From positions 1,240,001-1,304,000 of the forward strand of contig NZ_CP016094.1 in assembly GCF_001746835.1 (NCBI RefSeq): a DNA stretch of 64,000 nucleotides, read 5' to 3'. Shown here piece by piece: positions 1 through 64,000 of the stretch (positions within the stretch are counted from its first letter, which is position 1; each line of letters begins with the position of its first letter). The translations under genes were made by a program, and so were the position numbers. This DNA is from Lacunisphaera limnophila. Lineage in GTDB: Bacteria > Verrucomicrobiota > Verrucomicrobiia > Opitutales > Opitutaceae. Under the pieces are notes generated by a model that made no database searches, had not been told where the DNA came from, and saw only the letters and a program-made list of their open reading frames with translations.

Positions 1-1
1 G

Positions 2-1279
<1,278 letters not shown>

Positions 1280-1285
1280 CCCGCC

Positions 1286-1693
1286 ATGCCCCTCACACTC
1301 GAAATCGTCACGCCTGAGGCGAAGGTGTATTCCGACACCATCGACTCCGTCGTCATCCCGACGGTCGAGGGCGAGATCGGCGTCCTCCCGGGCCACATCC
1401 CCCTGCTCACCCAGGTCGAGGATGGCGAGCTCCGCGTCACCAAGGGTGCGGCCACGCAGCTCCTCGTCGTCAGCGGCGGCTTCGCCCAGATCGACGGCGA
1501 CCGCGTCCGCATCCTCGCCGAGAACGCCATCAACGAGGAGAAGATCGACGAGCATGCCGTCGAGGCCGCCCTCAAGCGCGCCGAGGAACAGCTCCGCGAG
1601 GCCAAGGACATGGATCCCCAGCAGTACGAACAGCTCCAGAGCATGGTCCGCTACTCCGGCGTCCAGCTCGCGGTGAAACGTAAAAAGCGCTAA
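1286..1693 (+). CDS. atpC: F1Fo ATP synthase subunit epsilon
   Basis: The epsilon subunit belongs to the rotor stalk of F1 and can inhibit ATP hydrolysis. The 135-residue product has the normal length. Its N-terminal beta-sandwich contains SVVIPTVEGEIGVLPGHIPLL, with the conserved GEIGVLPGH core. It then has the short C-terminal helical hairpin (ALKRAEEQLREAK). The gene lies 6 bases after atpD and is followed by an intrinsic terminator, so it closes the atp operon. Nothing is unusual. Confidence 0.96.
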   Translation: MPLTLEIVTPEAKVYSDTIDSVVIPTVEGEIGVLPGHIPLLTQVEDGELRVTKGAATQLLVVSGGFAQIDGDRVRILAENAINEEKIDEHAVEAALKRAEEQLREAKDMDPQQYEQLQSMVRYSGVQLAVKRKKR

Positions 1694-1701
1694 GTCTCTC
1701 G

Positions 1702-1737
1702 GCCCCGGTCAACCCTTGTTTGACCCGGGGCTTTTTT
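1702..1737 (+). terminator. Rho-independent terminator of the atp operon
   Basis: A GC-rich hairpin starts 8 bases after the atpC stop. The left arm is GCCCCGGTCAA and the right arm TTGACCCGGGGC, with one bulged C. A run of seven T follows. It separates the atp operon from the feo genes. Confidence 0.85.
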
Positions 1738-1771
1738 ATGCTTCTGTCCTGATACTCAGTCTCAGCTTCAA

Positions 1772-2026
1772 ATGTCCGCATCCCTCAGAAACTTATCCCC
1801 CCTTTGCCAGCTTCTGCCCGGCACCACGGGCCGGGTCTGTCAGCTGACGGGCGACGACAGTTTCTGCCAGCGCGTCCGCGAGATGGGTTTCGGCGAGGCC
1901 GCCCTCGTCACCAAGATTTCCGGCACCAGCACCACCCTTTGCCTCGTCAACGGCACCCGCATCGCCCTGAACCACCGGGCCGCGATGAGCATCCTGGTCG
2001 AGCCGCTTCCCGATAACGCGCGGTGA
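1772..2026 (+). CDS. feoA: Ferrous iron transport protein A
   Basis: FeoA is a small cytosolic SH3-like protein needed for FeoB-dependent Fe(II) uptake. The 84 residues show the family pattern: a Gly-rich turn (LLPGTTGRVCQL), then RVREMGFGEAALVTKI, then a C-terminal strand ending NHRAAMSILVEPL. The stop codon overlaps the GTG start of feoB by four bases (GTGA), indicating translational coupling. I looked for a Fur box in the roughly 35 bases between the terminator and the start and saw no convincing one. Confidence 0.9.
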   Translation: MSASLRNLSPLCQLLPGTTGRVCQLTGDDSFCQRVREMGFGEAALVTKISGTSTTLCLVNGTRIALNHRAAMSILVEPLPDNAR

Positions 2027-4161
2027 AACTCCCGTCGCACATCACGCCGCCGCCGCGCCGGCGTCCGACGACGGTCCACGACCGCACCCCGGTGTACGCC
2101 ATCGTCGGCAATCCGAACTGCGGCAAGACCACCCTCTTCAACGCCCTCACCGGCTTGCGCCAGAAGGTCGGCAACTACCCCGGCGTCACCGTCGAAAAAA
2201 AGATGGGCACGACGTGGTCCCAACACGGCCGCCCGATCCAGATCATCGACCTGCCCGGCGCCTACTCGCTCGCCGCCCGCTCGCCGGATGAGGCCGTCCT
2301 GCGCGACGTGCTCCTCGGCCGCCGCGCCGACACCCCGCAACCCGACCGCATCATCTGCGTCGTCGACGCCGCGAATCTCGAACGCAACCTCTACCTCGTC
2401 CACCAGATCCTTGATCTCGGCCGACCGGTCATCATCGCGCTCAACATGATGGACATGGCGTCCAGCGCCGGCCTCAAAGTCGACCCCGCCGAGCTCGAGG
2501 GCGCGCTCGGCATCCCCGTCATCGCCTGCGAAGCCGTGCGCGGTCGTGGTCTCGTCGAATTGAAGGTCGCCATGAGCCGCGTCGAGCTGCCCCTCGCGCG
2601 TCATCGTTGGGACGTGCCCGCGCCGATCGCTCCCGCCGTCGCGGAACTGCAGGCGTCGCTGTCCGACGCGGACCAGCGCTCGCCCCTCGTCGCCCGCGCC
2701 GAGGCCCTGCTCCTGCTGACCGATTTCGACACCGTGCGCGTCGCTGGCTCCACGCCGCTCAGCCCGCGCACCCACGAGATCCTCGACCAATGGCGCCGCC
2801 GCTGGACCGCGGAGGGCGCCGATTGGTCCGCCGCCCTCATCCGCACCCGCTACGACGCCATCCGCGAACTCTGCCGCAACGTCATCGTCCGTCCCGGCAC
2901 GATGGGCCCCTCGCTCTCGGACCGTATCGATGCCGTCCTCTGCCACTCCGTCGGCGGCTGGGCGGTCTTCGCCGTCATCATGGCGGCGCTCTTCTATTCC
3001 ATCTTCTCCCTCGCCGAGGCGCCGATGGATTTCATCGACGGCCAAGTCGCCGCCCTCGGCGACTGGGTCAAGGGCGCGATGGCCGCGGGCGACCTGCGCG
3101 ACCTGCTCACCGACGGCATCATCGGCGGGGTGGGCGGCGTGGTCATCTTCCTGCCGCAGATCCTGATCTTGTTTTTCTTCGTGGGCCTGCTCGAGAGCAC
3201 GGGCTACATGGCGCGCGCCGCCTTCATCATGGACCGCCCGATGAGCAAGGTCGGCCTCAACGGCCGCTCCTTCATCCCGCTGCTCGGCTCCTACGCCTGC
3301 GCCATCCCGGGCATCATGGCCACGCGCACGATCGAGAACGCCAAGGACCGCCTCGTCACCATCCTCGTTGCCCCGCTCATGAGTTGCTCGGCCCGTCTGC
3401 CGGTCTACCTGCTCATGATCGCCATGCTCCTGCCGGACGACACCATGTCGGCCGGGCTCAAGACCGGCATCATGCTCCTCATGTATGCCCTCGGCACCAC
3501 CGGGGTGTTCTTCTTCGCCTGGCTCTTCAAGCGCACGCTCGTCCGCGGCGCGCCGCAACACATGATCATGGAGCTGCCGGCCTACCAGCCGCCCCGCTTC
3601 AAGGACATCCTCCGCCACATGGTCGAGCGCGGCTGGCTCTTCCTCAAGAACGCCGGCACCATCATCCTCGCCATCTCCATCGTGCTCTGGGCGCTGACCA
3701 CCTACCCGAAGCACCCGAACCCAGCCGCCACCTCGACCGAGCAGATCGCCCACAGCTTCGCCGGCCGCGCCGGCCACCTGCTCGAGCCGGTCATCCAGCC
3801 GCTCGGCTTCGACTGGCGCATCGGCATCGGCCTCATCACCTCCTTCGCGGCCCGCGAGGTCTTTGTCAGCTCGATGGGCGTGATCTTCGGCGTCGAGGGC
3901 GCGGAGGACGACACCACGCCGTTGCGTGACGCGTTGCGCGGCGCGCGCTGGCCCGACGGGGCCCCGCTCTTCACGCCGCTCGTCTGCCTGACCCTGATGG
4001 TCTTCTACGTCTTCGCGATGCAGTGCATGGCCACCCTTGCCGTGGTGAAGCGCGAGACCAACTCCTGGCGCTGGCCGCTTTTCCAGATCTTCTACCTCAC
4101 CGGCACCGCCTGGGTCCTCTGCCTGATCCTCTACCAAACCGGTCGCGCTTTGGGCTATTGA
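2023..4161 (+). CDS. feoB: Ferrous iron transporter B (GTPase-permease)
   Basis: FeoB is the inner-membrane Fe(II) transporter with an N-terminal G domain. In the 712-residue product G1 is GNPNCGKT (29-36), G3 is DLPG (76-79) and G4 is NMMD (141-144). The membrane part holds the Gate motifs, including the PLLGSYACAIPGIMATRTI region with its conserved cysteine and the later PLMSCSARLPVYLL. The start is GTG inside the feoA stop overlap. The 20-residue basic N-terminal extension (PPPRRRP) before the G domain is longer than in many FeoB proteins. Its order after feoA and before a FeoB-associated small protein supports a complete feo operon. Confidence 0.96.
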   Translation: MKLPSHITPPPRRRPTTVHDRTPVYAIVGNPNCGKTTLFNALTGLRQKVGNYPGVTVEKKMGTTWSQHGRPIQIIDLPGAYSLAARSPDEAVLRDVLLGRRADTPQPDRIICVVDAANLERNLYLVHQILDLGRPVIIALNMMDMASSAGLKVDPAELEGALGIPVIACEAVRGRGLVELKVAMSRVELPLARHRWDVPAPIAPAVAELQASLSDADQRSPLVARAEALLLLTDFDTVRVAGSTPLSPRTHEILDQWRRRWTAEGADWSAALIRTRYDAIRELCRNVIVRPGTMGPSLSDRIDAVLCHSVGGWAVFAVIMAALFYSIFSLAEAPMDFIDGQVAALGDWVKGAMAAGDLRDLLTDGIIGGVGGVVIFLPQILILFFFVGLLESTGYMARAAFIMDRPMSKVGLNGRSFIPLLGSYACAIPGIMATRTIENAKDRLVTILVAPLMSCSARLPVYLLMIAMLLPDDTMSAGLKTGIMLLMYALGTTGVFFFAWLFKRTLVRGAPQHMIMELPAYQPPRFKDILRHMVERGWLFLKNAGTIILAISIVLWALTTYPKHPNPAATSTEQIAHSFAGRAGHLLEPVIQPLGFDWRIGIGLITSFAAREVFVSSMGVIFGVEGAEDDTTPLRDALRGARWPDGAPLFTPLVCLTLMVFYVFAMQCMATLAVVKRETNSWRWPLFQIFYLTGTAWVLCLILYQTGRALGY

Positions 4162-4239
4162 TTAAGCACAGAGGTCCCAGAGAAATAACCTGAAAATACT
4201 TCTGCTCTGTGCTCTCAGTGCATCCGTGGTTCAAATAGA
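4162..4239. repeat. CACAGAG/CTCTGTG palindromic element, copy 1
   Basis: An imperfect inverted repeat fills the feoB to small-gene gap. The left arm has GCACAGAGGTCCCAGAG and the right arm CTCTGTGCTCTCAGTG, then CATCCGTGGTT. Copies 2 (25035-25112) and 3 (55811-55890) have the same words and layout, with arms of about 26 bp and a 25-30 bp centre. This is the most degenerate of the three. Confidence 0.7.
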
Positions 4240-4410
4240 ATGTCTTCCTCCCTCCAATCCCTGATCGCCCTCGCCCTCGTCGCGCTCGCCGCGGCGTTCC
4301 TGCTGCGCTCCTGGCTGCGGAAGAAAAAGACCCCCGGCTGCGGCAGCACCGGCGACTGCGGCGCCATCAGCCCCGAGGTGAAGGCCCTGCAGGCGAAACT
4401 GAAACGGTAA
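4240..4410 (+). CDS. FeoB-associated Cys-rich membrane protein
   Basis: This 56-residue ORF starts MSSSLQSLIALALVALAAAF. It has one predicted transmembrane helix (about 6-22), then a basic stretch RSWLRKKK, then a short cysteine segment CGSTGDCG and a charged tail. That matches the small FeoB-associated Cys-rich membrane proteins found after feoB in many bacteria. They are thought to help Feo function, perhaps like FeoC. The start lies 78 bases after feoB, with repeat copy 1 between them. Family assignment is by layout and position, and the role is inferred. Confidence 0.75.
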   Translation: MSSSLQSLIALALVALAAAFLLRSWLRKKKTPGCGSTGDCGAISPEVKALQAKLKR

Positions 4411-4498
4411 GCACCCGGTTGTGGTCGGTGAGTTCGCCCGTTCGACCAGCTCAGGGCCCCGAGCCTGTCGTGGGGCTCACGCCACGAACCACATGCCG

Positions 4499-4526
4499 CC
4501 GTGGCGCGAGCAAGCTCGCGGCCCAC
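4499..4526. repeat. GTGGCGCGAGC-type palindrome, copy 1
   Basis: A short palindrome with arms GGCGCGAGC and GCTCGCG lies between the FeoB-associated gene and the 3' end of the large minus-strand gene. Before it, at about 4439-4480, come GTTCGACCAGCTCAGGGC and a GTGGGGCTCACGCCAC hairpin. Similar words recur at 24142-24210, so this is probably a REP-like dispersed element. Confidence 0.55.
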
Positions 4527-4547
4527 CAAGCGGAATAGTATCTGTGA

Positions 4548-7500
4548 TCAAGCCAGCGGCTGCCGGCCCAGCGTGCCCTTGAGCGAGTCCACGTAGCCGG
4601 CGGCCGAGACCTTCGCCAGCTCGGCGCGGGCGGCGGTGAGGCGCTGCGCCAGACCGAGGTTGGTCGTGACCGCAGCATTGACCGGGTCGGCGCTGAATTT
4701 TTCCAGCGTCGCCACATGCCGCGTCCAGAGGGCGATGTCGGCCTCCTGTTTCGATTTGAGGCGGGCGGCATACCAGTCGCTGGCGAGCAGGGCCTCGCGG
4801 GTGAAGAGCGCGCGCACCTCGGGGGCGGTGGCGCCCTTGCCCTCGAAATTCCCGTGCGCCATGATGTGCAGCAGGGCCTTCAGCGGCGGGCAGGCCAGCG
4901 CGATCGTGCCGTCGGCAAAGTAGCTCTGCGCGACGCGCTCGTGCGTGGCGCAGATGTTGTCCATGCCGTCGGCAAAGGTCGCCATGTCCTGCAGCTCCGG
5001 CCGCAGCATCTCGGTCGTGAAGATGGAGTGGGGGTGGGTGAACACCCGGCCGAAGAACACGCGGGTGAACTTCGCCGTGATGCGGAACCCGAGCCGGCTG
5101 GCGAGGACCGTGCGGCCCTCCCATTCGAAATCCTGGCATTGCTCGAGGTAGCCGTGATCGTAGAGGAACTTCGGGTCGCGCTCCGCCGCCGTCATGCGGC
5201 TCCACACCTCGGGCACGAGCAGGCTCACGTCATGGTCGACGCGCGCCTTCGGGCCGACGTAACCGGCGGCCGAGATGAACGCGGGCTGCGCCGTCAGGAT
5301 CTGCGAGACCAGCGTGGCGTTCAGGTCGAAGATGGCGGGCAGGCAGTTGAACGGGCCCTTCGTCAGCGCGCCTTCGGAACCGGCGCCGGTGGTCGAGGGC
5401 GACTTGCCGGTCATGGAACTGATGTACTCCATGAACAGCTCCGGCAGCTCCATATGGTGGATCGGGCCGTAGACGGCGAGCGAACGGATGCGGGCCGCGG
5501 CCTCGGGCGGGTTGTTCCGCCGGCCGGGGACGACGGCGTCCACGGGCGTGAGCACCGGCGCGTCGGCCGCGAGGCGGCGGTGCAGGCGCGCGGCCATCTT
5601 CGAGAGATGCACACCACGGGCGTCAATCAGGTCGGGACGAAGCTGCAGATAACGCGGGTTCTTCGAGGGCTTGCCGTCCACGATGCGCGGGTGCGCGGAG
5701 GAGACGAACCAGGCCGGGCCCGGCTCGCCAGCCGCGGCGGCGCGCACCAACTGCTTCATCGGCGCGGTGTACTTCGAGAAGCCAATGGCCTCATCGACCA
5801 GCGCCCGGGCGTCGGCCTGGCCAAGCGGCTCGAAGTTGGAGATGAAGTTGTCGGGCTGGGACAGCTCCTGCTCGGTGAGCTTGTCGTAACCGCGGTGGAT
5901 GGCCTCGTCGGGCCGCTGGAAGAGCCGCGTCTCGCAGTTCTCCACGTATTTCCGCGAGGGCTCGGCGAGGGTGGCGCCCGGGACGACGACGGATGCCGTG
6001 ATGTCGTCCTCCATCTGGATCTTGTAGGCGGGGTGGTAGTCCTCGCGCAGCCCGAACACGCGCCACGCGCCATCCGCATCGTAGCCGATGCGCAGGTAGC
6101 TGGCGCTGAGCTTGCGGTTGTCGCACTTCAGCTCGTTGCCGGGGTTGCCGTTGATCAGGTCCACCGTGAAGTGGGCGCGCCAGTCATCGCCCCAGGCGGA
6201 GGCATAGTGCCGTTTCACCACGAAGACGATTTCCTTGAGATACTGCGGGATGGAGCGCAGCCAGGTGTTGTATTCCTCGGTGTACTCGCGCTCGGCCGGT
6301 GTCAGCAGCTTGATGACGGAACCGAGCGAGCGCTCGGGGCTGAGGATGGGGCGGGCGTCGGACCCGCGCTTGGCGGCGTCCCGGAAGCGCGTGGAGTAGT
6401 CGCGGTTGATCAGCGCGGCCACGCGGTCCATGTCTTGCTCGAAGTCGGCCACGAAGATCGGGCCGGGGAGGATGGCGTCGGAGATGGGTTTCGAGATCTC
6501 GGACTTGCCGCCGCCCGACACGGTGCACGGCTTGTGGCAGAGCGTGCCCTCGGCCACGGTGCCGACGAGGTGCCAGGCGCTGTGCGCCGGCGGCTGCTCG
6601 ATGTGGACCTTGTAACCGGAGGGCCGCACGTAGGTGCGGCCGGCCATGAGCGGGATCCGCTGCGGCTGGCCGTCGCGCGTCCAGCTCACCGTCTGCGCGT
6701 TCAGGTCGAAGGCCACGTCCTCGGGCACGTAGAGGATGTCGGCGAACTCCCGGTCCACCGCGTAACCCTCGGGCTTCACCTCCATCTGGTGGGCGTACTG
6801 CGTGCACACCTCGGCAAAGGAATGGCCGCGTTGCTGCACATGGAGGTTGCCGGAAAATTCCTCGCCCAGGTCGTAGGCCGGGTAGACCAGCGCACCGCCG
6901 GCGTGCTCCTCCTCGGCCAGGCCGAAGAGGTTCGCCGAGTAGCTGATCTGGGTCTTCACCTCTTTCTTGCAGTAACCGTAGTAATTGTCGGCGATGAGCG
7001 TCACGACCACGCCCGCGGCGTCGCGCGCGCAGATCTTGAAGGCGGAGCCGCCGTTGTAGCGCTCGTCCTCGTTTTTCCAGCACATGCCGTCGCGCCGCTG
7101 GCGCGCCGTGGCCTGGTCATAATGGGGCAGGCCGAGATCCTTCTTCCGGCACGTGGTGAGGTGCGGGGCCAGGATCACGCAACCCGAGTGGCCGGTCCAG
7201 CCGGCGGGATGCAGGGCGGCGTCGTTTTCCGGCAGCGTCGGGTCGCCCGCGTTGCCGAAGATGCTCTCGACGAAATCGAGGTTGGAGACCAGCGCGCCGG
7301 GGACGAAGAACCGGACCTCCATGCGCTTCTCGACGCCGAAGCCGGGGACGGCGGGGACCACAAGCGGCCGCAGCAGGAGCGAGACGAAGCAGGTGGTGCC
7401 TTGGGCGTCCGTCGCCGTGTAGGGCAGGCGGGCGAGGTCGGCCGGCGGCCGCAGGGCCTGGGCGAGCAGGCGCACAAAGGCGACCGGGGGGACGCCCAGC

Positions 7501-7856
7501 TTGTCGTCCGGCACGGGCAGGCCACCCTCCACCACATGGAACACGCCCTGGGTGGTGCGGCGGTCGCTGGCCGGGTTGTGCAACACGCCGTTGCGCAGCC
7601 GGTAGCTTTTCAGCAGCGACGACTCGTGTTGGTCGCCGGCGCGCGGCAGGGACAGGGCCCGGGCCATGCCGGCCTCGTCGAGCGCGAAGGTCTGGCCCGG
7701 CAGGCGCGGCACCGCCTCGATGGCGCCAAAGGTGTGGTCGAGCCAGGCTTGGATGCGGCCGTCCACCGGGGCGGAGCGGGGCAGGCGGCGGGGCGCCAGC
7801 TCGGTCAACCGGTTCTGGATATGTTGCAGGAGCTCGGGGCGTTGATCGTGGTTCAT
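4548..7856 (-). CDS. Probable PPi-dependent phosphoenolpyruvate carboxykinase
   Basis: The 1102-residue soluble protein resembles the large pyrophosphate-type PEP carboxykinases (about 1100-1150 residues; PEP + CO2 + Pi to oxaloacetate + PPi). Supporting features are its length, the phosphate-loop-like SGGGKSEISK near residues 447-456, and the lobe motifs YNGGSAFKIC, GYCKKEVKTQISYSANLFG and KSPSTTGAGSEGALTKGPFN. No signal peptide or membrane segment is seen. I chose the ATG at 7856 (MNHDQRPELL); a GTG at 7883 would add nine residues. It stands alone between the feo genes and a convergent-looking kinase operon. I am recalling the family from memory of its motifs; the fallback call is a conserved hypothetical protein. 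Confidence 0.55.
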   Translation of the reverse strand: MNHDQRPELLQHIQNRLTELAPRRLPRSAPVDGRIQAWLDHTFGAIEAVPRLPGQTFALDEAGMARALSLPRAGDQHESSLLKSYRLRNGVLHNPASDRRTTQGVFHVVEGGLPVPDDKLGVPPVAFVRLLAQALRPPADLARLPYTATDAQGTTCFVSLLLRPLVVPAVPGFGVEKRMEVRFFVPGALVSNLDFVESIFGNAGDPTLPENDAALHPAGWTGHSGCVILAPHLTTCRKKDLGLPHYDQATARQRRDGMCWKNEDERYNGGSAFKICARDAAGVVVTLIADNYYGYCKKEVKTQISYSANLFGLAEEEHAGGALVYPAYDLGEEFSGNLHVQQRGHSFAEVCTQYAHQMEVKPEGYAVDREFADILYVPEDVAFDLNAQTVSWTRDGQPQRIPLMAGRTYVRPSGYKVHIEQPPAHSAWHLVGTVAEGTLCHKPCTVSGGGKSEISKPISDAILPGPIFVADFEQDMDRVAALINRDYSTRFRDAAKRGSDARPILSPERSLGSVIKLLTPAEREYTEEYNTWLRSIPQYLKEIVFVVKRHYASAWGDDWRAHFTVDLINGNPGNELKCDNRKLSASYLRIGYDADGAWRVFGLREDYHPAYKIQMEDDITASVVVPGATLAEPSRKYVENCETRLFQRPDEAIHRGYDKLTEQELSQPDNFISNFEPLGQADARALVDEAIGFSKYTAPMKQLVRAAAAGEPGPAWFVSSAHPRIVDGKPSKNPRYLQLRPDLIDARGVHLSKMAARLHRRLAADAPVLTPVDAVVPGRRNNPPEAAARIRSLAVYGPIHHMELPELFMEYISSMTGKSPSTTGAGSEGALTKGPFNCLPAIFDLNATLVSQILTAQPAFISAAGYVGPKARVDHDVSLLVPEVWSRMTAAERDPKFLYDHGYLEQCQDFEWEGRTVLASRLGFRITAKFTRVFFGRVFTHPHSIFTTEMLRPELQDMATFADGMDNICATHERVAQSYFADGTIALACPPLKALLHIMAHGNFEGKGATAPEVRALFTREALLASDWYAARLKSKQEADIALWTRHVATLEKFSADPVNAAVTTNLGLAQRLTAARAELAKVSAAGYVDSLKGTLGRQPLA

Positions 7857-7932
7857 GCGCGGCGGCCTAGAAAATCCCGGCACGGCCGGACCGGTTCAAG
7901 CGCATACCGTGCCACAAGCAAGTTTGCGCGAT

Positions 7933-10308
7933 TTATGCCAACCTTTGCGCAGGGCCGTCTTGGCGCAGCGGGGCCGGGCCGGACCGGACCGCGACCACCT
8001 GATCCAGGCAGGCCGCCAGCTCGCTGAGCATGACGGGTTTACTCAGGTAGGCGCTGGCGCCGGCGGCGATACAGCGGTCCCGGTCGCCATTCATGGCCAT
8101 GGCCGTGAGCGCAATGATGGGGATATGCGCCACTTGGGGGTCGGCGCGGATCCGGCGAATGGCTTCCAACCCGTCGACGCCCGGCATCTGCACATCCATG
8201 ACGATGATATCCGGGCACAGGGCCGTGGCCATCTGCACCGCCTCCTCGCCTTGGGTGGCGAGCGAGGTCCGGTAACCCTGGGCCTGCAGGTAACCCAGCA
8301 GCATCTTCTGGTTCGCTTCGTTGTCTTCGGCCACCAACACATGGATCGCCCCGTTGGGCACCCGGGGACGGGCCGCCGGCGCCGGGACCTGACCCGGCGT
8401 CACCGCGATCGGCGGGTGGCTGAACCGGACCTGGGGCAAAAACACGCTGAACCGGCTGCCTTGCCCGGGCTCGCTGTCGAGGCTGAGCGTCCCGCCGTGC
8501 ATCGCCACCATGCGGCGCACCAAGGCGAGACCGAGGCCGGTCCCCTCGTAGCGCCGGGCCAGCCGGCTGTCGATCTGCTCAAACGGCTGGAAGATGCGGT
8601 CGAAATCCGCCCGGGCGATGCCGATGCCGGTGTCCCACACGGTGAACCGCACCCCGCCGGCCACCGGGTCCGCGACGACCTCCAGGCCCACGCGGCCGCC
8701 CTCCGGCGTGAACTTCACCGCGTTGCTCAGGAGATTCACCAGGACCTGCTTCAACCGGCGGTGGTCCGCCTGGACGGTCTCCAGCGTGGGATCGACGGTG
8801 CAGGTCAGCTCCAGCTTCTTGCGCATCGCCTGCTCCCGCACGAAGCGCACGCTTGACTGCGCCGCGGGCTCGATCGGCACCTCCTCAACCTGCAGGTCCA
8901 GCTTCCCGGCCTCGATCTTGGAGAGGTCGAGGATGTCGTTGATCAGCGCCAGCAGGTGGCGGCCGCTTTCCTCGACAATCCCCATCATCTCGAGCTGCGA
9001 CGCATTCAGCGGGCCGTGCAACTGGTCCCGCATGACCTCCGCCATGCCCAGTACCGCGTTCAGCGGCGTGCGCAGCTCGTGGCTCATCGCGGCCAGGAAC
9101 TCGTCCTTCAGCCGGGCGGCCCGCGACAGGTCCGCGTTGGCCAGCTCGGTGGCATCGCGCGCCGCGCGTAGGCTGTGCTCGGCCTCCTGCTGGCGGGTGA
9201 CATCCTCCTGGACGCCGATGTAGTGGGTCAGCAAACCGGTGGGATCGCGCACCGGCGCCACCGTCAGCTGGTTCCAGAAGCTGGTGCCGTCCTTGCGGTA
9301 GTTCTTGATCGTGACGTTGACCGGCTGACCCGTGCGGATGGCATCGCGCAAGGCGCCGACGGTTTCCGTGTCGGTGTCGTCGCCCTGGAGAAACTTGCAG
9401 TTCCGACCCATCACCTCGTCGGCCTGATAGCCGGTGAGGCGCTCGAACGCCGGGTTGCAGTAGATGATGGGCCAGTTCGGCTGCAGGGCGTCCGCGATCA
9501 CGATGCCATTGGCCGCCGCGTTGAGCGCGCGGTTGTGCACCTGGAGCGCCTGCTGCATGCGGCGCTGCTCTTCCACCCGTTCGTTCAGGGCCTGCACCGT
9601 CTTGGAGAGCGTCTCGGTCCGCTCGCGCACCTTCTCCTCCAGCGCGACCTGCACCCGCTGGCGCTCCCGATCCAGCCAGTGGCGCGCGAAGATCCGGTTG
9701 ATCTGCGAAGTGACCTGCGGGATCAGGCCCAGCATCGGCTCGTCCGGCGCATGCCGCCGGATGGAAAACAACTCGATGACCGCCATGCCGCCCACGCTCG
9801 GCGTGACCGGGAAGGCGTAACCGCACACCAGCCCGCAGGCCTGCGCCGCCTCCGCGCGGGGAAAATTGCATTCATCCGCCAGCGAGGTCAGCAGCAGCGG
9901 CTCACCGCGCGCCATGACCTGGCCCGGCAAACCGGCGCCCCGCCGCAGGGTCAGCTCCCCGGTGCGCGCCTGGAAGGTCCGGCAGCGGCCCGGGTTGGCC
10001 TCGTACCACAGTCCCAGGGGCACCAGCGTATCCGTGCCGGGTTCGTTCACGTACACGTGGCCCAGCTCCCAGCCGCCGAACTCCCCGAGCTGCTGCAGGA
10101 CGGAGGCCACCGCCGAGGTGAGCGTGGCGCTGGAATTGGCGGCGGAGGTGATCGCCGCCAGCAGCGCGAGTTCCGCCTGCCGGTCGTACAGGGCCCGCGT
10201 GCCCTGCTCGGCCAGTTGCTCGGCCTGCTCGCGGCTGAGCCGTTCCCGCTCCAGCTGCCGGCGCAACAGGGCGATCTCCTCCCGCAGCAACTCCCCCTCG
10301 GCACTCAT
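7933..10308 (-). CDS. GAF-LOV hybrid sensor histidine kinase/receiver, H-NOX partner
   Basis: The 791-residue cytoplasmic kinase has this domain order: coiled coil (8-43), GAF (about 44-204), coiled coil, LOV-type PAS (about 258-375), HisKA with SHELRTP and H410, HATPase_c, and a receiver with D705 and K757. The PAS domain carries the full LOV signature GRNCKFLQ (301-308, cysteine 304, codon 9397-9399). It also has the flavin-contacting Asn in KNYRKDG (336) and FWN (346) and the Gln in IGVQ (367), so FMN binding and blue-light adduct formation are predicted. The ATG at 10308 overlaps the H-NOX stop by four bases (ATGA). It should be the H-NOX output kinase. The phosphorelay target is not in the window. 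Confidence 0.9.
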   Translation of the reverse strand: MSAEGELLREEIALLRRQLERERLSREQAEQLAEQGTRALYDRQAELALLAAITSAANSSATLTSAVASVLQQLGEFGGWELGHVYVNEPGTDTLVPLGLWYEANPGRCRTFQARTGELTLRRGAGLPGQVMARGEPLLLTSLADECNFPRAEAAQACGLVCGYAFPVTPSVGGMAVIELFSIRRHAPDEPMLGLIPQVTSQINRIFARHWLDRERQRVQVALEEKVRERTETLSKTVQALNERVEEQRRMQQALQVHNRALNAAANGIVIADALQPNWPIIYCNPAFERLTGYQADEVMGRNCKFLQGDDTDTETVGALRDAIRTGQPVNVTIKNYRKDGTSFWNQLTVAPVRDPTGLLTHYIGVQEDVTRQQEAEHSLRAARDATELANADLSRAARLKDEFLAAMSHELRTPLNAVLGMAEVMRDQLHGPLNASQLEMMGIVEESGRHLLALINDILDLSKIEAGKLDLQVEEVPIEPAAQSSVRFVREQAMRKKLELTCTVDPTLETVQADHRRLKQVLVNLLSNAVKFTPEGGRVGLEVVADPVAGGVRFTVWDTGIGIARADFDRIFQPFEQIDSRLARRYEGTGLGLALVRRMVAMHGGTLSLDSEPGQGSRFSVFLPQVRFSHPPIAVTPGQVPAPAARPRVPNGAIHVLVAEDNEANQKMLLGYLQAQGYRTSLATQGEEAVQMATALCPDIIVMDVQMPGVDGLEAIRRIRADPQVAHIPIIALTAMAMNGDRDRCIAAGASAYLSKPVMLSELAACLDQVVAVRSGPAPLRQDGPAQRLA

Positions 10309-10856
10309 GCGCCCCCCGCTGGCGCGAACCGGATGCGGAGCTCGCACTGCGGGTCGCCGCGGTGCATGCACTGGGTGTGGTCGATTGTGGCGCTCTCGCC
10401 AAAGTGGTCCGCCGCGCCGAGCAAAAGGCCCTCGGCGAAGCTGCACATCTTCCGTTTCGACCGGTAATGCATCACCAGCACCTCCGGCGAGGAGGTGTCG
10501 AAGTCAAAGTTGGGGACGTCGGCGCCGGGATACATCTTGCGCACCTCGGGATGGATCACGCTGTTCAGCGTCAGCACAAAGCTTCGCGCGTCGGTGTGCG
10601 GCGTGAACACCCGGGCGTAATGCTGGGCCAGCAGCGGGATCGCCCCGCGCCCGAACCACCGCACGATGTCGTTCGGTGGGAGGCCGAGCTGGCGCGAGGC
10701 GGCGCCGACGATCTTGAACAATTCCGCGTCCTCATAGCTCCCGAGCGAGGTGTACGCGCCCTGCAGCCCCGCCTCGGTCAACAGCGCGTCCCAGGTTTTT
10801 TCGCCGTATTGCTGGGCGACCACCTGGTGGAGGAGATGGAATACGATGCCTTTCAT
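10305..10856 (-). CDS. H-NOX heme nitric-oxide sensor protein
   Basis: This 183-residue stand-alone H-NOX (HNOB) protein should bind heme and sense NO. With the start at 10856 (MKGIVFHLLHQ), the key residues fall at canonical positions: proximal His at 102, Pro at 115, and the heme-propionate YxSxR motif as Tyr131, Ser133 and Arg135. An upstream start at 10877 would shift this numbering, which favours 10856. The gene is the first of a two-gene unit with the GAF-LOV kinase and overlaps it by four bases. In known systems H-NOX inhibits or tunes such a kinase when NO binds. Whether O2 is excluded cannot be judged from sequence alone. Confidence 0.93.
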   Translation of the reverse strand: MKGIVFHLLHQVVAQQYGEKTWDALLTEAGLQGAYTSLGSYEDAELFKIVGAASRQLGLPPNDIVRWFGRGAIPLLAQHYARVFTPHTDARSFVLTLNSVIHPEVRKMYPGADVPNFDFDTSSPEVLVMHYRSKRKMCSFAEGLLLGAADHFGESATIDHTQCMHRGDPQCELRIRFAPAGGA

Positions 10857-10947
10857 GGGAAAATGCGGGGCTGGCACCAGTGGATGCCGTGAGTCCAGCC
10901 CGTGGTCAACGACCCAAACCCCGCCCGCTTGAGGGGAAAATTACGGC

Positions 10948-10978
10948 CGGGGCCAAGACCCGGTTGTCTTTGGCCCCG
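10948..10978. promoter_or_regulatory. Palindrome in the H-NOX/MDR divergent intergenic region
   Basis: An inverted repeat with arms GGGGCCAAGAC and GTCTTTGGCCCC (one bulge, 6-base centre) lies between the divergent H-NOX and oxidoreductase genes, about 20 bases before the latter's ATG. It could be an operator or a transcript hairpin. No T-run follows, so it is not a typical terminator. Confidence 0.4.
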
Positions 10979-10998
10979 CGGGCGGTAGCGTCCCCGCC

Positions 10999-12000
10999 AT
11001 GCAAGCCGCCCTCCTTCGCGCCACGAATGAACCCGTCACCGTGCAACCGGCCCCCGATCCGGTCCCCGCCGCCGGCCAGGCCGTGGTCCGGCTCCGCGCC
11101 GCCGCCCTCAACCACCGCGACCTGTGGATCCAGCTCGGCCAGTATGCCGGCATCAAGCTGCCGCTGATTCCCGGTTCCGATGGCGCGGGGGTGGTGACGG
11201 CTGTCGGCGCCCCCGGCGACGACGCCTGGTCCGGCCGCGAGGTCATCATCAATCCCTCCCTCGACTGGGGCGACGACCCGCGTACGCAGGGCCCGGGTTT
11301 CCGCATCCTCGGCCTGCCCGACGCCGGCACCTTCGCGGAACAGATCGCCATCCCGGTGGCCAACCTCGCCTCCAAGCCCGCCCACCTCACCTGGGAGCAG
11401 GCGGCCGCCCTGCCGCTCGCCGGGCTCACGGCCTGGCGCGCGCTGTTCACCCGCGCCGGCCTGCAGTCCGGCGAAAAAATCCTCATCACCGGCATCGGTG
11501 GCGGCGCCGCCCTGTTCGCGCTGCAGTTCGCCGTGGCGGCCGGCGCCCAGGTGTGGGTCACGTCCAGCTCGCCCGAAAAAATCGCCCGGGCCCAAACCCT
11601 GGGCGCGGCCGGCGGGGTCAATTACCGGGACACCGACTGGCCCGCGACTCTCACCCGCGCGGCGGGAGGGCCGTTCGACGTCGTCCTCGACAGCGCCGGC
11701 GGCGCGGGCTTCGGGCCGCTGATCGAGCTCGTGCGGCCCGGCGGCCGCCTCGTCTTCTTCGGCGCGACCACGGGCCAACCCCCGGGGCTCGACCTCCGCA
11801 AATGTTTCTTCCGCCAGCTCACCCTGCTCGGCACCACCATGGGCTCGCCGGCTGACTTCGCGGGCATGACGGCGTTCGTGGCGCGACACCGGATCGTGCC
11901 CGTCGTCGACCGCGTGTTTCCCCTGGCGGAGACGGACCAGGCCCTCCGCCACATGGCCGCGGGGGCGCAGTTCGGCAAGATCGTGCTCGCTACGGGATGA
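10999..12000 (+). CDS. MDR-family alcohol dehydrogenase/quinone oxidoreductase-like protein
   Basis: The 333-residue protein belongs to the medium-chain dehydrogenase/reductase superfamily. It has the N-terminal GroES-like fold (ALNHRDLWIQLGQY, PLIPGSDGAGVV), then a Rossmann domain with the dinucleotide loop ITGIGGGAALFALQ. Canonical structural-zinc cysteines are not apparent, so it resembles the zinc-independent quinone oxidoreductase branch. The substrate cannot be deduced. It is transcribed away from the H-NOX gene, and its last 11 bases overlap the 3' end of the convergent membrane-protein gene. Confidence 0.85.
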   Translation: MQAALLRATNEPVTVQPAPDPVPAAGQAVVRLRAAALNHRDLWIQLGQYAGIKLPLIPGSDGAGVVTAVGAPGDDAWSGREVIINPSLDWGDDPRTQGPGFRILGLPDAGTFAEQIAIPVANLASKPAHLTWEQAAALPLAGLTAWRALFTRAGLQSGEKILITGIGGGAALFALQFAVAAGAQVWVTSSSPEKIARAQTLGAAGGVNYRDTDWPATLTRAAGGPFDVVLDSAGGAGFGPLIELVRPGGRLVFFGATTGQPPGLDLRKCFFRQLTLLGTTMGSPADFAGMTAFVARHRIVPVVDRVFPLAETDQALRHMAAGAQFGKIVLATG

Positions 12001-12412
12001 GGAGCAGCAGCAGGACCACCCGGGCCGTCCATGCGCCCGTCCGCAGCCAGTTGCTGAGCACGAGCCGGCGGTGGGTCGCGGCCTCATAACCCGCCGCCAG
12101 CCGGCGATGCCGCGGCACCTGCAGGGCCGCCGTGGATATCCAGGCGACGGCCAGCAGGACGAGGGAGCCGAGGAAGACCGGGCCGCGCAGGCCCCCCAGC
12201 CAGAGGGCCGCAGCCGTCCCCAGCTCGGCCAGCATCAGCGGCAGGACCACGAGGCTGATGCGCGTGGCATAACGCCGGTGATAGGCGACGAATTCGGCCG
12301 GCGCCACCGCCCCAAACAAGGGGTACACGGCCAGCTGCACCACCCAGAGCACCCCCGCCATGGCCGCCGTGAAGGCCAGGTGGGCGGGGAGGAGGGCAGC
12401 GGGATCAGGCAT
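11990..12412 (-). CDS. Small integral membrane protein of unknown function
   Basis: Starting at ATG 12412 (MPDPAALLPAHLAF) the product has 140 residues and about four predicted transmembrane helices, with the polar signature YHRRYATRIS between helices 1 and 2 and a basic loop PRHRRLAAGYEAATHRRLV before the last. Similar DUF-type membrane proteins are widespread, but I do not know a function. The open frame continues upstream to 12532, but that part is arginine/glycine-rich and overlaps the divergent gene's leader. The 3' end overlaps the MDR gene. Confidence 0.65.
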   Translation of the reverse strand: MPDPAALLPAHLAFTAAMAGVLWVVQLAVYPLFGAVAPAEFVAYHRRYATRISLVVLPLMLAELGTAAALWLGGLRGPVFLGSLVLLAVAWISTAALQVPRHRRLAAGYEAATHRRLVLSNWLRTGAWTARVVLLLLLIP

Positions 12413-12530
12413 CCCGCTGGTACGCTTGCCCCGCCCGGCCGGGCGCATGGAAAAGTGGCCGGCCTTTGCAATCCAGTCCGGCTTGTTCGCGGCCCGTCCT
12501 CCGCTTTTCTCCGCGGGAACCAAAACATCC

Positions 12531-12968
12531 ATGAGCCAACCCGCCCCCTCTCTCGATCACTACCTCTCCACCCTGGGCGCACCCGGGCGTGAGGCCCCGC
12601 CCAGCGTCCACCTCGAGCGCGGCGCCGCCTGCGTGCAGCCCGCCGATCTGGCGCGCCTCCGGCGCATGCTGCCGGCCCTCCGCTCCAAGACCGCGCGGAT
12701 CACCGATTCCACCGTCCTGCCGCGGCGCCTGGCCATCCTGATGCAATTCGTGGCCGAATCATCCCCCGCGGAGGACTCGCCGGTCCTGCGTGAGGCCGCC
12801 TTCGCCCTCTTCTACTTTCTCAAGGGCTACGACCTGATCCCCGACACCGTGCCGGAGATCGGCCTGCTCGATGACGCGCTGCTGGTGGAGACCGTCTTCC
12901 GGCGCCATGCCCCCGAACTGCGGGCCCACTGGGCCGCCCGGGGCCGGGTCTGGGCGGAAAACATCTGA
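12531..12968 (+). CDS. DUF1232 (YkvA-like) protein
   Basis: The 145-residue product ends in the DUF1232 signature FYFLKGYDLIPDTVPEIGLLDD, a motif shared with YkvA-like proteins of unknown role. The N-terminal half is charged and predicted soluble. The ATG at 12531 (MSQPAPSLDHYL) was chosen over an upstream in-frame ATG at 12360, because the upstream part lies inside the divergent membrane gene. The terC ATG follows the stop by 10 bases, so it is likely the first gene of a five-gene operon ending in sbtB. Confidence 0.8.
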   Translation: MSQPAPSLDHYLSTLGAPGREAPPSVHLERGAACVQPADLARLRRMLPALRSKTARITDSTVLPRRLAILMQFVAESSPAEDSPVLREAAFALFYFLKGYDLIPDTVPEIGLLDDALLVETVFRRHAPELRAHWAARGRVWAENI

Positions 12969-12978
12969 GACACCTTTC

Positions 12979-13992
12979 ATGACCTATATATCTCTCTTCC
13001 CCTTCGCCGACTACTGGTGGTTCTACGGCCTGTTCACGCTCTTTGTGCTGGGCATGCTGGCCCTCGACCTCGGCGTCTTCCACCGCGACGCCCACGTGGT
13101 GGGTTTCAAGGAGGCCCTCGGCTGGAGCGTGTTCTGGATCAGCCTCGCGCTGGTCTTCGGCTACGGGCTCTACCAGTACGGACTGTATAAGTTCCCGCTC
13201 GATCCCCGCCTGGCCGGCCTCGACCACGCCGCGCTCGCGCGCCAGACCGGACTCGAATACCTGACCGGCTTCGTCGTCGAGAAATCCCTGTCGGTGGACA
13301 ACATCTTCGTGTTCGTGGTGATCTTCACCTACTTCGGCGTGCCCGCGAAGTACCAGCACCGGGTCCTCTTCTACGGCATCCTCGGCGCCCTGATCTTCCG
13401 GATCATCTTCATCAGCCTCGGCGCGGCGCTGATGCAGTTCCACTGGGTCATCTGGCTCTTCGGCGGTTTCCTCATCCTGACCGGCCTGAAGATCCTCTTC
13501 GCCCCGGAAAAACCCATGGATCCCGAGAAGAACCCGGTGATCCGGCTCCTCCGCAAACTGGTCCCGGTGACGCCGAACCTGCACGGGCAGAGCTTCCTGA
13601 CCAAGATTGACGGGGTCTGGCACGCGACCCCGCTCTTCGTGTGTCTGGTCTTCATGGAGCTGACCGACATCGTCTTCGCGGTCGACTCGGTGCCGGCGAT
13701 CTTCGCCCTGACGAAGGAGCCGCTGATCGTTTTCACGTCGAATGTCTTCGCGATCCTCGGCCTGCGGGCGCTGTTCTTCCTGCTCGCGGGGGTGATGCAC
13801 AAGTTCCGCTTCCTCAAGTACGGCCTCGGCCTGATCCTGGTCTTCGTCGGCCTGAAGATGGTGTGGCTGAACGAGGCCTTCGGCGGCAAGTTCCCGATCA
13901 CCTGGTCGCTGGGCATCATCGGCGCGCTCCTGACCGCCTCCATCGTGGCCTCCCTGGCCATCCCGGTCCGGTCCGCCCCCGCGAAAAGCTGA
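12979..13992 (+). CDS. TerC/Alx family integral membrane protein
   Basis: The 337-residue protein is a TerC-family membrane protein with about eight to nine helices. Diagnostic segments are EYLTGFVVEKSLSVDNIFVFVVIF and VFMELTDIVFAVDSVPAIFALT, whose acidic residues in helices are thought to bind metal. Family members have been linked to Mn2+ handling, metalation of exported enzymes, pH response and tellurite resistance. No yybP-ykoY riboswitch-like leader fits in the 10-base gap upstream. Its neighbours (ion channel, bicarbonate transporter) suggest an ion-homeostasis operon. The exact ion is unknown. Confidence 0.92.
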   Translation: MTYISLFPFADYWWFYGLFTLFVLGMLALDLGVFHRDAHVVGFKEALGWSVFWISLALVFGYGLYQYGLYKFPLDPRLAGLDHAALARQTGLEYLTGFVVEKSLSVDNIFVFVVIFTYFGVPAKYQHRVLFYGILGALIFRIIFISLGAALMQFHWVIWLFGGFLILTGLKILFAPEKPMDPEKNPVIRLLRKLVPVTPNLHGQSFLTKIDGVWHATPLFVCLVFMELTDIVFAVDSVPAIFALTKEPLIVFTSNVFAILGLRALFFLLAGVMHKFRFLKYGLGLILVFVGLKMVWLNEAFGGKFPITWSLGIIGALLTASIVASLAIPVRSAPAKS

Positions 13993-13998
13993 GCCGGC

Positions 13999-14850
13999 AT
14001 GGTCGCACTCGCCCACCGTCTGGTCGCCCACCGGGTTTTCCAAGGGTTCATCATTGGCGTCATCCTCCTCGCCGGCGTGCTGGCCGGCGTGGAGACGGAT
14101 CCCGCGTTGGTGACCGCATGGTCGCCGTGGCTGCACTGGCTCAACCGGGCGATCCTCGCGGTCTTCACGTTGGAAATCCTGCTCAAGCTCACCGCCTGCG
14201 GGCGCGAGCCGCGGCGGTATTTTGCCGACGGCTGGAATGTGTTCGACTGCCTGATCGTCGCGCTCTGCTTCCTGCCCGCCGCCGGGCCCTTCGCCGCCGT
14301 GCTGCGCCTGTCCCGGGTGCTCCGTCTGCTCCGGCTGGTGAGTGCGCTGCCGAAGCTCCAGCTGCTCGTCGGCGCCCTGTTGAAGAGCCTGTCGGCGATG
14401 GGTTACGTTTCGCTCCTGCTGGCCCTGATGTTTTATGTGTACGCCGTCGCCGGCGTCCACCTGTTTGGCCAGGCCGACCCGGCGGATTTCGGTTCGCTGC
14501 CCGCGGCCTTGTTCACCCTTTTCCGCGTGGTCACGCTCGACAACTGGGGGGATGCGTTTGAGCGCGTCGCGACGGCCGTGCCTGGCCTCGTGGTGACGTT
14601 GTACTTCGTCACCTTCATCGTGCTCGGCACGATGATCATCCTGAATCTCTTCATCGGCATCGTCATGAACAGCATGGCGGAGATGCATCGGGAGCTGGAG
14701 GAGAATCGGGCACCGGCCGCACCGGCCGCCACCGTGACGGCGGCCCTGGACGCGGTGGAGACCCAGCTGGCTGCCTTGCAGCGTCAGGTGCGGGCGGCCC
14801 GCGTTGACGCGGGGCGTTTGGTCCCACCCACGCCGGGCGCAACCGACTGA
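13999..14850 (+). CDS. Single-domain voltage-gated cation channel (BacNav-like)
   Basis: The 283-residue protein has the 6-TM plan of bacterial NaChBac-type channels, which assemble as tetramers. S4 carries the regular arginines R103, R106, R109 and R112 (LRLSRVLRLLRLV). The pore loop contains TLDNWGD (179-185), where Na+ channels of this family usually read TLESW; the Asp recalls Ca2+-selective engineered variants. S6 is VTFIVLGTMIILNLFIGIVM, with the conserved Asn. A C-terminal coiled coil (about 245-268) fits tetramer formation. It starts 6 bases after terC and ends 24 bases before sbtA. Confidence 0.9.
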   Translation: MVALAHRLVAHRVFQGFIIGVILLAGVLAGVETDPALVTAWSPWLHWLNRAILAVFTLEILLKLTACGREPRRYFADGWNVFDCLIVALCFLPAAGPFAAVLRLSRVLRLLRLVSALPKLQLLVGALLKSLSAMGYVSLLLALMFYVYAVAGVHLFGQADPADFGSLPAALFTLFRVVTLDNWGDAFERVATAVPGLVVTLYFVTFIVLGTMIILNLFIGIVMNSMAEMHRELEENRAPAAPAATVTAALDAVETQLAALQRQVRAARVDAGRLVPPTPGATD

Positions 14851-14874
14851 GTCCCCTGCACCCGCCCGCTCCCG

Positions 14875-15870
14875 ATGACCCTGCTCGACGCCGTCCAAGC
14901 CAACCTGCTCTCGCCCGCGGTGCTGTTTTTCGCGCTGGGGGTCTTCGCCGCCGTCGTGCGCAGCGACCTGCGTTTTCCCGAGCCGCTCTATGCGGGTCTG
15001 ACGATCTACCTGCTCGTGGCCATCGGCTTCAAGGGCGGCGTCGCCCTCGCCGAGGCCGGACTCGCCCGCGTCTGGCTGCCGGCGCTCGCGGCGATGGCCC
15101 TGGGCGCCCTGATTCCCTTCTGGACGTACCCGGTGCTGCGCCGGGTCGGCCGGCTGGCCGCGGTCGATGCCGCGGCCATCGCCGCGCACTATGGCTCGGT
15201 GAGCGCCGTCACGTTCATTGCCGCCACCAACTACCTGCAGGCCGTCGGCCAACCCTACGAAAGTTACGCCAGCGCCTTCCTGGCGGTGATGGAATCCCCC
15301 GCCATCCTCGTCGGCGTCGTGCTGGGCCGGCTCGCCAGCCCACGCGCCGCCGGGGTGGCCCCCAGCCCCGGAGGGGACGCCTCGCTCCGCGCCGTCGTGC
15401 ACGAGGCGCTCTGCGGCCGCAGCGTGCTGCTGCTGGTCGGTTCACTCGTGGTGGGCGTGCTCTGCGGCCCGGCGGGCATGGCCAAGGTCGAACCGTTTTT
15501 CGTCACCCCTTTCCAGGGGGTGCTCGCGTTGTTTTTGCTGGAGATGGGCCTGGTCGCCGGCCGGCGCTTGGGTGATCTCCGCAAGGTCGGGGCCTTCCTG
15601 CTGGCGTTCGGCATGCTGGTGCCCCTCGTCAACGGTGCGCTCGGCGTGTGGGTGGGGCAGGCGACCGGGCTCGGGCTGGGTGGCGCCACGCTGCTCGGGG
15701 TGCTGGCAGCCAGCGCCTCCTACATCGCCGCGCCCGCGGCGATCCGCGTCTCGCTCCCCGATGCGAATCCCACGCTCTACCTCACGGCCTCACTGGCCAT
15801 CACCTTCCCGTTCAACCTCACCCTGGGCATACCCTACTGTCATGCCCTGGCGCGCTGGCTGTACGCCTGA
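14875..15870 (+). CDS. sbtA: SbtA-type sodium-dependent bicarbonate transporter
   Basis: The 331-residue, roughly ten-helix protein matches the SbtA (DUF897) family: NLLSPAVLFFALGVFAAVVRSDL at the N terminus, YLLVAIGFKGGVAL, and the repeat-2 counterpart FVTPFQGVLALFLLEMGLVAG. In cyanobacteria SbtA imports HCO3- with Na+. The central cytosolic linker (RLASPRAAGVAPSPGGDAS) is where regulators act. The next gene encodes the PII-like partner SbtB after only three bases. Function is inferred from family and from the sbtA-sbtB pairing, which is strong evidence. Confidence 0.92.
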   Translation: MTLLDAVQANLLSPAVLFFALGVFAAVVRSDLRFPEPLYAGLTIYLLVAIGFKGGVALAEAGLARVWLPALAAMALGALIPFWTYPVLRRVGRLAAVDAAAIAAHYGSVSAVTFIAATNYLQAVGQPYESYASAFLAVMESPAILVGVVLGRLASPRAAGVAPSPGGDASLRAVVHEALCGRSVLLLVGSLVVGVLCGPAGMAKVEPFFVTPFQGVLALFLLEMGLVAGRRLGDLRKVGAFLLAFGMLVPLVNGALGVWVGQATGLGLGGATLLGVLAASASYIAAPAAIRVSLPDANPTLYLTASLAITFPFNLTLGIPYCHALARWLYA

Positions 15871-15873
15871 CCC

Positions 15874-16176
15874 ATGCAAACCCACGCGATGAAGCTCCTC
15901 ACCATCGTCTGCGAGGCCCACGCCCGCGGGCCCGTGCTCGATCTGCTGCGCTCGGCCGGGGCGCACGGCTGGACCCTGTTTCCCGTCGAGGGCGAAGGCG
16001 CCGGCGGCGGCCGGCCGGCCGACATCCCCGAGTTCACCAACCTGCAGATCCAGGTCGTCGTGCGCGCCGACGTCGCCGACGTCCTGCTGGATCGTCTCGG
16101 CGCGGAATTCTTCCCGCGCTACGCCATGATCGCCTTCGCCGCCGACGTGCAGGTGCTCCGCGGCGACAAGTTCTAG
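15874..16176 (+). CDS. sbtB: SbtB-type PII-like regulatory protein
   Basis: The 100-residue protein has the PII-like fold of SbtB (KLLTIVCEAHARGPVLDLLRSAGAHGWTLF, then a variable loop EGEGAGGGRPADIPEFTN). SbtB trimers bind adenine nucleotides, including cAMP, and control SbtA. The C terminus ends VLRGDKF and lacks the extra redox cysteine motif found in some cyanobacterial SbtB. Start is ATG 15874; ATG 15889 (MKLLTIV) is equally plausible and would give 95 residues. The stop overlaps the convergent exoD stop by four bases. Confidence 0.9.
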   Translation: MQTHAMKLLTIVCEAHARGPVLDLLRSAGAHGWTLFPVEGEGAGGGRPADIPEFTNLQIQVVVRADVADVLLDRLGAEFFPRYAMIAFAADVQVLRGDKF

Positions 16177-16820
16177 CCGCGCACCCACTGGATCAGCGAC
16201 TGCACCAGCGCCGTCGCGGCCTCACCGAGGAAGATGAAGAAAAACACCCCGCCCACAAAGACCACGTAGCCGGCCAGGATGAAGAAGCCGTCGCGCTCCA
16301 GCAGCCCGGCGGCGAGCAGCAGGATCGTCCAGGCGGGAAAACTGTTGCTGAACGGGATCGGCAGCGGGAGCAGGAGCGCCAGGGCCGCGAGCAGCATCAG
16401 CAGCGCGTGCAACTGGGCCAGCAGCGGCGTGTCGATCAGGAACGTGAGCCGCGGCCGGAGGAATTTCTCGAGGAAACGCAGCAGCTTCTCGGACACGCCG
16501 AACACTTTGCCGATGAACCCCGCCGGCAGTTCCTTGCGCTGGAGTTTCTTGGACAGCAACGGCCGCTGCCCGAGGGAAAGCCGCAGGGCGATCAGCGCGA
16601 TCGCCAGGCCGAACGGCGTGGAGAGGCCCGGCAGCGGGATCGGGGTGATGAACGGGATCGAGAGCACCAGCACCAGCAGCAGGTAGGCGCGCCCGCCCAG
16701 CGTCTGGATGACCTCGCGGAGCGTGACCGCCCGTTCGCCGGCGCGGAGGCGCAACTCCGCCAGTTCCTCGGAGAGCTTGCGGGGCGCGAGGCGGTTGACC
16801 GGGCGGAGGCGGATTTTCAT
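16173..16820 (-). CDS. ExoD family membrane protein
   Basis: The 215-residue product belongs to the ExoD family, named for exopolysaccharide synthesis in rhizobia. It shows VTLREVIQTLGGRAYLLLVLVLSIPFITPIPLPGLSTPFGLAIALIAL, a Pro-rich turn between two hydrophobic segments, followed by further transmembrane helices and a basic cytosolic patch (RKELPAGFIGKVFG). The ATG at 16820 is preferred; a longer frame to 17069 runs through queE. It overlaps the queE stop by four bases (ATGA), so it is probably the last gene of queC-queE-exoD. Confidence 0.85.
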   Translation of the reverse strand: MKIRLRPVNRLAPRKLSEELAELRLRAGERAVTLREVIQTLGGRAYLLLVLVLSIPFITPIPLPGLSTPFGLAIALIALRLSLGQRPLLSKKLQRKELPAGFIGKVFGVSEKLLRFLEKFLRPRLTFLIDTPLLAQLHALLMLLAALALLLPLPIPFSNSFPAWTILLLAAGLLERDGFFILAGYVVFVGGVFFFIFLGEAATALVQSLIQWVRG

Positions 16821-17509
16821 GTGCCCCGCCTGTTGCCGTAGAGCTCGATGTGCAGCCGCGGGGCGTAACGATAGCCGCGCGCCTTGCAGACCTCGCCCAG
16901 CCAGCCGGCGCGCGACCGCAGGGCCTCGATCGTCACTCCCTCCGGCATGAGCAACACCTTGCTGGGCGGGATGGCCGTGTCGGTCTCGCGCAACATCCCC
17001 TCGAGCTCCGTCACATCCGCCTCGCTGCTCACCACGAATTTCAACTGGTAGTCCTGGCACGCCATCCACGCCGTCACCACGGCGGGCTGCCAGCGCAGCT
17101 CCTCGTGTTTCCGCCGCCAGGTGTCATCGAGCCGGGCATCGGGGGCGGAGTGCTTGAGCTTGGGACTGATCGACGCCAGGTCGCAGGCGATGCCGCGCGG
17201 CAGGATCGTGCCGGCGGTCTCGATCGTGATATGATAGCCCCTTTCCTGCAGCTGGAAGGCCAGCTCATGGATGCCCGGCGCCACCATCGGCTCGCCGCCG
17301 GTCAGCACCACGTGTTTCGCCGGATGCCGCGTCACCTCGGCGAGGATCGCTTCCACTTCCATCGGCGTGCCCTCCGGCTGCCACGACGCATAGGGCGTGT
17401 CACACCAGTTGCAGCGCAGGTTGCACCCGCTGGTGCGCACAAAGACCGACGGCACGCCCATCAGCTCGCCCTCACCCTGCAGGGAATAGAAGATTTCGGA
17501 GATCAGCAT
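16817..17509 (-). CDS. queE: 7-carboxy-7-deazaguanine synthase
   Basis: QueE is a radical SAM enzyme converting 6-carboxy-tetrahydropterin to 7-carboxy-7-deazaguanine in queuosine synthesis. The 230-residue product begins MLISEIFYSLQGEGELMGVPS, the family hallmark. It has the cluster motif CNLRCNWC (C29, C33, C36) and the SAM-binding TGGEP. The queC gene lies 48 bases upstream on the same strand. queD and queF are not in the window. Confidence 0.95.
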   Translation of the reverse strand: MLISEIFYSLQGEGELMGVPSVFVRTSGCNLRCNWCDTPYASWQPEGTPMEVEAILAEVTRHPAKHVVLTGGEPMVAPGIHELAFQLQERGYHITIETAGTILPRGIACDLASISPKLKHSAPDARLDDTWRRKHEELRWQPAVVTAWMACQDYQLKFVVSSEADVTELEGMLRETDTAIPPSKVLLMPEGVTIEALRSRAGWLGEVCKARGYRYAPRLHIELYGNRRGT

Positions 17510-17557
17510 GTGCTGGGTAAAGTTTCTCTCATCTAGGTCCGATAGGGCGCAGAGGGC

Positions 17558-18247
17558 CTATGTTTTTCCCGGCCCCGCGGGCAACGGCGGCGTGGCCTCA
17601 TACTCCGTGGGATCCACCAGCCCCGCCTGCTGGAAGGCCTCGCGGCGTTCGACGCACGTGCCGCACTTGCCGCAGTGGATCTCGCCGCCCTTGTAGCACG
17701 ACCAGGTGCGCCCGAAATCCACGCCCAGCCGCGCGCCCTCGGCGGCGATCTGCCCCTTGGTCAGCGCGATGAAGGGCCGGAGCAGCTGGATGCCGGCATA
17801 GGTGCCGCACCGCAGGGCCTCGCCCATCGCCGCCATGAAATTCTCGCGGCAATCCGGATAGATCGTGTGGTCCCCCGTGTGCGCCGCGATCACGAGACCC
17901 TCCGCCTCGGCGCTCTCGGCAAAACCCGCGGCCGCCGCCAGCATGATCCCGTTCCGGAACGGCACCACCGTGCGCTTCATGTTGTCGTCCGCATAGTGCC
18001 CCTCCGGGATGTCGCCGCCGGACTGCAGCAGGTCCGACGCGAACAGCTGCCCGATGAAGTCCAGCCGGATGATCCGGTGCGGCACGCCGAGGATCCGGGC
18101 CTGCTCGGCGGCGAGCGGGATCTCCCGGTGGTTGTGCTTGGACCCGTAGTCGAAGCTCAGCGCCGCCCGGACGTCATGGTGCGCCCGCGCCCAATGGAGC
18201 GCGGCCACCGAATCCATCCCGCCGGAACACAAGACGACGACTTTCAT
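17558..18247 (-). CDS. queC: 7-cyano-7-deazaguanine synthase
   Basis: QueC makes preQ0 from 7-carboxy-7-deazaguanine with ATP and ammonia. The 229-residue product starts MKVVVLCSGGMDSVAALHWA with the PP-loop SGGMDS. It ends with the zinc-binding cysteines CYKGGEIHCGKCGTC. The ATG at 18247 is chosen; the frame runs on to 18313 only because it reads through a repeat, giving the spurious peptide FCAFCAFCG. It is followed by queE in the same direction. Confidence 0.95.
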   Translation of the reverse strand: MKVVVLCSGGMDSVAALHWARAHHDVRAALSFDYGSKHNHREIPLAAEQARILGVPHRIIRLDFIGQLFASDLLQSGGDIPEGHYADDNMKRTVVPFRNGIMLAAAAGFAESAEAEGLVIAAHTGDHTIYPDCRENFMAAMGEALRCGTYAGIQLLRPFIALTKGQIAAEGARLGVDFGRTWSCYKGGEIHCGKCGTCVERREAFQQAGLVDPTEYEATPPLPAGPGKT

Positions 18248-18255
18248 GGATAAAC

Positions 18256-18366
18256 TTTGGCCACAAAAGGCGCAAAAGGCACAGAAATAAAAACCGCCTT
18301 CCCCTGCGCCCACGGGATTCCGGGTTGGCTTGGCCGCTTTTTGCGCCTTTTGTACCCCTTGTGGCC
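18256..18366. repeat. Palindromic element with GGCGCAAAAGGC-type arms
   Basis: Between queC and the GDPD gene, a left arm GGCCACAAAAGGCGCAAAAG (from 18259) faces a right arm containing TTTTGCGCCTTTTGTACCCC and TTGTGGCC (to 18365), separated by about 55 bases. The arms are built from near-repeated words. The element runs into the possible start region of the GDPD gene. Confidence 0.7.
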
Positions 18367-19050
18367 CCGCCCCTCATCTTCGCCCACCGCGGCGCCTCGG
18401 CCGAGTTGCCGGAGAACACCCTCGCCGCCTTCCGCCGGGCGATCGCCTTGGAGGCCGACGGCATCGAGCTCGACGTGCAGGTCACCCGGGACGGGGTGCC
18501 GGTGGTCTTCCACGACACCTCGTTGCGCCGCCTCACCGGCACCCCGGGCCACCCCGCCCGCAAAACTTGGGCGGAACTGCGCCGCCTCACGATCCACGGC
18601 CGCGAGCCCATCCCACGGCTGGCCGACGTGCTCCGCCTCACCCGCGGGCTGGTGGTCGTCCAAATCGAGCTAAAATCCGGTCCGGTCGCCCCGGTTATCC
18701 GGGCCATCCGGTCCGCCCGTGCGGAGCAATGGGTGATCCTGGCCTCCTTCCACGCCCGGCTGGTGGCCGAGGCACGGACCCTCGCCCCCGCCATCCCGCG
18801 CATGCTGATCTCCGAGGGCCGGTCCGCCCCGGCCACCCTCGTCCGCCACCTCGCCGCGTGTGGGGCGGGCGGGCTCAGCGTCAGCCACCGGGCCATCCGG
18901 TCCGCCGCGTGGGTCGGCCATTTTCATGCCCGCGGTTACGCCGTCTGGTCCTGGACCGTGAACGATCCCGCCCTGGCGGCCCGGCTGGCCGGGTGGGGGG
19001 TAGACGCCCTGCTCGGCGACGATCCGGCCTTGCTGAAAAGCGCGGTTTAG
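18361..19050 (+). CDS. Glycerophosphodiester phosphodiesterase family protein
   Basis: This enzyme family hydrolyses glycerophosphodiesters to sn-glycerol 3-phosphate and an alcohol. The product shows IFAHRGASAELPENTLAAF (catalytic HRG and PENT), then DGIELDVQVTRDGVPVVFHD with the metal-binding Glu/Asp and second His. At 229 residues it is a compact single-domain member with no signal peptide. The best start is GTG 18361 (MAPPLIFAHRG). A TTG at 18325 would add twelve residues encoded by the repeat arm. Confidence 0.88.
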   Translation: MAPPLIFAHRGASAELPENTLAAFRRAIALEADGIELDVQVTRDGVPVVFHDTSLRRLTGTPGHPARKTWAELRRLTIHGREPIPRLADVLRLTRGLVVVQIELKSGPVAPVIRAIRSARAEQWVILASFHARLVAEARTLAPAIPRMLISEGRSAPATLVRHLAACGAGGLSVSHRAIRSAAWVGHFHARGYAVWSWTVNDPALAARLAGWGVDALLGDDPALLKSAV

Positions 19051-19095
19051 TACTCTTTGGGGACAGTTCCCATCGTCCGTAGGCGGACACCTTTG

Positions 19096-19953
19096 ATGAC
19101 CATTGTTCACGATCCCCAATGCGCTGATTACGGCTCCTCGATGCGCCCCGAGCAGCCGGCCCGGATCCTCCGCAGTCACGCCCACCTTCAGGCCGCCCAT
19201 CCCACCTGGACCTGGCGCCTCCCGACCCCCGCGCCCGAGGAGATCCTCGCCTTGGCCCATCCCCCGGCCCTGCTGCAACGCCTCGGCCACGGCCCCGACC
19301 TCGACGAGGACACCCCGTATTTCCCCGGCATCCGTGAACACGCCTGTCGCGCCGCCGGCGCGGCCCTGAAGGCGGCACAGCTCGCCCAATCCGGGGAAAA
19401 GGCCTTTTCGCTGATGCGCCCCCCGGGCCACCACGCCACGCGCACGCAGGCCATGGGGTTTTGTTACCTCAATTCGATCGCCATCGCCGCCCTCCACGTC
19501 GCGGCCGCGGGCGCCAAGGTCGCCGTCTGGGACTTCGATGCCCACCACGGCAACGGCACCGAGGACATCCTCCGCGGCCGCCCCGGCCTCTTTTTCGCCT
19601 CGGTGCACCAATATCCCGGCTACCCGGGCACCGGCACCGCCTCGGCCGGCAACATCGCCAACTTCCCCGTCGCGCCCCACACCCCGCGCGAGCAACACCT
19701 CGCCGTCCTCGCCCGGTCCTGGGAAACAGTCCAGGCCTTCCAGCCCGACCTGGTGCTCGTCTCCGCCGGCTTCGACGCCTACGTCGGCGACCCGATCACG
19801 CAAATGAGCCTCGAGACCGCGGATTTTGCCGAACTCGGCCACTGGCTCCGCCAGGGCGGCCGCCCCGCCGCCGCCATCCTCGAGGGCGGTTATAGCGCCG
19901 ACCTGCCTCAATTGATTGACGCCTTCCTTTCCGCTTGGAACCTAGAACCCTGA
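19096..19953 (+). CDS. Histone deacetylase family (acetoin utilization/amidohydrolase-like) protein
   Basis: The 285-residue protein belongs to the arginase/deacetylase superfamily that includes AcuC and bacterial HDAC-like amidohydrolases. Conserved are RPPGHHA (catalytic tandem His), GFCYLNSIAIAA, the zinc-binding WDFDAHHGNGTED, and the later ILEGGYS. Likely substrates are acetylated lysines or polyamines, but no neighbour points to one. ATG 19096 (MTIVHDPQC) is favoured over the in-frame extension to 19057. Confidence 0.9.
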   Translation: MTIVHDPQCADYGSSMRPEQPARILRSHAHLQAAHPTWTWRLPTPAPEEILALAHPPALLQRLGHGPDLDEDTPYFPGIREHACRAAGAALKAAQLAQSGEKAFSLMRPPGHHATRTQAMGFCYLNSIAIAALHVAAAGAKVAVWDFDAHHGNGTEDILRGRPGLFFASVHQYPGYPGTGTASAGNIANFPVAPHTPREQHLAVLARSWETVQAFQPDLVLVSAGFDAYVGDPITQMSLETADFAELGHWLRQGGRPAAAILEGGYSADLPQLIDAFLSAWNLEP

Positions 19954-19960
19954 TCCCCCT

Positions 19961-21073
19961 TTGAACGCCCAACCGCACTACCAGTTCATCAACCAGCCTG
20001 CGCAACTCCCGCCGCTCCTCGCGGCGATCGACCGCTCCGTCGAGATCGCGATCGATACCGAGGCCGACAACCTCTTCCGCTACAAGACGCGCGTCTGCCT
20101 CCTCCAGATCCTCGCCGGCGGCGAGATCTTCCTCGTGGACCTGCTGGCCGACCTGCCGCTCGACGATCTCTGGGCCCGCCTCGCCACCAAGCCCCTCATC
20201 ATGCACGGCAGCGACTACGACCTGCGCCTGCTGCACGGGCTCTGTGCCTTCCGGCCGCTGAGCCTCTTCGACACCATGTTCGCCGCCCAGCTGCTCAGCA
20301 TCCCGCGCTTCGGCCTCGCCGCCCTGCTCGAGCAGAATTTCGGCGTGAAACTCGACAAGGACCACCAGAAGGCCAACTGGTCCCAGCGCCCGCTTGACCG
20401 CGACATGCTCGATTACGCCGCGCTCGACGTCCACTACCTGCTCCCCCTGCGCGACCGCCTCCGTGACGAGTTGGTCCGCCTCGGCCGCCTCGAGTGGTTC
20501 GAGCAGAAATGCCGCTGGCAGATCGAGGTCGCCCGCGACGGCTTTGCCCCGCCCGACGAGAACGACTGGCGCATCGGCGGCGCCGAGAAACTCCGCGGCC
20601 GCGGCCTGGCCATTCTCCACGCCCTCTGGCACTGGCGCGAGAGCTGGGCCGAGAAACTCAACACGCCCCCCTTCAAGGTCACCGGCAACGAGCTGCTCAT
20701 GCGCCTGTCCCGCGCCGCTGAGGAGGGCGCGTCGCCCGGCGAACTGCTGCAGGTGCACCTCGGCCGCCGCCACGACCGCCTGGCCCCGTCCCTCGAGACC
20801 GCGATCCGTCGCGGTTTTGAGACGGACCCCCGCACGCTGCCCCGCCGCGAGCGCCGCCGCGACTTCGTGCCCATGACGCCGGAGGAACTCTCCCGCCAGG
20901 ACCGCATCAAGGCCATCCGCGACCGCCTCGCCGCCGGCCTCACACTCGACCCGACCCTCATCGCCACCCGCACGCAGCTCGCCCTGCTGGCCCGCGACCC
21001 CGCCGGGGCCGGCAACGTCCTCCTCCCCTGGCAGGCCCAGCTCCTCACCGCCGACCCGGCCTGGAATTCCTGA
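19961..21073 (+). CDS. rnd: Ribonuclease D
   Basis: RNase D is a 3'-5' exoribonuclease trimming tRNA and other RNA ends. The 370-residue product has the DEDDy motifs: IDTEADN (Exo I), HGSDYDLRLL (Exo II) and YAALDVHYLLPL (Exo III with Tyr and Asp). A helical region compatible with an HRDC domain follows (about 200-290). Translation starts at TTG 19961 (MNAQPHYQF), the only start that keeps the full N-terminal strand, 7 bases after the preceding stop. The stop is directly followed by a TGTAGCGGCGG-type hairpin. Confidence 0.92.
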   Translation: MNAQPHYQFINQPAQLPPLLAAIDRSVEIAIDTEADNLFRYKTRVCLLQILAGGEIFLVDLLADLPLDDLWARLATKPLIMHGSDYDLRLLHGLCAFRPLSLFDTMFAAQLLSIPRFGLAALLEQNFGVKLDKDHQKANWSQRPLDRDMLDYAALDVHYLLPLRDRLRDELVRLGRLEWFEQKCRWQIEVARDGFAPPDENDWRIGGAEKLRGRGLAILHALWHWRESWAEKLNTPPFKVTGNELLMRLSRAAEEGASPGELLQVHLGRRHDRLAPSLETAIRRGFETDPRTLPRRERRRDFVPMTPEELSRQDRIKAIRDRLAAGLTLDPTLIATRTQLALLARDPAGAGNVLLPWQAQLLTADPAWNS

Positions 21074-21074
21074 C

Positions 21075-21098
21075 TGTAGCGGCGGTCTATGCCCGCCG
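21075..21098. repeat. TGTAG-type hairpin overlapping the oleC start
   Basis: TGTAGCGGCGGTCTATG followed by CCCGCCG forms a short hairpin (CGGCGG against CCGCCG). It begins two bases after the rnd stop and contains the ATG used as the start of oleC. It shares its TGTAG opening and layout with the elements at 36653-36702, 35584-35664 and 37764-37844. Confidence 0.6.
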
Positions 21099-22888
21099 TT
21101 TCCTTCTTGTCCGCCTCCGCCAACATCGCCCGCCACCTCCCGCTGATGGCGACCCGCCAGCCGGACCACCCGGCGATCAAGGTCCCCCGCGGCCGGACCG
21201 GTGACGGCCGGATCGACTACCTCGCCCTCTCGTTCCGCGAGCTCGACACCGAGGTGGACGCTTGGGTGGCCCGCCTGCAGGGGCACGGCGTCCAAACCGG
21301 CGACCGCGTGCTGGTCATGGTCCGGCAGGGCCTGCCGCTCATCGCCGCCGCCTTCGCCCTCTTCAAGCTCGGCGCCGTGCCCGTGATCATTGACCCCGGC
21401 ATGGGCCGGAAAAACTTCCTCGCCTGCGTCACCCGTTCCCGCCCGCGCGTCCTCCTCGGCATCCCGCTCGCCCAACTCCTGAGCCACGTTTTCCGCGCCG
21501 CCTTCAAATCCGTGGAAATCCGCGTGTGGGTGAGCGGCTCGCCCACCGCCCGCGCCGGCCGGGGAGCTCAAAACTCAAAGCTCAAATTTGAAATGGTGAG
21601 CAGCCGCGCGGCCGATTTGGCCGCGGTGCTGTTCACCAGCGGTTCCACCGGCGAACCCAAGGGCGTGTGCTACGAGCACGGCATGTTCGACGCCCAGGTG
21701 CGGCTGGTGCGCGACACCTACGGCATCCAGCCCGGCGAGGTGGACCTCCCGATGCTGCCCATCTTCGCCCTCTTCAATCCCGCGCTCGGCATGACCACCA
21801 TCGTGCCCGAAATCGACCCCGCCCGCCCGGCCACGGTCGATCCGGCGAAGATCGTGCAGGCGATCCAGCAGGAGGGCGTCACCAATTCCTTCGGCTCCCC
21901 CACGCTCTGGCGGAAAATCAGCCGGCACTGCCGCGAAAAAAACGAACCCCTCCCCACGCTGCGCCGCGTCCTCATGGCCGGCGCCCCCGTCCCGCCGGCC
22001 CTCTTCGCCGACCTGCAGGTTTTGCTGCCGAACGGCACCGCCCACAGCCCGTACGGAGCCACCGAGGCTCTGCCGCTGGCCACCATCTCCGGTCCGGAAG
22101 TTGTGGGGGCAGGGCAGGGATCGGATTCACTTGGTACGTCCGCCGCAACCGCGGCGGGCGCCGGCACCTGCGTCGGCCGGCCGGTGGCGGAAATCCAGAT
22201 CCGCATCATCCCGATCACCGACGGCCCGATCGTGTCACTCACCGACACCCGCGTCCTCCCGCCCGGCGAGATCGGCGAGATCATCGCCTCGGGCCCCGTG
22301 GTGACCCAAACCTACGACCAGCTGCCCGCCGCGACCACGCTGGCCAAAATCCAAACGCCAAACAACCAAAGCCAAACAAATGGCAAAACCGCCGGAACGC
22401 CGGATTCCTTTGCTGTGTCCGCGCCGGCCGGCGCGGCGTGGCATCGGCTGGGCGACCTCGGCTACCTCGACACCGCCGGCCGCCTCTGGTTCTGCGGCCG
22501 CAAGGCTGAGCGGGTGCTGACGGCCGACGGCCCGCTCTACACCGAACAGGTGGAACCGATCTTCGGCGCCCACCCGGACGTGGCCCGCGTCGCCCTGATC
22601 GGCGCCGGCCACGACCGCCGCCGGCCGGCCATTGTCGTTGAGCCGCGTTCGCGCGACGTCATCGCCACGCCCTCCCTCCGCCGCAAGCTCGTGCGCGAGC
22701 TCCGCGCCCTCGGCGCCCCACATCCGCACACGGACCGCATCCGCCTGGCCTACCTTCACCCGCACCTGCCCGTCGACGTCCGCCACAACGCCAAGATCCA
22801 CCGCCTCACCCTCGCACGCTGGGCCGTCGACCAGCAGGGCTACGAAATGGATAAACGCGAGGTCCCCGTCTCCGCCCTGAAACGCTGA
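21089..22888 (+). CDS. oleC: OleC-like beta-lactone synthetase (AMP-binding enzyme)
   Basis: OleC activates a beta-hydroxy acid with ATP and closes it to a beta-lactone in head-to-head olefin (long-chain alkene) synthesis. The 599-residue protein has NIARHLPLMATRQPDHPAI near the N terminus, the AMP-binding loop LFTSGSTGEPKG (181-192), NSFGSPTLW and the PYGATEALP motif. Three stretches look inserted in frame: 158-172 (QNSKLKFEM), about 337-360, and 419-450 (TPNNQSQTNGKT). Their codons are AT-rich or palindromic. Start is uncertain: ATG 21089 lies in a hairpin, and TTG 21107 is an alternative. oleD follows. Confidence 0.88.
   Translation: MPAVSFLSASANIARHLPLMATRQPDHPAIKVPRGRTGDGRIDYLALSFRELDTEVDAWVARLQGHGVQTGDRVLVMVRQGLPLIAAAFALFKLGAVPVIIDPGMGRKNFLACVTRSRPRVLLGIPLAQLLSHVFRAAFKSVEIRVWVSGSPTARAGRGAQNSKLKFEMVSSRAADLAAVLFTSGSTGEPKGVCYEHGMFDAQVRLVRDTYGIQPGEVDLPMLPIFALFNPALGMTTIVPEIDPARPATVDPAKIVQAIQQEGVTNSFGSPTLWRKISRHCREKNEPLPTLRRVLMAGAPVPPALFADLQVLLPNGTAHSPYGATEALPLATISGPEVVGAGQGSDSLGTSAATAAGAGTCVGRPVAEIQIRIIPITDGPIVSLTDTRVLPPGEIGEIIASGPVVTQTYDQLPAATTLAKIQTPNNQSQTNGKTAGTPDSFAVSAPAGAAWHRLGDLGYLDTAGRLWFCGRKAERVLTADGPLYTEQVEPIFGAHPDVARVALIGAGHDRRRPAIVVEPRSRDVIATPSLRRKLVRELRALGAPHPHTDRIRLAYLHPHLPVDVRHNAKIHRLTLARWAVDQQGYEMDKREVPVSALKR
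21560..21600. repeat. AT-rich in-frame insertion in oleC (CTCAAA words)
   Basis: Bases 21567-21595 read CTCAAAACTCAAAGCTCAAA then TTTGAAATG, a run of near-repeated words with a short inverted TTTGAA. It is far poorer in GC than the flanking coding sequence and encodes the odd segment QNSKLKFEM. It looks like a repeat-derived insertion that kept the frame. Confidence 0.5.
22343..22395. repeat. AT-rich in-frame insertion in oleC (CCAAAC words)
   Basis: This stretch is built from CCAAAC/CCAAAG words (for example CCAAACGCCAAACAACCAAA) and encodes TPNNQSQTNGKT between two conserved OleC regions. Base composition differs sharply from its surroundings. It is the second AT-rich insertion in the same gene. 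Confidence 0.5.
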
Positions 22889-22932
22889 GTTGATTCACTG
22901 CGGATAGAGGCCGAGCCGGCTTGGGTTGGATC

Positions 22933-22973
22933 CGATCCCATCCGTTTCATCCGTGTCATCCGCGGTAAAAAAG
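22933..22973. repeat. CATCCG-word repeat between oleC and oleD
   Basis: Three near-copies of a CATCCGTxTCAT word (GATCCCATCCGTTTCATCCG, then TGTCATCCGCGG) lie in the 100-base gap before oleD. They keep the oleD frame open upstream and so make its start ambiguous. No matching inverted arm was found. Confidence 0.5.
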
Positions 22974-22988
22974 GTTTTCTTTCCCGTC

Positions 22989-24086
22989 GTGTTCATCGTC
23001 CGCAAAAACTTTCCCGTCTTCGTCACCGGCGCCAGCGGCTTCATCGGGGGCCAGCTCGCCCGTCGTCTGCTGGCCGACGGCCGACGGGTGCGCGTGTTGT
23101 CCCGCCGGCCGCTGCCGGAACTGGAAACGCTCGGCGCCGAGGTCATCCCGGGCGATCTGCACGACCGGCACGCACTCGAGCGCGGCTGCCGCTCGGCCGA
23201 GACCGTCTTCCACGTCGCCGGCCGCGTCGGCGTGTGGGGCCCACCGGAGGATTTTTTCCGCGTCAATGTCGAGGGCACGCGCAACCTGCTCGTGGCCTGT
23301 CGCGAGGCCAAGGTCCCGCGCCTCGTCTACACCAGCTCGCCCAGCGTGGTGTATAACGGCGGCGACCTGCGCCACGTCAACGAGTCCGCCCCGCTCTGCA
23401 CGCAGGCGCCGTGCGCCTACCCGACGAGCAAGGCCACCGCCGAGCGCGAGGTGCTCGCCGCCCACGGGCCCGAACTCGCCACGATCGCTTTGCGCCCGCA
23501 CCTGGTGTGGGGGCCCGGCGACAAGAATGTCGTCCCCCGGATCCTCACCCTCGCCCGCGCCGGCAAGCTGAAGATCATCGGCCCCGGCCGAAACCGCGTG
23601 GACATCACCCCCATCAACAACGTCGTCGACGCCCACCTGCTGGCGGAAGGCGCGCTGCTCACGGGCAGCAGGGCGCCCTTTGGCTCAGCTGGAGCCGTGG
23701 CAACCCCGCCGCAGGCGGGCAACTCCTCAGCCAGCCGCCCGCCCCACCACCCCGGCGGCCGCGCTTACTTCATCACCAACGGCGAACCCGTGGTCCTCTG
23801 GGACTGGATCAACGAGGTGCTGCGCGGGGTGGGCATCCCGGAAATCAAATCCCACGTTCCGCTGCCCGTCGCCTACGCCGCCGGGGCCGCGCTCGAAACC
23901 GTCTGGCGGCTCACCGGCCGCGCGGGCGAGCCGCCCATGACGCGCTTCGTCGCCAAGGAAATGGCCACCGACCACTGGTTCGACATCAGTGCCGCCCGCC
24001 GCGACCTCGGCTACCACCCGCTCGTCAGTGTCACCCAGGCCACCGCCGAGCTGATCGAGCACTACAAGGCCGGAAACCCTTTCTGA
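22989..24086 (+). CDS. oleD: OleD-like NAD(P)-dependent beta-keto acid reductase
   Basis: OleD reduces the 2-alkyl-3-keto acid made by OleA, giving the substrate of OleC. The 365-residue extended-SDR protein has VFVTGASGFIGGQLARRLL (nucleotide-binding GxxGxxG) and the active-site YPTSKATAE (YxxxK), with the family's DITPINNVVDAHLLA. GTG 22989 is chosen; the frame to 22926 is encoded by a repeat. Residues about 225-253 (GSRAPFGSAGAVATPPQAG...) look like an insertion with small palindromes. oleA and oleB are not in the window, so olefin synthesis depends on genes elsewhere. Confidence 0.85.
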   Translation: MFIVRKNFPVFVTGASGFIGGQLARRLLADGRRVRVLSRRPLPELETLGAEVIPGDLHDRHALERGCRSAETVFHVAGRVGVWGPPEDFFRVNVEGTRNLLVACREAKVPRLVYTSSPSVVYNGGDLRHVNESAPLCTQAPCAYPTSKATAEREVLAAHGPELATIALRPHLVWGPGDKNVVPRILTLARAGKLKIIGPGRNRVDITPINNVVDAHLLAEGALLTGSRAPFGSAGAVATPPQAGNSSASRPPHHPGGRAYFITNGEPVVLWDWINEVLRGVGIPEIKSHVPLPVAYAAGAALETVWRLTGRAGEPPMTRFVAKEMATDHWFDISAARRDLGYHPLVSVTQATAELIEHYKAGNPF

Positions 24087-24141
24087 GTGAGTTAAAACGC
24101 CTGATCGGCGGCCAGCTCGATGGCGCCACACGTGAGGACGG

Positions 24142-24210
24142 AGTGGCGCGAGCCCGTCGACCGGCTCAAGGCCTTGAGCTCTCCGCGCGGGCAAGCTCGC
24201 CGCCCAAACC
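24142..24210. repeat. GTGGCGCGAGC-type palindrome, copy 2
   Basis: GTGGCGCGAGC at the left and GCAAGCTCGCCGCCC at the right bracket an inner palindrome GGCTCAAGGCCTTGAGC. The same outer words form a contiguous palindrome at 4499-4526, and a related inner word (GACCAGCTCAGGGCCCC) precedes it there. The element fills the gap between the convergent oleD and RNA methyltransferase genes. Confidence 0.55.
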
Positions 24211-24218
24211 AGAGCCGT

Positions 24219-25022
24219 TCACCCGTTCCGCTGCCGCACCGCCTCGAACAGCGTGATGATCGTCGCCATGGCCACGTTCAGCGAGTCGGCCTGGCCGGCC
24301 ATCGGGATGCGGACGAGGACGTCGGCCCCCTTCATCCAGAATTCGCTCAGGCCGTACTGCTCGCTGCCCATGACGATCGCCAACGGTCCGCGCAGATCGG
24401 TGCTCGTGTAGATATTGTCCGTGTGCGGCGTCGTCGCCGCGGTGCGGATGCCTTTCGCCTTCAGCCAGGCATGCACAGTCACGCTGTCGGCCACATAAAC
24501 CGGCACCGAGAACAGCACCCCCGTCGAGGCGCGGACGACATTCGGGTTGAACAGGTCCGTCACCGGGTCGCACACGATCACGGCATCGCACCCCGCCGCA
24601 TCGGCGCTGCGCAGGATCGTGCCCAGATTGCCCGGTTTCTCGATGGATTCGACCACGAGGAGGAAGGGGGCGGGTTTCAGGACCAGATCCTCCAGCTGGC
24701 GTTTCCACTGCGGGGCCACGGCCAGCAGACCGTCCGGCCGCTCCCGGTAGGCCACCTTGGCGAAGGCGTCCTTCGACAGTTCAAACAGCTGCGCCCCGGC
24801 CTGCCGGGCCTGCTCGATGAGCGCCGGCTCGTTTTCACCCAGGAACCACTCGGGACAGAAATAAAATTCCTGCGGGCGGACGCCCTTCTCCAAGGCCCGG
24901 CGGATCTCGCGGTAGCCCTCCACCAGGAACAGACCCGCGGCGTCGCGCTCCCGCCGCTCGCGCAGCTTCACGAGCTGCTTCACGCGCGGATTCTGGAGAC
25001 TGGTGATCTTTTCGGGACTCAC
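24219..25022 (-). CDS. SpoU/TrmH-family RNA 2'-O-methyltransferase
   Basis: The 267-residue protein has an N-terminal substrate-binding domain (ITSLQNPRVKQLVKLRERRERDAAGLFLVEG), then a SPOUT methyltransferase domain with the three motifs ESIEKPGNLGTILRSADAAG, GSEQYGLS and IPMAGQADSLNVAMA. Such enzymes 2'-O-methylate rRNA or tRNA; the target site cannot be read from sequence. GTG 25022 is chosen. The frame reaches 25076, but that extension (FYTV, CSLCPCG) is encoded by the repeat between this gene and its divergent neighbour. Confidence 0.9.
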   Translation of the reverse strand: MSPEKITSLQNPRVKQLVKLRERRERDAAGLFLVEGYREIRRALEKGVRPQEFYFCPEWFLGENEPALIEQARQAGAQLFELSKDAFAKVAYRERPDGLLAVAPQWKRQLEDLVLKPAPFLLVVESIEKPGNLGTILRSADAAGCDAVIVCDPVTDLFNPNVVRASTGVLFSVPVYVADSVTVHAWLKAKGIRTAATTPHTDNIYTSTDLRGPLAIVMGSEQYGLSEFWMKGADVLVRIPMAGQADSLNVAMATIITLFEAVRQRNG

Positions 25023-25034
25023 GGTGTAAAATTT

Positions 25035-25112
25035 ACCACAGGGGCACAGAGAGCACGGAGAATTGGGACTAGGCAATTACCTAAAACTCTGTGTTCTCTG
25101 TGCCTCCGTGGT
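25035..25112. repeat. CACAGAG/CTCTGTG palindromic element, copy 2
   Basis: Left arm 25035-25060 (ACCACAGGGGCACAGAGAGC...) pairs with right arm 25087-25112 (CTCTGTGTTCTCTGTGCC...) over 26 bp with four mismatches, all A/G. The centre is about 26 bp. It sits between divergent genes and extends into both candidate start regions. Confidence 0.8.
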
Positions 25113-26376
25113 TAAAAAGAAAAAGTTCAACGATCATCCCTTCCCCTACCGCACCGAGCTGGAACTGGAGATCTCCACCCTGACCAACCTCGGCGTCGGC
25201 CTCGGCCGGGTACAGGTCGGCGAGGGTAAATGGGTCGTCATGGTGCCTTTCACCCTGCCGGGCGAAAAGGTGAAGGTCCGCGTGTACCGCAACCACAAGA
25301 ACTTCTCCGAGGCCGACCTGCTGGCCGTGCTCACCCCGTCGCCCCACCGGATCGACCCCCGGTGCCCGCTGTTCGGCCGCTGCGGCGGCTGCCAGTACCA
25401 GCACCTCACCTACGCCGAGCAGCTCAAGTGGAAGCGCCAGCAGGTCGAGGAACTCCTGAAATACATGGCCGGGGTGGAGTTCGCCGTGAACCCGGTCATC
25501 GGTTCGCCGCGTGAGTTCGGCTACCGCTCGAAGCTCACGCCGCACTTTTCCGCGCAGGCACGCCGGCGGGAAGGGGCCACTGACCAGGATCCTGTCACCA
25601 GCGAAAGCCACCCCATCGGCTTTTTGAAGCAAAGCTCCCGGTTCGAGCTCGTCGACGTGCCGCATTGCGACATCGCGACGCCGGAGATCAACGCGAAGCT
25701 GCCGGAGGTCCGAGCCAAGACCCACGCGCGTCTCGCCGCCGGGGAATACAAGCGCGACTCGACCCTGCTCCTGCGCCACGCGCAGGAAGGCGTGATCACG
25801 GACTATGATGCGGTGATTCACGAAAAGATCGGCGACCTCCGCCTCCATTTCCTCGCCCGCGATTTCTTCCAGAACAACCCCTTCATCCTGCCCGCCTTCA
25901 CCGGCTACGTGCGCGAGCAGGCCGCCGGCAGCGGCGCGCGGTTCCTCGTCGACGCCTACTGCGGCAGCGGCCTCTTCGCCCTCAGCTGCGCGCCGGCCTT
26001 CGAGCGCGTCTCGGGCATCGAGCTGAGCGAGACCTCCATCAAGTTCGCCACGGAGAACGCCGCGGCCAACGGCATCACCAACACCGTCTTCCGCGCCGGC
26101 GACGCCGCGCAGATCTTCGCCGGGCTGGACTTCCCGCCGGCCGACACCGCCGTCGTGATCGACCCGCCGCGCAAGGGCTGCGACGAGTCCTTTCTCAGCC
26201 AACTCTTCGCCTTCGGGCCGCGCGCCGTCGTTTACGTGTCCTGCGACCCGGCCACCCAGATGCGCGACCTGAAGGGTTTCCTTGCCGCGGGCTACAAACT
26301 GACTGCCGTGCAACCCTTCGACCTCTTCCCGCAGACGCGCCACCTCGAGTGCGTGATCACGCTGGTGCGGAGTTGA
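25108..26376 (+). CDS. TrmA/RlmD-family (uracil-5-)-methyltransferase
   Basis: This class I enzyme methylates C5 of a uridine in rRNA or tRNA. The 422-residue protein has an N-terminal TRAM domain (about 15-75), the iron-sulfur cysteines CPLFGRCGGCQYQHL, a SAM-binding domain (VDAYCGSGLFAL) and the catalytic SCDPAT, preceded by DPPRKGCD. GTG 25108 (MVKKKKFNDHPF) is chosen; the frame upstream to 25063 is the repeat arm read as LCVLCASVV. Even the GTG falls in the last bases of the arm. RlmD is the closest guess, but the site is not certain. Confidence 0.9.
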   Translation: MVKKKKFNDHPFPYRTELELEISTLTNLGVGLGRVQVGEGKWVVMVPFTLPGEKVKVRVYRNHKNFSEADLLAVLTPSPHRIDPRCPLFGRCGGCQYQHLTYAEQLKWKRQQVEELLKYMAGVEFAVNPVIGSPREFGYRSKLTPHFSAQARRREGATDQDPVTSESHPIGFLKQSSRFELVDVPHCDIATPEINAKLPEVRAKTHARLAAGEYKRDSTLLLRHAQEGVITDYDAVIHEKIGDLRLHFLARDFFQNNPFILPAFTGYVREQAAGSGARFLVDAYCGSGLFALSCAPAFERVSGIELSETSIKFATENAAANGITNTVFRAGDAAQIFAGLDFPPADTAVVIDPPRKGCDESFLSQLFAFGPRAVVYVSCDPATQMRDLKGFLAAGYKLTAVQPFDLFPQTRHLECVITLVRS

Positions 26377-26718
26377 TTGCTTCTTGTGGGCAGCCCGCTC
26401 GCGGGCGCTCCGGCTGGCTTTATTGTAGGGGCGGATCGACCGCGCTCCAGGCGATCCATTTTTACGGACCGCATCACCCGTTCCAGCGCCGCAAAAAGTT
26501 ATTCACCGGCCAACTATCCGTAGCAGGAGCGCCGGGGCGGGTGTATTCTTCCAGCGTGAAAGGAACCCTGGGCCCCGTGGTGTAGAGCAGCGAAAACCCC
26601 CGTGCCTGGTAATGCCTTCACAACCCGCCCTGCCAACCGCCATGGGGTGGCGCAGGACAAAAAACAACGCACCTATGCGCTAAAGTCCCGGCCTCCGCGC
26701 CGTCGACCCTAAAGAAAA
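26377..26718. other. Gene-free gap with degenerate palindromes; possible small RNA
   Basis: No convincing coding frame was found between the methyltransferase and the S9 peptidase 3' end (gap to 26798). It holds a GCAGCCCGCTCGCGGGCG hairpin (about 26391), a TGTAGGGGCGGATCGACC piece (from 26425), and a region from about 26560 with GCGCAGGACA...TGCGC pairing (about 26653-26683). It ends in a strong terminator. A transcript of about 150-250 nt ending there would be a small RNA; I could not assign it to a known family. Confidence 0.35.
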
Positions 26719-26752
26719 GGCACCCTGCTCCGGCGGGGTGCCTGTTTTTTTG
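26719..26752 (+). terminator. Orphan Rho-independent terminator
   Basis: GGCACCCTGC...GGGGTGCC (stem of seven pairs) is followed by TGTTTTTTT on the plus strand. The nearest plus-strand gene ends 340 bases upstream. The gene to the right is on the other strand, so this terminator either ends a long 3' UTR or a non-coding RNA. Confidence 0.75.
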
Positions 26753-26798
26753 GTCCGATGCCCGCGGGCGCGCACAAGGCGCGCCGCTACCGGGAACC

Positions 26799-28904
26799 TC
26801 ACTCCGCCTTGGCCTCGAAGCGCGGCTCCGTGAGCGTCGGCGTGCCGCCGATCCACCGGGCGAGCCAGGTTTGGAACTCCCAGTTCCAGTAGATCGAGTT
26901 CTGCGGCGTGAGCACCCAGTGGTTTTCATCCGGGAAGATCACCAGCCGCGCGGGCAGGCCCATCGCCTGGTAGATGCCGTAGAGCGCAGTGCCGTTGACG
27001 TAGGGCACGCGGTAATCCTTCTCGCCATGGATGATCAGCATCGGGGTCTTGAAGTTCTTCGCGTACGTGGTCGGGTTGTTGCGCTGCATGCCCTCGACGT
27101 TCTCCCACGGCTTGCCGCCCAGCACCTGCGAGAAGCCGAAGCTGGTGACATCCGCGCCGTACTGGGTGATGAAATCGTTCACGCCCGCATGGTTGATCAG
27201 CGCGGCAAAGCGGTCGGTGTGCCCGGCCACCCACGCCGCCATGTAGCCGCCGTAGCTGCCACCGGCCGCGGCCATCCGCTTGGGATCGAGGTTGGGCAGT
27301 TTCTTCAGGAGGAAATCCGTGCTGCGCAGGATGTCGTCCAGCGGCTTGTCACCCCACTGGCCGAGGATGCTCTGGCTGAACTTCTCCCCGAAGCCGGTCG
27401 AGCCGTGCCGGTTCACCCAGGTGACGACATAACCCGGCGCCGCCATGGCGTGCGCGTTCCAGCGGTAGCTCCAGGAGTCGCCCACCATCGTGTGCGGGCC
27501 GCCATGCATCAGTTGCAGCAACGGGTAGGATTTCTTGGCGTCAAAGCCCGGGGGATAGATCAACCAGCCCTGCACCTGCGCGCCCGCCGCGCCCTCGAAC
27601 CAGTATTCCTCCACTTTCCCGAGATCGAGCTCGGCCAGTAGCGCGGCATTGATCTGCGTCAGCGGCCGCGCGGTCCCGGCCACGGGGTCGAGGACGAACA
27701 GCTCGTCCGGCCGGCTCGTGGTGTTGTTCGCAAAGACCAGGGTGCCGGCCTCCGCCACGAGGCCGCTGGAGGTGCCGGCGCGGTGGACCAGCGAGAAATC
27801 ACTGCCGTCGGCCTTCAGCCGGAAAATCCCCGTCGCGCCCTTGTCCTCGGACGTGATCCACAGCGTCTGGCCGTCAGCGGAAAACGCCACATCGCCGACA
27901 CTGTAGTCCAGCTGATCCGTGACGGGCACATTCGTTCCGGTCGCGAGGTCGTGCCGCCACAGCTTGGCGAACTCCCCGTTGTAGTAGGGCGTTTCCAACC
28001 GTTTGAAGTACAGGCTCCGCCCATCGGGGGAAAAGGTCGCGCTGCTGTCGTCACCCGGATTCTCCGGCGTGAGATTGCGCGTCACTCCCGAACCGTCGGT
28101 CGGGACGACATAGATGTCATTGTTCAGGTAGCCCGAGTAGGGCGGGGGCGTGGAATTGATCGTCAGCGCCACGCTCCGCCCATCGGGCGCGATCTCGAAA
28201 TCCAACACCCCGGCGTTGGTGAAGGGATGCCCGAATTCCGTGCCGGGCAGCAGGTCAACCAGCCCCTTCGTCGCAAGATCCACCCGCACCAGCCGGTGGG
28301 CCAGCCCCTCCGTGGTCCAGGTGTCCCAGTAACGATAGGCCCGCGCCTCCGTGACCCGGGCGGTCATCTTGGAATCCTTGCGGCGCTTCATTTCCTTTTT
28401 CATCGCCGCGAGATCCTCGCGGCCGAGCCGGCCCGCTAGCGCCGGGAGCACCCGCGTCGCCACGACAAGGGCGCTGCCGTCCGGCAGCCAGCGTGGCGTG
28501 GCCACGCCGTAGGGCAGCTCGAGAATCTTTTCGGCCTCACCGCCGGTCAACGGCAGCACATACAGGGCCGCCGTCTCGTCCTCGCCCCGCTTCGAGGTGA
28601 AGGCGATCCGCGTGCCGTCCGGGCTCCAGGCCGGGGACGAGTCGGAGACCGCCATCGTCGTGAGCCGGCGCAGGCTGCCGGTCGCCACCTCGGCGAGCCA
28701 GAGGTTCGACGTGCTCTTGTTCTTCTCCACCGACCACTCCGCGATCGTGAACACCACCCGCTGGCCATCCGGGGACAGGGCGGGGGAGCCGATCCGCTTC
28801 AGGGCCCAGAGATCCTGTGGGGTGAGGAGACGCGGGGTGGAGGCGAAGGCCGTCGTGGCCACGGCCACGCCGAGGATAATCGCGATCAGACGGACAATTT
28901 TCAT
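26799..28904 (-). CDS. S9 family prolyl oligopeptidase-type peptidase, exported
   Basis: The 701-residue protein has a signal peptide (MKIVRLIAIILGVAVATTAFA), an N-terminal WD40-like/TolB-type beta-propeller (PALSPDGQRVVF, SPAWSPDGTRIAF, ATFSPDGRSLYF) and a C-terminal alpha/beta hydrolase domain. The nucleophile motif is GGSYGGYMA, with the acid in HGEKDYRVP and the His in DENHW. It should cut short peptides, as dipeptidyl or acylaminoacyl peptidases do, outside the cytoplasm. It is the last gene of a minus-strand run starting at pdxH. Confidence 0.93.
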   Translation of the reverse strand: MKIVRLIAIILGVAVATTAFASTPRLLTPQDLWALKRIGSPALSPDGQRVVFTIAEWSVEKNKSTSNLWLAEVATGSLRRLTTMAVSDSSPAWSPDGTRIAFTSKRGEDETAALYVLPLTGGEAEKILELPYGVATPRWLPDGSALVVATRVLPALAGRLGREDLAAMKKEMKRRKDSKMTARVTEARAYRYWDTWTTEGLAHRLVRVDLATKGLVDLLPGTEFGHPFTNAGVLDFEIAPDGRSVALTINSTPPPYSGYLNNDIYVVPTDGSGVTRNLTPENPGDDSSATFSPDGRSLYFKRLETPYYNGEFAKLWRHDLATGTNVPVTDQLDYSVGDVAFSADGQTLWITSEDKGATGIFRLKADGSDFSLVHRAGTSSGLVAEAGTLVFANNTTSRPDELFVLDPVAGTARPLTQINAALLAELDLGKVEEYWFEGAAGAQVQGWLIYPPGFDAKKSYPLLQLMHGGPHTMVGDSWSYRWNAHAMAAPGYVVTWVNRHGSTGFGEKFSQSILGQWGDKPLDDILRSTDFLLKKLPNLDPKRMAAAGGSYGGYMAAWVAGHTDRFAALINHAGVNDFITQYGADVTSFGFSQVLGGKPWENVEGMQRNNPTTYAKNFKTPMLIIHGEKDYRVPYVNGTALYGIYQAMGLPARLVIFPDENHWVLTPQNSIYWNWEFQTWLARWIGGTPTLTEPRFEAKAE

Positions 28905-28972
28905 GGGCCGATGACAGACAGTCCCGGGCCCGGAGTCAAAGGGTCAGAAGGCCACCCGGGCCGCACTCGCGT

Positions 28973-29680
28973 TCACCGGTTCTCCATCCACTCCGGGCTC
29001 GAGTATTGCTCGATCAGGCCCTCGACCTCGCTCTCGTTCAGCTCCGGCCAGGGAGTCGGCACAACCTCCGCCCCCAGCGTCCGCGCGATCCCGGCGGTGA
29101 AGTGCTCCTCGAATTTTTCCCAATCCACGGCGCCGACGCGGCTCTTCTCGATCGAGCCCTGGAGCAGCAGGCCGTGCTTGTTGCGCTTCATCGCCGCGCC
29201 CGCGATCTTCGCACCGGTGACGGTGTTCACCACATCGTGCAGCTCCGGCCGCTCGAAGCAGATCGTCGGGCCCTCCTCGGTGGGATGCCGTTTGTCCTGC
29301 AGGGCCACCGGCTCGCCCAGCGCCTGCATCGCGCCAGCGAGGGCGGCGTGGACGTCGCGGTAGGCCTGCGTGGCCGGGGCGTCGAACAAGGCGTGCGCCC
29401 GCGGGATCACCACGCAGTAGGTCCAGTCGTGGCGGTGGTCCACCAAGCCTCCACCCGTGGGCCGGCGGCACAGGTCGAAGCCCTCGCCCGGAGGCAGGTT
29501 GGCGCGGATGTAGTCCATCGTCTGGCTCAGGCCGAAGGTGAAGGCCAGGGTGCGCCACTCGTAGTGGCGGAAGCGCGCCGCCGTGGGCACCGGATACCGC
29601 TGGAGCAGCAGGAAATCCAACGCCATGTTCTCGGCGGCGCCGGCGGTGCGGACGGGTAGGGTGTGGAGCGGAAGCGTCAT
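28973..29680 (-). CDS. Lipoate-protein ligase A-like (BPL/LplA/LipB family) protein
   Basis: The 235-residue protein has the cofactor-transferase fold: AENMALDFLLL, the lipoate-loop motif RRPTGGGLVDH and the lysine region GAKIAGAAMKRNKHGLLLQGS. Such proteins attach lipoate or octanoate to dehydrogenase E2 domains and GcvH. It lacks the extra C-terminal domain of classical LplA, so it could be an octanoyl or lipoyl transferase rather than an ATP-dependent ligase. It lies 11 bases after the kinase gene. Confidence 0.82.
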   Translation of the reverse strand: MTLPLHTLPVRTAGAAENMALDFLLLQRYPVPTAARFRHYEWRTLAFTFGLSQTMDYIRANLPPGEGFDLCRRPTGGGLVDHRHDWTYCVVIPRAHALFDAPATQAYRDVHAALAGAMQALGEPVALQDKRHPTEEGPTICFERPELHDVVNTVTGAKIAGAAMKRNKHGLLLQGSIEKSRVGAVDWEKFEEHFTAGIARTLGAEVVPTPWPELNESEVEGLIEQYSSPEWMENR

Positions 29681-29690
29681 GGCCGGCGGA

Positions 29691-31199
29691 TTACTTCCCC
29701 TTGGCGTCCAGGAGGCGGCGGACCTCCTGCAGGAGCGAACTCAGGGCAAAGGGCTTGGGCAGATGCAGCAGGGTTCGCCCGGTGCGGTCCGGCCAGGCGG
29801 GCGGCTCAGCGGCGGTGCTCACGAGCAACAGGGCGGGGTTGGCGGCGCGGAGCCGCTGCAGCCACTGCTGGCCGGGGCCGGTGGCGGTGTCGGCGATGAC
29901 CAGCTGCGGGGAAATGGCGATGCGCTCCGCCTCGTCCACGTTCGCCGCCTCGGTGACGGTGTAGCCATCCAACCCGAGAATGCCGGCGATCATTTTCCGC
30001 AGCGCCTCCTCGTGCTCGATGATCAGCACGGCCTCGGTGCCCTGGGTGGCGGGGAGGCTGCTCAACACCGTGGTCGAGACCTGCTCGGGCTCGGCGGTCT
30101 CGGGCAGATACAGGGTGAACCGCGTGCCCCGTCCGGGGGCGCTCTCCACCGCCAGCTGGCCCTGCGCCTGGCGCACGATGCGTTGCGCGATCGGGAGACC
30201 GAGGCCGGTCCCATGCGGCTTGGTGGTGTAGAACGGCTCGAAGATCCGCGCGAGGACCGGCGGCTCCATGCCGATCCCCTGGTCGGCCACCTCGAGGACC
30301 ACGTAGGCGCCGGGCTCCAGCACGGAGTCCCGTCCGCCCGCCCGCGGGGGCACGGTGTGGTTGCGGGTCCGGATGGTGAGCTTGCCGCCCTGCGGCATGG
30401 CGTCGCGGGCGTTGAAACAGAGATTGAGCAACACCTGTTGGAAATGCGTCGGGTTGATGCGGGCGTTGCCGAGATCCGAGGCCAGCCGCAGCTCCAGCGT
30501 GATCTCCTCGCCGCCCACCCGGCGGATGATCTCGGAGATCTCGCGGATGAGCGTGTTGTAGTTGATGACGATGGTCTCGGCCTCGGGCCGGCGGCTGAAC
30601 TCGAGGATCTGGCGCGCGATGGCCGCGGCCTTGAGCCCGGCGCGGTGGATCTCGCGCAGGTCCTTCGCCGCCGCCGGAGTGCCGGCGATCTTGGGCTCCA
30701 TGATCTCGCAGTAGCCGTTGATGATCGACAGCAGGTTGTTGAAGTCGTGCGCCACGCCGCTGGCCAGCAGGCCGATGGTGTCGAGCTTCTGCGACTGGAG
30801 CAGCGCCTCGCGCTGCCGCCAGAACTCGGAATGGTCGTGGTAGACCACGACCAGCGGACCCGCGGCCGCCGGGGTCAGCGGCCGGTAATTCCATTGGGCG
30901 AAGAACTCGGTGCCGGCCTTCTGGTAGAGCCAGCCCTCGCCGCTGCCCTCGCGGGCGGAGGCGCCGGCCGCGCGGGCCTGCCGGAGCAGGGCGGCATCCG
31001 TGCGCGGGCCGTGCAGCAGCCGGGTGTTGCGCCCCTCCAGCTCGGCCGCGGTGTACCCGGTGAGGGCGCAGAAGCGGTCGTTGACGTGCAGGATGTCCAC
31101 CCCGCCGGCTTCCCAGCTGCCGGCGGTGATGAGCGCGGGCTCGGGCAGGACATCAATCACGGCCCGCGCGGGCCTGGGCGCCTTGGCTTTGCCGGCCAT
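29691..31199 (-). CDS. PAS sensor histidine kinase with C-terminal receiver domain
   Basis: This 502-residue soluble kinase has a PAS domain (about 12-125), HisKA with GVAHDFNNLL (H151), HATPase_c (NLCFNARDAM, VADQGIGM, GTGLGLPIA) and a receiver (390-498) with D437 and K482. The PAS domain is LOV-like (GRNTRLLHGPRTD), but Thr59 replaces the photoactive Cys, so light-driven adduct formation is not expected. It sits between pdxH and the lipoate ligase-like gene. That placement may be chance or reflect a flavin or redox link. No partner regulator is adjacent. Confidence 0.88.
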   Translation of the reverse strand: MAGKAKAPRPARAVIDVLPEPALITAGSWEAGGVDILHVNDRFCALTGYTAAELEGRNTRLLHGPRTDAALLRQARAAGASAREGSGEGWLYQKAGTEFFAQWNYRPLTPAAAGPLVVVYHDHSEFWRQREALLQSQKLDTIGLLASGVAHDFNNLLSIINGYCEIMEPKIAGTPAAAKDLREIHRAGLKAAAIARQILEFSRRPEAETIVINYNTLIREISEIIRRVGGEEITLELRLASDLGNARINPTHFQQVLLNLCFNARDAMPQGGKLTIRTRNHTVPPRAGGRDSVLEPGAYVVLEVADQGIGMEPPVLARIFEPFYTTKPHGTGLGLPIAQRIVRQAQGQLAVESAPGRGTRFTLYLPETAEPEQVSTTVLSSLPATQGTEAVLIIEHEEALRKMIAGILGLDGYTVTEAANVDEAERIAISPQLVIADTATGPGQQWLQRLRAANPALLLVSTAAEPPAWPDRTGRTLLHLPKPFALSSLLQEVRRLLDAKGK

Positions 31200-31205
31200 C
31201 GGGGC

Positions 31206-31844
31206 TCAGGGGGCGAGGCGCTCGACCAGCCAGTCGGCGCCAGGTTCGCGCCGGTAACGCAACCGGTCATGCAGGCGGCTGCGGCGGCCCTGCCAGAACT
31301 CCACCGTCTCGGGCACCAGCCGGTATCCGCCCCACTGCGGCGGCAACGGCACCTCGCGGCCCTCGTATTTGTTTTCCACCACGCGGAAACTCTCCTCGAT
31401 CACGGCCCGGCCGGCGATGACCGTGCTCTGCGGCGAGGCCCAGGCCGCCAGCTGGCTGGCGCGCGGCCGGCTGTGGAAATAGGCGTCGGCCTCCTCCCGG
31501 GCCACCTTCACCACCGCCCCTTCGGCGATCACCTGCCGCTCCAGCGCCACCCACGGAAACAGCAGCGAGGCCCGCGCCTGGTCCGCCAGCTCGCGGCCCT
31601 TGCGGCTTTCATAATTGGTATAGAATACAAAGCCCCGGCCATCGCATTGCTTGAGCAACACCGTGCGCACCGAGGGCCGGCCGTCGCGCCCGACCGTGGC
31701 CAGGGAGAGGGCGTTCGGCTCGGTGATCTTCGCCGCCACCGCCTCGGCGAACCACCGGTCGAACTGTTGGAACGGGTTCTTGGCGAGGTCTTTCTCCAGC
31801 AACCCCGCGAGCCCGTAGTCTTTGCGCATGTCGGCCAGTGCCAT
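31206..31844 (-). CDS. pdxH: Pyridoxamine 5'-phosphate oxidase
   Basis: PdxH is an FMN enzyme that oxidises pyridoxine/pyridoxamine 5'-phosphate to pyridoxal 5'-phosphate. The 212-residue protein shows MALADMRKDYGLAGLLEKDLAKNPFQQF, NALSLATV with RTVLLK, FYTNYESRKGREL, the family block PQWGGYRLVPETVEFWQGR and the C-terminal RLHDR...Y. Length is normal. It is the first gene of the minus-strand run and diverges from the M20 peptidase gene across 124 bases. Confidence 0.96.
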   Translation of the reverse strand: MALADMRKDYGLAGLLEKDLAKNPFQQFDRWFAEAVAAKITEPNALSLATVGRDGRPSVRTVLLKQCDGRGFVFYTNYESRKGRELADQARASLLFPWVALERQVIAEGAVVKVAREEADAYFHSRPRASQLAAWASPQSTVIAGRAVIEESFRVVENKYEGREVPLPPQWGGYRLVPETVEFWQGRRSRLHDRLRYRREPGADWLVERLAP

Positions 31845-31968
31845 GCGGGGATGGTGCCCCGGCTCCGGAAACTGTCAAAGGCATCCTCGCCGCCGGGTGA
31901 TTTTCACCCCGGGTCCGCGAGTCGCGGCTGGCTTCGGCCGGGGGGAACGCCCTAAATAACCCCTTCGC

Positions 31969-33204
31969 ATGACGCCCGCCGATTATCTCGCCAGTCACTC
32001 CTCCGACCTCGTGCGCCTCCTGCAGCAGCTCGTCCGCCTGCGCACGGTCAACCCCCCGGGCGAGAACTACGGCGAGATCACCACGCTGCTGGCCACCACC
32101 CTGCGCGACCTCGGCCTGCAGGTGCGCCGCGTGCCCGTCCCCCGCGCGCTGCAAAAGCGCACGCAGCCCGACCTCCTCGACCACCCGCGCTACAACGTCA
32201 TCGCCTTCTGGGACGCCGGCGCGAAAAAGACCGTCCACTTCAACGCCCACTTCGATGTCGTGCCCGTGTCCGGCGAATGGAAGCACGGCAGCCCCTTCAG
32301 CGGCACGGTCGACCGCGGCTGGATCTACGGCCGCGGCACCTCCGACATGAAGGGCGCCATCGCCAGCATCATCTTTGCCCTGAAGGCCCTCCGCGCTACC
32401 GGCGCCAAGCCCAACTTCAACATCGAGGTCTCATTCACCGCCGACGAGGAAACCGATAGCACCCTCGGCACCGGGTGGGTCACCGCCCACGGCCGGCTCA
32501 AGGCCGACTACGCCATCGTGGGCGAGGGCGGCGAGGGCGATGGCGTGTGCTGCGGCCACAACGGCGTCGTGTGGCTCAACGTCCGCGTGCACGGCCGCGC
32601 CGCGCACGGCTCCACGCCGGAGCAGGGCGTCAACGCCCTCGAGAAGATGTCCGCCCTCGTGCTCGCCCTCGACGAGTACAAGCGGATCCTCGCGAAAAAG
32701 ACCTTCCGCACGCCCGACGGCCAGCTCCGCACCCCCACGCTGAATATCGGCGGCGTCTTCGCCCCGGGCGAGGGCGGCAAAATCAACACCGTGCCCGCCG
32801 CCGCCAGCTTCTCCATCGACCGCCGGATCCTGCCCGTCGAGACCGTGGCCGTCGCCGAGCGCGACCTCCGCGCCTTCCTCAAGAAGGCCGCCGCCCGGAT
32901 CCCGGACTGCCGCATCACGATCGAGAAGGTTTCCGACAACCACTCCTGTTTCCGCGACCCGGCCACGCCCTTCGCCGACGCGCTCCGCGCGAGCGTGGCC
33001 CGCGTCCGTCGCCGGCCGGCCCACTTCTGCGTGTCCACCGGCTTCAACGACATGCATTTCTTCGCCAACGTCCTGCGCCTCCCCACGCTCGGTTACGGCC
33101 CCGGCGGCCAGAACTACCACGCCGTCGACGAGCGCGCCAAGGTCCAGGACCTCGTCGAAGCCGCCACGATCTACACGGACCTGCTCACTACGTTCGCGGG
33201 CTAA
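31969..33204 (+). CDS. M20 family metallopeptidase (ArgE/DapE/Acy1-like)
   Basis: The 411-residue zinc peptidase has the metal site FNAHFDVVP, then GRGTSDMKGAIAS, the catalytic Glu in FTADEETDS, and a dimerisation/lid domain. The last zinc ligand region is YGPGGQNYHAVDE. Members deacylate amino acids or cut dipeptides; the substrate here is unknown. The insert LQKRTQPDLLDHPRYN before the first metal motif is typical of the ArgE/DapE-like group. No biosynthetic neighbours help. Confidence 0.9.
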   Translation: MTPADYLASHSSDLVRLLQQLVRLRTVNPPGENYGEITTLLATTLRDLGLQVRRVPVPRALQKRTQPDLLDHPRYNVIAFWDAGAKKTVHFNAHFDVVPVSGEWKHGSPFSGTVDRGWIYGRGTSDMKGAIASIIFALKALRATGAKPNFNIEVSFTADEETDSTLGTGWVTAHGRLKADYAIVGEGGEGDGVCCGHNGVVWLNVRVHGRAAHGSTPEQGVNALEKMSALVLALDEYKRILAKKTFRTPDGQLRTPTLNIGGVFAPGEGGKINTVPAAASFSIDRRILPVETVAVAERDLRAFLKKAAARIPDCRITIEKVSDNHSCFRDPATPFADALRASVARVRRRPAHFCVSTGFNDMHFFANVLRLPTLGYGPGGQNYHAVDERAKVQDLVEAATIYTDLLTTFAG

Positions 33205-33205
33205 G

Positions 33206-33298
33206 TAGGAATTAAGAAGGAAGAATTAAGAAATCGGACCGAAAAATCTGCAGGATTGATTTCCTAATTCATCCTTCTTCCTTAGTTCCTTAGTCCCT
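33206..33298. repeat. AT-rich palindromic element with TTAAGAAGGAAG words
   Basis: Left arm AGGAATTAAGAAGGAAGAAT and right arm GATTTCCTAATTCATCCTTC (extending to TTCCTTAG) form a long imperfect inverted repeat between the convergent M20 and marC genes. It is clearly lower in GC than its surroundings. The right arm encodes the last residues (GLRN) and stop codon of marC. Confidence 0.7.
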
Positions 33299-33866
33299 GC
33301 CGGATCATCGCCACGGCGATGGCGGCGAGCAACATCGAGACGATCTTCGAGATCGCGCGCAGGCCGGTGCCGCCGATCTTGCGGCCGAGCCACTCGCTGT
33401 AGTGGAGCGCCAGCACGACCAGGGCGAGATTCACGGCCAGCGCCACCAGCGTCACGGCCAGCCCGACGGCCTGGTTCTGCGCCAGCACGAGCAGCGTCGT
33501 GATCGAGGCCGGCCCGGCGATCAGCGGCATGCCCAGGGGCACGACGCCGAAATCCTCCGGCAGCTTCTCCGGCTCCGCGGCCGACGAGAGTAGGTCCTTG
33601 GCCGCGATGACAAAGAGGATCAGCCCGCCCGCGATCTGGAAGTCGCTCACCGAGATCCCGACCGCCTTGAAGATGCTCTGCCCGAGGACGAGAAACCCGA
33701 GCGCCACCAGCCCGCCGGTCCACGTCGCCTGGTTGGCGATCTTCTGGCGCTGGGCGGCGTCGACGTTGCGCCCCAGCCCGAGGAAGATCGCGGCGAGGCC
33801 GACCGGGTCGATGGCCACGAACAGCGGGATGAACGCCAGGAGGAACTTGGAAAACCATTCAAGCAT
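33282..33866 (-). CDS. MarC family (UPF0056) membrane protein
   Basis: The 194-residue product has six predicted helices and the family blocks FIPLFVAIDPVGLAAIFLGL, FQIAGGLILFVIAAKDLL and VVPLGMPLIAGPASITTLLVL. MarC was first linked to antibiotic resistance but that role was later doubted; function remains unknown. ATG 33866 (MLEWFSKFLLAF) is chosen. The frame extends to 33908, but that part is not membrane-like. The final codons lie inside the AT-rich repeat. Confidence 0.9.
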   Translation of the reverse strand: MLEWFSKFLLAFIPLFVAIDPVGLAAIFLGLGRNVDAAQRQKIANQATWTGGLVALGFLVLGQSIFKAVGISVSDFQIAGGLILFVIAAKDLLSSAAEPEKLPEDFGVVPLGMPLIAGPASITTLLVLAQNQAVGLAVTLVALAVNLALVVLALHYSEWLGRKIGGTGLRAISKIVSMLLAAIAVAMIRQGLRN

Positions 33867-33917
33867 GGCCGCAGGCTGCGGCCCGCGCGGAAAAAGGCAA
33901 CGCCCCACCGGCGGGCT

Positions 33918-35114
33918 TCACTCCGCCAGGGCGCGGGGTGCGGCGGGCAGGATGAGGTGAAAGGTCGTGCCCCGGCCGGGTTGGGAGTCCACGCGCAGCC
34001 GGCCCCGGTGTTTCTCGATGATGGTGTGCGAGGTCGCCAGGCCGAGTCCCGTGCCCGTTTTCTTGGTCGTGAAGAACGGGTCGAAGATGCGCGCCAACAC
34101 CTCGGGCGGCATGCCCGGGCCGTCGTCGGCGAGCGACACCTTCACCCAGGCGCCGGTCGGCGGCAGGCCGGTCTCAACGCCGGGTTCGAGGTTGACGGCC
34201 CGCAGGCTCACGCAGCCGGACGCGCCGGTCATCGCCTGCACGGCGTTGAGCACGATGTTGTGCACGACCTGCCCGATCTGCGTCTCGTCCACCTCCACCG
34301 GCCAGAGGTCGGCCGGCAGCGCATCGTCGAGCCGCACGGGCGAGCCGGTGACCGCCAGCCGGGCGGCCTCGCGCACGAGGGCGGGCAGGCGAGTGAGTTT
34401 CCTTTCCTGGGTCCCGCCCTTGGCGAAGGTCTTCAGCTGCTCCGTGAGCTTGGTCGCCCGGTGGATGACCTTGTCGATCTCCAGCAGGCGCGGCCCGACC
34501 TCGAGGGGCAGGTCCGGGGTGTCCTGCGCCAGGTAGAGGTTGCAGCTCATCACGGTCATCAGGTTGCCGAAGTCGTGCGCGATGCCGCCGGCCATGAGAC
34601 CGAGCGACTCCAGCCGGTTGGTGCGCTCCTGCTCCTCCGCGCGGCGGCGGCGTTCGGTGATATCGGCAAACACCCCGTAGATGCCCACCGGCTCGCCTGC
34701 CTCGTCACGGATGATGTCGGCGCGCACGAAGGCGGGGATGGCTTGGCCGGCGCGCGTGCGCACGTCGGTCTCGCCGCTCCACGAGCGCCCGCCCTTCACC
34801 GCGGTGAGGATCTCCTGCGCCACGGCCGGGTCGGCGAAAAGCACGCCGTCACCCGGCACGGCATTGAGCTCATCCACCGTGTAGCCGAACAGCTCCAGGT
34901 GGGCGCGGTTGTGGTAGAGGGAATGACCCTGCATGTCGCCGATGCCGATGGCGTCGCTCGTGCTCTCGACCGCCTGGCTGATGCGACGCAGCATCGCCGC
35001 GGTGTGGTCCAGCCGGCGCTGCAACCGCCCGGCCCGCCGGCGCCCCAGGACAAAGCCGGCGGCCAGTGCGGCGGGGGGCAGCACCCAGGGAAGAAGCGTC
35101 AGGGCTGGATTCAC
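33918..35114 (-). CDS. Membrane-anchored PAS sensor histidine kinase
   Basis: The 398-residue protein has one N-terminal transmembrane helix (about 5-23), a PAS domain (about 40-155), HisKA with GGIAHDFGNLMTVM (H180) and HATPase_c (NIVLNAVQAM, LADDGPGMPP, GTGLGLATS). It has no receiver. The kinase core is of the same HDFxNL class as the 29691-31199 kinase. No regulator gene lies next to it, so its partner is elsewhere. It is followed on the same strand, after 51 bases, by marC. Confidence 0.9.
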   Translation of the reverse strand: MNPALTLLPWVLPPAALAAGFVLGRRRAGRLQRRLDHTAAMLRRISQAVESTSDAIGIGDMQGHSLYHNRAHLELFGYTVDELNAVPGDGVLFADPAVAQEILTAVKGGRSWSGETDVRTRAGQAIPAFVRADIIRDEAGEPVGIYGVFADITERRRRAEEQERTNRLESLGLMAGGIAHDFGNLMTVMSCNLYLAQDTPDLPLEVGPRLLEIDKVIHRATKLTEQLKTFAKGGTQERKLTRLPALVREAARLAVTGSPVRLDDALPADLWPVEVDETQIGQVVHNIVLNAVQAMTGASGCVSLRAVNLEPGVETGLPPTGAWVKVSLADDGPGMPPEVLARIFDPFFTTKKTGTGLGLATSHTIIEKHRGRLRVDSQPGRGTTFHLILPAAPRALAE

Positions 35115-35253
35115 GGGAACACCCCCTTCAACGGCGCGCCGCGCCCGGGCTTGAGGCCATCCCGCGCAAGGTCTGCGCCATTATAACCACAATCCGCGCG
35201 GAGCACGGGGACGCAAATGGTGCTATCCTGCAGGCCAAAAGGAGAGCCTCCCC

Positions 35254-35526
35254 ATGCCTGTCATCAAGATTCATCTCGAACACGCGGAAAACGACGCCGT
35301 TGTCCGCCTCGCCGACCTGCTCCGGGTCAAACCGGAGGACGTCGCCTTCGCCGCCCTCAACCGCCTGATGCTCGTCGCCCGGGAACGCACCGTGCAAAAC
35401 GACATCGTGCTCACCCTGCGCTGGCGGCAGGACAACCTGCCCCTCTGGAGCGACAGCGCCGGCTCCGTGCACAACTACGAGGGCATGTCCCCCGCCGAAC
35501 CGGAAAAGAGCAAGTATTCGGTCTAG
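35254..35526 (+). CDS. Small hypothetical protein
   Basis: I do not recognise this 90-residue protein. It begins MPVIKIHLEHAENDAVVRLADLL, is mixed alpha/beta in character, has no signal peptide or membrane helix, and ends in a hydrophilic tail (SPAEPEKSKYSV). A clear Shine-Dalgarno sequence (AAAAGGAG) lies about 9 bases before the ATG, which supports expression. It diverges from the kinase upstream. Its 3' flank holds a TGTAGGGCGGG palindrome. Confidence 0.65.
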   Translation: MPVIKIHLEHAENDAVVRLADLLRVKPEDVAFAALNRLMLVARERTVQNDIVLTLRWRQDNLPLWSDSAGSVHNYEGMSPAEPEKSKYSV

Positions 35527-35583
35527 TCCTGCGGTACTGCGGGTGAGAGGGACTTCACGCCGCGCCGCCCGCGCCCATCCAAC

Positions 35584-35664
35584 TGTAGGGCGGGGTCGCC
35601 GAACCCAGCCTCGGGTGCATCAACGTGTTCGAACCAAGGCGGGGTTCGGCGACCCCGCCCTACA
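35584..35664. repeat. TGTAGGGCGGGGTCGCC palindrome, copy 1
   Basis: Arms 35584-35606 (TGTAGGGCGGGGTCGCCG...) and 35642-35664 are a perfect 23-bp inverted repeat around a 35-bp centre. The same arms appear at 37764-37844. The element lies between the small hypothetical gene and the convergent TIGR01777 gene. Confidence 0.85.
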
Positions 35665-35703
35665 ACCTATGCCGGCTGAAATCGCGCTGCGTGCTGGACT
35701 GAT

Positions 35704-36615
35704 TTACTTCCCCAGCAACTCCCGCAGCGCCGGCTCCAGCCTCGGCTGCGCGACTTGAAATCCCGCCGCCAGCAACCGCTGCGGGGCGCAACGCTGGCCG
35801 TGCAGCGCGAGGTTCGGATCGACGCCCAGCAGCGGCCCGGCCGCGAGGCGGATCGCAAATTCCGGCGCCGGCGGGCTCCAGGGCCGGCCCAGCACCCGAC
35901 GCAGCGTCCGCATGAATTCGGCGTTCGACACCGGCCCGGGCGCGCAGAGGTTGAAGACGCCGGACAACTCCGGCCGCGTCAGCACCGCCACGAAGGCGGC
36001 CACGACGTCGTCGCGGTGCACCCAGCTGAGGAACTGCCGCCCGCTGCCGGCCGAGCCGCCAAGAAAACGCCGCACCAACTGCGCGAGCGGGGGCAACGCG
36101 CCGTGCTCCGCATCCAGCACCACGCCGAGCCGCAGCACCACGCGGCGCACGCCGGGCAGTTCCACCGCAGCGAAGGCTTCCTCCCATTGCCGACACACCT
36201 CGGCCAGGAAGCCCGGGCCGGACGCCAGCGTCTCGTCGCAAAAGCGGTCGCCCGCGTTCCCATAATAACCCGTCGCGCTGCACTGGATCCAGACGGGCGG
36301 CGGATTTTTGGCGCGGGCCCAGCCCTTGCCCAGCGCCTGCACCGCGAGCCGGCGTGACTCGAGGATCTCGCGGCTGTTTTCCAAGGTGTGCACGCAATTG
36401 ATCGAACGGCCCGCAAAATTCACCACCGCGGCCGCCCCCTCGAGCTCCGCCGCCCAGGCCCCGCCGGTCTCGGCGTTCCAAGCCACTTCGCGGAGCGGGG
36501 CGTCGTCCCGGGGCTGGCGCGAAAGCACCACGACCTCCCAGCCCTCCGCCGCCAGGCGCCGGCCGAGGGCCTGCCCGAGAAACCCGCTGCCGCCGGCGAG
36601 GACTATTTTTGCCAT
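35704..36615 (-). CDS. TIGR01777 family SDR (YfcH-like epimerase)
   Basis: The 303-residue extended-SDR protein has the nucleotide-binding segment KIVLAGGSGFLGQALGRRL, the family block VNFAGRSINC, QCSATGYYGNAGD and the C-terminal RRVLGRPWSPPAPEFAIRL. This matches the TIGR01777/YfcH group, sometimes called cell-division-inhibitor-like, whose substrate is unknown. ATG 36615 (MAKIVLAGG) is chosen; the frame continues to 36777 through a repeat and the rlmN leader. Confidence 0.92.
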   Translation of the reverse strand: MAKIVLAGGSGFLGQALGRRLAAEGWEVVVLSRQPRDDAPLREVAWNAETGGAWAAELEGAAAVVNFAGRSINCVHTLENSREILESRRLAVQALGKGWARAKNPPPVWIQCSATGYYGNAGDRFCDETLASGPGFLAEVCRQWEEAFAAVELPGVRRVVLRLGVVLDAEHGALPPLAQLVRRFLGGSAGSGRQFLSWVHRDDVVAAFVAVLTRPELSGVFNLCAPGPVSNAEFMRTLRRVLGRPWSPPAPEFAIRLAAGPLLGVDPNLALHGQRCAPQRLLAAGFQVAQPRLEPALRELLGK

Positions 36616-36652
36616 GACCCGATAGGTAGCACGAAATTCGCGGCTGGCAATC

Positions 36653-36702
36653 TGTAGGTCGGGCTTTACGCCCGACCTCGCTTGTGTCGGGGATAGACCC
36701 CG
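36653..36702. repeat. TGTAGGTCGGGC double hairpin
   Basis: TGTAGGTCGGGCTTTACGCC followed by CGACCT forms a hairpin with a perfect nine-base stem (36656-36678). A second hairpin CGGGG-ATAGA-CCCCG follows to 36702. It occupies the gap between the divergent TIGR01777 and rlmN genes and ends 16 bases before the rlmN start. Confidence 0.7.
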
Positions 36703-36718
36703 CTCTTCCTTCCCGCCT

Positions 36719-37768
36719 GTGTCCACGCCACCCACCCCCTTCCACGACCTGACCCGCGAGGCCCTGCGCGTCCTCACGGTGCGCTGGGGATTCAGTCCCG
36801 TGCATGCGGCGCGGCTCTGGCGCTATGTCTACCTCGACCGGGTGGAAGCCTGGGACCTGATGTCCGAACTGCCGGTGAAGTACCGCGACCGCGTGGCGGC
36901 CGAGCTTTCCCTCACCCCGCCGACCGTCGCCGTGGAGACCCACAGCAGCGACGGCTACACCCGCAAATACCTCCTCGACCTCGCCGACGGGCGGCGGATC
37001 GAGACGGTCCTGATGCGCTTCACCGGCCGGGTCACGGCCTGCATCAGCAGCCAGGCCGGTTGCGCCATGGGCTGCGTGTTCTGCGCCACCGGGCAGATGG
37101 GTTTCACGCGGCACCTCACCCCGGGCGAGATCGTGGCGCAGGCCTTGCACGTGAATCGCGTGCTGCAGGCCACACACCCCGACGAGCGCCTCCGCAACAT
37201 CGTGCTCATGGGCATGGGCGAACCCCTGCACAATTACGAAGCGGTGATGACGGCCACGGAGATCCTCTGCGACACTGCCGGCCTCTCGCTGGGCACCAAG
37301 CAGATCACCCTGAGCACCGTGGGCGTCGTGCCCGGCATCATCCGGCTGGCCGATGAGGGCCGCCCGATCCACCTCGCCGTCTCGCTGCATGGCGCCACCC
37401 AGGAGGAGCGCGCCGCGCTCGTGCCGGTGGCCAAAAAATGGCCGCTCGACGAGCTGATGGACGCGTGCCGCTACTACATCGCCAAACAACAGCGCCGGAT
37501 CTTCTACGAGTGGACCCTGATCGAGGGCAAAAACGACACCGCGGAATCCGCCCACGCCGTCGGCCGCCTCCTCCAGGGCCAGGACGCCCAGGTGAACCTG
37601 ATCCCGCTCAACCCCACGTCCGGTTACGACGGCATCCCGACCGGACGCGACGCGGCCCGGCGTTTTCAATCCATTCTCGCCGAGTACGGGCTCCCGAGCA
37701 CCGTCCGCCAGCGCCGGGGCATCGACATCGCCGCCGGCTGCGGCCAGCTGGCGATTTCAAAGTTGTAG
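36719..37768 (+). CDS. rlmN: Dual-specificity 23S rRNA/tRNA adenine-C2 methyltransferase
   Basis: RlmN is a radical SAM enzyme that methylates A2503 of 23S rRNA and A37 of some tRNAs. The 349-residue product has the cluster motif CAMGCVFC (C115, C119, C122), QMGFTRHLTPGEIV, GMGEPLHNY and the methyl-carrier Cys341 in AAGCGQL. The start is GTG 36719. The TAG stop lies inside the left arm of a TGTAGGG palindrome, so the repeat supplies the stop codon. Confidence 0.96.
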   Translation: MSTPPTPFHDLTREALRVLTVRWGFSPVHAARLWRYVYLDRVEAWDLMSELPVKYRDRVAAELSLTPPTVAVETHSSDGYTRKYLLDLADGRRIETVLMRFTGRVTACISSQAGCAMGCVFCATGQMGFTRHLTPGEIVAQALHVNRVLQATHPDERLRNIVLMGMGEPLHNYEAVMTATEILCDTAGLSLGTKQITLSTVGVVPGIIRLADEGRPIHLAVSLHGATQEERAALVPVAKKWPLDELMDACRYYIAKQQRRIFYEWTLIEGKNDTAESAHAVGRLLQGQDAQVNLIPLNPTSGYDGIPTGRDAARRFQSILAEYGLPSTVRQRRGIDIAAGCGQLAISKL

Positions 37769-37844
37769 GGCGGGGTCGCCGAACCCCGCCTCGCACGCGA
37801 TAAGGTAATCGAACGCTGGCGGGGTTCGGCGACCCCACCCTACA
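37764..37844. repeat. TGTAGGGCGGGGTCGCC palindrome, copy 2
   Basis: The left arm starts at 37764 and the right arm ends at 37844; they match over about 26 bp with one mismatch. The arms equal those of the 35584-35664 copy, while the centres differ. The first bases of the left arm are the last codons of rlmN. Confidence 0.85.
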
Positions 37845-37957
37845 CCCGAGCCCTGAGCCGGAAACCTGAGCCCCCTCCCAACCGTAAAAACCGGGTGGGG
37901 AAAACCCCTCATTTAATCTTTGCCAACGCCGGGCCAGACCGTAGCTGTTGGCCTCCC

Positions 37958-38536
37958 ATGAAATTCTCCCGCCTGCTCGTTTCCGTCCTCAGCCTCACCC
38001 TGGGCTTCACCTCCCTGGCTGCCCAAACCACCACCGCCCCGGCGGCGGCGCCCGCCTTGCTCCCCCTGTCCCGCGTGGCCTGGGTCAACAGCAACGCCTT
38101 TATGGCCGAGGAGGGCGGCATCAAGCAGCTCGTCCGCAATATGAAGGAACTCGAGCTCGAGTTCAGCGGCACCGAGAGCGAGCTGAGCCTCCTCAATGAG
38201 AAGCTCCGCACCCTCGTCGGCGAGCTCCAGAAGCTGCAGGGCGACGCCGTCGCCAACGCGGTCGCGATCCAGGACAAGCAGTCCCAGGGCCTCCAGCTGC
38301 AGCGCGAGCTGCAGACCAAGCAGCAGCAGGCGCAGGCCGCCTTCGGCCAGGCCCAGCAGACCAAGCAGGGCCCCGTCTTCGCCGCCATCGGCCAGGCCCT
38401 CGCCGCCTACGCGAAGGATCGCCAGCTGAGCTTCATCTTCGACGTCGCCAAGCTCGGCGACGGCGTGCTCGCGGCCCAGCCCGAGCTCGAGGTCACCCAG
38501 GACTTCATCGCCACCTTCAACGCCGCGAACCCGTAA
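37958..38536 (+). CDS. OmpH/Skp-like periplasmic chaperone
   Basis: The 192-residue product has a signal peptide (MKFSRLLVSVLSLTLGFTSLAAQ), then RVAWVNSNAFMAEEGGIKQLV resembling the OmpH core, a long coiled coil (about 68-140, rich in Q, K, L and E) and a C-terminal strand region (LSFIFDVAKLGDGVL). Skp/OmpH trimers hold unfolded outer-membrane proteins in the periplasm. Length and layout fit. bamA or lpxD, the usual neighbours, are absent here. A terminator follows at 38594-38620. Confidence 0.82.
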   Translation: MKFSRLLVSVLSLTLGFTSLAAQTTTAPAAAPALLPLSRVAWVNSNAFMAEEGGIKQLVRNMKELELEFSGTESELSLLNEKLRTLVGELQKLQGDAVANAVAIQDKQSQGLQLQRELQTKQQQAQAAFGQAQQTKQGPVFAAIGQALAAYAKDRQLSFIFDVAKLGDGVLAAQPELEVTQDFIATFNAANP

Positions 38537-38539
38537 CTC

Positions 38540-38756
38540 GTCGCGCTGCGCGCGACGGTTGTTGGTTGTTCGTTGTTGGTTTCAAATTCAATCAGGCCCG
38601 GCTCACGCCGGGCCTTTTTTGTGCCCGCTTTATGCAGGGCGGGTTCTAGGACGGAGGCTGGGCGAAGTTCCCTCCCTCCCGTCCAGGCCAGGGCGTCCTG
38701 ATCCCAACAACCCTCAACCAACAACTAACTACCGCGCGAAGCGCGTTCCGCGCCCC
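38540..38756. repeat. Element bounded by GTTGTTGG-type inverted arms
   Basis: The left end (CGTCGCGCTGCGCGCGACGG then TTGTTGGTTGTTCGTTGTTG) is the inverted counterpart of the right end (CCAACAACCCTCAACCAACA then ACTAACTACCGCGCGAAGCG). The arms are about 42 bp, separated by about 125 bp that contain the terminator of the upstream gene. Size and ends resemble a non-coding mobile (MITE-like) element, but no target duplication was identified. Confidence 0.6.
38594..38620 (+). terminator. Rho-independent terminator after the OmpH-like gene
   Basis: AGGCCCGGC-TCAC-GCCGGGCCT is a perfect nine-pair stem followed by TTTTT. It lies 58 bases after the stop codon and inside the GTTGTTGG-bounded element. 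Confidence 0.9.
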
Positions 38757-38761
38757 GCGCT

Positions 38762-40135
38762 TCACGCCAACTTGATCATCAACGCCGAGGCATCGGCCTT
38801 TTGCGCGGCCTCGGTCGCCAGCCAAGCCAGCGCGTGCTGGCGCGCGGTGGCGTCGAGCTCGGCGCCCTGGGCCTTCTGGCGGAGCAGGCCGGTGATGAGC
38901 GTGAGCTGCGCGCGGACATCGTCGGGATTGGCGCGGGCGTTGCGCAGCGCGACCGCCAGGCCGGCCTCGACTTGGGCGGGCGCGAGCACGCCCTTGCCGC
39001 CGAGAAACTGCGTGAGCGTGGCGCCGAGCGCCTGCACGTGGGCGGTGGGGACGGCCGGCGGGACGTAGGCCGGGCCGCTGCCCTCGGGCAGCGCGGTCCA
39101 TTCCATGTAGAGTCGGAGCTGTGCGAGGAACTGGCCCAGCACCGCATCGGCCGTCGCCGGCGTCCAGCGCGTGCTGAACTGCTTCAGCTCGCGGAATTTC
39201 TTCACCTCCCAGATGCGCAGCGTGAGCTCGAAGTCGTCGTTGCGGTTGCGCAGCGACGTGGTGACCACGTAGTCGAGCCCGCCGGTGCTGGTGTCGTTCA
39301 GCTCGCGGATGTTCTCGGCGGTCCACTCGACCGGGAAAAGGAAGTAGTGCAGGGCGCTGGACAGCCCGACGGCCGCGCTGGCGTCATAGCCGGCCGAGGC
39401 GGTGAAGGTCTCGGCGAACCACAGCGCCAGGCCGCGGCAGAAACGGCCGGTCTCGTCCTCGGGGCGCGCCGAGCGCGCGGCGAAGTCGGACAAGCCCGGC
39501 AGGCTGCACTGGGCGAAGGCCACGCGGCGGAGCTTGCCATCCTTCGCCGGCAGCAGCTGCGGCGCGGCCGCCTCCAGGCCGTAGTACCAGACCGGTTTGC
39601 TGATGCTCGCGAGGCTGATCTTGTTCTGGACCGGCGCGTCGCCGGCGATCTGCTCCGCCGTGGGCGCGGCCGCATCGTGGCCGGCCATGAGTTCGCCGAG
39701 GGCGTTCGAAAAGCCGATGAGGCGTTCCTCGAGTTCCGGCCGGTTGAGCGCGAACAGGATGTCGAGCAGGTGCTGGGCGGAGTCGATCTGGCGCAGGGAG
39801 AGGAAGGCCTGCAGGAGATTGATGCCGGTGGCCGGGCCGTGGCGCTGGGCGTCGTAGTGCGGGGCGACGAGCTCGATCAGCTCGCGCACGTGGCCGCGCG
39901 AGCCGAGCTCGCCGGAGAGGGTCACGAGCACGTCAGGGCGCGCGCCGGCGGAGGCGAGCACCTCCGTGTAGATGGCGACAGCGGCCGGGAGGTCGCGGGC
40001 CTCGAGCTTAGCGCGGGCCTCGGCCATGCGCGGGATCACCCCGCCCGCGAGCGCGGGCTTGTCGGCCGCGGGGGTGGCGGGCGTCGGATCCGGCTGCGGC
40101 TTCTGCTTGGAGGAGAAACTGTCGAAAAATCCCAT
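38762..40135 (-). CDS. Hypothetical protein with TPR-like N-terminal half
   Basis: I do not recognise a named family. The 457-residue product starts MGFFDSFSSKQKPQPDPTPA, a short hydrophobic start then a Pro-rich linker. Residues about 35-130 look like TPR-type helical repeats (ARDLPAAVAIYTEVLASAGARPDVLVTLSG). The rest is mostly soluble, with WYYGLEAAAPQLLP and a long alpha/beta region. No signal peptide is evident. ATG 40135 was chosen over the in-frame extension to 40312, which overlaps the divergent DyP leader. Confidence 0.6.
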   Translation of the reverse strand: MGFFDSFSSKQKPQPDPTPATPAADKPALAGGVIPRMAEARAKLEARDLPAAVAIYTEVLASAGARPDVLVTLSGELGSRGHVRELIELVAPHYDAQRHGPATGINLLQAFLSLRQIDSAQHLLDILFALNRPELEERLIGFSNALGELMAGHDAAAPTAEQIAGDAPVQNKISLASISKPVWYYGLEAAAPQLLPAKDGKLRRVAFAQCSLPGLSDFAARSARPEDETGRFCRGLALWFAETFTASAGYDASAAVGLSSALHYFLFPVEWTAENIRELNDTSTGGLDYVVTTSLRNRNDDFELTLRIWEVKKFRELKQFSTRWTPATADAVLGQFLAQLRLYMEWTALPEGSGPAYVPPAVPTAHVQALGATLTQFLGGKGVLAPAQVEAGLAVALRNARANPDDVRAQLTLITGLLRQKAQGAELDATARQHALAWLATEAAQKADASALMIKLA

Positions 40136-40310
40136 GGCAGGAGCAGAGGGACATCCGGCCGCGCTGGCGAATGTGTTTTGCAACAACGCGGGAGTTTTTC
40201 CCGCACCCGGAGGCCACGGTCCCGGGTGAGGAGAAATTCTTTCCGCTATGCTGGGCGGCATTGCCTTGGCACGAACCTCGCTCAACCTCCCCGCGATCCG
40301 GGAATCCTCC

Positions 40311-41936
40311 ATGCCCTTCCCCGCCTTTCCTCCCAGTCTGCCCTTGAATCGTCCGGGGCTCTCGCGTGACGAGCGTCAAGCGGAGGCCAGTTTCCTTGAT
40401 GCAGTCCAAGGCAACATCCTCAAGGGTCACGGCCGCGACCACCAGCGGCTGGTGTTTTTTCGGTTTCCCTCCGGGGTGGACCGGGCGCGGGCGGCGGCCC
40501 GGGCAGCCGCGACCTACGATCGCGAGCGGCACATGCGGCCCTGGATTCGCTCCGCCTTGGAACAATACCGGCAACGCTCGCTGCGCTACCGGGCCGTGGA
40601 GCTCCGGCGGCAATACTCCCTGCAGGCGGAAAAGTGGGCGATGGCGGAGAGCCAGCAGGATGTGCTCCAGCGCCTCACCGCGCTGGAAGACCAAGTGGTC
40701 GTCCAGTATTTCAGCGGCCTCCTGCTGAGCCGCTCGGGCCTGGAGGCGCTCGGTATATCGCCGGAGGAAAAAGCCGCCCTGCACGGCTCCCTTGAGACCG
40801 GCATGGCCGCCGGCATGCAGGGTCCGCTGATGGGCGGCAGCGTGGACCTGTCGTACTGGACCAAACCCTACACGGAGGACTTCCACGGGATTTTCCTGCT
40901 CGCCTGCAAAGAGGAGAAGGCTCTCGACGAGCAGCTGGTGCCGGCGCTCAAGGCCTGGTGCGGGGAGCATGATATCTCCGTCTGGGAAGAACACATCGAG
41001 CCAGGCTGCACGTGGCGGGATGAGGGCAACCCCTACGGCAACGGCTACCATCCTCCCCGCGAACCCTTCGGCTTTGTCGACGGCATCAGCATGCCCCAAT
41101 TTTTCCACGAGGATCGGGAACCCGCCGTGCGGACGCCGGGCACGCCGCCGGCCTGGCACTCCATTGACCTGCAACTGGAGAACGTGTTTGTTCGGGACGG
41201 CCCGCTCCGCGGCGGTTCCTACGTGGCCCTGCTCAAGCTCGAACAGGATGTGCAGGGCTTCCGGGAGCATGAGGTGAAGATCGTCGAGCGCCTGCGGGCC
41301 TGCGGATTTGCGGCCGACGTCGCCGCCGACCTGGCACCGGCCCTGATCATGGGGCGCAACCGCCACGGCCACACGCCGGCCCAAGTCCTGCGTTCCCTCC
41401 CGGTCCCGGCGGGCACGGATCAGAACGCGTCCCGGCCACCCCACCTGCCGGCGTGGCTGAATGAATTCGACTTCGAGGAAACCCGGCAAAGCGCGGGCTG
41501 CCCGTTTCACGCCCATATCCGCAAGTCCAACCCCCGCGCGATGTCCCCCACCGGGCTGGACAAACACGCGGTGGGGCGCGTCCAGCCGGTCCGGCGCGGG
41601 ATGATCTTTGATCCCGCCCGGAAACTGGCGGCCCGGGAGGCGGCCAACACCGGCGCCTGGCCCGGCTTCGGCGACGGCGTCGGCCTGCTGTTCCTCGCCT
41701 ACATGGCCGACCCGTGGACCCAGTTCGACCAGTGGCACAACACGTGGGCCCGGGACACCGCCTTCCCGACGTACGACACCGCCAACATGGATCCGGTGCT
41801 CTTCGGGCACAGCGAGCCGGTGACGCATTGCGGTGCCGACCAGATCCCGCCCTTGCCCCCGGTGGTGCGGCGGCTGGGCGGAGCCTATCTTTTCGCCCCG
41901 GCGATCCACTGGTTGGAAAACCTCCCCACGCCCTGA
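40311..41936 (+). CDS. DyP-type heme peroxidase
   Basis: Dye-decolorizing peroxidases use H2O2 to oxidise bulky substrates. The 541-residue protein has the distal-side GxxDG motif GFVDG (254-258, catalytic D257) and the proximal-heme motif AHIRKSNPR (His402). At 541 residues it is longer than encapsulated or Tat-exported DyPs (about 300-450) and fits the larger class with extra loops. No signal peptide is seen. The hybrid kinase gene begins 3 bases after its stop, suggesting co-expression of peroxidase and sensor. ATG 40311 is chosen over 40248. Confidence 0.92.
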   Translation: MPFPAFPPSLPLNRPGLSRDERQAEASFLDAVQGNILKGHGRDHQRLVFFRFPSGVDRARAAARAAATYDRERHMRPWIRSALEQYRQRSLRYRAVELRRQYSLQAEKWAMAESQQDVLQRLTALEDQVVVQYFSGLLLSRSGLEALGISPEEKAALHGSLETGMAAGMQGPLMGGSVDLSYWTKPYTEDFHGIFLLACKEEKALDEQLVPALKAWCGEHDISVWEEHIEPGCTWRDEGNPYGNGYHPPREPFGFVDGISMPQFFHEDREPAVRTPGTPPAWHSIDLQLENVFVRDGPLRGGSYVALLKLEQDVQGFREHEVKIVERLRACGFAADVAADLAPALIMGRNRHGHTPAQVLRSLPVPAGTDQNASRPPHLPAWLNEFDFEETRQSAGCPFHAHIRKSNPRAMSPTGLDKHAVGRVQPVRRGMIFDPARKLAAREAANTGAWPGFGDGVGLLFLAYMADPWTQFDQWHNTWARDTAFPTYDTANMDPVLFGHSEPVTHCGADQIPPLPPVVRRLGGAYLFAPAIHWLENLPTP

Positions 41937-41939
41937 GCC

Positions 41940-44756
41940 ATGTCGCTGCCCACGCCGCTCCAGTGGTTGGTTTACCAGCAGGATTACCTGTGGTTCCTGG
42001 CGTTGGCTGGCTGGTCGCTGGTGCTGGTGGCGTGGTGGCGATTTGCGCGGCGGGACGGTCTCATGCCTTGGCTGCCCGTGGCGGCGGGGGCAGGCATCGC
42101 CATCGCCCTCACGATGTTCACCCAGCTGGTGACCCCGGTGGAGCTTCGTCCCAACATCGATCCTTGGCGGGCCTGGGATCTCGGGGTGGGGGGCATCCAC
42201 GCCCTGCTCGCCGCGGGTATCTGGTGGTGCGCAACCAGCGGAGGCGACAAGTTCCGCCGGCTGCTCGTGGCGGCGGGCATGGGGCTCATGGTGGCGGCCG
42301 GTGCCTGGCGGTGGGACCACCCGGTTTTAGGAAGCTGGATTACGGTGGCCTCCCTCAGTCTCGGGGTGTTGCTGCTGGTCCGCCGGGAGAAATCCCCCTT
42401 GGAGCGGGCTTCCTTGCTGGCGCTGGCGGCCGCCGGGTGGACCGGTACCACCGGTCCTTTGGCCGAGTTATTGGGTGTGCCTCATCGGCTGGAGGGGATC
42501 AGCCCGTTGGGGCCGCTGGCGGCGGCGAGTCTGTTTTCTTCCGCCCTCCTGGCCACTATGCCTTTGTTTCGGACTACGCCCGGTTTGAATAATCTGTCGG
42601 CCCTGCGCCGCAGTCTCATCCTGTGGCTGGTTCTTGGCATCGCGTTGGCCGGTATCATGAGTCTGTGGGCGCGACGAAATTTTGAACAGCATCTGCTGGC
42701 CCGCGTTAAGGCTTCGGCCCCCTTGATTGACCGCGACGCGCTGGCTGCGGTCCTTGGTCCGCAATTCAGATTGGATAGATTGGATGCTTCGCCGGGTACA
42801 CCCGATCGCAAGGACTTCTACTATTCGGCTTTTCTTGCCGCGCAAAACCCTCTCCGGGTTTCACAGGGGCTAAGCGAAATTGAAAAAGCCAATCCGGATG
42901 CCCAGTGGGCCATGGTCCTCACCCTGCGCAGCGGATTGTTGGTCTCCTGCTGTGTCTCCAATGAGATGCCCGGCATTCCTGGCAGCTTTGGCATCTATGG
43001 CCTGCCTGATCAGGCCACTTGGGATTCGTGGGTACAACAAGACGCCACTGTCTTGGGCCCAGTTCGCTTCTATTATGGTGACACGATTCAGGCCCGCGCC
43101 CCCTTGATTTCGTCCGAAAGGAAAATGCTGGGCTGGCTGGTGCTGGACTTTGGCGTTTCCCACTGGCTGGGCGCACAGCTGCAGGCGCGTTTGCTCGCCT
43201 TTGTGGTGATTTTTTTGGGTGGCGCGATTCTCGTGCTTGGCTGGTGGCAGCGCAACCGGGAGGAATCCCGCGAAGCCGCCCGCCTGGAGGCGGCGAACGC
43301 CCGGGCCGCCAGCCAGCTCAAGACCGCCTTCCTCGCCAAGGTGAGCCATGAGCTGCGCACGCCCATCCAAAGCCTGTTGGGCTACAGCGAACTCCTGCGC
43401 CGGCATGTGACCGACGACGCCAAGGCGGCCCTCTGGCTCTCCTCCCTCCAGCAGCACGGCGAACTGATGACCCGGCTGGTCAACGATCTCATCGACCTCA
43501 GCGCCGTGGAGTCCGGCTCTTTCCGGCTAGCGCCAAAAGTCGTGCCCGTGGGCGAGGTGGTGCGGCAAACGGTGGAGAGTTTCCGGCCTCGGGCGGAACA
43601 ACTGGGACTCTCGCTGGCCTGCTTCATCGATCCAGCCGCGCCGGCCGCGGCCTCGCTGGATGGCGAGCGCTTCCGGCAGGTGCTGACCAATCTGATCGGC
43701 AATGCCCTGAAATTCACGGAGCGCGGCGGGGTGACCGTGGCCCTGCAGGCGCGGGCGGCCGCAGAAAACAAAACGGAACTGATCCTCGTCGTCCGTGACA
43801 CTGGCCCCGGCATACCTCCGGACCAGCAACACCGGTTGTTTGTGGCGTTCTCCCGCCTCGAGGGCACCGCCGCGAAGGAAGGCTCCGGGCTTGGCCTGGC
43901 CTTGTCGGCCGCATTGTGTGGCGCCATGGACGGCAGTCTCGCGGTGGAAAGCGACGGGGTGGCCGGCTCGGTGTTCACGGCCCGGTTTAGGGCGGCCTCC
44001 GCGGAACTCTTCGAGACCAGGCCAAGCTCCCGCCAAGCCGCCGGATTGCGCGGCCGGCGCGTGCTCGTGGTGGACGACAACCGGCTGCTGCGGGAGCTCT
44101 TTGTCGCCTTCCTGACCGAGCAAGGCGCGCTGTGTGCCGCGGCCGATACTGGCCGGGAAGCCCTCACGCAGGCCGCGGCCAATCGCTTCGATGCCATCAT
44201 TCTCGATCTGGCCCTGCCCGATGGCGACAGCACCTCCCTCGTCACGCCACTGCGGGCGCAACAACCCGCGCAAATCCGCATCATTGGCGTCAGCGCGCAT
44301 GCCAGCTCGGCCGACCGGGCCCGGGTGCTCGCCGCCGGTATGGACGCATTTCTAACCAAGCCTGTGCCACTGGACGTCTTGGCCCAGGCCGTGGCCTCCA
44401 GCCCGGATGCTGGCAAGGCCCTCGACCTGTCCTCGGTCTCGCCGCTCCTCGAACGACTGCGGCAGGAATTCCGGCGCGAGTTGCCGGGGCAGCGTTCGCG
44501 GATGGCCGCGGTGATCGCCGCCGAGAACTGGCTGCAGGTGCATGCGCAGGCGCATTACTTGAAAAACAGCGCGGCCGTGGTGCGGGATGACGCCCTCTTC
44601 GATATCTGCACCGGCCTGGAACAAGCCGCGCTGGATGCCGATGCGCCGGCCGTGCAGCACTGGTGGACCCGTTGTCAGGCACGCCTTGATTCCTGGAATG
44701 ATGCTTCCGTCCCTTTTCTCCGCCCGCCTGACGCGGTCGGTCAATCCAACCCATAA
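41940..44756 (+). CDS. Membrane hybrid histidine kinase with receiver and HPt domains
   Basis: The 938-residue protein has about seven helices in residues 15-245, an extracytoplasmic sensor segment (about 246-415), a further helix (416-436), HisKA (KVSHELRTP, H470), HATPase_c, a receiver (D756, K807) and a C-terminal HPt-like domain with H872 (AHYLKNSA). So a full internal phosphorelay is possible. It is a paralogue of the 48542-51397 kinase, sharing KTAFLAKVSHELRTPIQSLLGY (described, not quoted further). Parts of bases 42540-43110 look less GC-rich than neighbours. It follows the DyP gene by 3 bases. Confidence 0.9.
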   Translation: MSLPTPLQWLVYQQDYLWFLALAGWSLVLVAWWRFARRDGLMPWLPVAAGAGIAIALTMFTQLVTPVELRPNIDPWRAWDLGVGGIHALLAAGIWWCATSGGDKFRRLLVAAGMGLMVAAGAWRWDHPVLGSWITVASLSLGVLLLVRREKSPLERASLLALAAAGWTGTTGPLAELLGVPHRLEGISPLGPLAAASLFSSALLATMPLFRTTPGLNNLSALRRSLILWLVLGIALAGIMSLWARRNFEQHLLARVKASAPLIDRDALAAVLGPQFRLDRLDASPGTPDRKDFYYSAFLAAQNPLRVSQGLSEIEKANPDAQWAMVLTLRSGLLVSCCVSNEMPGIPGSFGIYGLPDQATWDSWVQQDATVLGPVRFYYGDTIQARAPLISSERKMLGWLVLDFGVSHWLGAQLQARLLAFVVIFLGGAILVLGWWQRNREESREAARLEAANARAASQLKTAFLAKVSHELRTPIQSLLGYSELLRRHVTDDAKAALWLSSLQQHGELMTRLVNDLIDLSAVESGSFRLAPKVVPVGEVVRQTVESFRPRAEQLGLSLACFIDPAAPAAASLDGERFRQVLTNLIGNALKFTERGGVTVALQARAAAENKTELILVVRDTGPGIPPDQQHRLFVAFSRLEGTAAKEGSGLGLALSAALCGAMDGSLAVESDGVAGSVFTARFRAASAELFETRPSSRQAAGLRGRRVLVVDDNRLLRELFVAFLTEQGALCAAADTGREALTQAAANRFDAIILDLALPDGDSTSLVTPLRAQQPAQIRIIGVSAHASSADRARVLAAGMDAFLTKPVPLDVLAQAVASSPDAGKALDLSSVSPLLERLRQEFRRELPGQRSRMAAVIAAENWLQVHAQAHYLKNSAAVVRDDALFDICTGLEQAALDADAPAVQHWWTRCQARLDSWNDASVPFLRPPDAVGQSNP

Positions 44757-44768
44757 TCCACGTCTCCC

Positions 44769-45476
44769 ATGCCCGTCTATGCTCCTTACAAGTTCGGTTC
44801 CATGTCCGCCGCCCTACTCGGGGTCAGCCTGAGTAGTGACGGAAAAATTGTGGTGTTCGCCCGCCAGCGGGCCGCCGCCCCGACCGACGGCGCCGCCGCC
44901 CCGGCGATGAAAGATCTTTTTCGCTCCGCTCCCTTGGCCTTGTCGGGGAAGGGCACGGTTGATTTCACTCTCTCGCTCAAAGATAAAAATATTACGGGCA
45001 CGCCGAAGGAAGCCCTGGCGATGGTGGCGCCGAGAATCTGGCCAAGGCTGTATCCCGGCCTAACGTATTTTTCCCTGGGCGCCCACGACCCGCTGGGGGC
45101 CATCGACATCGATTTCGCCGCCTTTGGGCCGGTGCAACGCCCCGCGAATATTTCCTCCAATCGGAGCCTCAGCTTCACCTTCCACTACGATCCCCAGGCC
45201 GCCAATCCGCGCCAGCGCGCCGTGCTGGAACTGAAAGACAAGGACAGCGGCGGCTTGCTGAACCAGCGCTACGAATTCGCCGGCCTCGACAACCTCCCGG
45301 CCGCGCCCGCGGGGTTGCTGGTGACCATCCAGGTCGATCCCGCCAACTATGACGACGGCTGCGCGACGCTGGAATTCACCTCCGCCCAGCAGGTGTCGGT
45401 CACTCGCTCCGATACCGGCGCCGTGGTTTCAGGTCTGTCCAAGGTCGTGCTGAACACCTCCAGCAACCCGGCTTGA
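44769..45476 (+). CDS. Hypothetical protein in the DyP-kinase cluster
   Basis: I do not recognise this 235-residue protein. It begins MPVYAPYKFGSMSAALLGVS, has no signal peptide, and appears largely beta-stranded with an Ala/Pro-rich patch (AAAPTDGAAAPAM) and a C-terminal half rich in strands (AGLLVTIQVDP, ATLEFTSAQQVSVTRSD). It starts 12 bases after the kinase gene and is followed by a strong terminator, so it closes the DyP-kinase transcript. A role with DyP or the kinase is inference from position only. Confidence 0.6.
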   Translation: MPVYAPYKFGSMSAALLGVSLSSDGKIVVFARQRAAAPTDGAAAPAMKDLFRSAPLALSGKGTVDFTLSLKDKNITGTPKEALAMVAPRIWPRLYPGLTYFSLGAHDPLGAIDIDFAAFGPVQRPANISSNRSLSFTFHYDPQAANPRQRAVLELKDKDSGGLLNQRYEFAGLDNLPAAPAGLLVTIQVDPANYDDGCATLEFTSAQQVSVTRSDTGAVVSGLSKVVLNTSSNPA

Positions 45477-45500
45477 GTGGCTTTACCGCGGATGTCATGA

Positions 45501-45530
45501 GGGAACCGGGCAAATTTCCCGGTTCCCTTT
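45501..45530 (+). terminator. Rho-independent terminator of the DyP-kinase cluster
   Basis: GGGAACCGGG and CCCGGTTCCC form a perfect ten-pair stem with a seven-base loop, followed by a short T run. It lies 24 bases after the hypothetical gene's stop and before the response-regulator gene. Confidence 0.75.
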
Positions 45531-45577
45531 CCCGGGCTCCCGCGCACACTGCCGGTCGTTTGCGCTAGGCTGTCGTC

Positions 45578-46231
45578 ATGCCCCCTGAGAAAAAATCCGC
45601 CCGCATCGTGCTCATTGAGGACCACACCATGGTCCGCCAGCTTTTTGCCCACCTGATCCGGGAGGACCTGGGCCACACCCTCGCCGCCGACTGCACCACC
45701 GTGGCCGAGGGCACCGCCGCCCTGCTGAAGGAAAAACCCGATCTCGCCATCGTCGACTGGATGCTGCCCGACGGCCGCGGCTTCGACCTCGTGCGCCAGG
45801 TCGGCCCGAAGCTGCCGCGCACCCGCTGGCTCTTCATGTCCTCTAATGAACAGGGCCACCTCGTGCGCGAGGCCGTCAGCCTCGGCGTGCAGGGCTTCGT
45901 GATGAAACGCTCCGACCTCGCCACCATGCGCGACGCCGTGCGCCGCGTGCTCAACGGCGAGACCTATTATTGCCCGGCCAGCGCCCGCCTCCTTGTGGAC
46001 CGCATGGTCGGCGAGGGCCACGCCATGGGCGTGAGCCTCACGCCCCGCGAGCGCGAGGTGCTCCGCGGCTTCGCCGGCGGGGAAAACCCCAAGGTCCTCG
46101 CCGACCGGCTCGGCGTGAGCGCCAAGACGGTGCAAAACCACCTTTCAATCCTGCGCGACAAACTCGGCCTGCAGGAGCCCGCCGCCCTCGTGCACTACGC
46201 CATCCGTCACGGCTACATCGAGGCGCCGTAG
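45578..46231 (+). CDS. NarL/LuxR-type response regulator (first cassette)
   Basis: The 217-residue regulator has a receiver with the acidic pocket (IEDH), phospho-acceptor D60 (LAIVDWMLPDG) and K110, then a LuxR-type helix-turn-helix (LTPREREVLRGFAGGENPKVLADRLGVSAKTVQNHLS). It is a candidate output for the hybrid kinase two genes upstream, though a terminator lies between them. Its linker (NGETYYCPASARLLVDRMVGEG) has no extra domain. The regulator of the second cassette (51478-52089) has the same domain order. Confidence 0.92.
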   Translation: MPPEKKSARIVLIEDHTMVRQLFAHLIREDLGHTLAADCTTVAEGTAALLKEKPDLAIVDWMLPDGRGFDLVRQVGPKLPRTRWLFMSSNEQGHLVREAVSLGVQGFVMKRSDLATMRDAVRRVLNGETYYCPASARLLVDRMVGEGHAMGVSLTPREREVLRGFAGGENPKVLADRLGVSAKTVQNHLSILRDKLGLQEPAALVHYAIRHGYIEAP

Positions 46232-46307
46232 TGCGGTTTCAATCGCTGTAGCCGAGCGGGACATCTGCCCGGGTTTATTCCACAGCTCCCACGCGGGTTC
46301 GGCGCGG

Positions 46308-46322
46308 TTCTGGTATCATGGT
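46308..46322 (+). promoter_or_regulatory. TTCTGGTATCATGG motif (extended -10-like)
   Basis: TTCTGGTATCATGG lies just before the 46332 ATG. An almost identical TTCTGGCATCATGC lies at 46759-46772, preceded in both cases by GCGCGG. The TGGTATCAT core resembles an extended -10 element, and the short distance to the ATG would give a nearly leaderless transcript. Confidence 0.35.
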
Positions 46323-46331
46323 TCCATAACC

Positions 46332-46667
46332 ATGAATGCGCCCACGCCTGACTTTCTCGACCGCGCCCTTTTGCTCGGCGGTGTCTTTGGTTTCATCGTG
46401 GTGGCCGCAGGCTGCCTGCTCGTGTTGGTCTGCCTGCTGAGCAGCCGGGCCCAGCCCCATATGGCCCCGGATGATGATTTTCCCGCGGTCAAGCCCGGCG
46501 GGTTGGTGCTCGCCATCGCCGTGCTGCTGGGTGGCGCGCTGCTTGTGTTCTCCTCCATGTGGTGGATCGGGCGCGACCTGCTTCCCCTTAGCCGCGCCCG
46601 GGCAGGCCTGGTGCTGACCCGGACCGACTCCGGGCCCGGGGCGCTGCATCTGTTTCCCTGGGAATGA
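46332..46667 (+). CDS. Small two-helix membrane protein
   Basis: The 111-residue product has two predicted transmembrane helices (about 13-37 and 55-78) joined by a polar loop (SSRAQPHMAPDDDFPAVKPGG), and a short cytosolic or periplasmic tail. I recognise no family. It lies 100 bases after the response regulator on the same strand. Function is unknown. Confidence 0.55.
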   Translation: MNAPTPDFLDRALLLGGVFGFIVVAAGCLLVLVCLLSSRAQPHMAPDDDFPAVKPGGLVLAIAVLLGGALLVFSSMWWIGRDLLPLSRARAGLVLTRTDSGPGALHLFPWE

Positions 46668-46721
46668 TGCCATTCAGACCAACGACCGCCACGCCGTGAC
46701 TGCTGCCGGGAATTCCACCTG

Positions 46722-46727
46722 TATAAT
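46722..46727 (+). promoter_or_regulatory. Possible -10 hexamer (TATAAT)
   Basis: An exact TATAAT occurs in an AT-richer pocket between the two small membrane-protein genes. No good -35 hexamer was seen at the right spacing, so this is only a candidate. Confidence 0.25.
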
Positions 46728-46758
46728 TTTCCCGGGTTCCTGTGCTCCGTGCGCGGAA

Positions 46759-46772
46759 TTCTGGCATCATGC
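46759..46772 (+). promoter_or_regulatory. TTCTGGCATCATGC motif, second copy
   Basis: This matches the 46308-46322 motif at 12 of 14 positions. It is 125 bases upstream of the small gene at 46897, so the spacing to a gene differs from the first copy. Confidence 0.3.
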
Positions 46773-46807
46773 AGGCATGCAACCGGTGTGTTGTGTCAGG
46801 TGTGATC

Positions 46808-46833
46808 GGCCGGCGGCGGTGTTGCCGCCGGCC
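46808..46833. promoter_or_regulatory. GC-rich hairpin upstream of a small membrane gene
   Basis: GGCCGGCGGC and GCCGCCGGCC form a perfect ten-pair stem with a six-base loop, 63 bases before the ATG at 46897. There is no T-run, so it may be a leader hairpin rather than a terminator. Confidence 0.4.
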
Positions 46834-46896
46834 GTGTCCCCGGCGGTGGATCAGTTGTGACCGTGATCGCCCCGTGGACCCCTGCACCGGCCGCCC

Positions 46897-47037
46897 ATGC
46901 CTGACTCACTCCAAATTCTCCTGATCGCCGCCGCCGCCACCGCGGTCACGTTGCTGGTCTATTGGACCAGCCTGCAGCTGAGCCACTGGCTCACGCAGCG
47001 CCGGCATCAGTCGCGACAAGAGCCCGATCCCCGGTAA
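46897..47037 (+). CDS. Small single-helix membrane protein
   Basis: This 46-residue ORF (MPDSLQILLIAAAATAVTLL...) has one hydrophobic helix, then YWTSLQLSHWLTQRRHQSRQ and a basic tail. It resembles the 56-residue product at 54012-54182 in layout (helix, YW, WL, then RR-rich tail). It is too short for certain gene calling. Support is the clean helix-plus-basic-tail design and the similarity to the second example. Confidence 0.45.
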   Translation: MPDSLQILLIAAAATAVTLLVYWTSLQLSHWLTQRRHQSRQEPDPR

Positions 47038-47055
47038 GCGCGCATGGGCGCGCGC

Positions 47056-48429
47056 TCAGGGCGCGCTCAGGCCTGAAATCACCGCCGCCTTCACCTTGAG
47101 CCCGGCCACCTCGCGCCAGACCAGCGCCGGGAGGCCGAAATAGCGGTCGGTGTTGCGCGCGCCCCAGTCCGAGGTGGCGATCCGGTAGGTGCGGGTGGGA
47201 TCGGGCGCGGCCGGGCCGTCGGCAAAATTGAATTCCCCGCGCCGCTGCGCGAATGGCGTGGCCGGGGTCAGGTTGGCCGCCGCCAGCAACTCCGCGAGGC
47301 GCACGCCGTCCACCTCGGTGACGAAGACCGGACCGTCGAAGCGAACGCAGGCATCAAACTCCCGGCGGGTGACCGTCCCCGCCGGCAACCCGGCGCCAAA
47401 CGTGGTGTTGCCGATGAAGGCGGCGTCCACCCCCGCGGCGGTCCGCAGCGCGGCGGCCGCAAACCGCCCCGCTTCCGCCGGTGCATAGGCTTGCTGCGTG
47501 CGGCCCACGCTCGCCCGGTCTTCGGGTTGCAGATGCTCCGCCAGGACCCGGTCGATGAGGTCCTTCATCTCCGGGTCGGCCGGATCCTCCGCCGACAAGG
47601 CCACCTGCTCGACCGTCCAGCGCGGCTGGCCCGCGTCGTCGCGGTCGAGCCACGCCAGCGACACGTGGGAATTCCACGAGCCGGAATGAACATACACCGT
47701 CCGCCCGAAGGGTTCCACGAACCGCTGGTGGTCGTGGGCGCCGGCGAAGAGCGTGCCGTCGGGCAGCAGCGGCTGGATCGCCCGGTCCGCCTTGATGCCC
47801 GCGTGGCTCAACACGATCGGCAGCGGCGTGCCGCCGAGCAGGGTGGGGAAGTTTTCCCGCGCCCAGACCACCGGGTCGGCTAGGTCGAGCTCGGGCCGGA
47901 GCGCGACGCGGTAGGTGGCGAGGTTGTCGGTCGTCACGCCGACCACGACGGCCGGGGTCGCGCCCAGGGTCAACGCGAGGGCCGGCGGCGCTGCGACCCG
48001 CCCGGTGCCGCGGTCCTTGATGTTGGTGACGACGCGCGCGCCCGTGGCCTCGATGCGCCGCACGGTCTCGGCCAGATCATGAAATTCCGGCTCGTGGTTG
48101 CCGAGGTTGACGATCGTGGGGGCGCGGCGCGCCAGCGCGCCGTACATGGCGAAGTCGATCGCCCCGCCGGTTCGGCGCGCGATGACGTTGCCCAATTCCT
48201 GCGTGTCGCCGTTGAGGAGAATGACCAGCGGCAGGCCGGGATGCTCCGCCTGCAGGCGGTCAACCCGCGCGACGAGCTGCGCCGTGCGATCGTAGGCGGA
48301 ATGTTGGTCCCCAAGCAGGAGGGCCAGCGCCTCGGGGTGGGCGGGGGCGGTCGCGAGACCGGATAAGGGCAGGAACGCCAGGAGGGCGGCCAGCAGGGGG
48401 CGGCCGGAAAGTCTGGGTGCTCCTCGCAT
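47056..48429 (-). CDS. 5'-nucleotidase/metallophosphoesterase family protein, exported
   Basis: The 457-residue protein has a signal peptide (PLLAALLAFLPLSGLATA), a calcineurin-like metallophosphoesterase domain (LLLGDQHSAYD, VILLNGDTQELGN, IVNLGNHEPEF, VLSHAGI, FAGAHDHQ) and a C-terminal 5'-nucleotidase-type domain (about 300-457). The first metal motif reads GDQHS, where UshA-like enzymes usually have D-x-H, so it is slightly variant. It probably hydrolyses periplasmic nucleotides or similar esters. ATG 48429 is chosen over the frame to 48543. It diverges from the second kinase. Confidence 0.85.
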   Translation of the reverse strand: MRGAPRLSGRPLLAALLAFLPLSGLATAPAHPEALALLLGDQHSAYDRTAQLVARVDRLQAEHPGLPLVILLNGDTQELGNVIARRTGGAIDFAMYGALARRAPTIVNLGNHEPEFHDLAETVRRIEATGARVVTNIKDRGTGRVAAPPALALTLGATPAVVVGVTTDNLATYRVALRPELDLADPVVWARENFPTLLGGTPLPIVLSHAGIKADRAIQPLLPDGTLFAGAHDHQRFVEPFGRTVYVHSGSWNSHVSLAWLDRDDAGQPRWTVEQVALSAEDPADPEMKDLIDRVLAEHLQPEDRASVGRTQQAYAPAEAGRFAAAALRTAAGVDAAFIGNTTFGAGLPAGTVTRREFDACVRFDGPVFVTEVDGVRLAELLAAANLTPATPFAQRRGEFNFADGPAAPDPTRTYRIATSDWGARNTDRYFGLPALVWREVAGLKVKAAVISGLSAP

Positions 48430-48541
48430 CCCGTGATGCGAAACCCGCGGAGCCAGCAAGGCGATGCTGTTTTGCTCGCCACCCGGGCTTCGTCCCGGAT
48501 TGACGCCACGGGGCGGGGCAGGGAGGTTCGAAAGGTCGACC

Positions 48542-51397
48542 ATGCCCCCCGCCGCCGATGCCAGTTCTTTGTCCTTCCTGCTCGGCCACCTGTCCGTGCA
48601 CCAGGATCTGTTGTGGTTCGGCGTTCTGGTCGTTTGGGGTCTGATCTTTGTCCTGTGGTGGCGGCACCCGCAGCGCGAATCGCTCTGGCTCCTGCTGCCG
48701 TGGATCGCCGGGGCCCGCGTGCTCGGTGCCTTGGTGCAGTTCCTGGTTTATAACCCGCCGTTCGATCTCTTCATCGAGCGTCTCGTCCCCGGCACGCATG
48801 CCACCTACCTGCCCGCCCTGCTCAACCCCGCGCTGACCGCGGATCTGGCCCTCGCGACCCTCACCTATGGGCTGTTCTTTCTCTGGGGGTGGCAGGATGC
48901 GAAAACCGCCGGTGCCCGGCGGTTCCGGCAGTGGGCCGGCGGGGCGCTGTTGGCCGGGGCCGTCATGCTGCACTGGGCCTGGCCGTCCGTCAGCTGCTGG
49001 GTGCTCGCGATCGTGCCGGTGCTGCCGGCGTGGCGCCTGATCCAACACCCAGCCGCGCGCGGCTCGTCGCTCGTCACGTTCCTGTTGCCCGGCCTGGTGC
49101 CGGCCTTTTCCACGATCGGACCGCTGGCCCTGCACACCGACACCCTGCAGCGCTCGGCCACCGCCACGCCGATGGGGGCCGTCGCCGCGCTGTTCCAGTT
49201 GCTGGCGGGCACCCTGCTGTTGATCCACCTGTGGCGGATCCGCCCCCAAGGCCTGACCGCGGTCAACCGGCGGGAGGCACGGGCCATGGCGCGCCCCTTC
49301 TGGCAAGCGGCGGTGGCGGTCCTGGTCGTCGGCGTGGGCTTCGCGCTGATGACCGGACAGGACAATCGTTGGGAAGTGATCAACGGCCGGCTGCGGACCA
49401 CCGTCTACAACGCCAGCGTGCTGGTTCCCGGGGATTTCGCCCCCTTCCGCTCCGGCTCGTTTCAGCTGACGGATCTCCGGCTGGAGCCCGACAGCCGCGG
49501 AACGGCCCGCGTGCCGGGACTGGGCGACGCGATCACGCGGGCCTCCCGCGCGCTGGCCGAGCGGATGAGTGCGACGCAGTTTCAGGCCTCCGCCCATTTT
49601 CTCGTGCTGCACGACGGTTGGATCGTCGAGGTCGCCAGCACGGTGCCGCGGGCCCGGCCCGATGAAGTGATCCTGCGCGGCCGGGCCGGAACGGCGGACA
49701 CGGCCGCGTGGCAGGCCGCGGCGGCCCATATGATTTTCTCCCGGATTCCGGAGCAAGGCGCCCCGTATTACTGCCGGGCGCCGGTGACCGGCACGGACGG
49801 AAGCCTGCTGGGCTGGCTGGAATACCCACGCGAGGAATTCTACTCCTCGATGGCGCGAAAGTGGCGCACCGGTCCGCTCCTCGTGACCGCGCTCGGCCTG
49901 CTGCTCACCGCCGCGCTTTATTTTCAGAAACGCGCCAATCAGGAGCAGGAACGGGCGGTGCATGCCGCCGCCGTGGAAGCGGACGCCAACCGGCTGAAGA
50001 CGGCGTTCCTCGCCAAGGTCAGTCACGAGCTGCGCACGCCGATCCAAAGTCTCCTGGGTTACGGCGAACTCCTGCGCGGGCGCCTCGGCGACGACCCCCA
50101 GGCGTGCGCCTGGCTCGGGGCGTTGCAACAGCACGGCGCGATCATGACGCGCCTCATCAATGACCTGCTCGACCTCAGCGCGGCGGAAAGCGGGTCCTTC
50201 CGGCTCACGCCGGCCACCCTCGCCCCCGCGGCGCTGGTGCGGCAGACCGTGGAAGGGTTCGGGCCGCGCGCCGAGGCCAAGGGGCTGCGGCTGACCGTGA
50301 TCGCGACCGACACCGTGCCGGCCTGGGTGGAAGTCGACGGCGGCCGGCTGTCCCAGGTCGTGCTGAACCTCGTCGGCAACGCCCTCAAGTTCACCGATGC
50401 CGGATCCGTGAGTGTCCGCCTGGCCGCCACGCCGGCCGCCGCCGGCCGCGTGCGCCTCCAACTCACGGTGAGCGACACCGGTCCCGGCATCGCCCCCGTC
50501 GAGCAGGCCCGGTTGTTCGAACCGTTTTCGCGGCTCGAGCACACCGCCGCGAAGGAAGGCACCGGCCTCGGCCTGGCGCTCTCCGCCGCGCTCTGCCGGG
50601 CGATGGGCGGATCGCTGCGCGTCGAGAGCGATGGCCGGCACGGTTCCAACTTCATCGCCGAGTGCGAGGTCCCCGTGGTGGCCGGGCCGGCGGTCACGCC
50701 CCTCTTCGCGCCGGAGCCGCGGGTGACGGGGGCGGCCAAGGCGTCGTTGGTCGTGCTGGTGATCGAGGACAACACGCTCCTGCGCGAATTGTTCATCTCC
50801 TACCTCGCCGGCGAGGGCTGCGTGTGCACGGCCGCCGGGGGCGGCGCCGCGGCGCTGGCCCGGGTCAAGGCCATCACGCCCGCAGTCATCCTGCTGGATC
50901 TCTCCCTGCCGGACACCGACGGCATCGAGCTGATGCCCGCGCTGCGGGCGGCGGCCCCGGGCGTGCGCATCATTGGCGTCAGCGCCCATGCCGATGACGC
51001 CAACCGGGACCGCGCGCTGGCCGCCGGCATGGAGGCCTTCTTCGCCAAGCCCGTGCCGCTCGCCACCCTGGGCGCGGCCGTGTTCGCGCGGCCCCGGCCG
51101 GCCCCGGCGCCCGCCGAGGGCTACCGCGTGCCCGCCCACCTGCGGCATGTCTTTCAGGAAGAGCTCCCGGGGCTGCGGGATGAACTGGCCGGCGCCGTGG
51201 CCACGGGTGATCTGGCACGCGTCCGCCGGCGCGCGCACTACCTGCGCAACAGCGCCCTGGTGGTGGAGGCGCGGGAGTTGTTTGGCGCCTGCACCCACCT
51301 AGAGGACGCCGCAGCGCGGGGCCCCGCCGGCGCGGCGACCGAGGCGTGGCCGCGCTGCGCCGCCGCCATCGCCGACCTGCTCGGGCCTGCTTCCTGA
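48542..51397 (+). CDS. Membrane hybrid histidine kinase with receiver and HPt domains (paralogue)
   Basis: The 951-residue paralogue of the 41940-44756 kinase has the same plan: about seven helices (22-270), an extracytoplasmic segment (about 271-440), a helix (443-461), HisKA (H495), HATPase_c, a receiver (D786, K836) and an HPt-like end with H899 (AHYLRNSA). The catalytic cores are very alike while the sensor halves have diverged. A NarL-type regulator follows 80 bases later, then two PEP-CTERM genes. ATG 48542 is chosen over the in-frame 48464. Confidence 0.9.
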   Translation: MPPAADASSLSFLLGHLSVHQDLLWFGVLVVWGLIFVLWWRHPQRESLWLLLPWIAGARVLGALVQFLVYNPPFDLFIERLVPGTHATYLPALLNPALTADLALATLTYGLFFLWGWQDAKTAGARRFRQWAGGALLAGAVMLHWAWPSVSCWVLAIVPVLPAWRLIQHPAARGSSLVTFLLPGLVPAFSTIGPLALHTDTLQRSATATPMGAVAALFQLLAGTLLLIHLWRIRPQGLTAVNRREARAMARPFWQAAVAVLVVGVGFALMTGQDNRWEVINGRLRTTVYNASVLVPGDFAPFRSGSFQLTDLRLEPDSRGTARVPGLGDAITRASRALAERMSATQFQASAHFLVLHDGWIVEVASTVPRARPDEVILRGRAGTADTAAWQAAAAHMIFSRIPEQGAPYYCRAPVTGTDGSLLGWLEYPREEFYSSMARKWRTGPLLVTALGLLLTAALYFQKRANQEQERAVHAAAVEADANRLKTAFLAKVSHELRTPIQSLLGYGELLRGRLGDDPQACAWLGALQQHGAIMTRLINDLLDLSAAESGSFRLTPATLAPAALVRQTVEGFGPRAEAKGLRLTVIATDTVPAWVEVDGGRLSQVVLNLVGNALKFTDAGSVSVRLAATPAAAGRVRLQLTVSDTGPGIAPVEQARLFEPFSRLEHTAAKEGTGLGLALSAALCRAMGGSLRVESDGRHGSNFIAECEVPVVAGPAVTPLFAPEPRVTGAAKASLVVLVIEDNTLLRELFISYLAGEGCVCTAAGGGAAALARVKAITPAVILLDLSLPDTDGIELMPALRAAAPGVRIIGVSAHADDANRDRALAAGMEAFFAKPVPLATLGAAVFARPRPAPAPAEGYRVPAHLRHVFQEELPGLRDELAGAVATGDLARVRRRAHYLRNSALVVEARELFGACTHLEDAAARGPAGAATEAWPRCAAAIADLLGPAS

Positions 51398-51432
51398 AGC
51401 TTGAGGGAAATAGTCCGGCCGCGCATTTTTTT

Positions 51433-51453
51433 CGGCGGCTCCTTGCGCCGCCG
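51433..51453 (+). promoter_or_regulatory. Hairpin between kinase and regulator genes
   Basis: CGGCGG and CCGCCG enclose a nine-base loop, preceded by ATTTTTTT and followed by GTTTCG, 25 bases before the regulator ATG. It could slow or modulate transcription into the regulator gene. Confidence 0.35.
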
Positions 51454-51477
51454 GTTTCGTTCCTCCAATACTGGGGC

Positions 51478-52089
51478 ATGGGCCTGAAAGTCATTGTGGT
51501 GGATGATCATCCTTTGTTCCGCGCCGGCGTGGTCGCCGCGTTGAAAACCGAGGAAAATCTGGAGGTGTGCGGCGAAGCCGACACCGCCATCGCGGCGCGG
51601 GAGCTGGCCACGCGATTGCAACCCGATGCCGCCGTGGTGGACCTGCTGCTGCAGGATGACGACGGCCTGAAGCTTGTGCGCGAGCTGCGGCAGATGGATC
51701 CGCGCCTGAAGATCGTGGTGCTGTCCATGCTCGATCCGGGAGTCTATGCCCCGAAGGCGCTGCAGGCCGGCGCCAGTTTCTTTGTCTCCAAGCAGGAAGG
51801 CCCGGCCGCCATCATCTCGGCGCTGCGCCGCGCCGTGGCGAACGAACGCGCCAGCACGCCGGCGGGAGCCACGGATCCGCGCCGCGATCTGAGCGAGCGC
51901 GAACTGCAGGTGTTTCTCCAGCTCGGGCTGGGCCGCTCGACGCAGGAGATTTCCACGGCTCTCGGCGTCAGCGTGAAGACGATCGAGTCCCATCGCGAGG
52001 CGATCAAGGCCAAGCTCGACCTCCCGCACGCGAACGCGCTGGTCGCCCGCGCCGCCCTGTGGACGCGCGAGCAGGGTCTGGCGCGCTGA
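51478..52089 (+). CDS. NarL/LuxR-type response regulator (second cassette)
   Basis: The 203-residue regulator has receiver motifs VVDDH, D55 (AAVVDLLLQDDDG) and K105, then a LuxR-type helix-turn-helix (LSERELQVFLQLGLGRSTQEISTALGVSVKTIESHREAIK). It lies 80 bases after the paralogous hybrid kinase, making them a likely pair. The two PEP-CTERM genes that follow share an upstream element, so they are plausible targets. ATG 51478 (MGLKVIVVDD) is chosen; the longer frame reads into the kinase. Confidence 0.92.
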   Translation: MGLKVIVVDDHPLFRAGVVAALKTEENLEVCGEADTAIAARELATRLQPDAAVVDLLLQDDDGLKLVRELRQMDPRLKIVVLSMLDPGVYAPKALQAGASFFVSKQEGPAAIISALRRAVANERASTPAGATDPRRDLSERELQVFLQLGLGRSTQEISTALGVSVKTIESHREAIKAKLDLPHANALVARAALWTREQGLAR

Positions 52090-52150
52090 GTGCGCGGCCT
52101 CGCGCGATGGCGTCGCCGCGCTAGGGCCTGATGGCCTTAACGCCGGAAAT

Positions 52151-52183
52151 TTTCAGGAATTTCCCTAGGAACTCTCCGTTGAG
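52151..52183 (+). promoter_or_regulatory. 33-bp conserved element upstream of PEP-CTERM gene 1
   Basis: TTTCAGGAATTTCCCTAGGA then ACTCTCCGTTGAG ends 48 bases before the ATG. The element at 53045-53077 matches it at 32 of 33 positions (G/C at position 18), while flanking bases differ. A GGAATTTCC palindrome sits inside. Conservation in a fixed place before both genes suggests a regulator site or promoter part. Confidence 0.7.
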
Positions 52184-52231
52184 TGCGATCGGTGGCGGGT
52201 TTGGTTGGGGGTCGTACAACCTCTAACTCAC

Positions 52232-53026
52232 ATGAAACTACGTCATCTCCTCACCGTTCTCGCCGGGGCCGCCCTCGCGTCGCTCCCGCTGTCTGCCCAG
52301 ACCTTCGTCGGTTCCGACAATTTCGACAGCGGCTTCAACGCCAGCCTGTGGGATTTCACCTACCGCCTCAACGCGGCCACCCAAGGCACCCTCTCCTTCA
52401 CCAACAACCGCCTGGATTTCGAGAAGGCGGCCACGGGCGTGGGCAACCAGTTCCGCCTCTGGGATAGCGACGACACCGGCGTAGCCAATGTCACCGCCAC
52501 CAGTTTCTCCACGGGCTGGGTGATGAACCTCTCGGCCACCAACACCCTTGGCGGGCTTAGCGGCGCCGAATTCGCGACCGTCGGCATCCAGGTCTTCAAC
52601 GACAACAATCAGTATTCCGCCTTGATGCTTAGCTCGACCAGCACCGGTTACTATGTGCGGGCCGAGGGCAATGGCTTTGCCGCGGTTAACACCTCCGTCG
52701 TCGACAACACCGATGTGCGGCTCCGGCTGACCTGGGATGCCGCGGCCCAAACGCTCTCCGCCGACTACAGCCTGGACGGCAGCTCCTACAATTCGGTGGC
52801 CACCTTCCTGCCGGTCAGCCAGTGGGATAACAGCACAAACGGCGTGGCCAATGGTTTCAACTTTGGCGTATTCGGCAACAGCAACACCCCGGGCGCCATT
52901 TCCGTCGGCTCAATCTACGCCGACAACTTCGCCGTCTCCGCCATCCCCGAGCCCTCGACCTACGCTGCCCTCGCGGGCCTCGGTGCGCTCGGGCTTGCGC
53001 TGTGGCGCCGCCGCGCGCGGGCCTGA
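52232..53026 (+). CDS. PEP-CTERM sorting domain protein 1
   Basis: The 264-residue exported protein has a signal peptide (MKLRHLLTVLAGAALASLPL...SAQ) and a beta-rich domain that may be a LamG/jelly-roll-like fold (LWDFTYRLNAATQGTLSFTN). It ends with a PEP-CTERM tail, IPEPSTYAALAG then a hydrophobic helix and a basic RRR cluster. Such tails are recognised by an exosortase, which is not in the window. Passenger function, possibly surface or exopolymer-related, is unknown. It shares tail and upstream element with the next gene. Confidence 0.9.
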   Translation: MKLRHLLTVLAGAALASLPLSAQTFVGSDNFDSGFNASLWDFTYRLNAATQGTLSFTNNRLDFEKAATGVGNQFRLWDSDDTGVANVTATSFSTGWVMNLSATNTLGGLSGAEFATVGIQVFNDNNQYSALMLSSTSTGYYVRAEGNGFAAVNTSVVDNTDVRLRLTWDAAAQTLSADYSLDGSSYNSVATFLPVSQWDNSTNGVANGFNFGVFGNSNTPGAISVGSIYADNFAVSAIPEPSTYAALAGLGALGLALWRRRARA

Positions 53027-53044
53027 TGGTTTGTCGGGGGTAAG

Positions 53045-53077
53045 TTTCAGGAATTTCCCTACGAACTCTCCGTTGAG
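53045..53077 (+). promoter_or_regulatory. 33-bp conserved element upstream of PEP-CTERM gene 2
   Basis: TTTCAGGAATTTCCCTACGA then ACTCTCCGTTGAG is almost identical to 52151-52183. It begins 18 bases after the first PEP-CTERM stop and ends 56 bases before the second ATG. Having its own copy suggests the second gene has its own promoter. Confidence 0.7.
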
Positions 53078-53133
53078 CGCCAACGGGGAGCGGGCAATCT
53101 CGCGGCCGAAAATTCCACCCTGCCCAACCACTC

Positions 53134-54015
53134 ATGAAACTCCGTCTGCTCACCCTCCTGACCGGTTTTCTTCTCGCCGTGCTTCCCCTCTCTGCCCAGG
53201 TCTTTCTGGGCTCGGATGATTTTAACGACAACACGCTGACCTTGGACTCCCTGGAGGGCGAGCAGCCCGGCATCTGGAGCTTCTCGATTCCCCGCGGCAG
53301 CGGCGCGTGGACCGAGACCAACCAGCGCATGGAGTACACGAACAGCAATGTTAACTTCAACAACACGGCTTTCCTCGCTCGGGTGGATACGCGCGAATCG
53401 ACCACCGCGGTCGGCGGGGCCGGCCTGAGCGCCGGCAATCCCTTCAACTCAAATTGGACGGCGCAGGTCACGGCCACCAACACCATGACCGCCATCACCG
53501 CCGGTTCCACCATGGCCGGCATCGAAACCTTCACCCGCCCGGGCGACGCGGTCGGTTCCAACTCCTACTATGGCATCTACCTCCAGACCGCGCCCGGCGC
53601 CACCAACCTGCAGTTCGAGTGGGGCAGTTGGAACGGCTCGGCCTGGGTCCGCACCAGCACGTTCGCGTCCACGGTTGATACCAGCGACGTGCTCCTGCGC
53701 ATGACCTTCGATGCCACGACCAAGAACCTGTTGCTGGACTACAGCTTCAATGCCGGCGCCACCTTCACAACCGGCGCCACCTTCGATCTCGACGGCGCGG
53801 AGGCCGGCCCGGCTGTCCCCTACGGCGGTGGCATGGCGATCGAGCTCGCGGTCACCTCCCGCGCCACCGGCTCGGCCATCACCGCGGGCCAGATCACCTT
53901 CGACAACTTTGCCGTCACCGCCATCCCCGAGCCCTCCACCTACGCCGCCTTCGCCGGCCTCGGGGCCCTCGGTCTCGTCCTCTGGCGCCGCCGCCAAGCC
54001 AAGTCCTCCTCATGA
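53134..54015 (+). CDS. PEP-CTERM sorting domain protein 2
   Basis: The 293-residue exported protein has a signal peptide (MKLRLLTLLTGFLLAVLPLS...), a beta-rich domain opening QVFLGSDDFNDNTLTLDS and a C-terminal IPEPSTYAAFAG followed by a hydrophobic helix and RRRQAKSSS. It is a diverged relative of protein 1, most similar at the two ends. The stop overlaps the next small ORF's start by four bases (ATGA). It should be exported and processed by an exosortase. No catalytic motif is visible. Confidence 0.9.
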   Translation: MKLRLLTLLTGFLLAVLPLSAQVFLGSDDFNDNTLTLDSLEGEQPGIWSFSIPRGSGAWTETNQRMEYTNSNVNFNNTAFLARVDTRESTTAVGGAGLSAGNPFNSNWTAQVTATNTMTAITAGSTMAGIETFTRPGDAVGSNSYYGIYLQTAPGATNLQFEWGSWNGSAWVRTSTFASTVDTSDVLLRMTFDATTKNLLLDYSFNAGATFTTGATFDLDGAEAGPAVPYGGGMAIELAVTSRATGSAITAGQITFDNFAVTAIPEPSTYAAFAGLGALGLVLWRRRQAKSSS

Positions 54016-54182
54016 CCCTCGGTCCCGTTGAAATCGCCCTGATCGGCCTCTCGTCCGTCGTCCTCTCCCTGCTCGGCTACTGGGCCTGGATGGGGATCGC
54101 CGGCTGGCTGGCCGACCGCCGGTGGCGCAAAAACGGCATCGACCGGCGTTCCGGCCCGCCCGGACGTCGGAACAACGACTGA
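54012..54182 (+). CDS. Small single-helix membrane protein coupled to PEP-CTERM gene 2
   Basis: The 56-residue ORF (MTLGPVEIALIGLSSVVLSL...) has one transmembrane helix, then YWAWMGIAGWLADRRWRKNG and a basic tail (DRRSGPPGRRNND). Its ATG overlaps the PEP-CTERM stop (ATGA), implying translational coupling. Layout recalls the 46-residue product at 46897-47037 (helix, YW, WL, RR). Function is unknown; association with the PEP-CTERM protein is inferred from the overlap. Confidence 0.6.
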   Translation: MTLGPVEIALIGLSSVVLSLLGYWAWMGIAGWLADRRWRKNGIDRRSGPPGRRNND

Positions 54183-54234
54183 CCCCGGTTAGAGGGAAAC
54201 TTTTTTCGCCGGGGCCTGTCCGTACCCGCACACC

Positions 54235-54290
54235 GCCGCCAAGGCGAAGGACGGCCCCCCGTGACTCCGGGCGACCCTCGCCTTGGCGGC
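54235..54290. repeat. 13-bp perfect inverted repeat downstream of the PEP-CTERM genes
   Basis: GCCGCCAAGGCGA (54235-54247) and TCGCCTTGGCGGC (54278-54290) are perfect inverted copies with a 30-base centre, followed by CGGTTGTTTTG. This may be a terminator for the PEP-CTERM transcript or another dispersed palindrome. A CCCCGG...CCGGGG hairpin (54183-54214) precedes it. I saw nothing else in 54183-54449. Confidence 0.55.
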
Positions 54291-54449
54291 CGGTTGTTTT
54301 GAGGTGTAACCTCCCGCCGGCTGAGGGTTTGCCTATTCACCAAGGGGGCAGAGGCTGTGCCCCAGTTTCCCTCGTTGACCGGGCGGGTGGGCCCGGTAGT
54401 TAGACCCGTCCTATCCGCCTTCGCCCCCTGGCCTTGGCGCGACCAGAGC

Positions 54450-55811
54450 ATGAACCGGGTCTATATCAAAACCTACGGCTGCCAGATGAACGAGCGCGAC
54501 AGCGAGGCCGTCGCGGCCCTGCTGCGCGCCCGGGGCTACCGCATCGTGCAGGACGAGAACGCCTGCGATGTCATGCTCCTCAACACCTGCAGCGTGCGCG
54601 ACATGGCGGAGCAAAAGGCCATCGGCAAGGCCGGCTACGCCGCCCAGAAGAAGAAGCGCAACCCGCGCTTCCTCCTGGGCATCCTCGGCTGCATGGCCCA
54701 GAACCGCGGCGCCTCCCTCTTGGATGCGCTGCCGGACGTCGACCTCATCGTCGGCACCCAGAAATTTCACCAGGTCCCGGACTACCTCGACAACCTCCGC
54801 GCCGCCCAGGCCGCCGGCGCCCCGCTCCCGACCAGCATCGTCGACATCGCCGAGGAGGCCGGTTCCCAAAACACCATCCGCGACCATGTGCTCGAGGACC
54901 GGCAGGTCACGGCCTTCGTCTCCATCCAGCAGGGCTGCAACATGGACTGCGCCTTCTGCATCGTCCCGAAGACCCGCGGCGACGAGCGCTCGCGGCCGAT
55001 GGAAGAGATCGTGCGCGAGTGCGAGGAACTCGCGGAGCGCGGCGTGCGCGAGATCACCCTGCTCGGGCAGATCGTCACCAGCTACGGCCGCCGCGACTAC
55101 GCCCACACCGACGGGGTCACGCCCTTCGTGCAGCTGCTTGAGCGCGTGAATGCCATCCCCGGCATCAAGCGCATCCGCTTCACCTCGCCGCACCCGCGCG
55201 GCTTCAAGGACGACCTCATCCAGGCCTACGGCCGGCTCGAGAAACTTTGCGAATACGTCCACCTGCCCATGCAGTCCGGCAGCGACCGCATCCTGAAGGC
55301 CATGAACCGGCCCTACTCGCGCGACCGCTACCGGCAGATCGTGGACGACCTGCGCCGCGTGCGACCCGACATGTATTTCTCGACCGACATCATCGTCGGT
55401 TTCCCGGGCGAGACCGACGAGGAGTTCGCCCAGACCCGCGAGCTCTTCGCGGCCTGCAACTACGACATGGCCTACATCTTCAAGTACTCGATCCGGACTG
55501 GCACGCCCGCGGCGGACATGGGCGACCAGATCCCCGACGAGGTGAAGGAGGCGCGCAACGCCGAGCTGCTGGCGATCCTCCAGGCCAACTCCAACCGCCG
55601 CAACGCCACCCTGCTCGGGACCACCCAGGAGGTGCTCGTCGAGGGCCCCGACAAGAAGGGCCTGGGCTTCATGGGCCGCACCCGGGGCAACCGCATCGTG
55701 CACTTCGCCGCGAGCGACCGCCTCATCGGCGAGCTGGTCCCCGTGAAGATCGACCGCGTCTCAACGGCCGTGCTCTACGGCCAGCTGGAGCTGGCGGGAG
55801 TTAAGGTTTGA
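54450..55811 (+). CDS. miaB: tRNA-2-methylthio-N6-dimethylallyladenosine synthase
   Basis: MiaB adds a methylthio group to i6A37 of tRNAs. The 453-residue product has an N-terminal domain with auxiliary-cluster cysteines C11 (TYGCQMN), C47 (LNTCSVR) and C81 (LGCMAQ). The radical SAM motif is CNMDCAFC (C163, C167, C170), and a C-terminal TRAM domain follows (VLVEGPDKKGLGFMGRTRGNR). ATG 54450 is chosen; the longer frame to 54357 is not homologous. It is followed immediately by a CACAGAG palindrome. Confidence 0.96.
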   Translation: MNRVYIKTYGCQMNERDSEAVAALLRARGYRIVQDENACDVMLLNTCSVRDMAEQKAIGKAGYAAQKKKRNPRFLLGILGCMAQNRGASLLDALPDVDLIVGTQKFHQVPDYLDNLRAAQAAGAPLPTSIVDIAEEAGSQNTIRDHVLEDRQVTAFVSIQQGCNMDCAFCIVPKTRGDERSRPMEEIVRECEELAERGVREITLLGQIVTSYGRRDYAHTDGVTPFVQLLERVNAIPGIKRIRFTSPHPRGFKDDLIQAYGRLEKLCEYVHLPMQSGSDRILKAMNRPYSRDRYRQIVDDLRRVRPDMYFSTDIIVGFPGETDEEFAQTRELFAACNYDMAYIFKYSIRTGTPAADMGDQIPDEVKEARNAELLAILQANSNRRNATLLGTTQEVLVEGPDKKGLGFMGRTRGNRIVHFAASDRLIGELVPVKIDRVSTAVLYGQLELAGVKV

Positions 55812-55890
55812 ACCACGGAGACACAGAGGCCACAGAGATGTTTTCCCGATGCCCTTTTCCTTCCTCCGTGTTCTCCGTGCCTCTGTGGTT
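55811..55890. repeat. CACAGAG/CTCTGTG palindromic element, copy 3
   Basis: Left arm 55811-55837 (AACCACGGAGACACAGAGGC...) and right arm 55864-55890 form a 27-bp inverted repeat with six mismatches. The left arm begins on the last base of the miaB stop codon. The right arm ends 11 bases before the next ATG. Confidence 0.8.
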
Positions 55891-55901
55891 CCCTTAAGCG
55901 C

Positions 55902-56447
55902 ATGAGCCTTTTCCTCGCCACCCTCCTTCCCGGCCTGTTGCTCGCCGCCCTCGGCGGCCTGCTGTGCTGGAACGGCGCGCCGGTCGCGAACGGCGCCCGG
56001 GCCCTGCCGCGCTCCCGCCCGGCGGCGTGGGTGCTCTTCGGCGGAGCCACCCTGTGGTTCATCTGGCGGCTGTCGCACATCGGCGAGGCTGACCTGATCT
56101 TCTTCCAGACCCCGACGCCCGTGATGCTCGGCTTTGGCGCCCTGGCGGTGCTGGCCTTCATCTACACCCCTGACTTTCTCGCCGTGCGCGGCCTCAGCGT
56201 GTTGGCCTTGCTCGGTGCCGAACCGGTGCTGCGCGCCGCCTACATGGAATGGAGCCACCCGCAGCGCCTGCTGATGGTCACCGCGGTGTACATCGCCTTG
56301 AGCGCCGCGCTGTACCTCGCGGCCTATCCGTTTCGCCTGCGCGATTTGTTTGAGTGGCTGTTCCGCACGCCGGGCCGGCCGCGCCTGATTGGCGCGATTG
56401 TGCTCGGTTACGGTCTCGCCACCTCGGCCGCCGCCTTCACCTACTGA
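55902..56447 (+). CDS. Hypothetical multi-helix membrane protein
   Basis: The 181-residue product has five or six predicted transmembrane helices, with the polar segment WRLSHIGEADLIFFQTPTP between helices 2 and 3 and YMEWSHPQRLLMVT between later ones. I do not recognise the family. It ends 3 bases before gmk and is likely co-transcribed with it. The miaB gene is upstream, but a palindrome lies between. Confidence 0.65.
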   Translation: MSLFLATLLPGLLLAALGGLLCWNGAPVANGARALPRSRPAAWVLFGGATLWFIWRLSHIGEADLIFFQTPTPVMLGFGALAVLAFIYTPDFLAVRGLSVLALLGAEPVLRAAYMEWSHPQRLLMVTAVYIALSAALYLAAYPFRLRDLFEWLFRTPGRPRLIGAIVLGYGLATSAAAFTY

Positions 56448-56450
56448 CCG

Positions 56451-57053
56451 ATGGCCGTCGTCCCGCATGGCTTGATCATCCTCGCCGGCCCGGCCGGCGT
56501 GGGCAAAAGCACGCTCTGCGACCGCCTGGTCGCCGAGGCGCCGCAATTCGAGCGCGTGGTCACGGCCACCACCCGCCCCCCGCGACCCAACGAGGTCAAC
56601 GGCCGGGACTACCATTTTCTCAGCGAGGCGGAATTCGACCTCCGCCAGCAGGCCGGCGAATTCCTCGAATGGGCCTGCGTCCACCGCAAGTACCGCTACG
56701 GCACGCTCAAGTCCGCGGTGCTCGGCCGCCTGCCGGAGACCAACCTGGTGATGAACATCGACGTGCAGGGCGTGCGTAGCATCCGCGCCGCGGCGGCGCA
56801 GATCCCGCTGCTCCAGCGCTGCCTCGTCACTATCTTCATCGCGCCCGACTCCCTCGATGTGCTCCGCGAACGCCTCGAGGGCCGCGGGCCGCTGCCGGCC
56901 GAGGAGCTGGCCCGCCGCATGCAGAGCGCCGAGCTCGAGCTGGCCGACCGCTTTAGTTACGACTACATCATCCACAGCTCCACGAAGGAGCAGGACTTCC
57001 GCGCGCTGCTCGACTACTGGGCGCAGGCCCAGGCCCGGCTGGGTGGGACGTAG
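56451..57053 (+). CDS. gmk: Guanylate kinase
   Basis: Gmk phosphorylates GMP to GDP with ATP. The 200-residue protein has P-loop GPAGVGKST (13-21), the GMP-binding block TRPPRPNEVNGRDYHFLSEAEFD, and the lid region with ERLEGRGPLPAEELARRMQSAELE. The P-loop reads PAG, where the usual form is PSG. Length is normal for bacterial enzymes. It follows the membrane-protein gene by 3 bases. Confidence 0.95.
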   Translation: MAVVPHGLIILAGPAGVGKSTLCDRLVAEAPQFERVVTATTRPPRPNEVNGRDYHFLSEAEFDLRQQAGEFLEWACVHRKYRYGTLKSAVLGRLPETNLVMNIDVQGVRSIRAAAAQIPLLQRCLVTIFIAPDSLDVLRERLEGRGPLPAEELARRMQSAELELADRFSYDYIIHSSTKEQDFRALLDYWAQAQARLGGT

Positions 57054-57092
57054 CCCGCTTGCGCGGCCGACCCTTTCGGACATGGTGCCGCC

Positions 57093-58154
57093 ATGCCTTT
57101 TTCCCGCCGCCGCTTCCTCCGCCTGCTGCCCGCCGGCCTGGCCGTGCTGGGGACCGGAAAAACCGCCCGGGCCGCCGAACCCATGAATCCTCCCTATCCG
57201 CGCAGCGATCACTTCGACGGCGAACGGTTCTTCAATCCCTCCGGGAAAAACCCGCTGGGGTTTCGCGACCTGATGAAGTGGCAATTCAGCCGGGCCCAAG
57301 GCGTCTGGCCCACCTGGGTGGAAAACACCGCCCAGCCCGCGCTCCCCGCCACCCTCGGTCCGCGCGAGTGTGCCGTGACCTTCGTCGGCCATGCCTCCTT
57401 CCTGATCCAGTTCGACGGGTTGAACATTCTCACCGACCCGATCTGGTCCGACCGCTGCAGTCCCGTGTCCTGGGCCGGGCCGAAACGCGTGCGCGCCCCC
57501 GGCATCGCCTTCGAGGCCCTGCCGCGCATCGACCTCGTGCTGCTCAGCCACAATCACTACGACCACCTCGACCTGCCCACCCTGCAGCGCCTGCACGCCG
57601 CGCACCGGCCGCTGATCGTGACCACGCTCGGCAACAAACCCTTTCTCGCGGATGAGGGCATCGACCACGTCGTCGAGCTCGACTGGTGGCAGGCGCACGA
57701 ACCGCGACCCGGCGTGCGCGTGACTGCGACCCCCGCCCAGCATTTCGCCGCCCGCGGGCTGGGCGACCGGTTCAAGACCCTGTGGGGTGGCTTCGCGCTC
57801 GAGACGCCGGCTGGCAAACTGTGGTTCGCCGGTGACTCGGGTTATTTTGACGGCTTCAAGACCATCGGCGAAAAGCTCGGGCCCTTCGACCTGGCCTTCA
57901 TTCCCATCGGGGCCTACGAGCCGCGCTGGTTCATGCAGCCGGTGCACTGCACGCCCGCCGAGGCTCTCCAGATCCACCGCGACGTCCGCGCCCGCCGCAG
58001 CCTCGCGATGCACTTCGGCTGCTTCCCTCTGGCCGATGACAGCTACGAGCAGCCGGTGACCGATTTCCAGTCCGCCTATGCCTCCTCCGGCCTGAGCCCG
58101 GGTGAATTCGCCCTGCCCGAGGTCGGGGAGACGCGCGTGCTGGCGCTGGGCTAG
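57093..58154 (+). CDS. MBL-fold metallo-hydrolase (NAPE-PLD/UlaG-like), exported
   Basis: The 353-residue protein begins MPFSRRRFLRLLPAGLAVLG, a twin-arginine-like signal ending near AARAAEP. The metallo-beta-lactamase fold shows FVGHASFLIQFDGLNILTDPIWSDRCSP, the metal motif LSHNHYDHLD, and WFAGDSGYFDGF; HFGCF supplies the last ligand region. This arrangement matches the NAPE-phospholipase D/UlaG branch. Substrate is unknown; a lipid phosphodiester is possible. Confidence 0.88.
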   Translation: MPFSRRRFLRLLPAGLAVLGTGKTARAAEPMNPPYPRSDHFDGERFFNPSGKNPLGFRDLMKWQFSRAQGVWPTWVENTAQPALPATLGPRECAVTFVGHASFLIQFDGLNILTDPIWSDRCSPVSWAGPKRVRAPGIAFEALPRIDLVLLSHNHYDHLDLPTLQRLHAAHRPLIVTTLGNKPFLADEGIDHVVELDWWQAHEPRPGVRVTATPAQHFAARGLGDRFKTLWGGFALETPAGKLWFAGDSGYFDGFKTIGEKLGPFDLAFIPIGAYEPRWFMQPVHCTPAEALQIHRDVRARRSLAMHFGCFPLADDSYEQPVTDFQSAYASSGLSPGEFALPEVGETRVLALG

Positions 58155-58167
58155 GGCGGCCCGATCG

Positions 58168-58959
58168 CTATTTCTTCGGCTTGTTGCGGTATTCGGCGCT
58201 GCGGCGGAGCTCGTCGCGGACGTCGCTCTCGGTCCACCCGCGCCGGAGCACGACGCTGGTGAATTGACGCAGGCCGCTCGGATCGACCTCGCGACCCAGC
58301 ACGTCCAGGTAGGCGCGACGCACGATCATCTCGGCGGCCTCGGTCCGGTACACTTTCTCGCCGCGGAGGTGCTCGCGGAGCATCGCCTCGGTCCAGCCTT
58401 GGTCAATGAACCGGCTGCGGAAGTCCCGCAGCTCATCGGGACGGGGCTCGCGGCCAAGGTAGTCGTTGAACGTGGCCTTGATAATTTTCTCGGGATCCGG
58501 GCGGGGACGGCCGGGGCTCGGATCGCGATCGCGATCGCGCCCACGTGACCGCTCCACGCGCAGGGAGGAGATGCGGTCGTTCCAGGTGAGAGAGACGCTG
58601 CCGACCACCGGGCGGCCGGTCAGGTCGCGGGTGTTTTCGGCCACGCGCAAGGCATCGCCGCGAAAACGCCCGTCCGCGTAGGCGATGAGCTCGACGTCGC
58701 CTTCGATCCGGATGGAGGAGATCCCGTCGTTCAGCCGGGCGCCGTTCTCGAACGTGACGCCCGACATGTTCTCGATGTCGTCGCCGGGATAAAGCACCAG
58801 GGCATCGCCCCGGAAACCCACCTTCTCATAGACGATGACCCGACCGCCGTAGCGGCGATTGCCATCCTCGCGGCCTCCCTGTCTGTCACCGGCGCTGTCC
58901 GCCTGGGTCGTGGTGAGCAACGCAAACAGCACAACAAGCAAACGGGTTTTCATGGCCAT
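58168..58959 (-). CDS. Secreted beta/gamma-crystallin-like protein with DUF4214-like repeats
   Basis: The 263-residue product has a signal peptide (MAMKTRLLVVLFALLTTTQA), a beta/gamma-crystallin-like domain (about 39-138; VIVYEKVGFRGDALVLYPG, then ELIAYADGRFRGDALRV), a basic Asp/Arg/Pro linker, and two helical units resembling DUF4214 (FNDYLGREPRPDELRDF... and AYLDVLGREVDPSGLRQF). The crystallin part might bind Ca2+; the DUF4214-like part is common in secreted or cell-surface proteins. ATG 58959 or 58953 both work. It converges with the metallo-hydrolase. Confidence 0.72.
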   Translation of the reverse strand: MAMKTRLLVVLFALLTTTQADSAGDRQGGREDGNRRYGGRVIVYEKVGFRGDALVLYPGDDIENMSGVTFENGARLNDGISSIRIEGDVELIAYADGRFRGDALRVAENTRDLTGRPVVGSVSLTWNDRISSLRVERSRGRDRDRDPSPGRPRPDPEKIIKATFNDYLGREPRPDELRDFRSRFIDQGWTEAMLREHLRGEKVYRTEAAEMIVRRAYLDVLGREVDPSGLRQFTSVVLRRGWTESDVRDELRRSAEYRNKPKK

Positions 58960-59143
58960 AAGACGCCAGTCGCGGGTCGAATATTCAAGCTTTCGTCGGC
59001 GGGTCGGCCTGCATCCGCCACCCGGGGCCAGGCGTAGATTCCCGCGATAACCGTCACCAAGCGGCATCGGGGCCAGCCGGCCCCGGTCACCCGTGCGGTG
59101 TCCCGGATCACCCCTCCCTCCAACCACACCAGAAACAGTCTAC

Positions 59144-59926
59144 ATGAAACCTGGATCCATTCCCTCCTTCCTGCGGGGCGTGTTCATCGCCTCTCTGCTC
59201 TCCGTGTCCTGTGTCACCCTTCCCGCCGCCTGGAGCCTGTCCCTGAAAGCGGGTATCACCCAGTACACCGGCGGCGATTTCCACCAAGGTCCCGCCTTTG
59301 ACGGCTCCGTCCTGCTTGGGTTGCCGGCCGGCAGCCTGCCCGTGGATGTGGACGCCAAAAGTTTTGATGATGTGTATGGCAACTTCAACGAGCTGCGTCT
59401 CGAGGCCGCCTACGCCGCCAGCGAGAACCTCAGCTACACCATTGGCCTCGGCTGGCTATCGGGCATGGACCAAGTCCTCCGGGTCGGCACGGTCGCCGGC
59501 ACGCTGCCACTCAATGCCGAGTTCAGCGACTATCAGGATGCCCTGATCTATGGCGGCGTGCGCTACAACTTCCGCCTGAACGAACGCTGGAACCCGTATG
59601 TGGGCGCTCAACTGGGCTACAAGCGGGTGGATGCGATCACGGCTTCGTTCTCCGTGCCCAACACACCGTTCAACCAGCCCTATCGGTCGGCCCTCACCGA
59701 AGCCAAATTCTACGACGCCAGCAATGTCTGGTCCTACGGCGTCGTGCTAGGGGTCGAATACCAACTGACCGACCGCGCAACCATCGGACTCGAGACGGGC
59801 TACCTGGCGCAGAGCTCACTCGACGACAACGACAGTGTCCTGGGTCTGCTCGGCCTGAATGCCCTCAACGACGAGGGCGACCTCAGCTACATGCCCCTGC
59901 GGCTCAGCCTGAATTACAGCTTCTGA
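59144..59926 (+). CDS. Outer-membrane beta-barrel protein
   Basis: The 260-residue product has a signal peptide (FLRGVFIASLLSVSCVTLPAA) and alternating-hydrophobicity strands throughout (YTIGLGWLSGM, YGGVRYNFRLNERWNPYVGAQLGYKRV, YGVVLGVEYQLTDRATIGLETGYL). It ends LRLSLNYSF, a C-terminal aromatic signature for Bam-dependent barrels. This suits an OmpA/OmpW-like small barrel of about 8 strands. No ligand can be inferred. A terminator follows. Confidence 0.8.
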   Translation: MKPGSIPSFLRGVFIASLLSVSCVTLPAAWSLSLKAGITQYTGGDFHQGPAFDGSVLLGLPAGSLPVDVDAKSFDDVYGNFNELRLEAAYAASENLSYTIGLGWLSGMDQVLRVGTVAGTLPLNAEFSDYQDALIYGGVRYNFRLNERWNPYVGAQLGYKRVDAITASFSVPNTPFNQPYRSALTEAKFYDASNVWSYGVVLGVEYQLTDRATIGLETGYLAQSSLDDNDSVLGLLGLNALNDEGDLSYMPLRLSLNYSF

Positions 59927-59937
59927 GGTTTGCCACC

Positions 59938-59966
59938 GCGGAGCCGGGCCACCGGCTCCGCTTTTT
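59938..59966 (+). terminator. Rho-independent terminator after the beta-barrel gene
   Basis: GCGGAGCCGG and CCGGCTCCGC form a nine- to ten-pair stem followed by TTTTT. It lies 12 bases after the stop, and its end touches the 3' end of the convergent nadB gene. Confidence 0.85.
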
Positions 59967-61527
59967 AATCACCGCCCGCGATGTAATGGCAGCCCTTGCT
60001 GACCGGGTTGAGCGCCGCGGCGTGCACCACCAGCAGGGCCGTCTGGATGGCGTTGCGCAACTCGATGAGATCGCGGGTGGGGCGGCAGTCGCGGTAGAAA
60101 GCCTGGATGTCCTCCCGCAGTTCCAGGAGAATGCGGCGCGCCCGCGCCAGCCGGCGGGGTGAGCGGATGATGCCGGCGTAGTTCCACATCGTCTGCCGGA
60201 TCTGCTGGAGGTCCTGCCGGATGAGCAGTGGGTCGGCGATCTTCGCGGGGCTGAGCCACTCGCAGGCCGTGGGGGCGGGAAACCTGTCCTTTGCCAGCTC
60301 GGCGAGGTCGGCGCGAGCGGCGGCCTTGGCGGCAACCAGGCATTCCAGCAGCGAGGTGCTGGCGAGCCGATTGGCGCCGTGCAGCCCGGTGCAGGCGGTC
60401 TCGCCGATGGCGTTGAGGTGGCGGACATTGGTGCGCCCGGCCAGATCGGTGTGCACGCCGCCGCAGGAAAAGTGCGCCGCCGGCACGACGGGGATGGGCT
60501 CCAGCGTGATATCCACGCCATGGGCGAGGCAGCGCTCATAGATGGCGGGAAAACGGCTGCGGATGAAATCCGGCTTGAGGGCGGAGAGATCGAGGTACGC
60601 GCAGAGCTCGCCGCTCGCGGCGAGGTGATGCTGGACGGCGCGTGAGACGACATCGCGCGGGGCCAGCGAACCGAGCGGATGGACGCCGTCCATGAAGCGG
60701 CGGCCGTGACCATCCACCAGCACGGCCCCCTCGCCGCGCAGGGCCTCGGTGATGAGGAAGGGCTGCGCGCCCTTCTTGAAAAAGACCGTGGGGTGAAACT
60801 GGACGTATTCGAGGTCGATCAGGCGGGCACCGACGCGGTAGGCCATCGCCACCCCGTGGCCGACGCTGCCGGGCTGGTTGGTGGTGTGCTGGAAGATCCC
60901 GCCGAGGCCGCCGGTGGCGAGCACGGTCTTGCGCGCCACGAAGGCCACGACCTCGCCGGTGGCGGTGTCCAGGGCATAGCAGCCGAAACAGGTGAGCGGC
61001 TCGTACCGGTCCTGCGGGTTGGTCGAGTTGTGCGAAAGCGTGAGCAGGTCCACCGCGACAAACCCGCTGCGGCGCGTGATCCCCGGGGTCGCGTCGACCT
61101 TGGTGGCGATGGCGCTGAGGATGGAATGTCCCGTGGTGTCCTTGGTGTGGATGATCCGCCGTTCGTGGTGGCCGCCCTCGCGGGCCAGCTCGAGTTCGCC
61201 GGCGGTGCCGCGATCGAATCCGATATTCAGGTCATCCAGCAGGAGCTCCTTCACGGCGGCAGGACCCTCCTCCGCCAGCTGGTTAATGGCGGCGGGATTG
61301 GCCGTGCCGTCACTCGCCTCCATGATGTCCTCGCGGAGGCTGTGTGGGTCGGGGGCGGTATCGTAGATGATGCCGCCCTGGGCCCAGTCACTGTTGGCCT
61401 GCAGGGGTTCGGCGAGGGAAAGGAGCTCCACCGTGCGTCCGGCGCGCGCGGCGTGCAGCGCATAGGCCGAGCCGGCGAGACCGGCACCCAGCACGAGGCA
61501 GTCGGTGTGGATGGTTTTCATCGGCAT
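59965..61527 (-). CDS. nadB: L-aspartate oxidase
   Basis: NadB oxidises L-aspartate to iminoaspartate, the first step of de novo NAD synthesis. The 520-residue flavoprotein shows the FAD dinucleotide motif GAGLAGSAYALHAA near the N terminus, DWAQGGIIY, ATGGLGGIFQHTTNQPGSVGHG, HPTVFF, and the C-terminal helical domain (GIIRSPRRLARARRIL). It is the last gene of nadA-nadC-nadB; the intervals are 39 and 70 bases. The adjacent plus-strand terminator meets its stop. Confidence 0.95.
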   Translation of the reverse strand: MPMKTIHTDCLVLGAGLAGSAYALHAARAGRTVELLSLAEPLQANSDWAQGGIIYDTAPDPHSLREDIMEASDGTANPAAINQLAEEGPAAVKELLLDDLNIGFDRGTAGELELAREGGHHERRIIHTKDTTGHSILSAIATKVDATPGITRRSGFVAVDLLTLSHNSTNPQDRYEPLTCFGCYALDTATGEVVAFVARKTVLATGGLGGIFQHTTNQPGSVGHGVAMAYRVGARLIDLEYVQFHPTVFFKKGAQPFLITEALRGEGAVLVDGHGRRFMDGVHPLGSLAPRDVVSRAVQHHLAASGELCAYLDLSALKPDFIRSRFPAIYERCLAHGVDITLEPIPVVPAAHFSCGGVHTDLAGRTNVRHLNAIGETACTGLHGANRLASTSLLECLVAAKAAARADLAELAKDRFPAPTACEWLSPAKIADPLLIRQDLQQIRQTMWNYAGIIRSPRRLARARRILLELREDIQAFYRDCRPTRDLIELRNAIQTALLVVHAAALNPVSKGCHYIAGGD

Positions 61528-61597
61528 GGAATCACGCGGGCACCACGACCGTGGGCTGACCGGTTACCCTTCCCTCTATGCGAGTGGCCTGGTAAAT

Positions 61598-62440
61598 TCA
61601 CTTTTTTCCTTTCAGTAGATCCAGGCTGAGATCCGCCGACGCCACCGTGTGGGTGAGCGCACCGATGCTGATGAGGTCCACGCCGGGCAGGGCGTAGTCC
61701 CGGAGGGTGGCGAAGGTGACGCCGCCGGAAACCTCAACCTGGGCCCGCCCGCCGATGGCGGTGACGGCGGCATCGACCTCGGCGGGGGTCATGTTGTCGA
61801 GAAGGATGAAGTCGACGCCGACGCGGCAGGCTTCCTCGACTTCGTCGATCGTCTTGGCCTCGACTTCGATCTTGGCGCCGTGGGCGGCAGCCGCCTGACA
61901 GAGTGTGACCGCCTGCGTGAGCGAGCCGGCGGCCGCGATATGGTTGTCCTTGATGAGCACCAGCTCGCCCAGCGAGCTGCGGTGGTTGTGGCAGCCGCCG
62001 GTGCGCACCGCGTATTTTTCCAGGGCGCGCCAACCCGGCGTGGTCTTGCGGGTGTCGACGATGCGCACGCCCGTGCCCTGGACGGCCGCGGCGTAGCGGG
62101 CGGCCTGGGTGGCGATGCCGCTGAGGCGCTGGAGGAAATTCAGGGCCGTGCGCTCGGCGGTGAGGATCGAGGCGGTGGAGCCTTCAATCGAGAGGACCCG
62201 GGCGCCGCGCTTGATCCGCGCCCCATCGCGGGCCAGGGCGCGAATTTTCAGGGAGGGGTCCTGCTTCGCAAAGACCCGGGCTGCAACGTCCAGTCCGCAG
62301 ATCACCAGCTCCTGCTTGGCATCGATCACGGCCCGGCTGCGGTGCTTGGCCGGAAAAATGGCGCGGCTGGTGATGTCACCGAGTCCGGCGTCTTCTTCCA
62401 GGGCGAGGTCGATCAGGAGTTCGGTGCGGGGCGTGAGCAT
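61598..62440 (-). CDS. nadC: Nicotinate-nucleotide pyrophosphorylase (carboxylating)
   Basis: NadC (quinolinate phosphoribosyltransferase) converts quinolinate and PRPP to nicotinate mononucleotide. The 280-residue product has LALEEDAGLGDITSRAIF, the RTALNFLQRLSGIAT block, VDTRKTTPGWRALEKYAVRTGG, KDNH, EVEAKTID and LLDNM, all characteristic. It lies between nadA and nadB on the same strand. Confidence 0.96.
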   Translation of the reverse strand: MLTPRTELLIDLALEEDAGLGDITSRAIFPAKHRSRAVIDAKQELVICGLDVAARVFAKQDPSLKIRALARDGARIKRGARVLSIEGSTASILTAERTALNFLQRLSGIATQAARYAAAVQGTGVRIVDTRKTTPGWRALEKYAVRTGGCHNHRSSLGELVLIKDNHIAAAGSLTQAVTLCQAAAAHGAKIEVEAKTIDEVEEACRVGVDFILLDNMTPAEVDAAVTAIGGRAQVEVSGGVTFATLRDYALPGVDLISIGALTHTVASADLSLDLLKGKK

Positions 62441-62479
62441 GGGGAAAGTGGGTTGAAGGCCGGCTTGGGGTTGGGGAGA

Positions 62480-63538
62480 TCAGTCCTTCGGGGCGAGCTC
62501 GAACATGCGGTCGATGCAGCGGGCGGCGCGGCGGCGGATGTCCTCGTCCAACATGACAATCTGGTCGGGGCGCGGGGCGCGCAGGGCATCGCGCACCTTT
62601 TCCAGCGTGTTGAGCTTCATGTAGGGGCAGAGGCGGCAGCCGCCGATGAAATGTTTCTCCGGCGTCTCGACCTGCAGCCGGCCGACGAGGCCGCACTCGG
62701 TGAGCATGAGGTAATAGGGCGCGGGGGTGGTCTTGACGTATTTCATCATCGCCCCGGTGCTGCCGACAAAGTCGGCCACGGCGGCGACCGCCGGGGTGCA
62801 CTCGGGGTGGGCCACGACCTTCAGGCCGGGAAAACGGAGGCGGGCGTCGGCGACGGCGGCGGCATCAAAGACGTCGTGCACGATGCAGGTGCCGTCGGAG
62901 GTGATGATCTCCTTGGCCACGCCGCGGCGCTGCAATTCCGTGCGGACGTTCTCGCCCATCAGGCGGTCGGGCACAAAGAGGATGCGAGCCTGCGGCAGAC
63001 TCGCGATGATATCGTAGACGTTGCCCGAGGTGACACAGACGTCGGACTCCGCCTTCACGTCGGCCGTGGAGTTGATGTAGCAGACCACCGCCGCGTCGGG
63101 GTAGGCGGCCTTCAGTTGCCGCAGCTGGTCGCCGGTGAGGGAGTCGGCCAGGGAGCAGCCCGAGCCCCGGTCCGGCACGATCACGGTGGCGTCGGGGGAG
63201 AGGATCTTGGCGGTCTCGGCCATGAAGACCACGCCGGCAAAAAGGATGACCTTGGCCTTCGCGTCCCGGGCCATGAGGCTCAGGTAATAGGAGTCGCCCT
63301 TGAAGTCGCCCACGCCGTAGACGATCTCGGGCTCGACATAGGAGTGGGTGAGGATGACGGCATCCTTTTCCTTTTTCAGGCGGTTGATCTCCAGGGTGAG
63401 GGGGGCGAATTGCCGGCAGGCCTCATAATCCCAGGATTTGCCGGGGGTGCAATCCACGTGCAGCAAGGCCTTGAACAGGCGGTCGGTCTCGGCCGCGAGT
63501 TCGGAAACCGTGAAAAGGGGGGTGCCGGCGGAAATCAT
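62480..63538 (-). CDS. nadA: Quinolinate synthase
   Basis: NadA condenses iminoaspartate with dihydroxyacetone phosphate to quinolinate using a [4Fe-4S] cluster. The 352-residue protein shows AVILTHSYVEPEIVYGVGDFKGDSYYLS, MAETAKILSP, the first cluster cysteine in GSGCSLAD, the CGLVG cysteine, and the third in CRLCPYMKLNTLEKV. It opens the nad operon (nadA-nadC-nadB). The 81-base gap to the divergent regulator gene likely carries the promoter; no known NAD-responsive site was recognised. Confidence 0.96.
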   Translation of the reverse strand: MISAGTPLFTVSELAAETDRLFKALLHVDCTPGKSWDYEACRQFAPLTLEINRLKKEKDAVILTHSYVEPEIVYGVGDFKGDSYYLSLMARDAKAKVILFAGVVFMAETAKILSPDATVIVPDRGSGCSLADSLTGDQLRQLKAAYPDAAVVCYINSTADVKAESDVCVTSGNVYDIIASLPQARILFVPDRLMGENVRTELQRRGVAKEIITSDGTCIVHDVFDAAAVADARLRFPGLKVVAHPECTPAVAAVADFVGSTGAMMKYVKTTPAPYYLMLTECGLVGRLQVETPEKHFIGGCRLCPYMKLNTLEKVRDALRAPRPDQIVMLDEDIRRRAARCIDRMFELAPKD

Positions 63539-63619
63539 GGAAGCCTGAGGTTACCCGCGGAAGCAGGCCCGTCAAAGCCCCATCGTGTCTTGTGCCGCGG
63601 CTTTCCGTTTGTCTTTGGG

Positions 63620-64000
63620 GTGAACACGGGATTGATTCCGCCTCACCCGTACCCCGCCGTGCCCCCGGCCCACCCCATACCTGTGACGAGCGCGCCCGAC
63701 CATGCGCTGCTGACCGCCCGCTCGATGAGCCCGCATCATCGCGCGGAAATGCGCGAGGCGTTCGACCAGATCGTGCGCCTGGCCGACCATGACCGGCTGA
63801 CCCTGCGCGTGCCGCACGAGGTCAAGCAGGTGCAGAACCGGCGGGGCATGCATTACCATTACCGGCCGGAGATTTTCTTCGGCCTGCAGGGCTGGACGGA
63901 ATTCAGCTTCCCCAACGAGGGCTTCCGCGTGAGCCCGGGGGAGGTCTGCCTGATCCCGGCGGGGGTGCCGCACGGCGAGACGGTGCACGCCGAGCCGGCC
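63620..64000 (+). CDS. Cupin-type (probable AraC family) transcriptional regulator, 3' truncated
   Basis: The frame is open from a GTG at 63620 to the window end (127 codons), so only the N terminus is seen. It contains a cupin-like sensor region: MHYHYRPEIFFGLQGWTEF, then RVSPGEVCLIPAGVPHGETV, typical of the AraC-type effector domain. The helix-turn-helix part would lie beyond the window. A GTG at 63683 is another possible start. It is divergent from nadA but need not regulate it. Confidence 0.6.
   Translation, partial: MNTGLIPPHPYPAVPPAHPIPVTSAPDHALLTARSMSPHHRAEMREAFDQIVRLADHDRLTLRVPHEVKQVQNRRGMHYHYRPEIFFGLQGWTEFSFPNEGFRVSPGEVCLIPAGVPHGETVHAEPA

Follow-up and report, generated by a model that had tools for sequence, protein, structure and literature searches.

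Two overlapping genes in the window (the whole 64,000-nucleotide stretch of Lacunisphaera limnophila DNA analysed here) probably encode a single signalling unit, in which an H-NOX protein and a LOV domain provide two sensory inputs to one histidine kinase. The kinase looks like the cognate partner of an NO-type H-NOX: the two genes are co-oriented and overlap by four bases, the kinase has a helix and a GAF domain in common with the partners of other H-NOX proteins, and the active sites of kinase and receiver have kept their residues. At the level of sequence, the parts themselves, their key residues, the overlap and the sharing of helix and GAF are well supported. H-NOX/kinase pairs are already known, but the pairing of an H-NOX with a LOV kinase is new among the H-NOX loci examined. 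If the reading is true, this would, as far as could be found, be the first case of a photoreceptor built into an H-NOX circuit. It would also be a natural two-input gate, with one kinase under the control of both gas and light, each testable in vitro.

The H-NOX protein

The H-NOX gene (10305..10856, minus strand) encodes 183 residues and was assigned from PF07700 (E 1.9e-41), its key residues and 65% identity to the H-NOX of locus L048. The PF07700 (HNOB) match covers profile positions 1-163 of 163, at 142.1 bits against a cut-off of 25.5 in the Pfam search. The heme ligand His102, Pro115 and the Tyr131-x-Ser133-x-Arg135 motif, all proposed in the sequence-only reading, were found at those positions, and all five residues are invariant across the 21 rows of H-NOX alignment A4. 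Inspection of the sequence finds neither Tyr nor Trp beyond residue 131, and hence no distal Tyr, the residue that marks the O2-binding type in the part of PMC12329717 drawn on here. Sequence and alignment A4 also give the zinc-site ligands Cys138, His160, Cys163 and Cys171; the same excerpt describes zinc-site H-NOX proteins of groups 2 and 3 as having three Cys and one His or Gln (PMC12329717). By domain and residues, the protein would belong to the NO-type, zinc-site family, with both heme and zinc binding predicted. In a sequence comparison with solved structures, 2kii and 4u99 came out nearest (E 2e-31). A genome search found only this one H-NOX. Across the order, 23 of 372 genomes have the family, this one included; the 7 other genomes listed for the genus all lack it, so that the pair is known from a single genome.

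It is worth considering what such a protein might sense. Caulobacter and V. cholerae H-NOX proteins react to thiol oxidation through a three-Cys/one-His zinc site. Inhibition of the Caulobacter kinase HnoK was brought about by Cys oxidation of H-NOX, and the NO form did not inhibit it (PMC12329717, in the portion consulted). Because the present H-NOX has a zinc site of this thiol-oxidation type, the gas input is perhaps not NO alone.

The hybrid kinase and its LOV domain

The hybrid histidine kinase gene (7933..10308, minus strand) is adjacent to and co-oriented with the H-NOX gene, and its start sits in an ATGA shared with the H-NOX stop, which bears out the four-base overlap first noticed in the bare letters and places it at 10305-10308. 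The 791-residue product reads, from the N-terminus, helix-GAF-LOV-HisKA-HATPase-receiver, with all domains on the minus strand. The GAF domain (residues 61-203, 9700..10128; Pfam GAF_2, E 6.5e-8) is of a kind often found in the partners of such H-NOX proteins. It is separated by the LOV domain from a HisKA domain (residues 401-468, 8905..9108; Pfam and residue check), a HATPase_c domain (residues 515-626, 8431..8766; PF02518, E 2e-30) and a receiver (residues 657-767, 8008..8340; PF00072, E 2.5e-25, plus residues). The catalytic residues of kinase and receiver are intact, namely the phospho-acceptor His410, Asp705 and Lys757. The ORFs scanned beside the pair include neither a phosphotransfer protein nor a regulator. 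A terminator-like stem just 3' of the kinase (7876..7894, minus strand), found by consensus scan only, would make the unit bicistronic; the scan returned four terminator-like sites between 7600 and 11100, where shuffled sequence gave 1.4 on average.

The LOV domain occupies residues 260-371 (9196..9531, minus strand) and was recognised from PAS_9 (E 6.7e-22), the 9vf7 LOV (E 8.3e-42) and a structure model. Its GRNCKFLQ motif, residues 301-308 (9385..9408, minus strand; sequence and genome pattern search), has Cys at the adduct-forming position 304, so that the LOV signature is as complete as was originally proposed. The accompanying claim that every expected flavin-contacting polar residue is present held for Asn303, Gln308, Arg321, Asn336, Asn346 and Gln367, but not for position 305, a flavin contact at which Lys stands where most LOV domains have Arg. 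The distances from these six contacts to Cys304 equal those in oat phot1 LOV2 (phototropin spacing). A model of kinase residues 1-400 was good for helix and GAF and poor for LOV, which was remodelled with PAS rows to a mean pLDDT of 90.3 and a TM of 0.92 to 9vf7_A. The best 50 of 1174 Foldseek matches to this model were LOV-type structures by title, and a Brucella LOV-HK construct (LOV-PAS-HK) was also among the structural matches. A degenerate DNA pattern for the motif has one site in the 4.2-Mb genome, in this kinase, against none with a reversed-pattern control. Across the family, 5 of the 200 genomes searched contain the pattern, this one included. Residues 255-378 match the NCBIfam model for blue-light histidine kinases at E 2.4e-40, far below that model's whole-protein cut-off. 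A chance or pseudo-LOV match is ruled out by residue spacing, fold and PDB matches; that the PAS is a LOV domain is well supported by sequence, spacing and modelled fold, with flavin binding and photochemistry predicted from these.

LOV domains at other H-NOX loci

The sequence-only reading suggested looking for H-NOX genes beside LOV kinases, and that search was run on 183 neighbourhoods other than this one (23 + 80 + 52 + 28), of which 181 were kept after removal of L121 and L127, copies of L035 and L034. The pairs L040/L042 and L073/L074, from close species, have some DNA in common and both members were retained; flanks were read to about 5-6 kb, with some loci ending at a contig edge (e.g. 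L059, L114). No LOV motif occurs in the open frames of the 181 neighbourhoods, the only regex match being an out-of-frame stretch with stops in L097. The same LOV was not found in partners at the order's 23 loci, where well-aligned PAS domains have a GxxPGxxLQGPxTD-like sequence without the Cys. Our literature searches likewise found no description of an H-NOX partner kinase with a LOV domain, just as the sequence-only reading had been aware of none.

The nearest relative is the pair at L048, from a MAG titled Klebsiella pneumoniae, a doubtful label. Its kinase has the same helix-GAF-PAS-HisKA-HATPase-receiver order, but a PAS without the LOV motif fills the slot where this kinase has its LOV, and more kinase and receiver genes follow downstream. 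Identity between the two kinases is 58% in HisKA-HATPase and 53% in the receiver, against 28% in the LOV/PAS slot; because the domain differs so from its L048 counterpart, the LOV is perhaps a later acquisition.

The partner helix

The conserved partner helix, a probable H-NOX docking element recognised from helix model matches, spans kinase residues 12-47 (10168..10275, minus strand), and the structure model predicts one continuous helix from residue 3 to 59. Of the 148 H-NOX-adjacent ORFs, this kinase among them, 105 have the helix, and of the 7235 other ORFs 3 have it, by a model that was iterated on the same loci later counted; the first-round model, built from 12 seeds, matched 61 adjacent ORFs (seeds included) against 3 others. 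All three helix-positive non-adjacent ORFs were H-NOX-linked on inspection, and a reversed-ORF control gave no match in 7383. The helix starts H-NOX partners with HK, GGDEF-EAL, SpoIIE or HD outputs. In 37 whole genomes, picked because they bear an H-NOX, there were 39 matches in 35 genomes, with 36 beside an H-NOX (19 of 20 retrieved loci, and 17 of 19 others by coordinates and further checks) and 3 not; the present genome has exactly one, this kinase. Where the H-NOX is 43% or more identical to the present one (20 partners, own included, leaving out L059 and L061, whose H-NOX lacks a called partner), 19 partners have the helix, 17 an N-terminal GAF and 16 both. Separately, a Duganella genome has an H-NOX without a co-oriented neighbour and one helix protein elsewhere.

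The distribution of the helix also has limits. It is missing in 43 of the 148 adjacent ORFs and in 27 of 28 Cyanobacteriota neighbourhoods, the sole match there (L315) being weak; loci titled Vampirovibrio and Caenarcanales (L066, L120) carry it. In the H-NOX tree it is restricted to one side of the midpoint, and this confinement, together with the Cyanobacteriota neighbourhoods, rules out a role for all H-NOX proteins. The GAF alone was rejected as the docking part because many partners have the helix without a following GAF, and because 15 partners in the helix-free H-NOX branch (38 rows) have an internal GAF. The helix would serve one large H-NOX branch as a docking code, across kinase, c-di-GMP, SpoIIE phosphatase and HD partners, and whatever output module is fused behind it would fall under H-NOX control. 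Apart from light, the helix allows H-NOX partners to be found by sequence, perhaps unlinked ones too, and suggests concretely how a single sensor family could drive very different outputs.

Proposed mechanism and alternative explanations

In the mechanism we propose, H-NOX would bind NO at its His102-ligated heme, and its zinc site may also sense thiol oxidation. H-NOX would dock on the kinase's N-terminal helix, with the adjoining GAF relaying its signal. The LOV, between the GAF and the phospho-acceptor helices, would bind flavin, and a Cys304 adduct formed under blue light would shift the same coiled-coil linker. Phosphate would pass from His410 to Asp705 and on to an unlinked phosphotransfer protein and regulator, reporting the combined state. 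Within this scheme we infer heme, zinc and flavin binding, helix docking and the GAF relay, as well as the direction and logic of both inputs. On balance we lean slightly towards the full version, in which one phosphorelay responds jointly to blue light and to NO (or thiol oxidation), with H-NOX acting through a portable helix-GAF adaptor and the LOV acting beside the catalytic helices, the helix being the docking code. The original idea of one phosphorelay integrating NO and blue light is supported as regards a LOV in an apparent cognate kinase, and weakened in that the first input may not be NO alone. We counted against the proposed mechanism the Lys305 substitution, the single genome, the lack of a phosphotransfer protein or regulator among the ORFs scanned beside the pair, the H-NOX-adjacent ORFs and neighbourhoods without the helix, the three helix matches not beside an H-NOX, the iteration of the helix model and the Caulobacter NO result.

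Three other explanations have to be weighed. The pair might report oxidative or nitrosative stress: the LOV flavin would mostly sense redox state or oxidants, the H-NOX zinc-thiol site would sense oxidants, and light would be a side effect. All four zinc ligands are indeed present, the Caulobacter inhibition of HnoK points the same way (PMC12329717, in part), and flavin photoreduction can signal in Cys-less LOV proteins, as described in excerpts of PMC5645311 and PMC4682037; yet a purely redox flavin-PAS need not keep its Cys, and here the canonical photochemical residues, Cys304 among them, are kept, which leaves this explanation unlikely. That the LOV is structurally intact but uncoupled, with the kinase controlled by H-NOX only, we regard as distinctly improbable: the domain has retained its photochemical residues despite its divergence from the counterpart in the nearest relative (and may have been acquired later), and it directly precedes HisKA, with the Brucella LOV-HK construct among its structural matches. 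The PAS/LOV slot does appear dispensable for H-NOX control, since the partners at L049-L051 and L102 are helix-GAF-kinase proteins in which no PAS was found (L049 and L102 by Pfam too). Gene overlap by itself is weak evidence, and it could be incidental here, H-NOX and kinase each having separate partners; this is very improbable indeed, given that the kinase has the helix that adjoins H-NOX in nearly all genome-wide matches, and that the genome has a single H-NOX and no other helix match.

Comparison with known systems

The two-input unit that we favour resembles the H-NOX/HnoK systems of Vibrio, Shewanella and Caulobacter in that an NO-type H-NOX adjoins a kinase gene. The zinc ligands are identical in the Vibrio and Neptuniibacter loci (L073, L063) and in the Shewanella structure sequence, and the short partners of Vibrio, Neptuniibacter and Pseudoalteromonas begin with the same helix. 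The scanned Vibrio and Neptuniibacter partners differ in being 315 and 320 residues long, with Pfam matches to HisKA and ATPase only, whereas this kinase adds GAF, LOV and receiver. Control of a separate c-di-GMP enzyme by H-NOX is described for Legionella Hnox1/Lpg1057, Dinoroseobacter and Shewanella woodyi in the part of PMC8846402 consulted. The GGDEF-EAL partners at L053, L058, L060 and L065 share the helix, and all except that at L060 share the GAF too, but none has the LOV motif, and the predicted output here is a phosphorelay.

LOV histidine kinases such as Brucella LOV-HK and Caulobacter LovK also place the LOV upstream of HisKA, but here a helix and GAF precede it. We know of no LOV histidine kinase with an H-NOX partner. 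The solved LOV nearest by both sequence and fold is that of Meiothermus ruber Mrub_1259 (9vf7, 9vf8), 9vf8 being 59% identical to the kinase LOV over 103 columns with the LOV part alone compared.

A paired H-NOX sensor and LOV kinase

On the minus strand of L. limnophila, an H-NOX gene (10305-10856, full-length Pfam HNOB, E 1.9e-41) is followed in order by the gene for a 791-residue hybrid histidine kinase (7933-10308; Pfam GAF, PAS, HisKA, HATPase and receiver). The four-base overlap between them described in the sequence-only reading was found as ATGA, and the residues it had named in both proteins lie where it placed them, including His102, Pro115 and the Y-x-S-x-R motif of the H-NOX protein. 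A terminator-like stem (7894-7876, consensus scan only) lies directly after the kinase, with a gene for PPi-dependent PEP carboxykinase beyond it (4548-7850, minus strand), and upstream of the pair is a divergent gene for a zinc-binding dehydrogenase; given these flanks, the unit looks bicistronic. Neither a phosphotransfer protein nor a regulator was found beside the pair.

The sequence-only reading had assigned the kinase PAS domain to the LOV class, an identity borne out by sequence match, residue spacing and modelled fold. Of solved domains, the closest in sequence comes from a Meiothermus ruber kinase and is itself a LOV domain (9vf7, E 8.3e-42). Counting from Cys304, the predicted adduct-forming residue, Gln308 (+4), Arg321 (+17), Asn336 (+32), Asn346 (+42) and Gln367 (+63) have the phot1 LOV2 spacing, and Lys305 occupies a position that is usually Arg. 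An AlphaFold2 model of residues 251-395, built from a 9-row alignment, had a mean pLDDT of 90.3, and the 50 Foldseek matches listed for it were all LOV-type structures by title (9vf7_A, TM 0.92, rmsd 0.7 Å).

The H-NOX protein has no Tyr beyond residue 131, and carries Cys138, His160, Cys163 and Cys171 at the zinc-ligand positions. According to the excerpted text of PMC12329717, H-NOX proteins without a distal Tyr lack stable O2 binding, three Cys and one His or Gln make up a zinc site in some, and in Caulobacter it is oxidation of the zinc-site Cys, not NO, that causes H-NOX to inhibit HnoK. Because the zinc-ligand residues are present here and because of that Caulobacter result, the gas input may be NO or thiol oxidation, or the two together.

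Rarity of the pairing

The 4.2 Mb single-contig genome holds one H-NOX gene and one site fitting a degenerate LOV DNA motif, both inside the pair. Counting this genome, H-NOX occurs in 23 of 372 genomes of the order and 15 of 288 in a phylum sample, and the LOV motif in 5 of 200 genomes of the family (6 sites); the five other LOV domains of the family are 42-53% identical to the one here. The H-NOX neighbourhoods compared were 23 loci of the order; the best 80 of 556 confirmed in a scan of genome contigs; 52 loci drawn from the phylum, from the Novosphingobium class and from the order to which L048, the nearest relative pair, belongs; and 28 loci from the phylum of L120, which is Cyanobacteriota going by the L120 title. 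All 183 hold an H-NOX open reading frame (ORF), and 181 were left once two copies had been dropped. The search for LOV kinases beside other H-NOX genes, proposed in the sequence-only reading, turned up no open frame with G-x-N-C-[RKQHN]-[FLYM]-[LMI] in any of these 181 other neighbourhoods, the best 80 of 556 included. Within the order, well-aligned partner PAS domains are GxxPGxxLQGPxTD-like and lack the Cys; the partners at L029 and L033-L037 have such LOV-like domains.

That reading was also unaware of any described H-NOX partner kinase with a LOV domain, and none was found in the open-licence literature as judged by titles and the starts of abstracts, which is weak as evidence of absence. 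The excerpted text of PMC8846402 handles H-NOX and LOV as separate topics, and the words LOV and light are absent from PMC10746521, on Caulobacter H-NOX.

A conserved helix in H-NOX partners

The first 60 residues of the kinase have no Pfam match. When a profile was built from the partner N-termini of near relatives, it fitted the first ~45 residues of many other H-NOX partners as well. The iterated 36-column model (consensus ERLERRLERERAARKEAERLLEEKSRELYEANQEL; residues 12-47 here) matched 105 of 148 ORFs directly downstream of H-NOX, this one included, leaving 43 without the helix, and 3 of 7235 other ORFs across 154 loci. Of these three, L114 is a partner truncated at a contig edge, L040 a short ORF immediately behind H-NOX, and L061 a partner that had been given too early a start. 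Since the counts come from the very loci used to iterate the model, the first round and a reversed-ORF control matter: the former (12 seeds) gave 61 adjacent ORFs, seeds included, against 3 others, and the latter 0 of 7383.

Across 37 whole genomes chosen for holding H-NOX, a search with alignment A2 (2 of its 22 rows with end residues not copied from the loci) gave 39 matches in 35 genomes. Of these, 36 adjoin H-NOX (19 of 20 at fetched loci and 17 of 19 others, the latter largely by coordinates). Two of the remaining three are weak (G1248 C46, G884 C106). The third, a strong match, comes from a Duganella genome in which H-NOX (L093 6001-6552) lacks a co-oriented neighbour and the sole helix match lies elsewhere (L318 3407-5233, minus strand), in a PAS-GGDEF-EAL enzyme that is a candidate unlinked H-NOX partner.

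Outputs of helix-bearing partners are HK, GGDEF-EAL, SpoIIE or HD, as at L104 (3391-4703), where helix and GAF accompany an HD output domain. At L062 (3044-5363), from a Thermoplasmatales archaeon MAG in which a binning error is possible, an H-NOX 48% identical to that of L. limnophila adjoins a helix-GAF-PAS kinase. No description of the helix was found among the open-licence papers listed, which is weak as evidence of absence.

In a midpoint-rooted H-NOX tree of 154 rows, whose bootstrap was still unsettled and which has several flagged long branches, all 105 rows with a helix partner fall within the 116 on one side, and none among the other 38. L048, L213 and L214 join the L. limnophila H-NOX in one group (100/83), nested in a larger group of 21 rows (92/91) where helix and GAF are both present in 16 partners. 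For H-NOX proteins sharing 43% identity or more with that of L. limnophila (itself included), 20 partners were called; the helix is present in 19 of them, the GAF in 17 and both in 16. Pfam further assigns a GAF to the L052 partner.

Origin of the LOV domain and a possible mechanism

L048 shares the layout of the pair, and its kinase is 44% identical over 769 columns: 44% in the helix, 37% in GAF, 58% in HisKA-HATPase and 53% in the receiver, with 28% in the LOV/PAS slot. The LOV domain is up to 53% (L242) or 59% (9vf8) identical to other LOV domains. From these comparisons, the simplest history would be replacement of the PAS domain of an existing H-NOX partner by a LOV domain; alternatively, LOV may have been inserted into a GAF-kinase of the kind seen in Bradyrhizobium (L049-L051). 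L048 comes from a MAG recorded as Klebsiella pneumoniae, a label that looks doubtful, and its pair is the closest full-length relative found among the best 80 of 556 in the contig scan.

The distribution of the helix suggests that it is the H-NOX docking site; Guo 2018, which is in the reference list of PMC8738867, reportedly maps an H-NOX/kinase interface by the hydrogen/deuterium method. H-NOX would then dock on the N-terminal helix, its signal would be relayed through GAF, and LOV would act on the coiled coil that runs into HisKA, a putative arrangement that fits the domain anatomy.

Other features of the window

The PEP carboxykinase (1100 aa; 8e1u and 6k31, E 0) matched no Pfam or NCBIfam model at the thresholds used. 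The gene at 12871-13992 (plus strand) encodes a TerC/Alx family metal homeostasis membrane protein, which scores above the TIGR03718 cut-off; no Rfam family reached its gathering score anywhere in the window. Next to this gene comes one for an ion channel (13999-14850).
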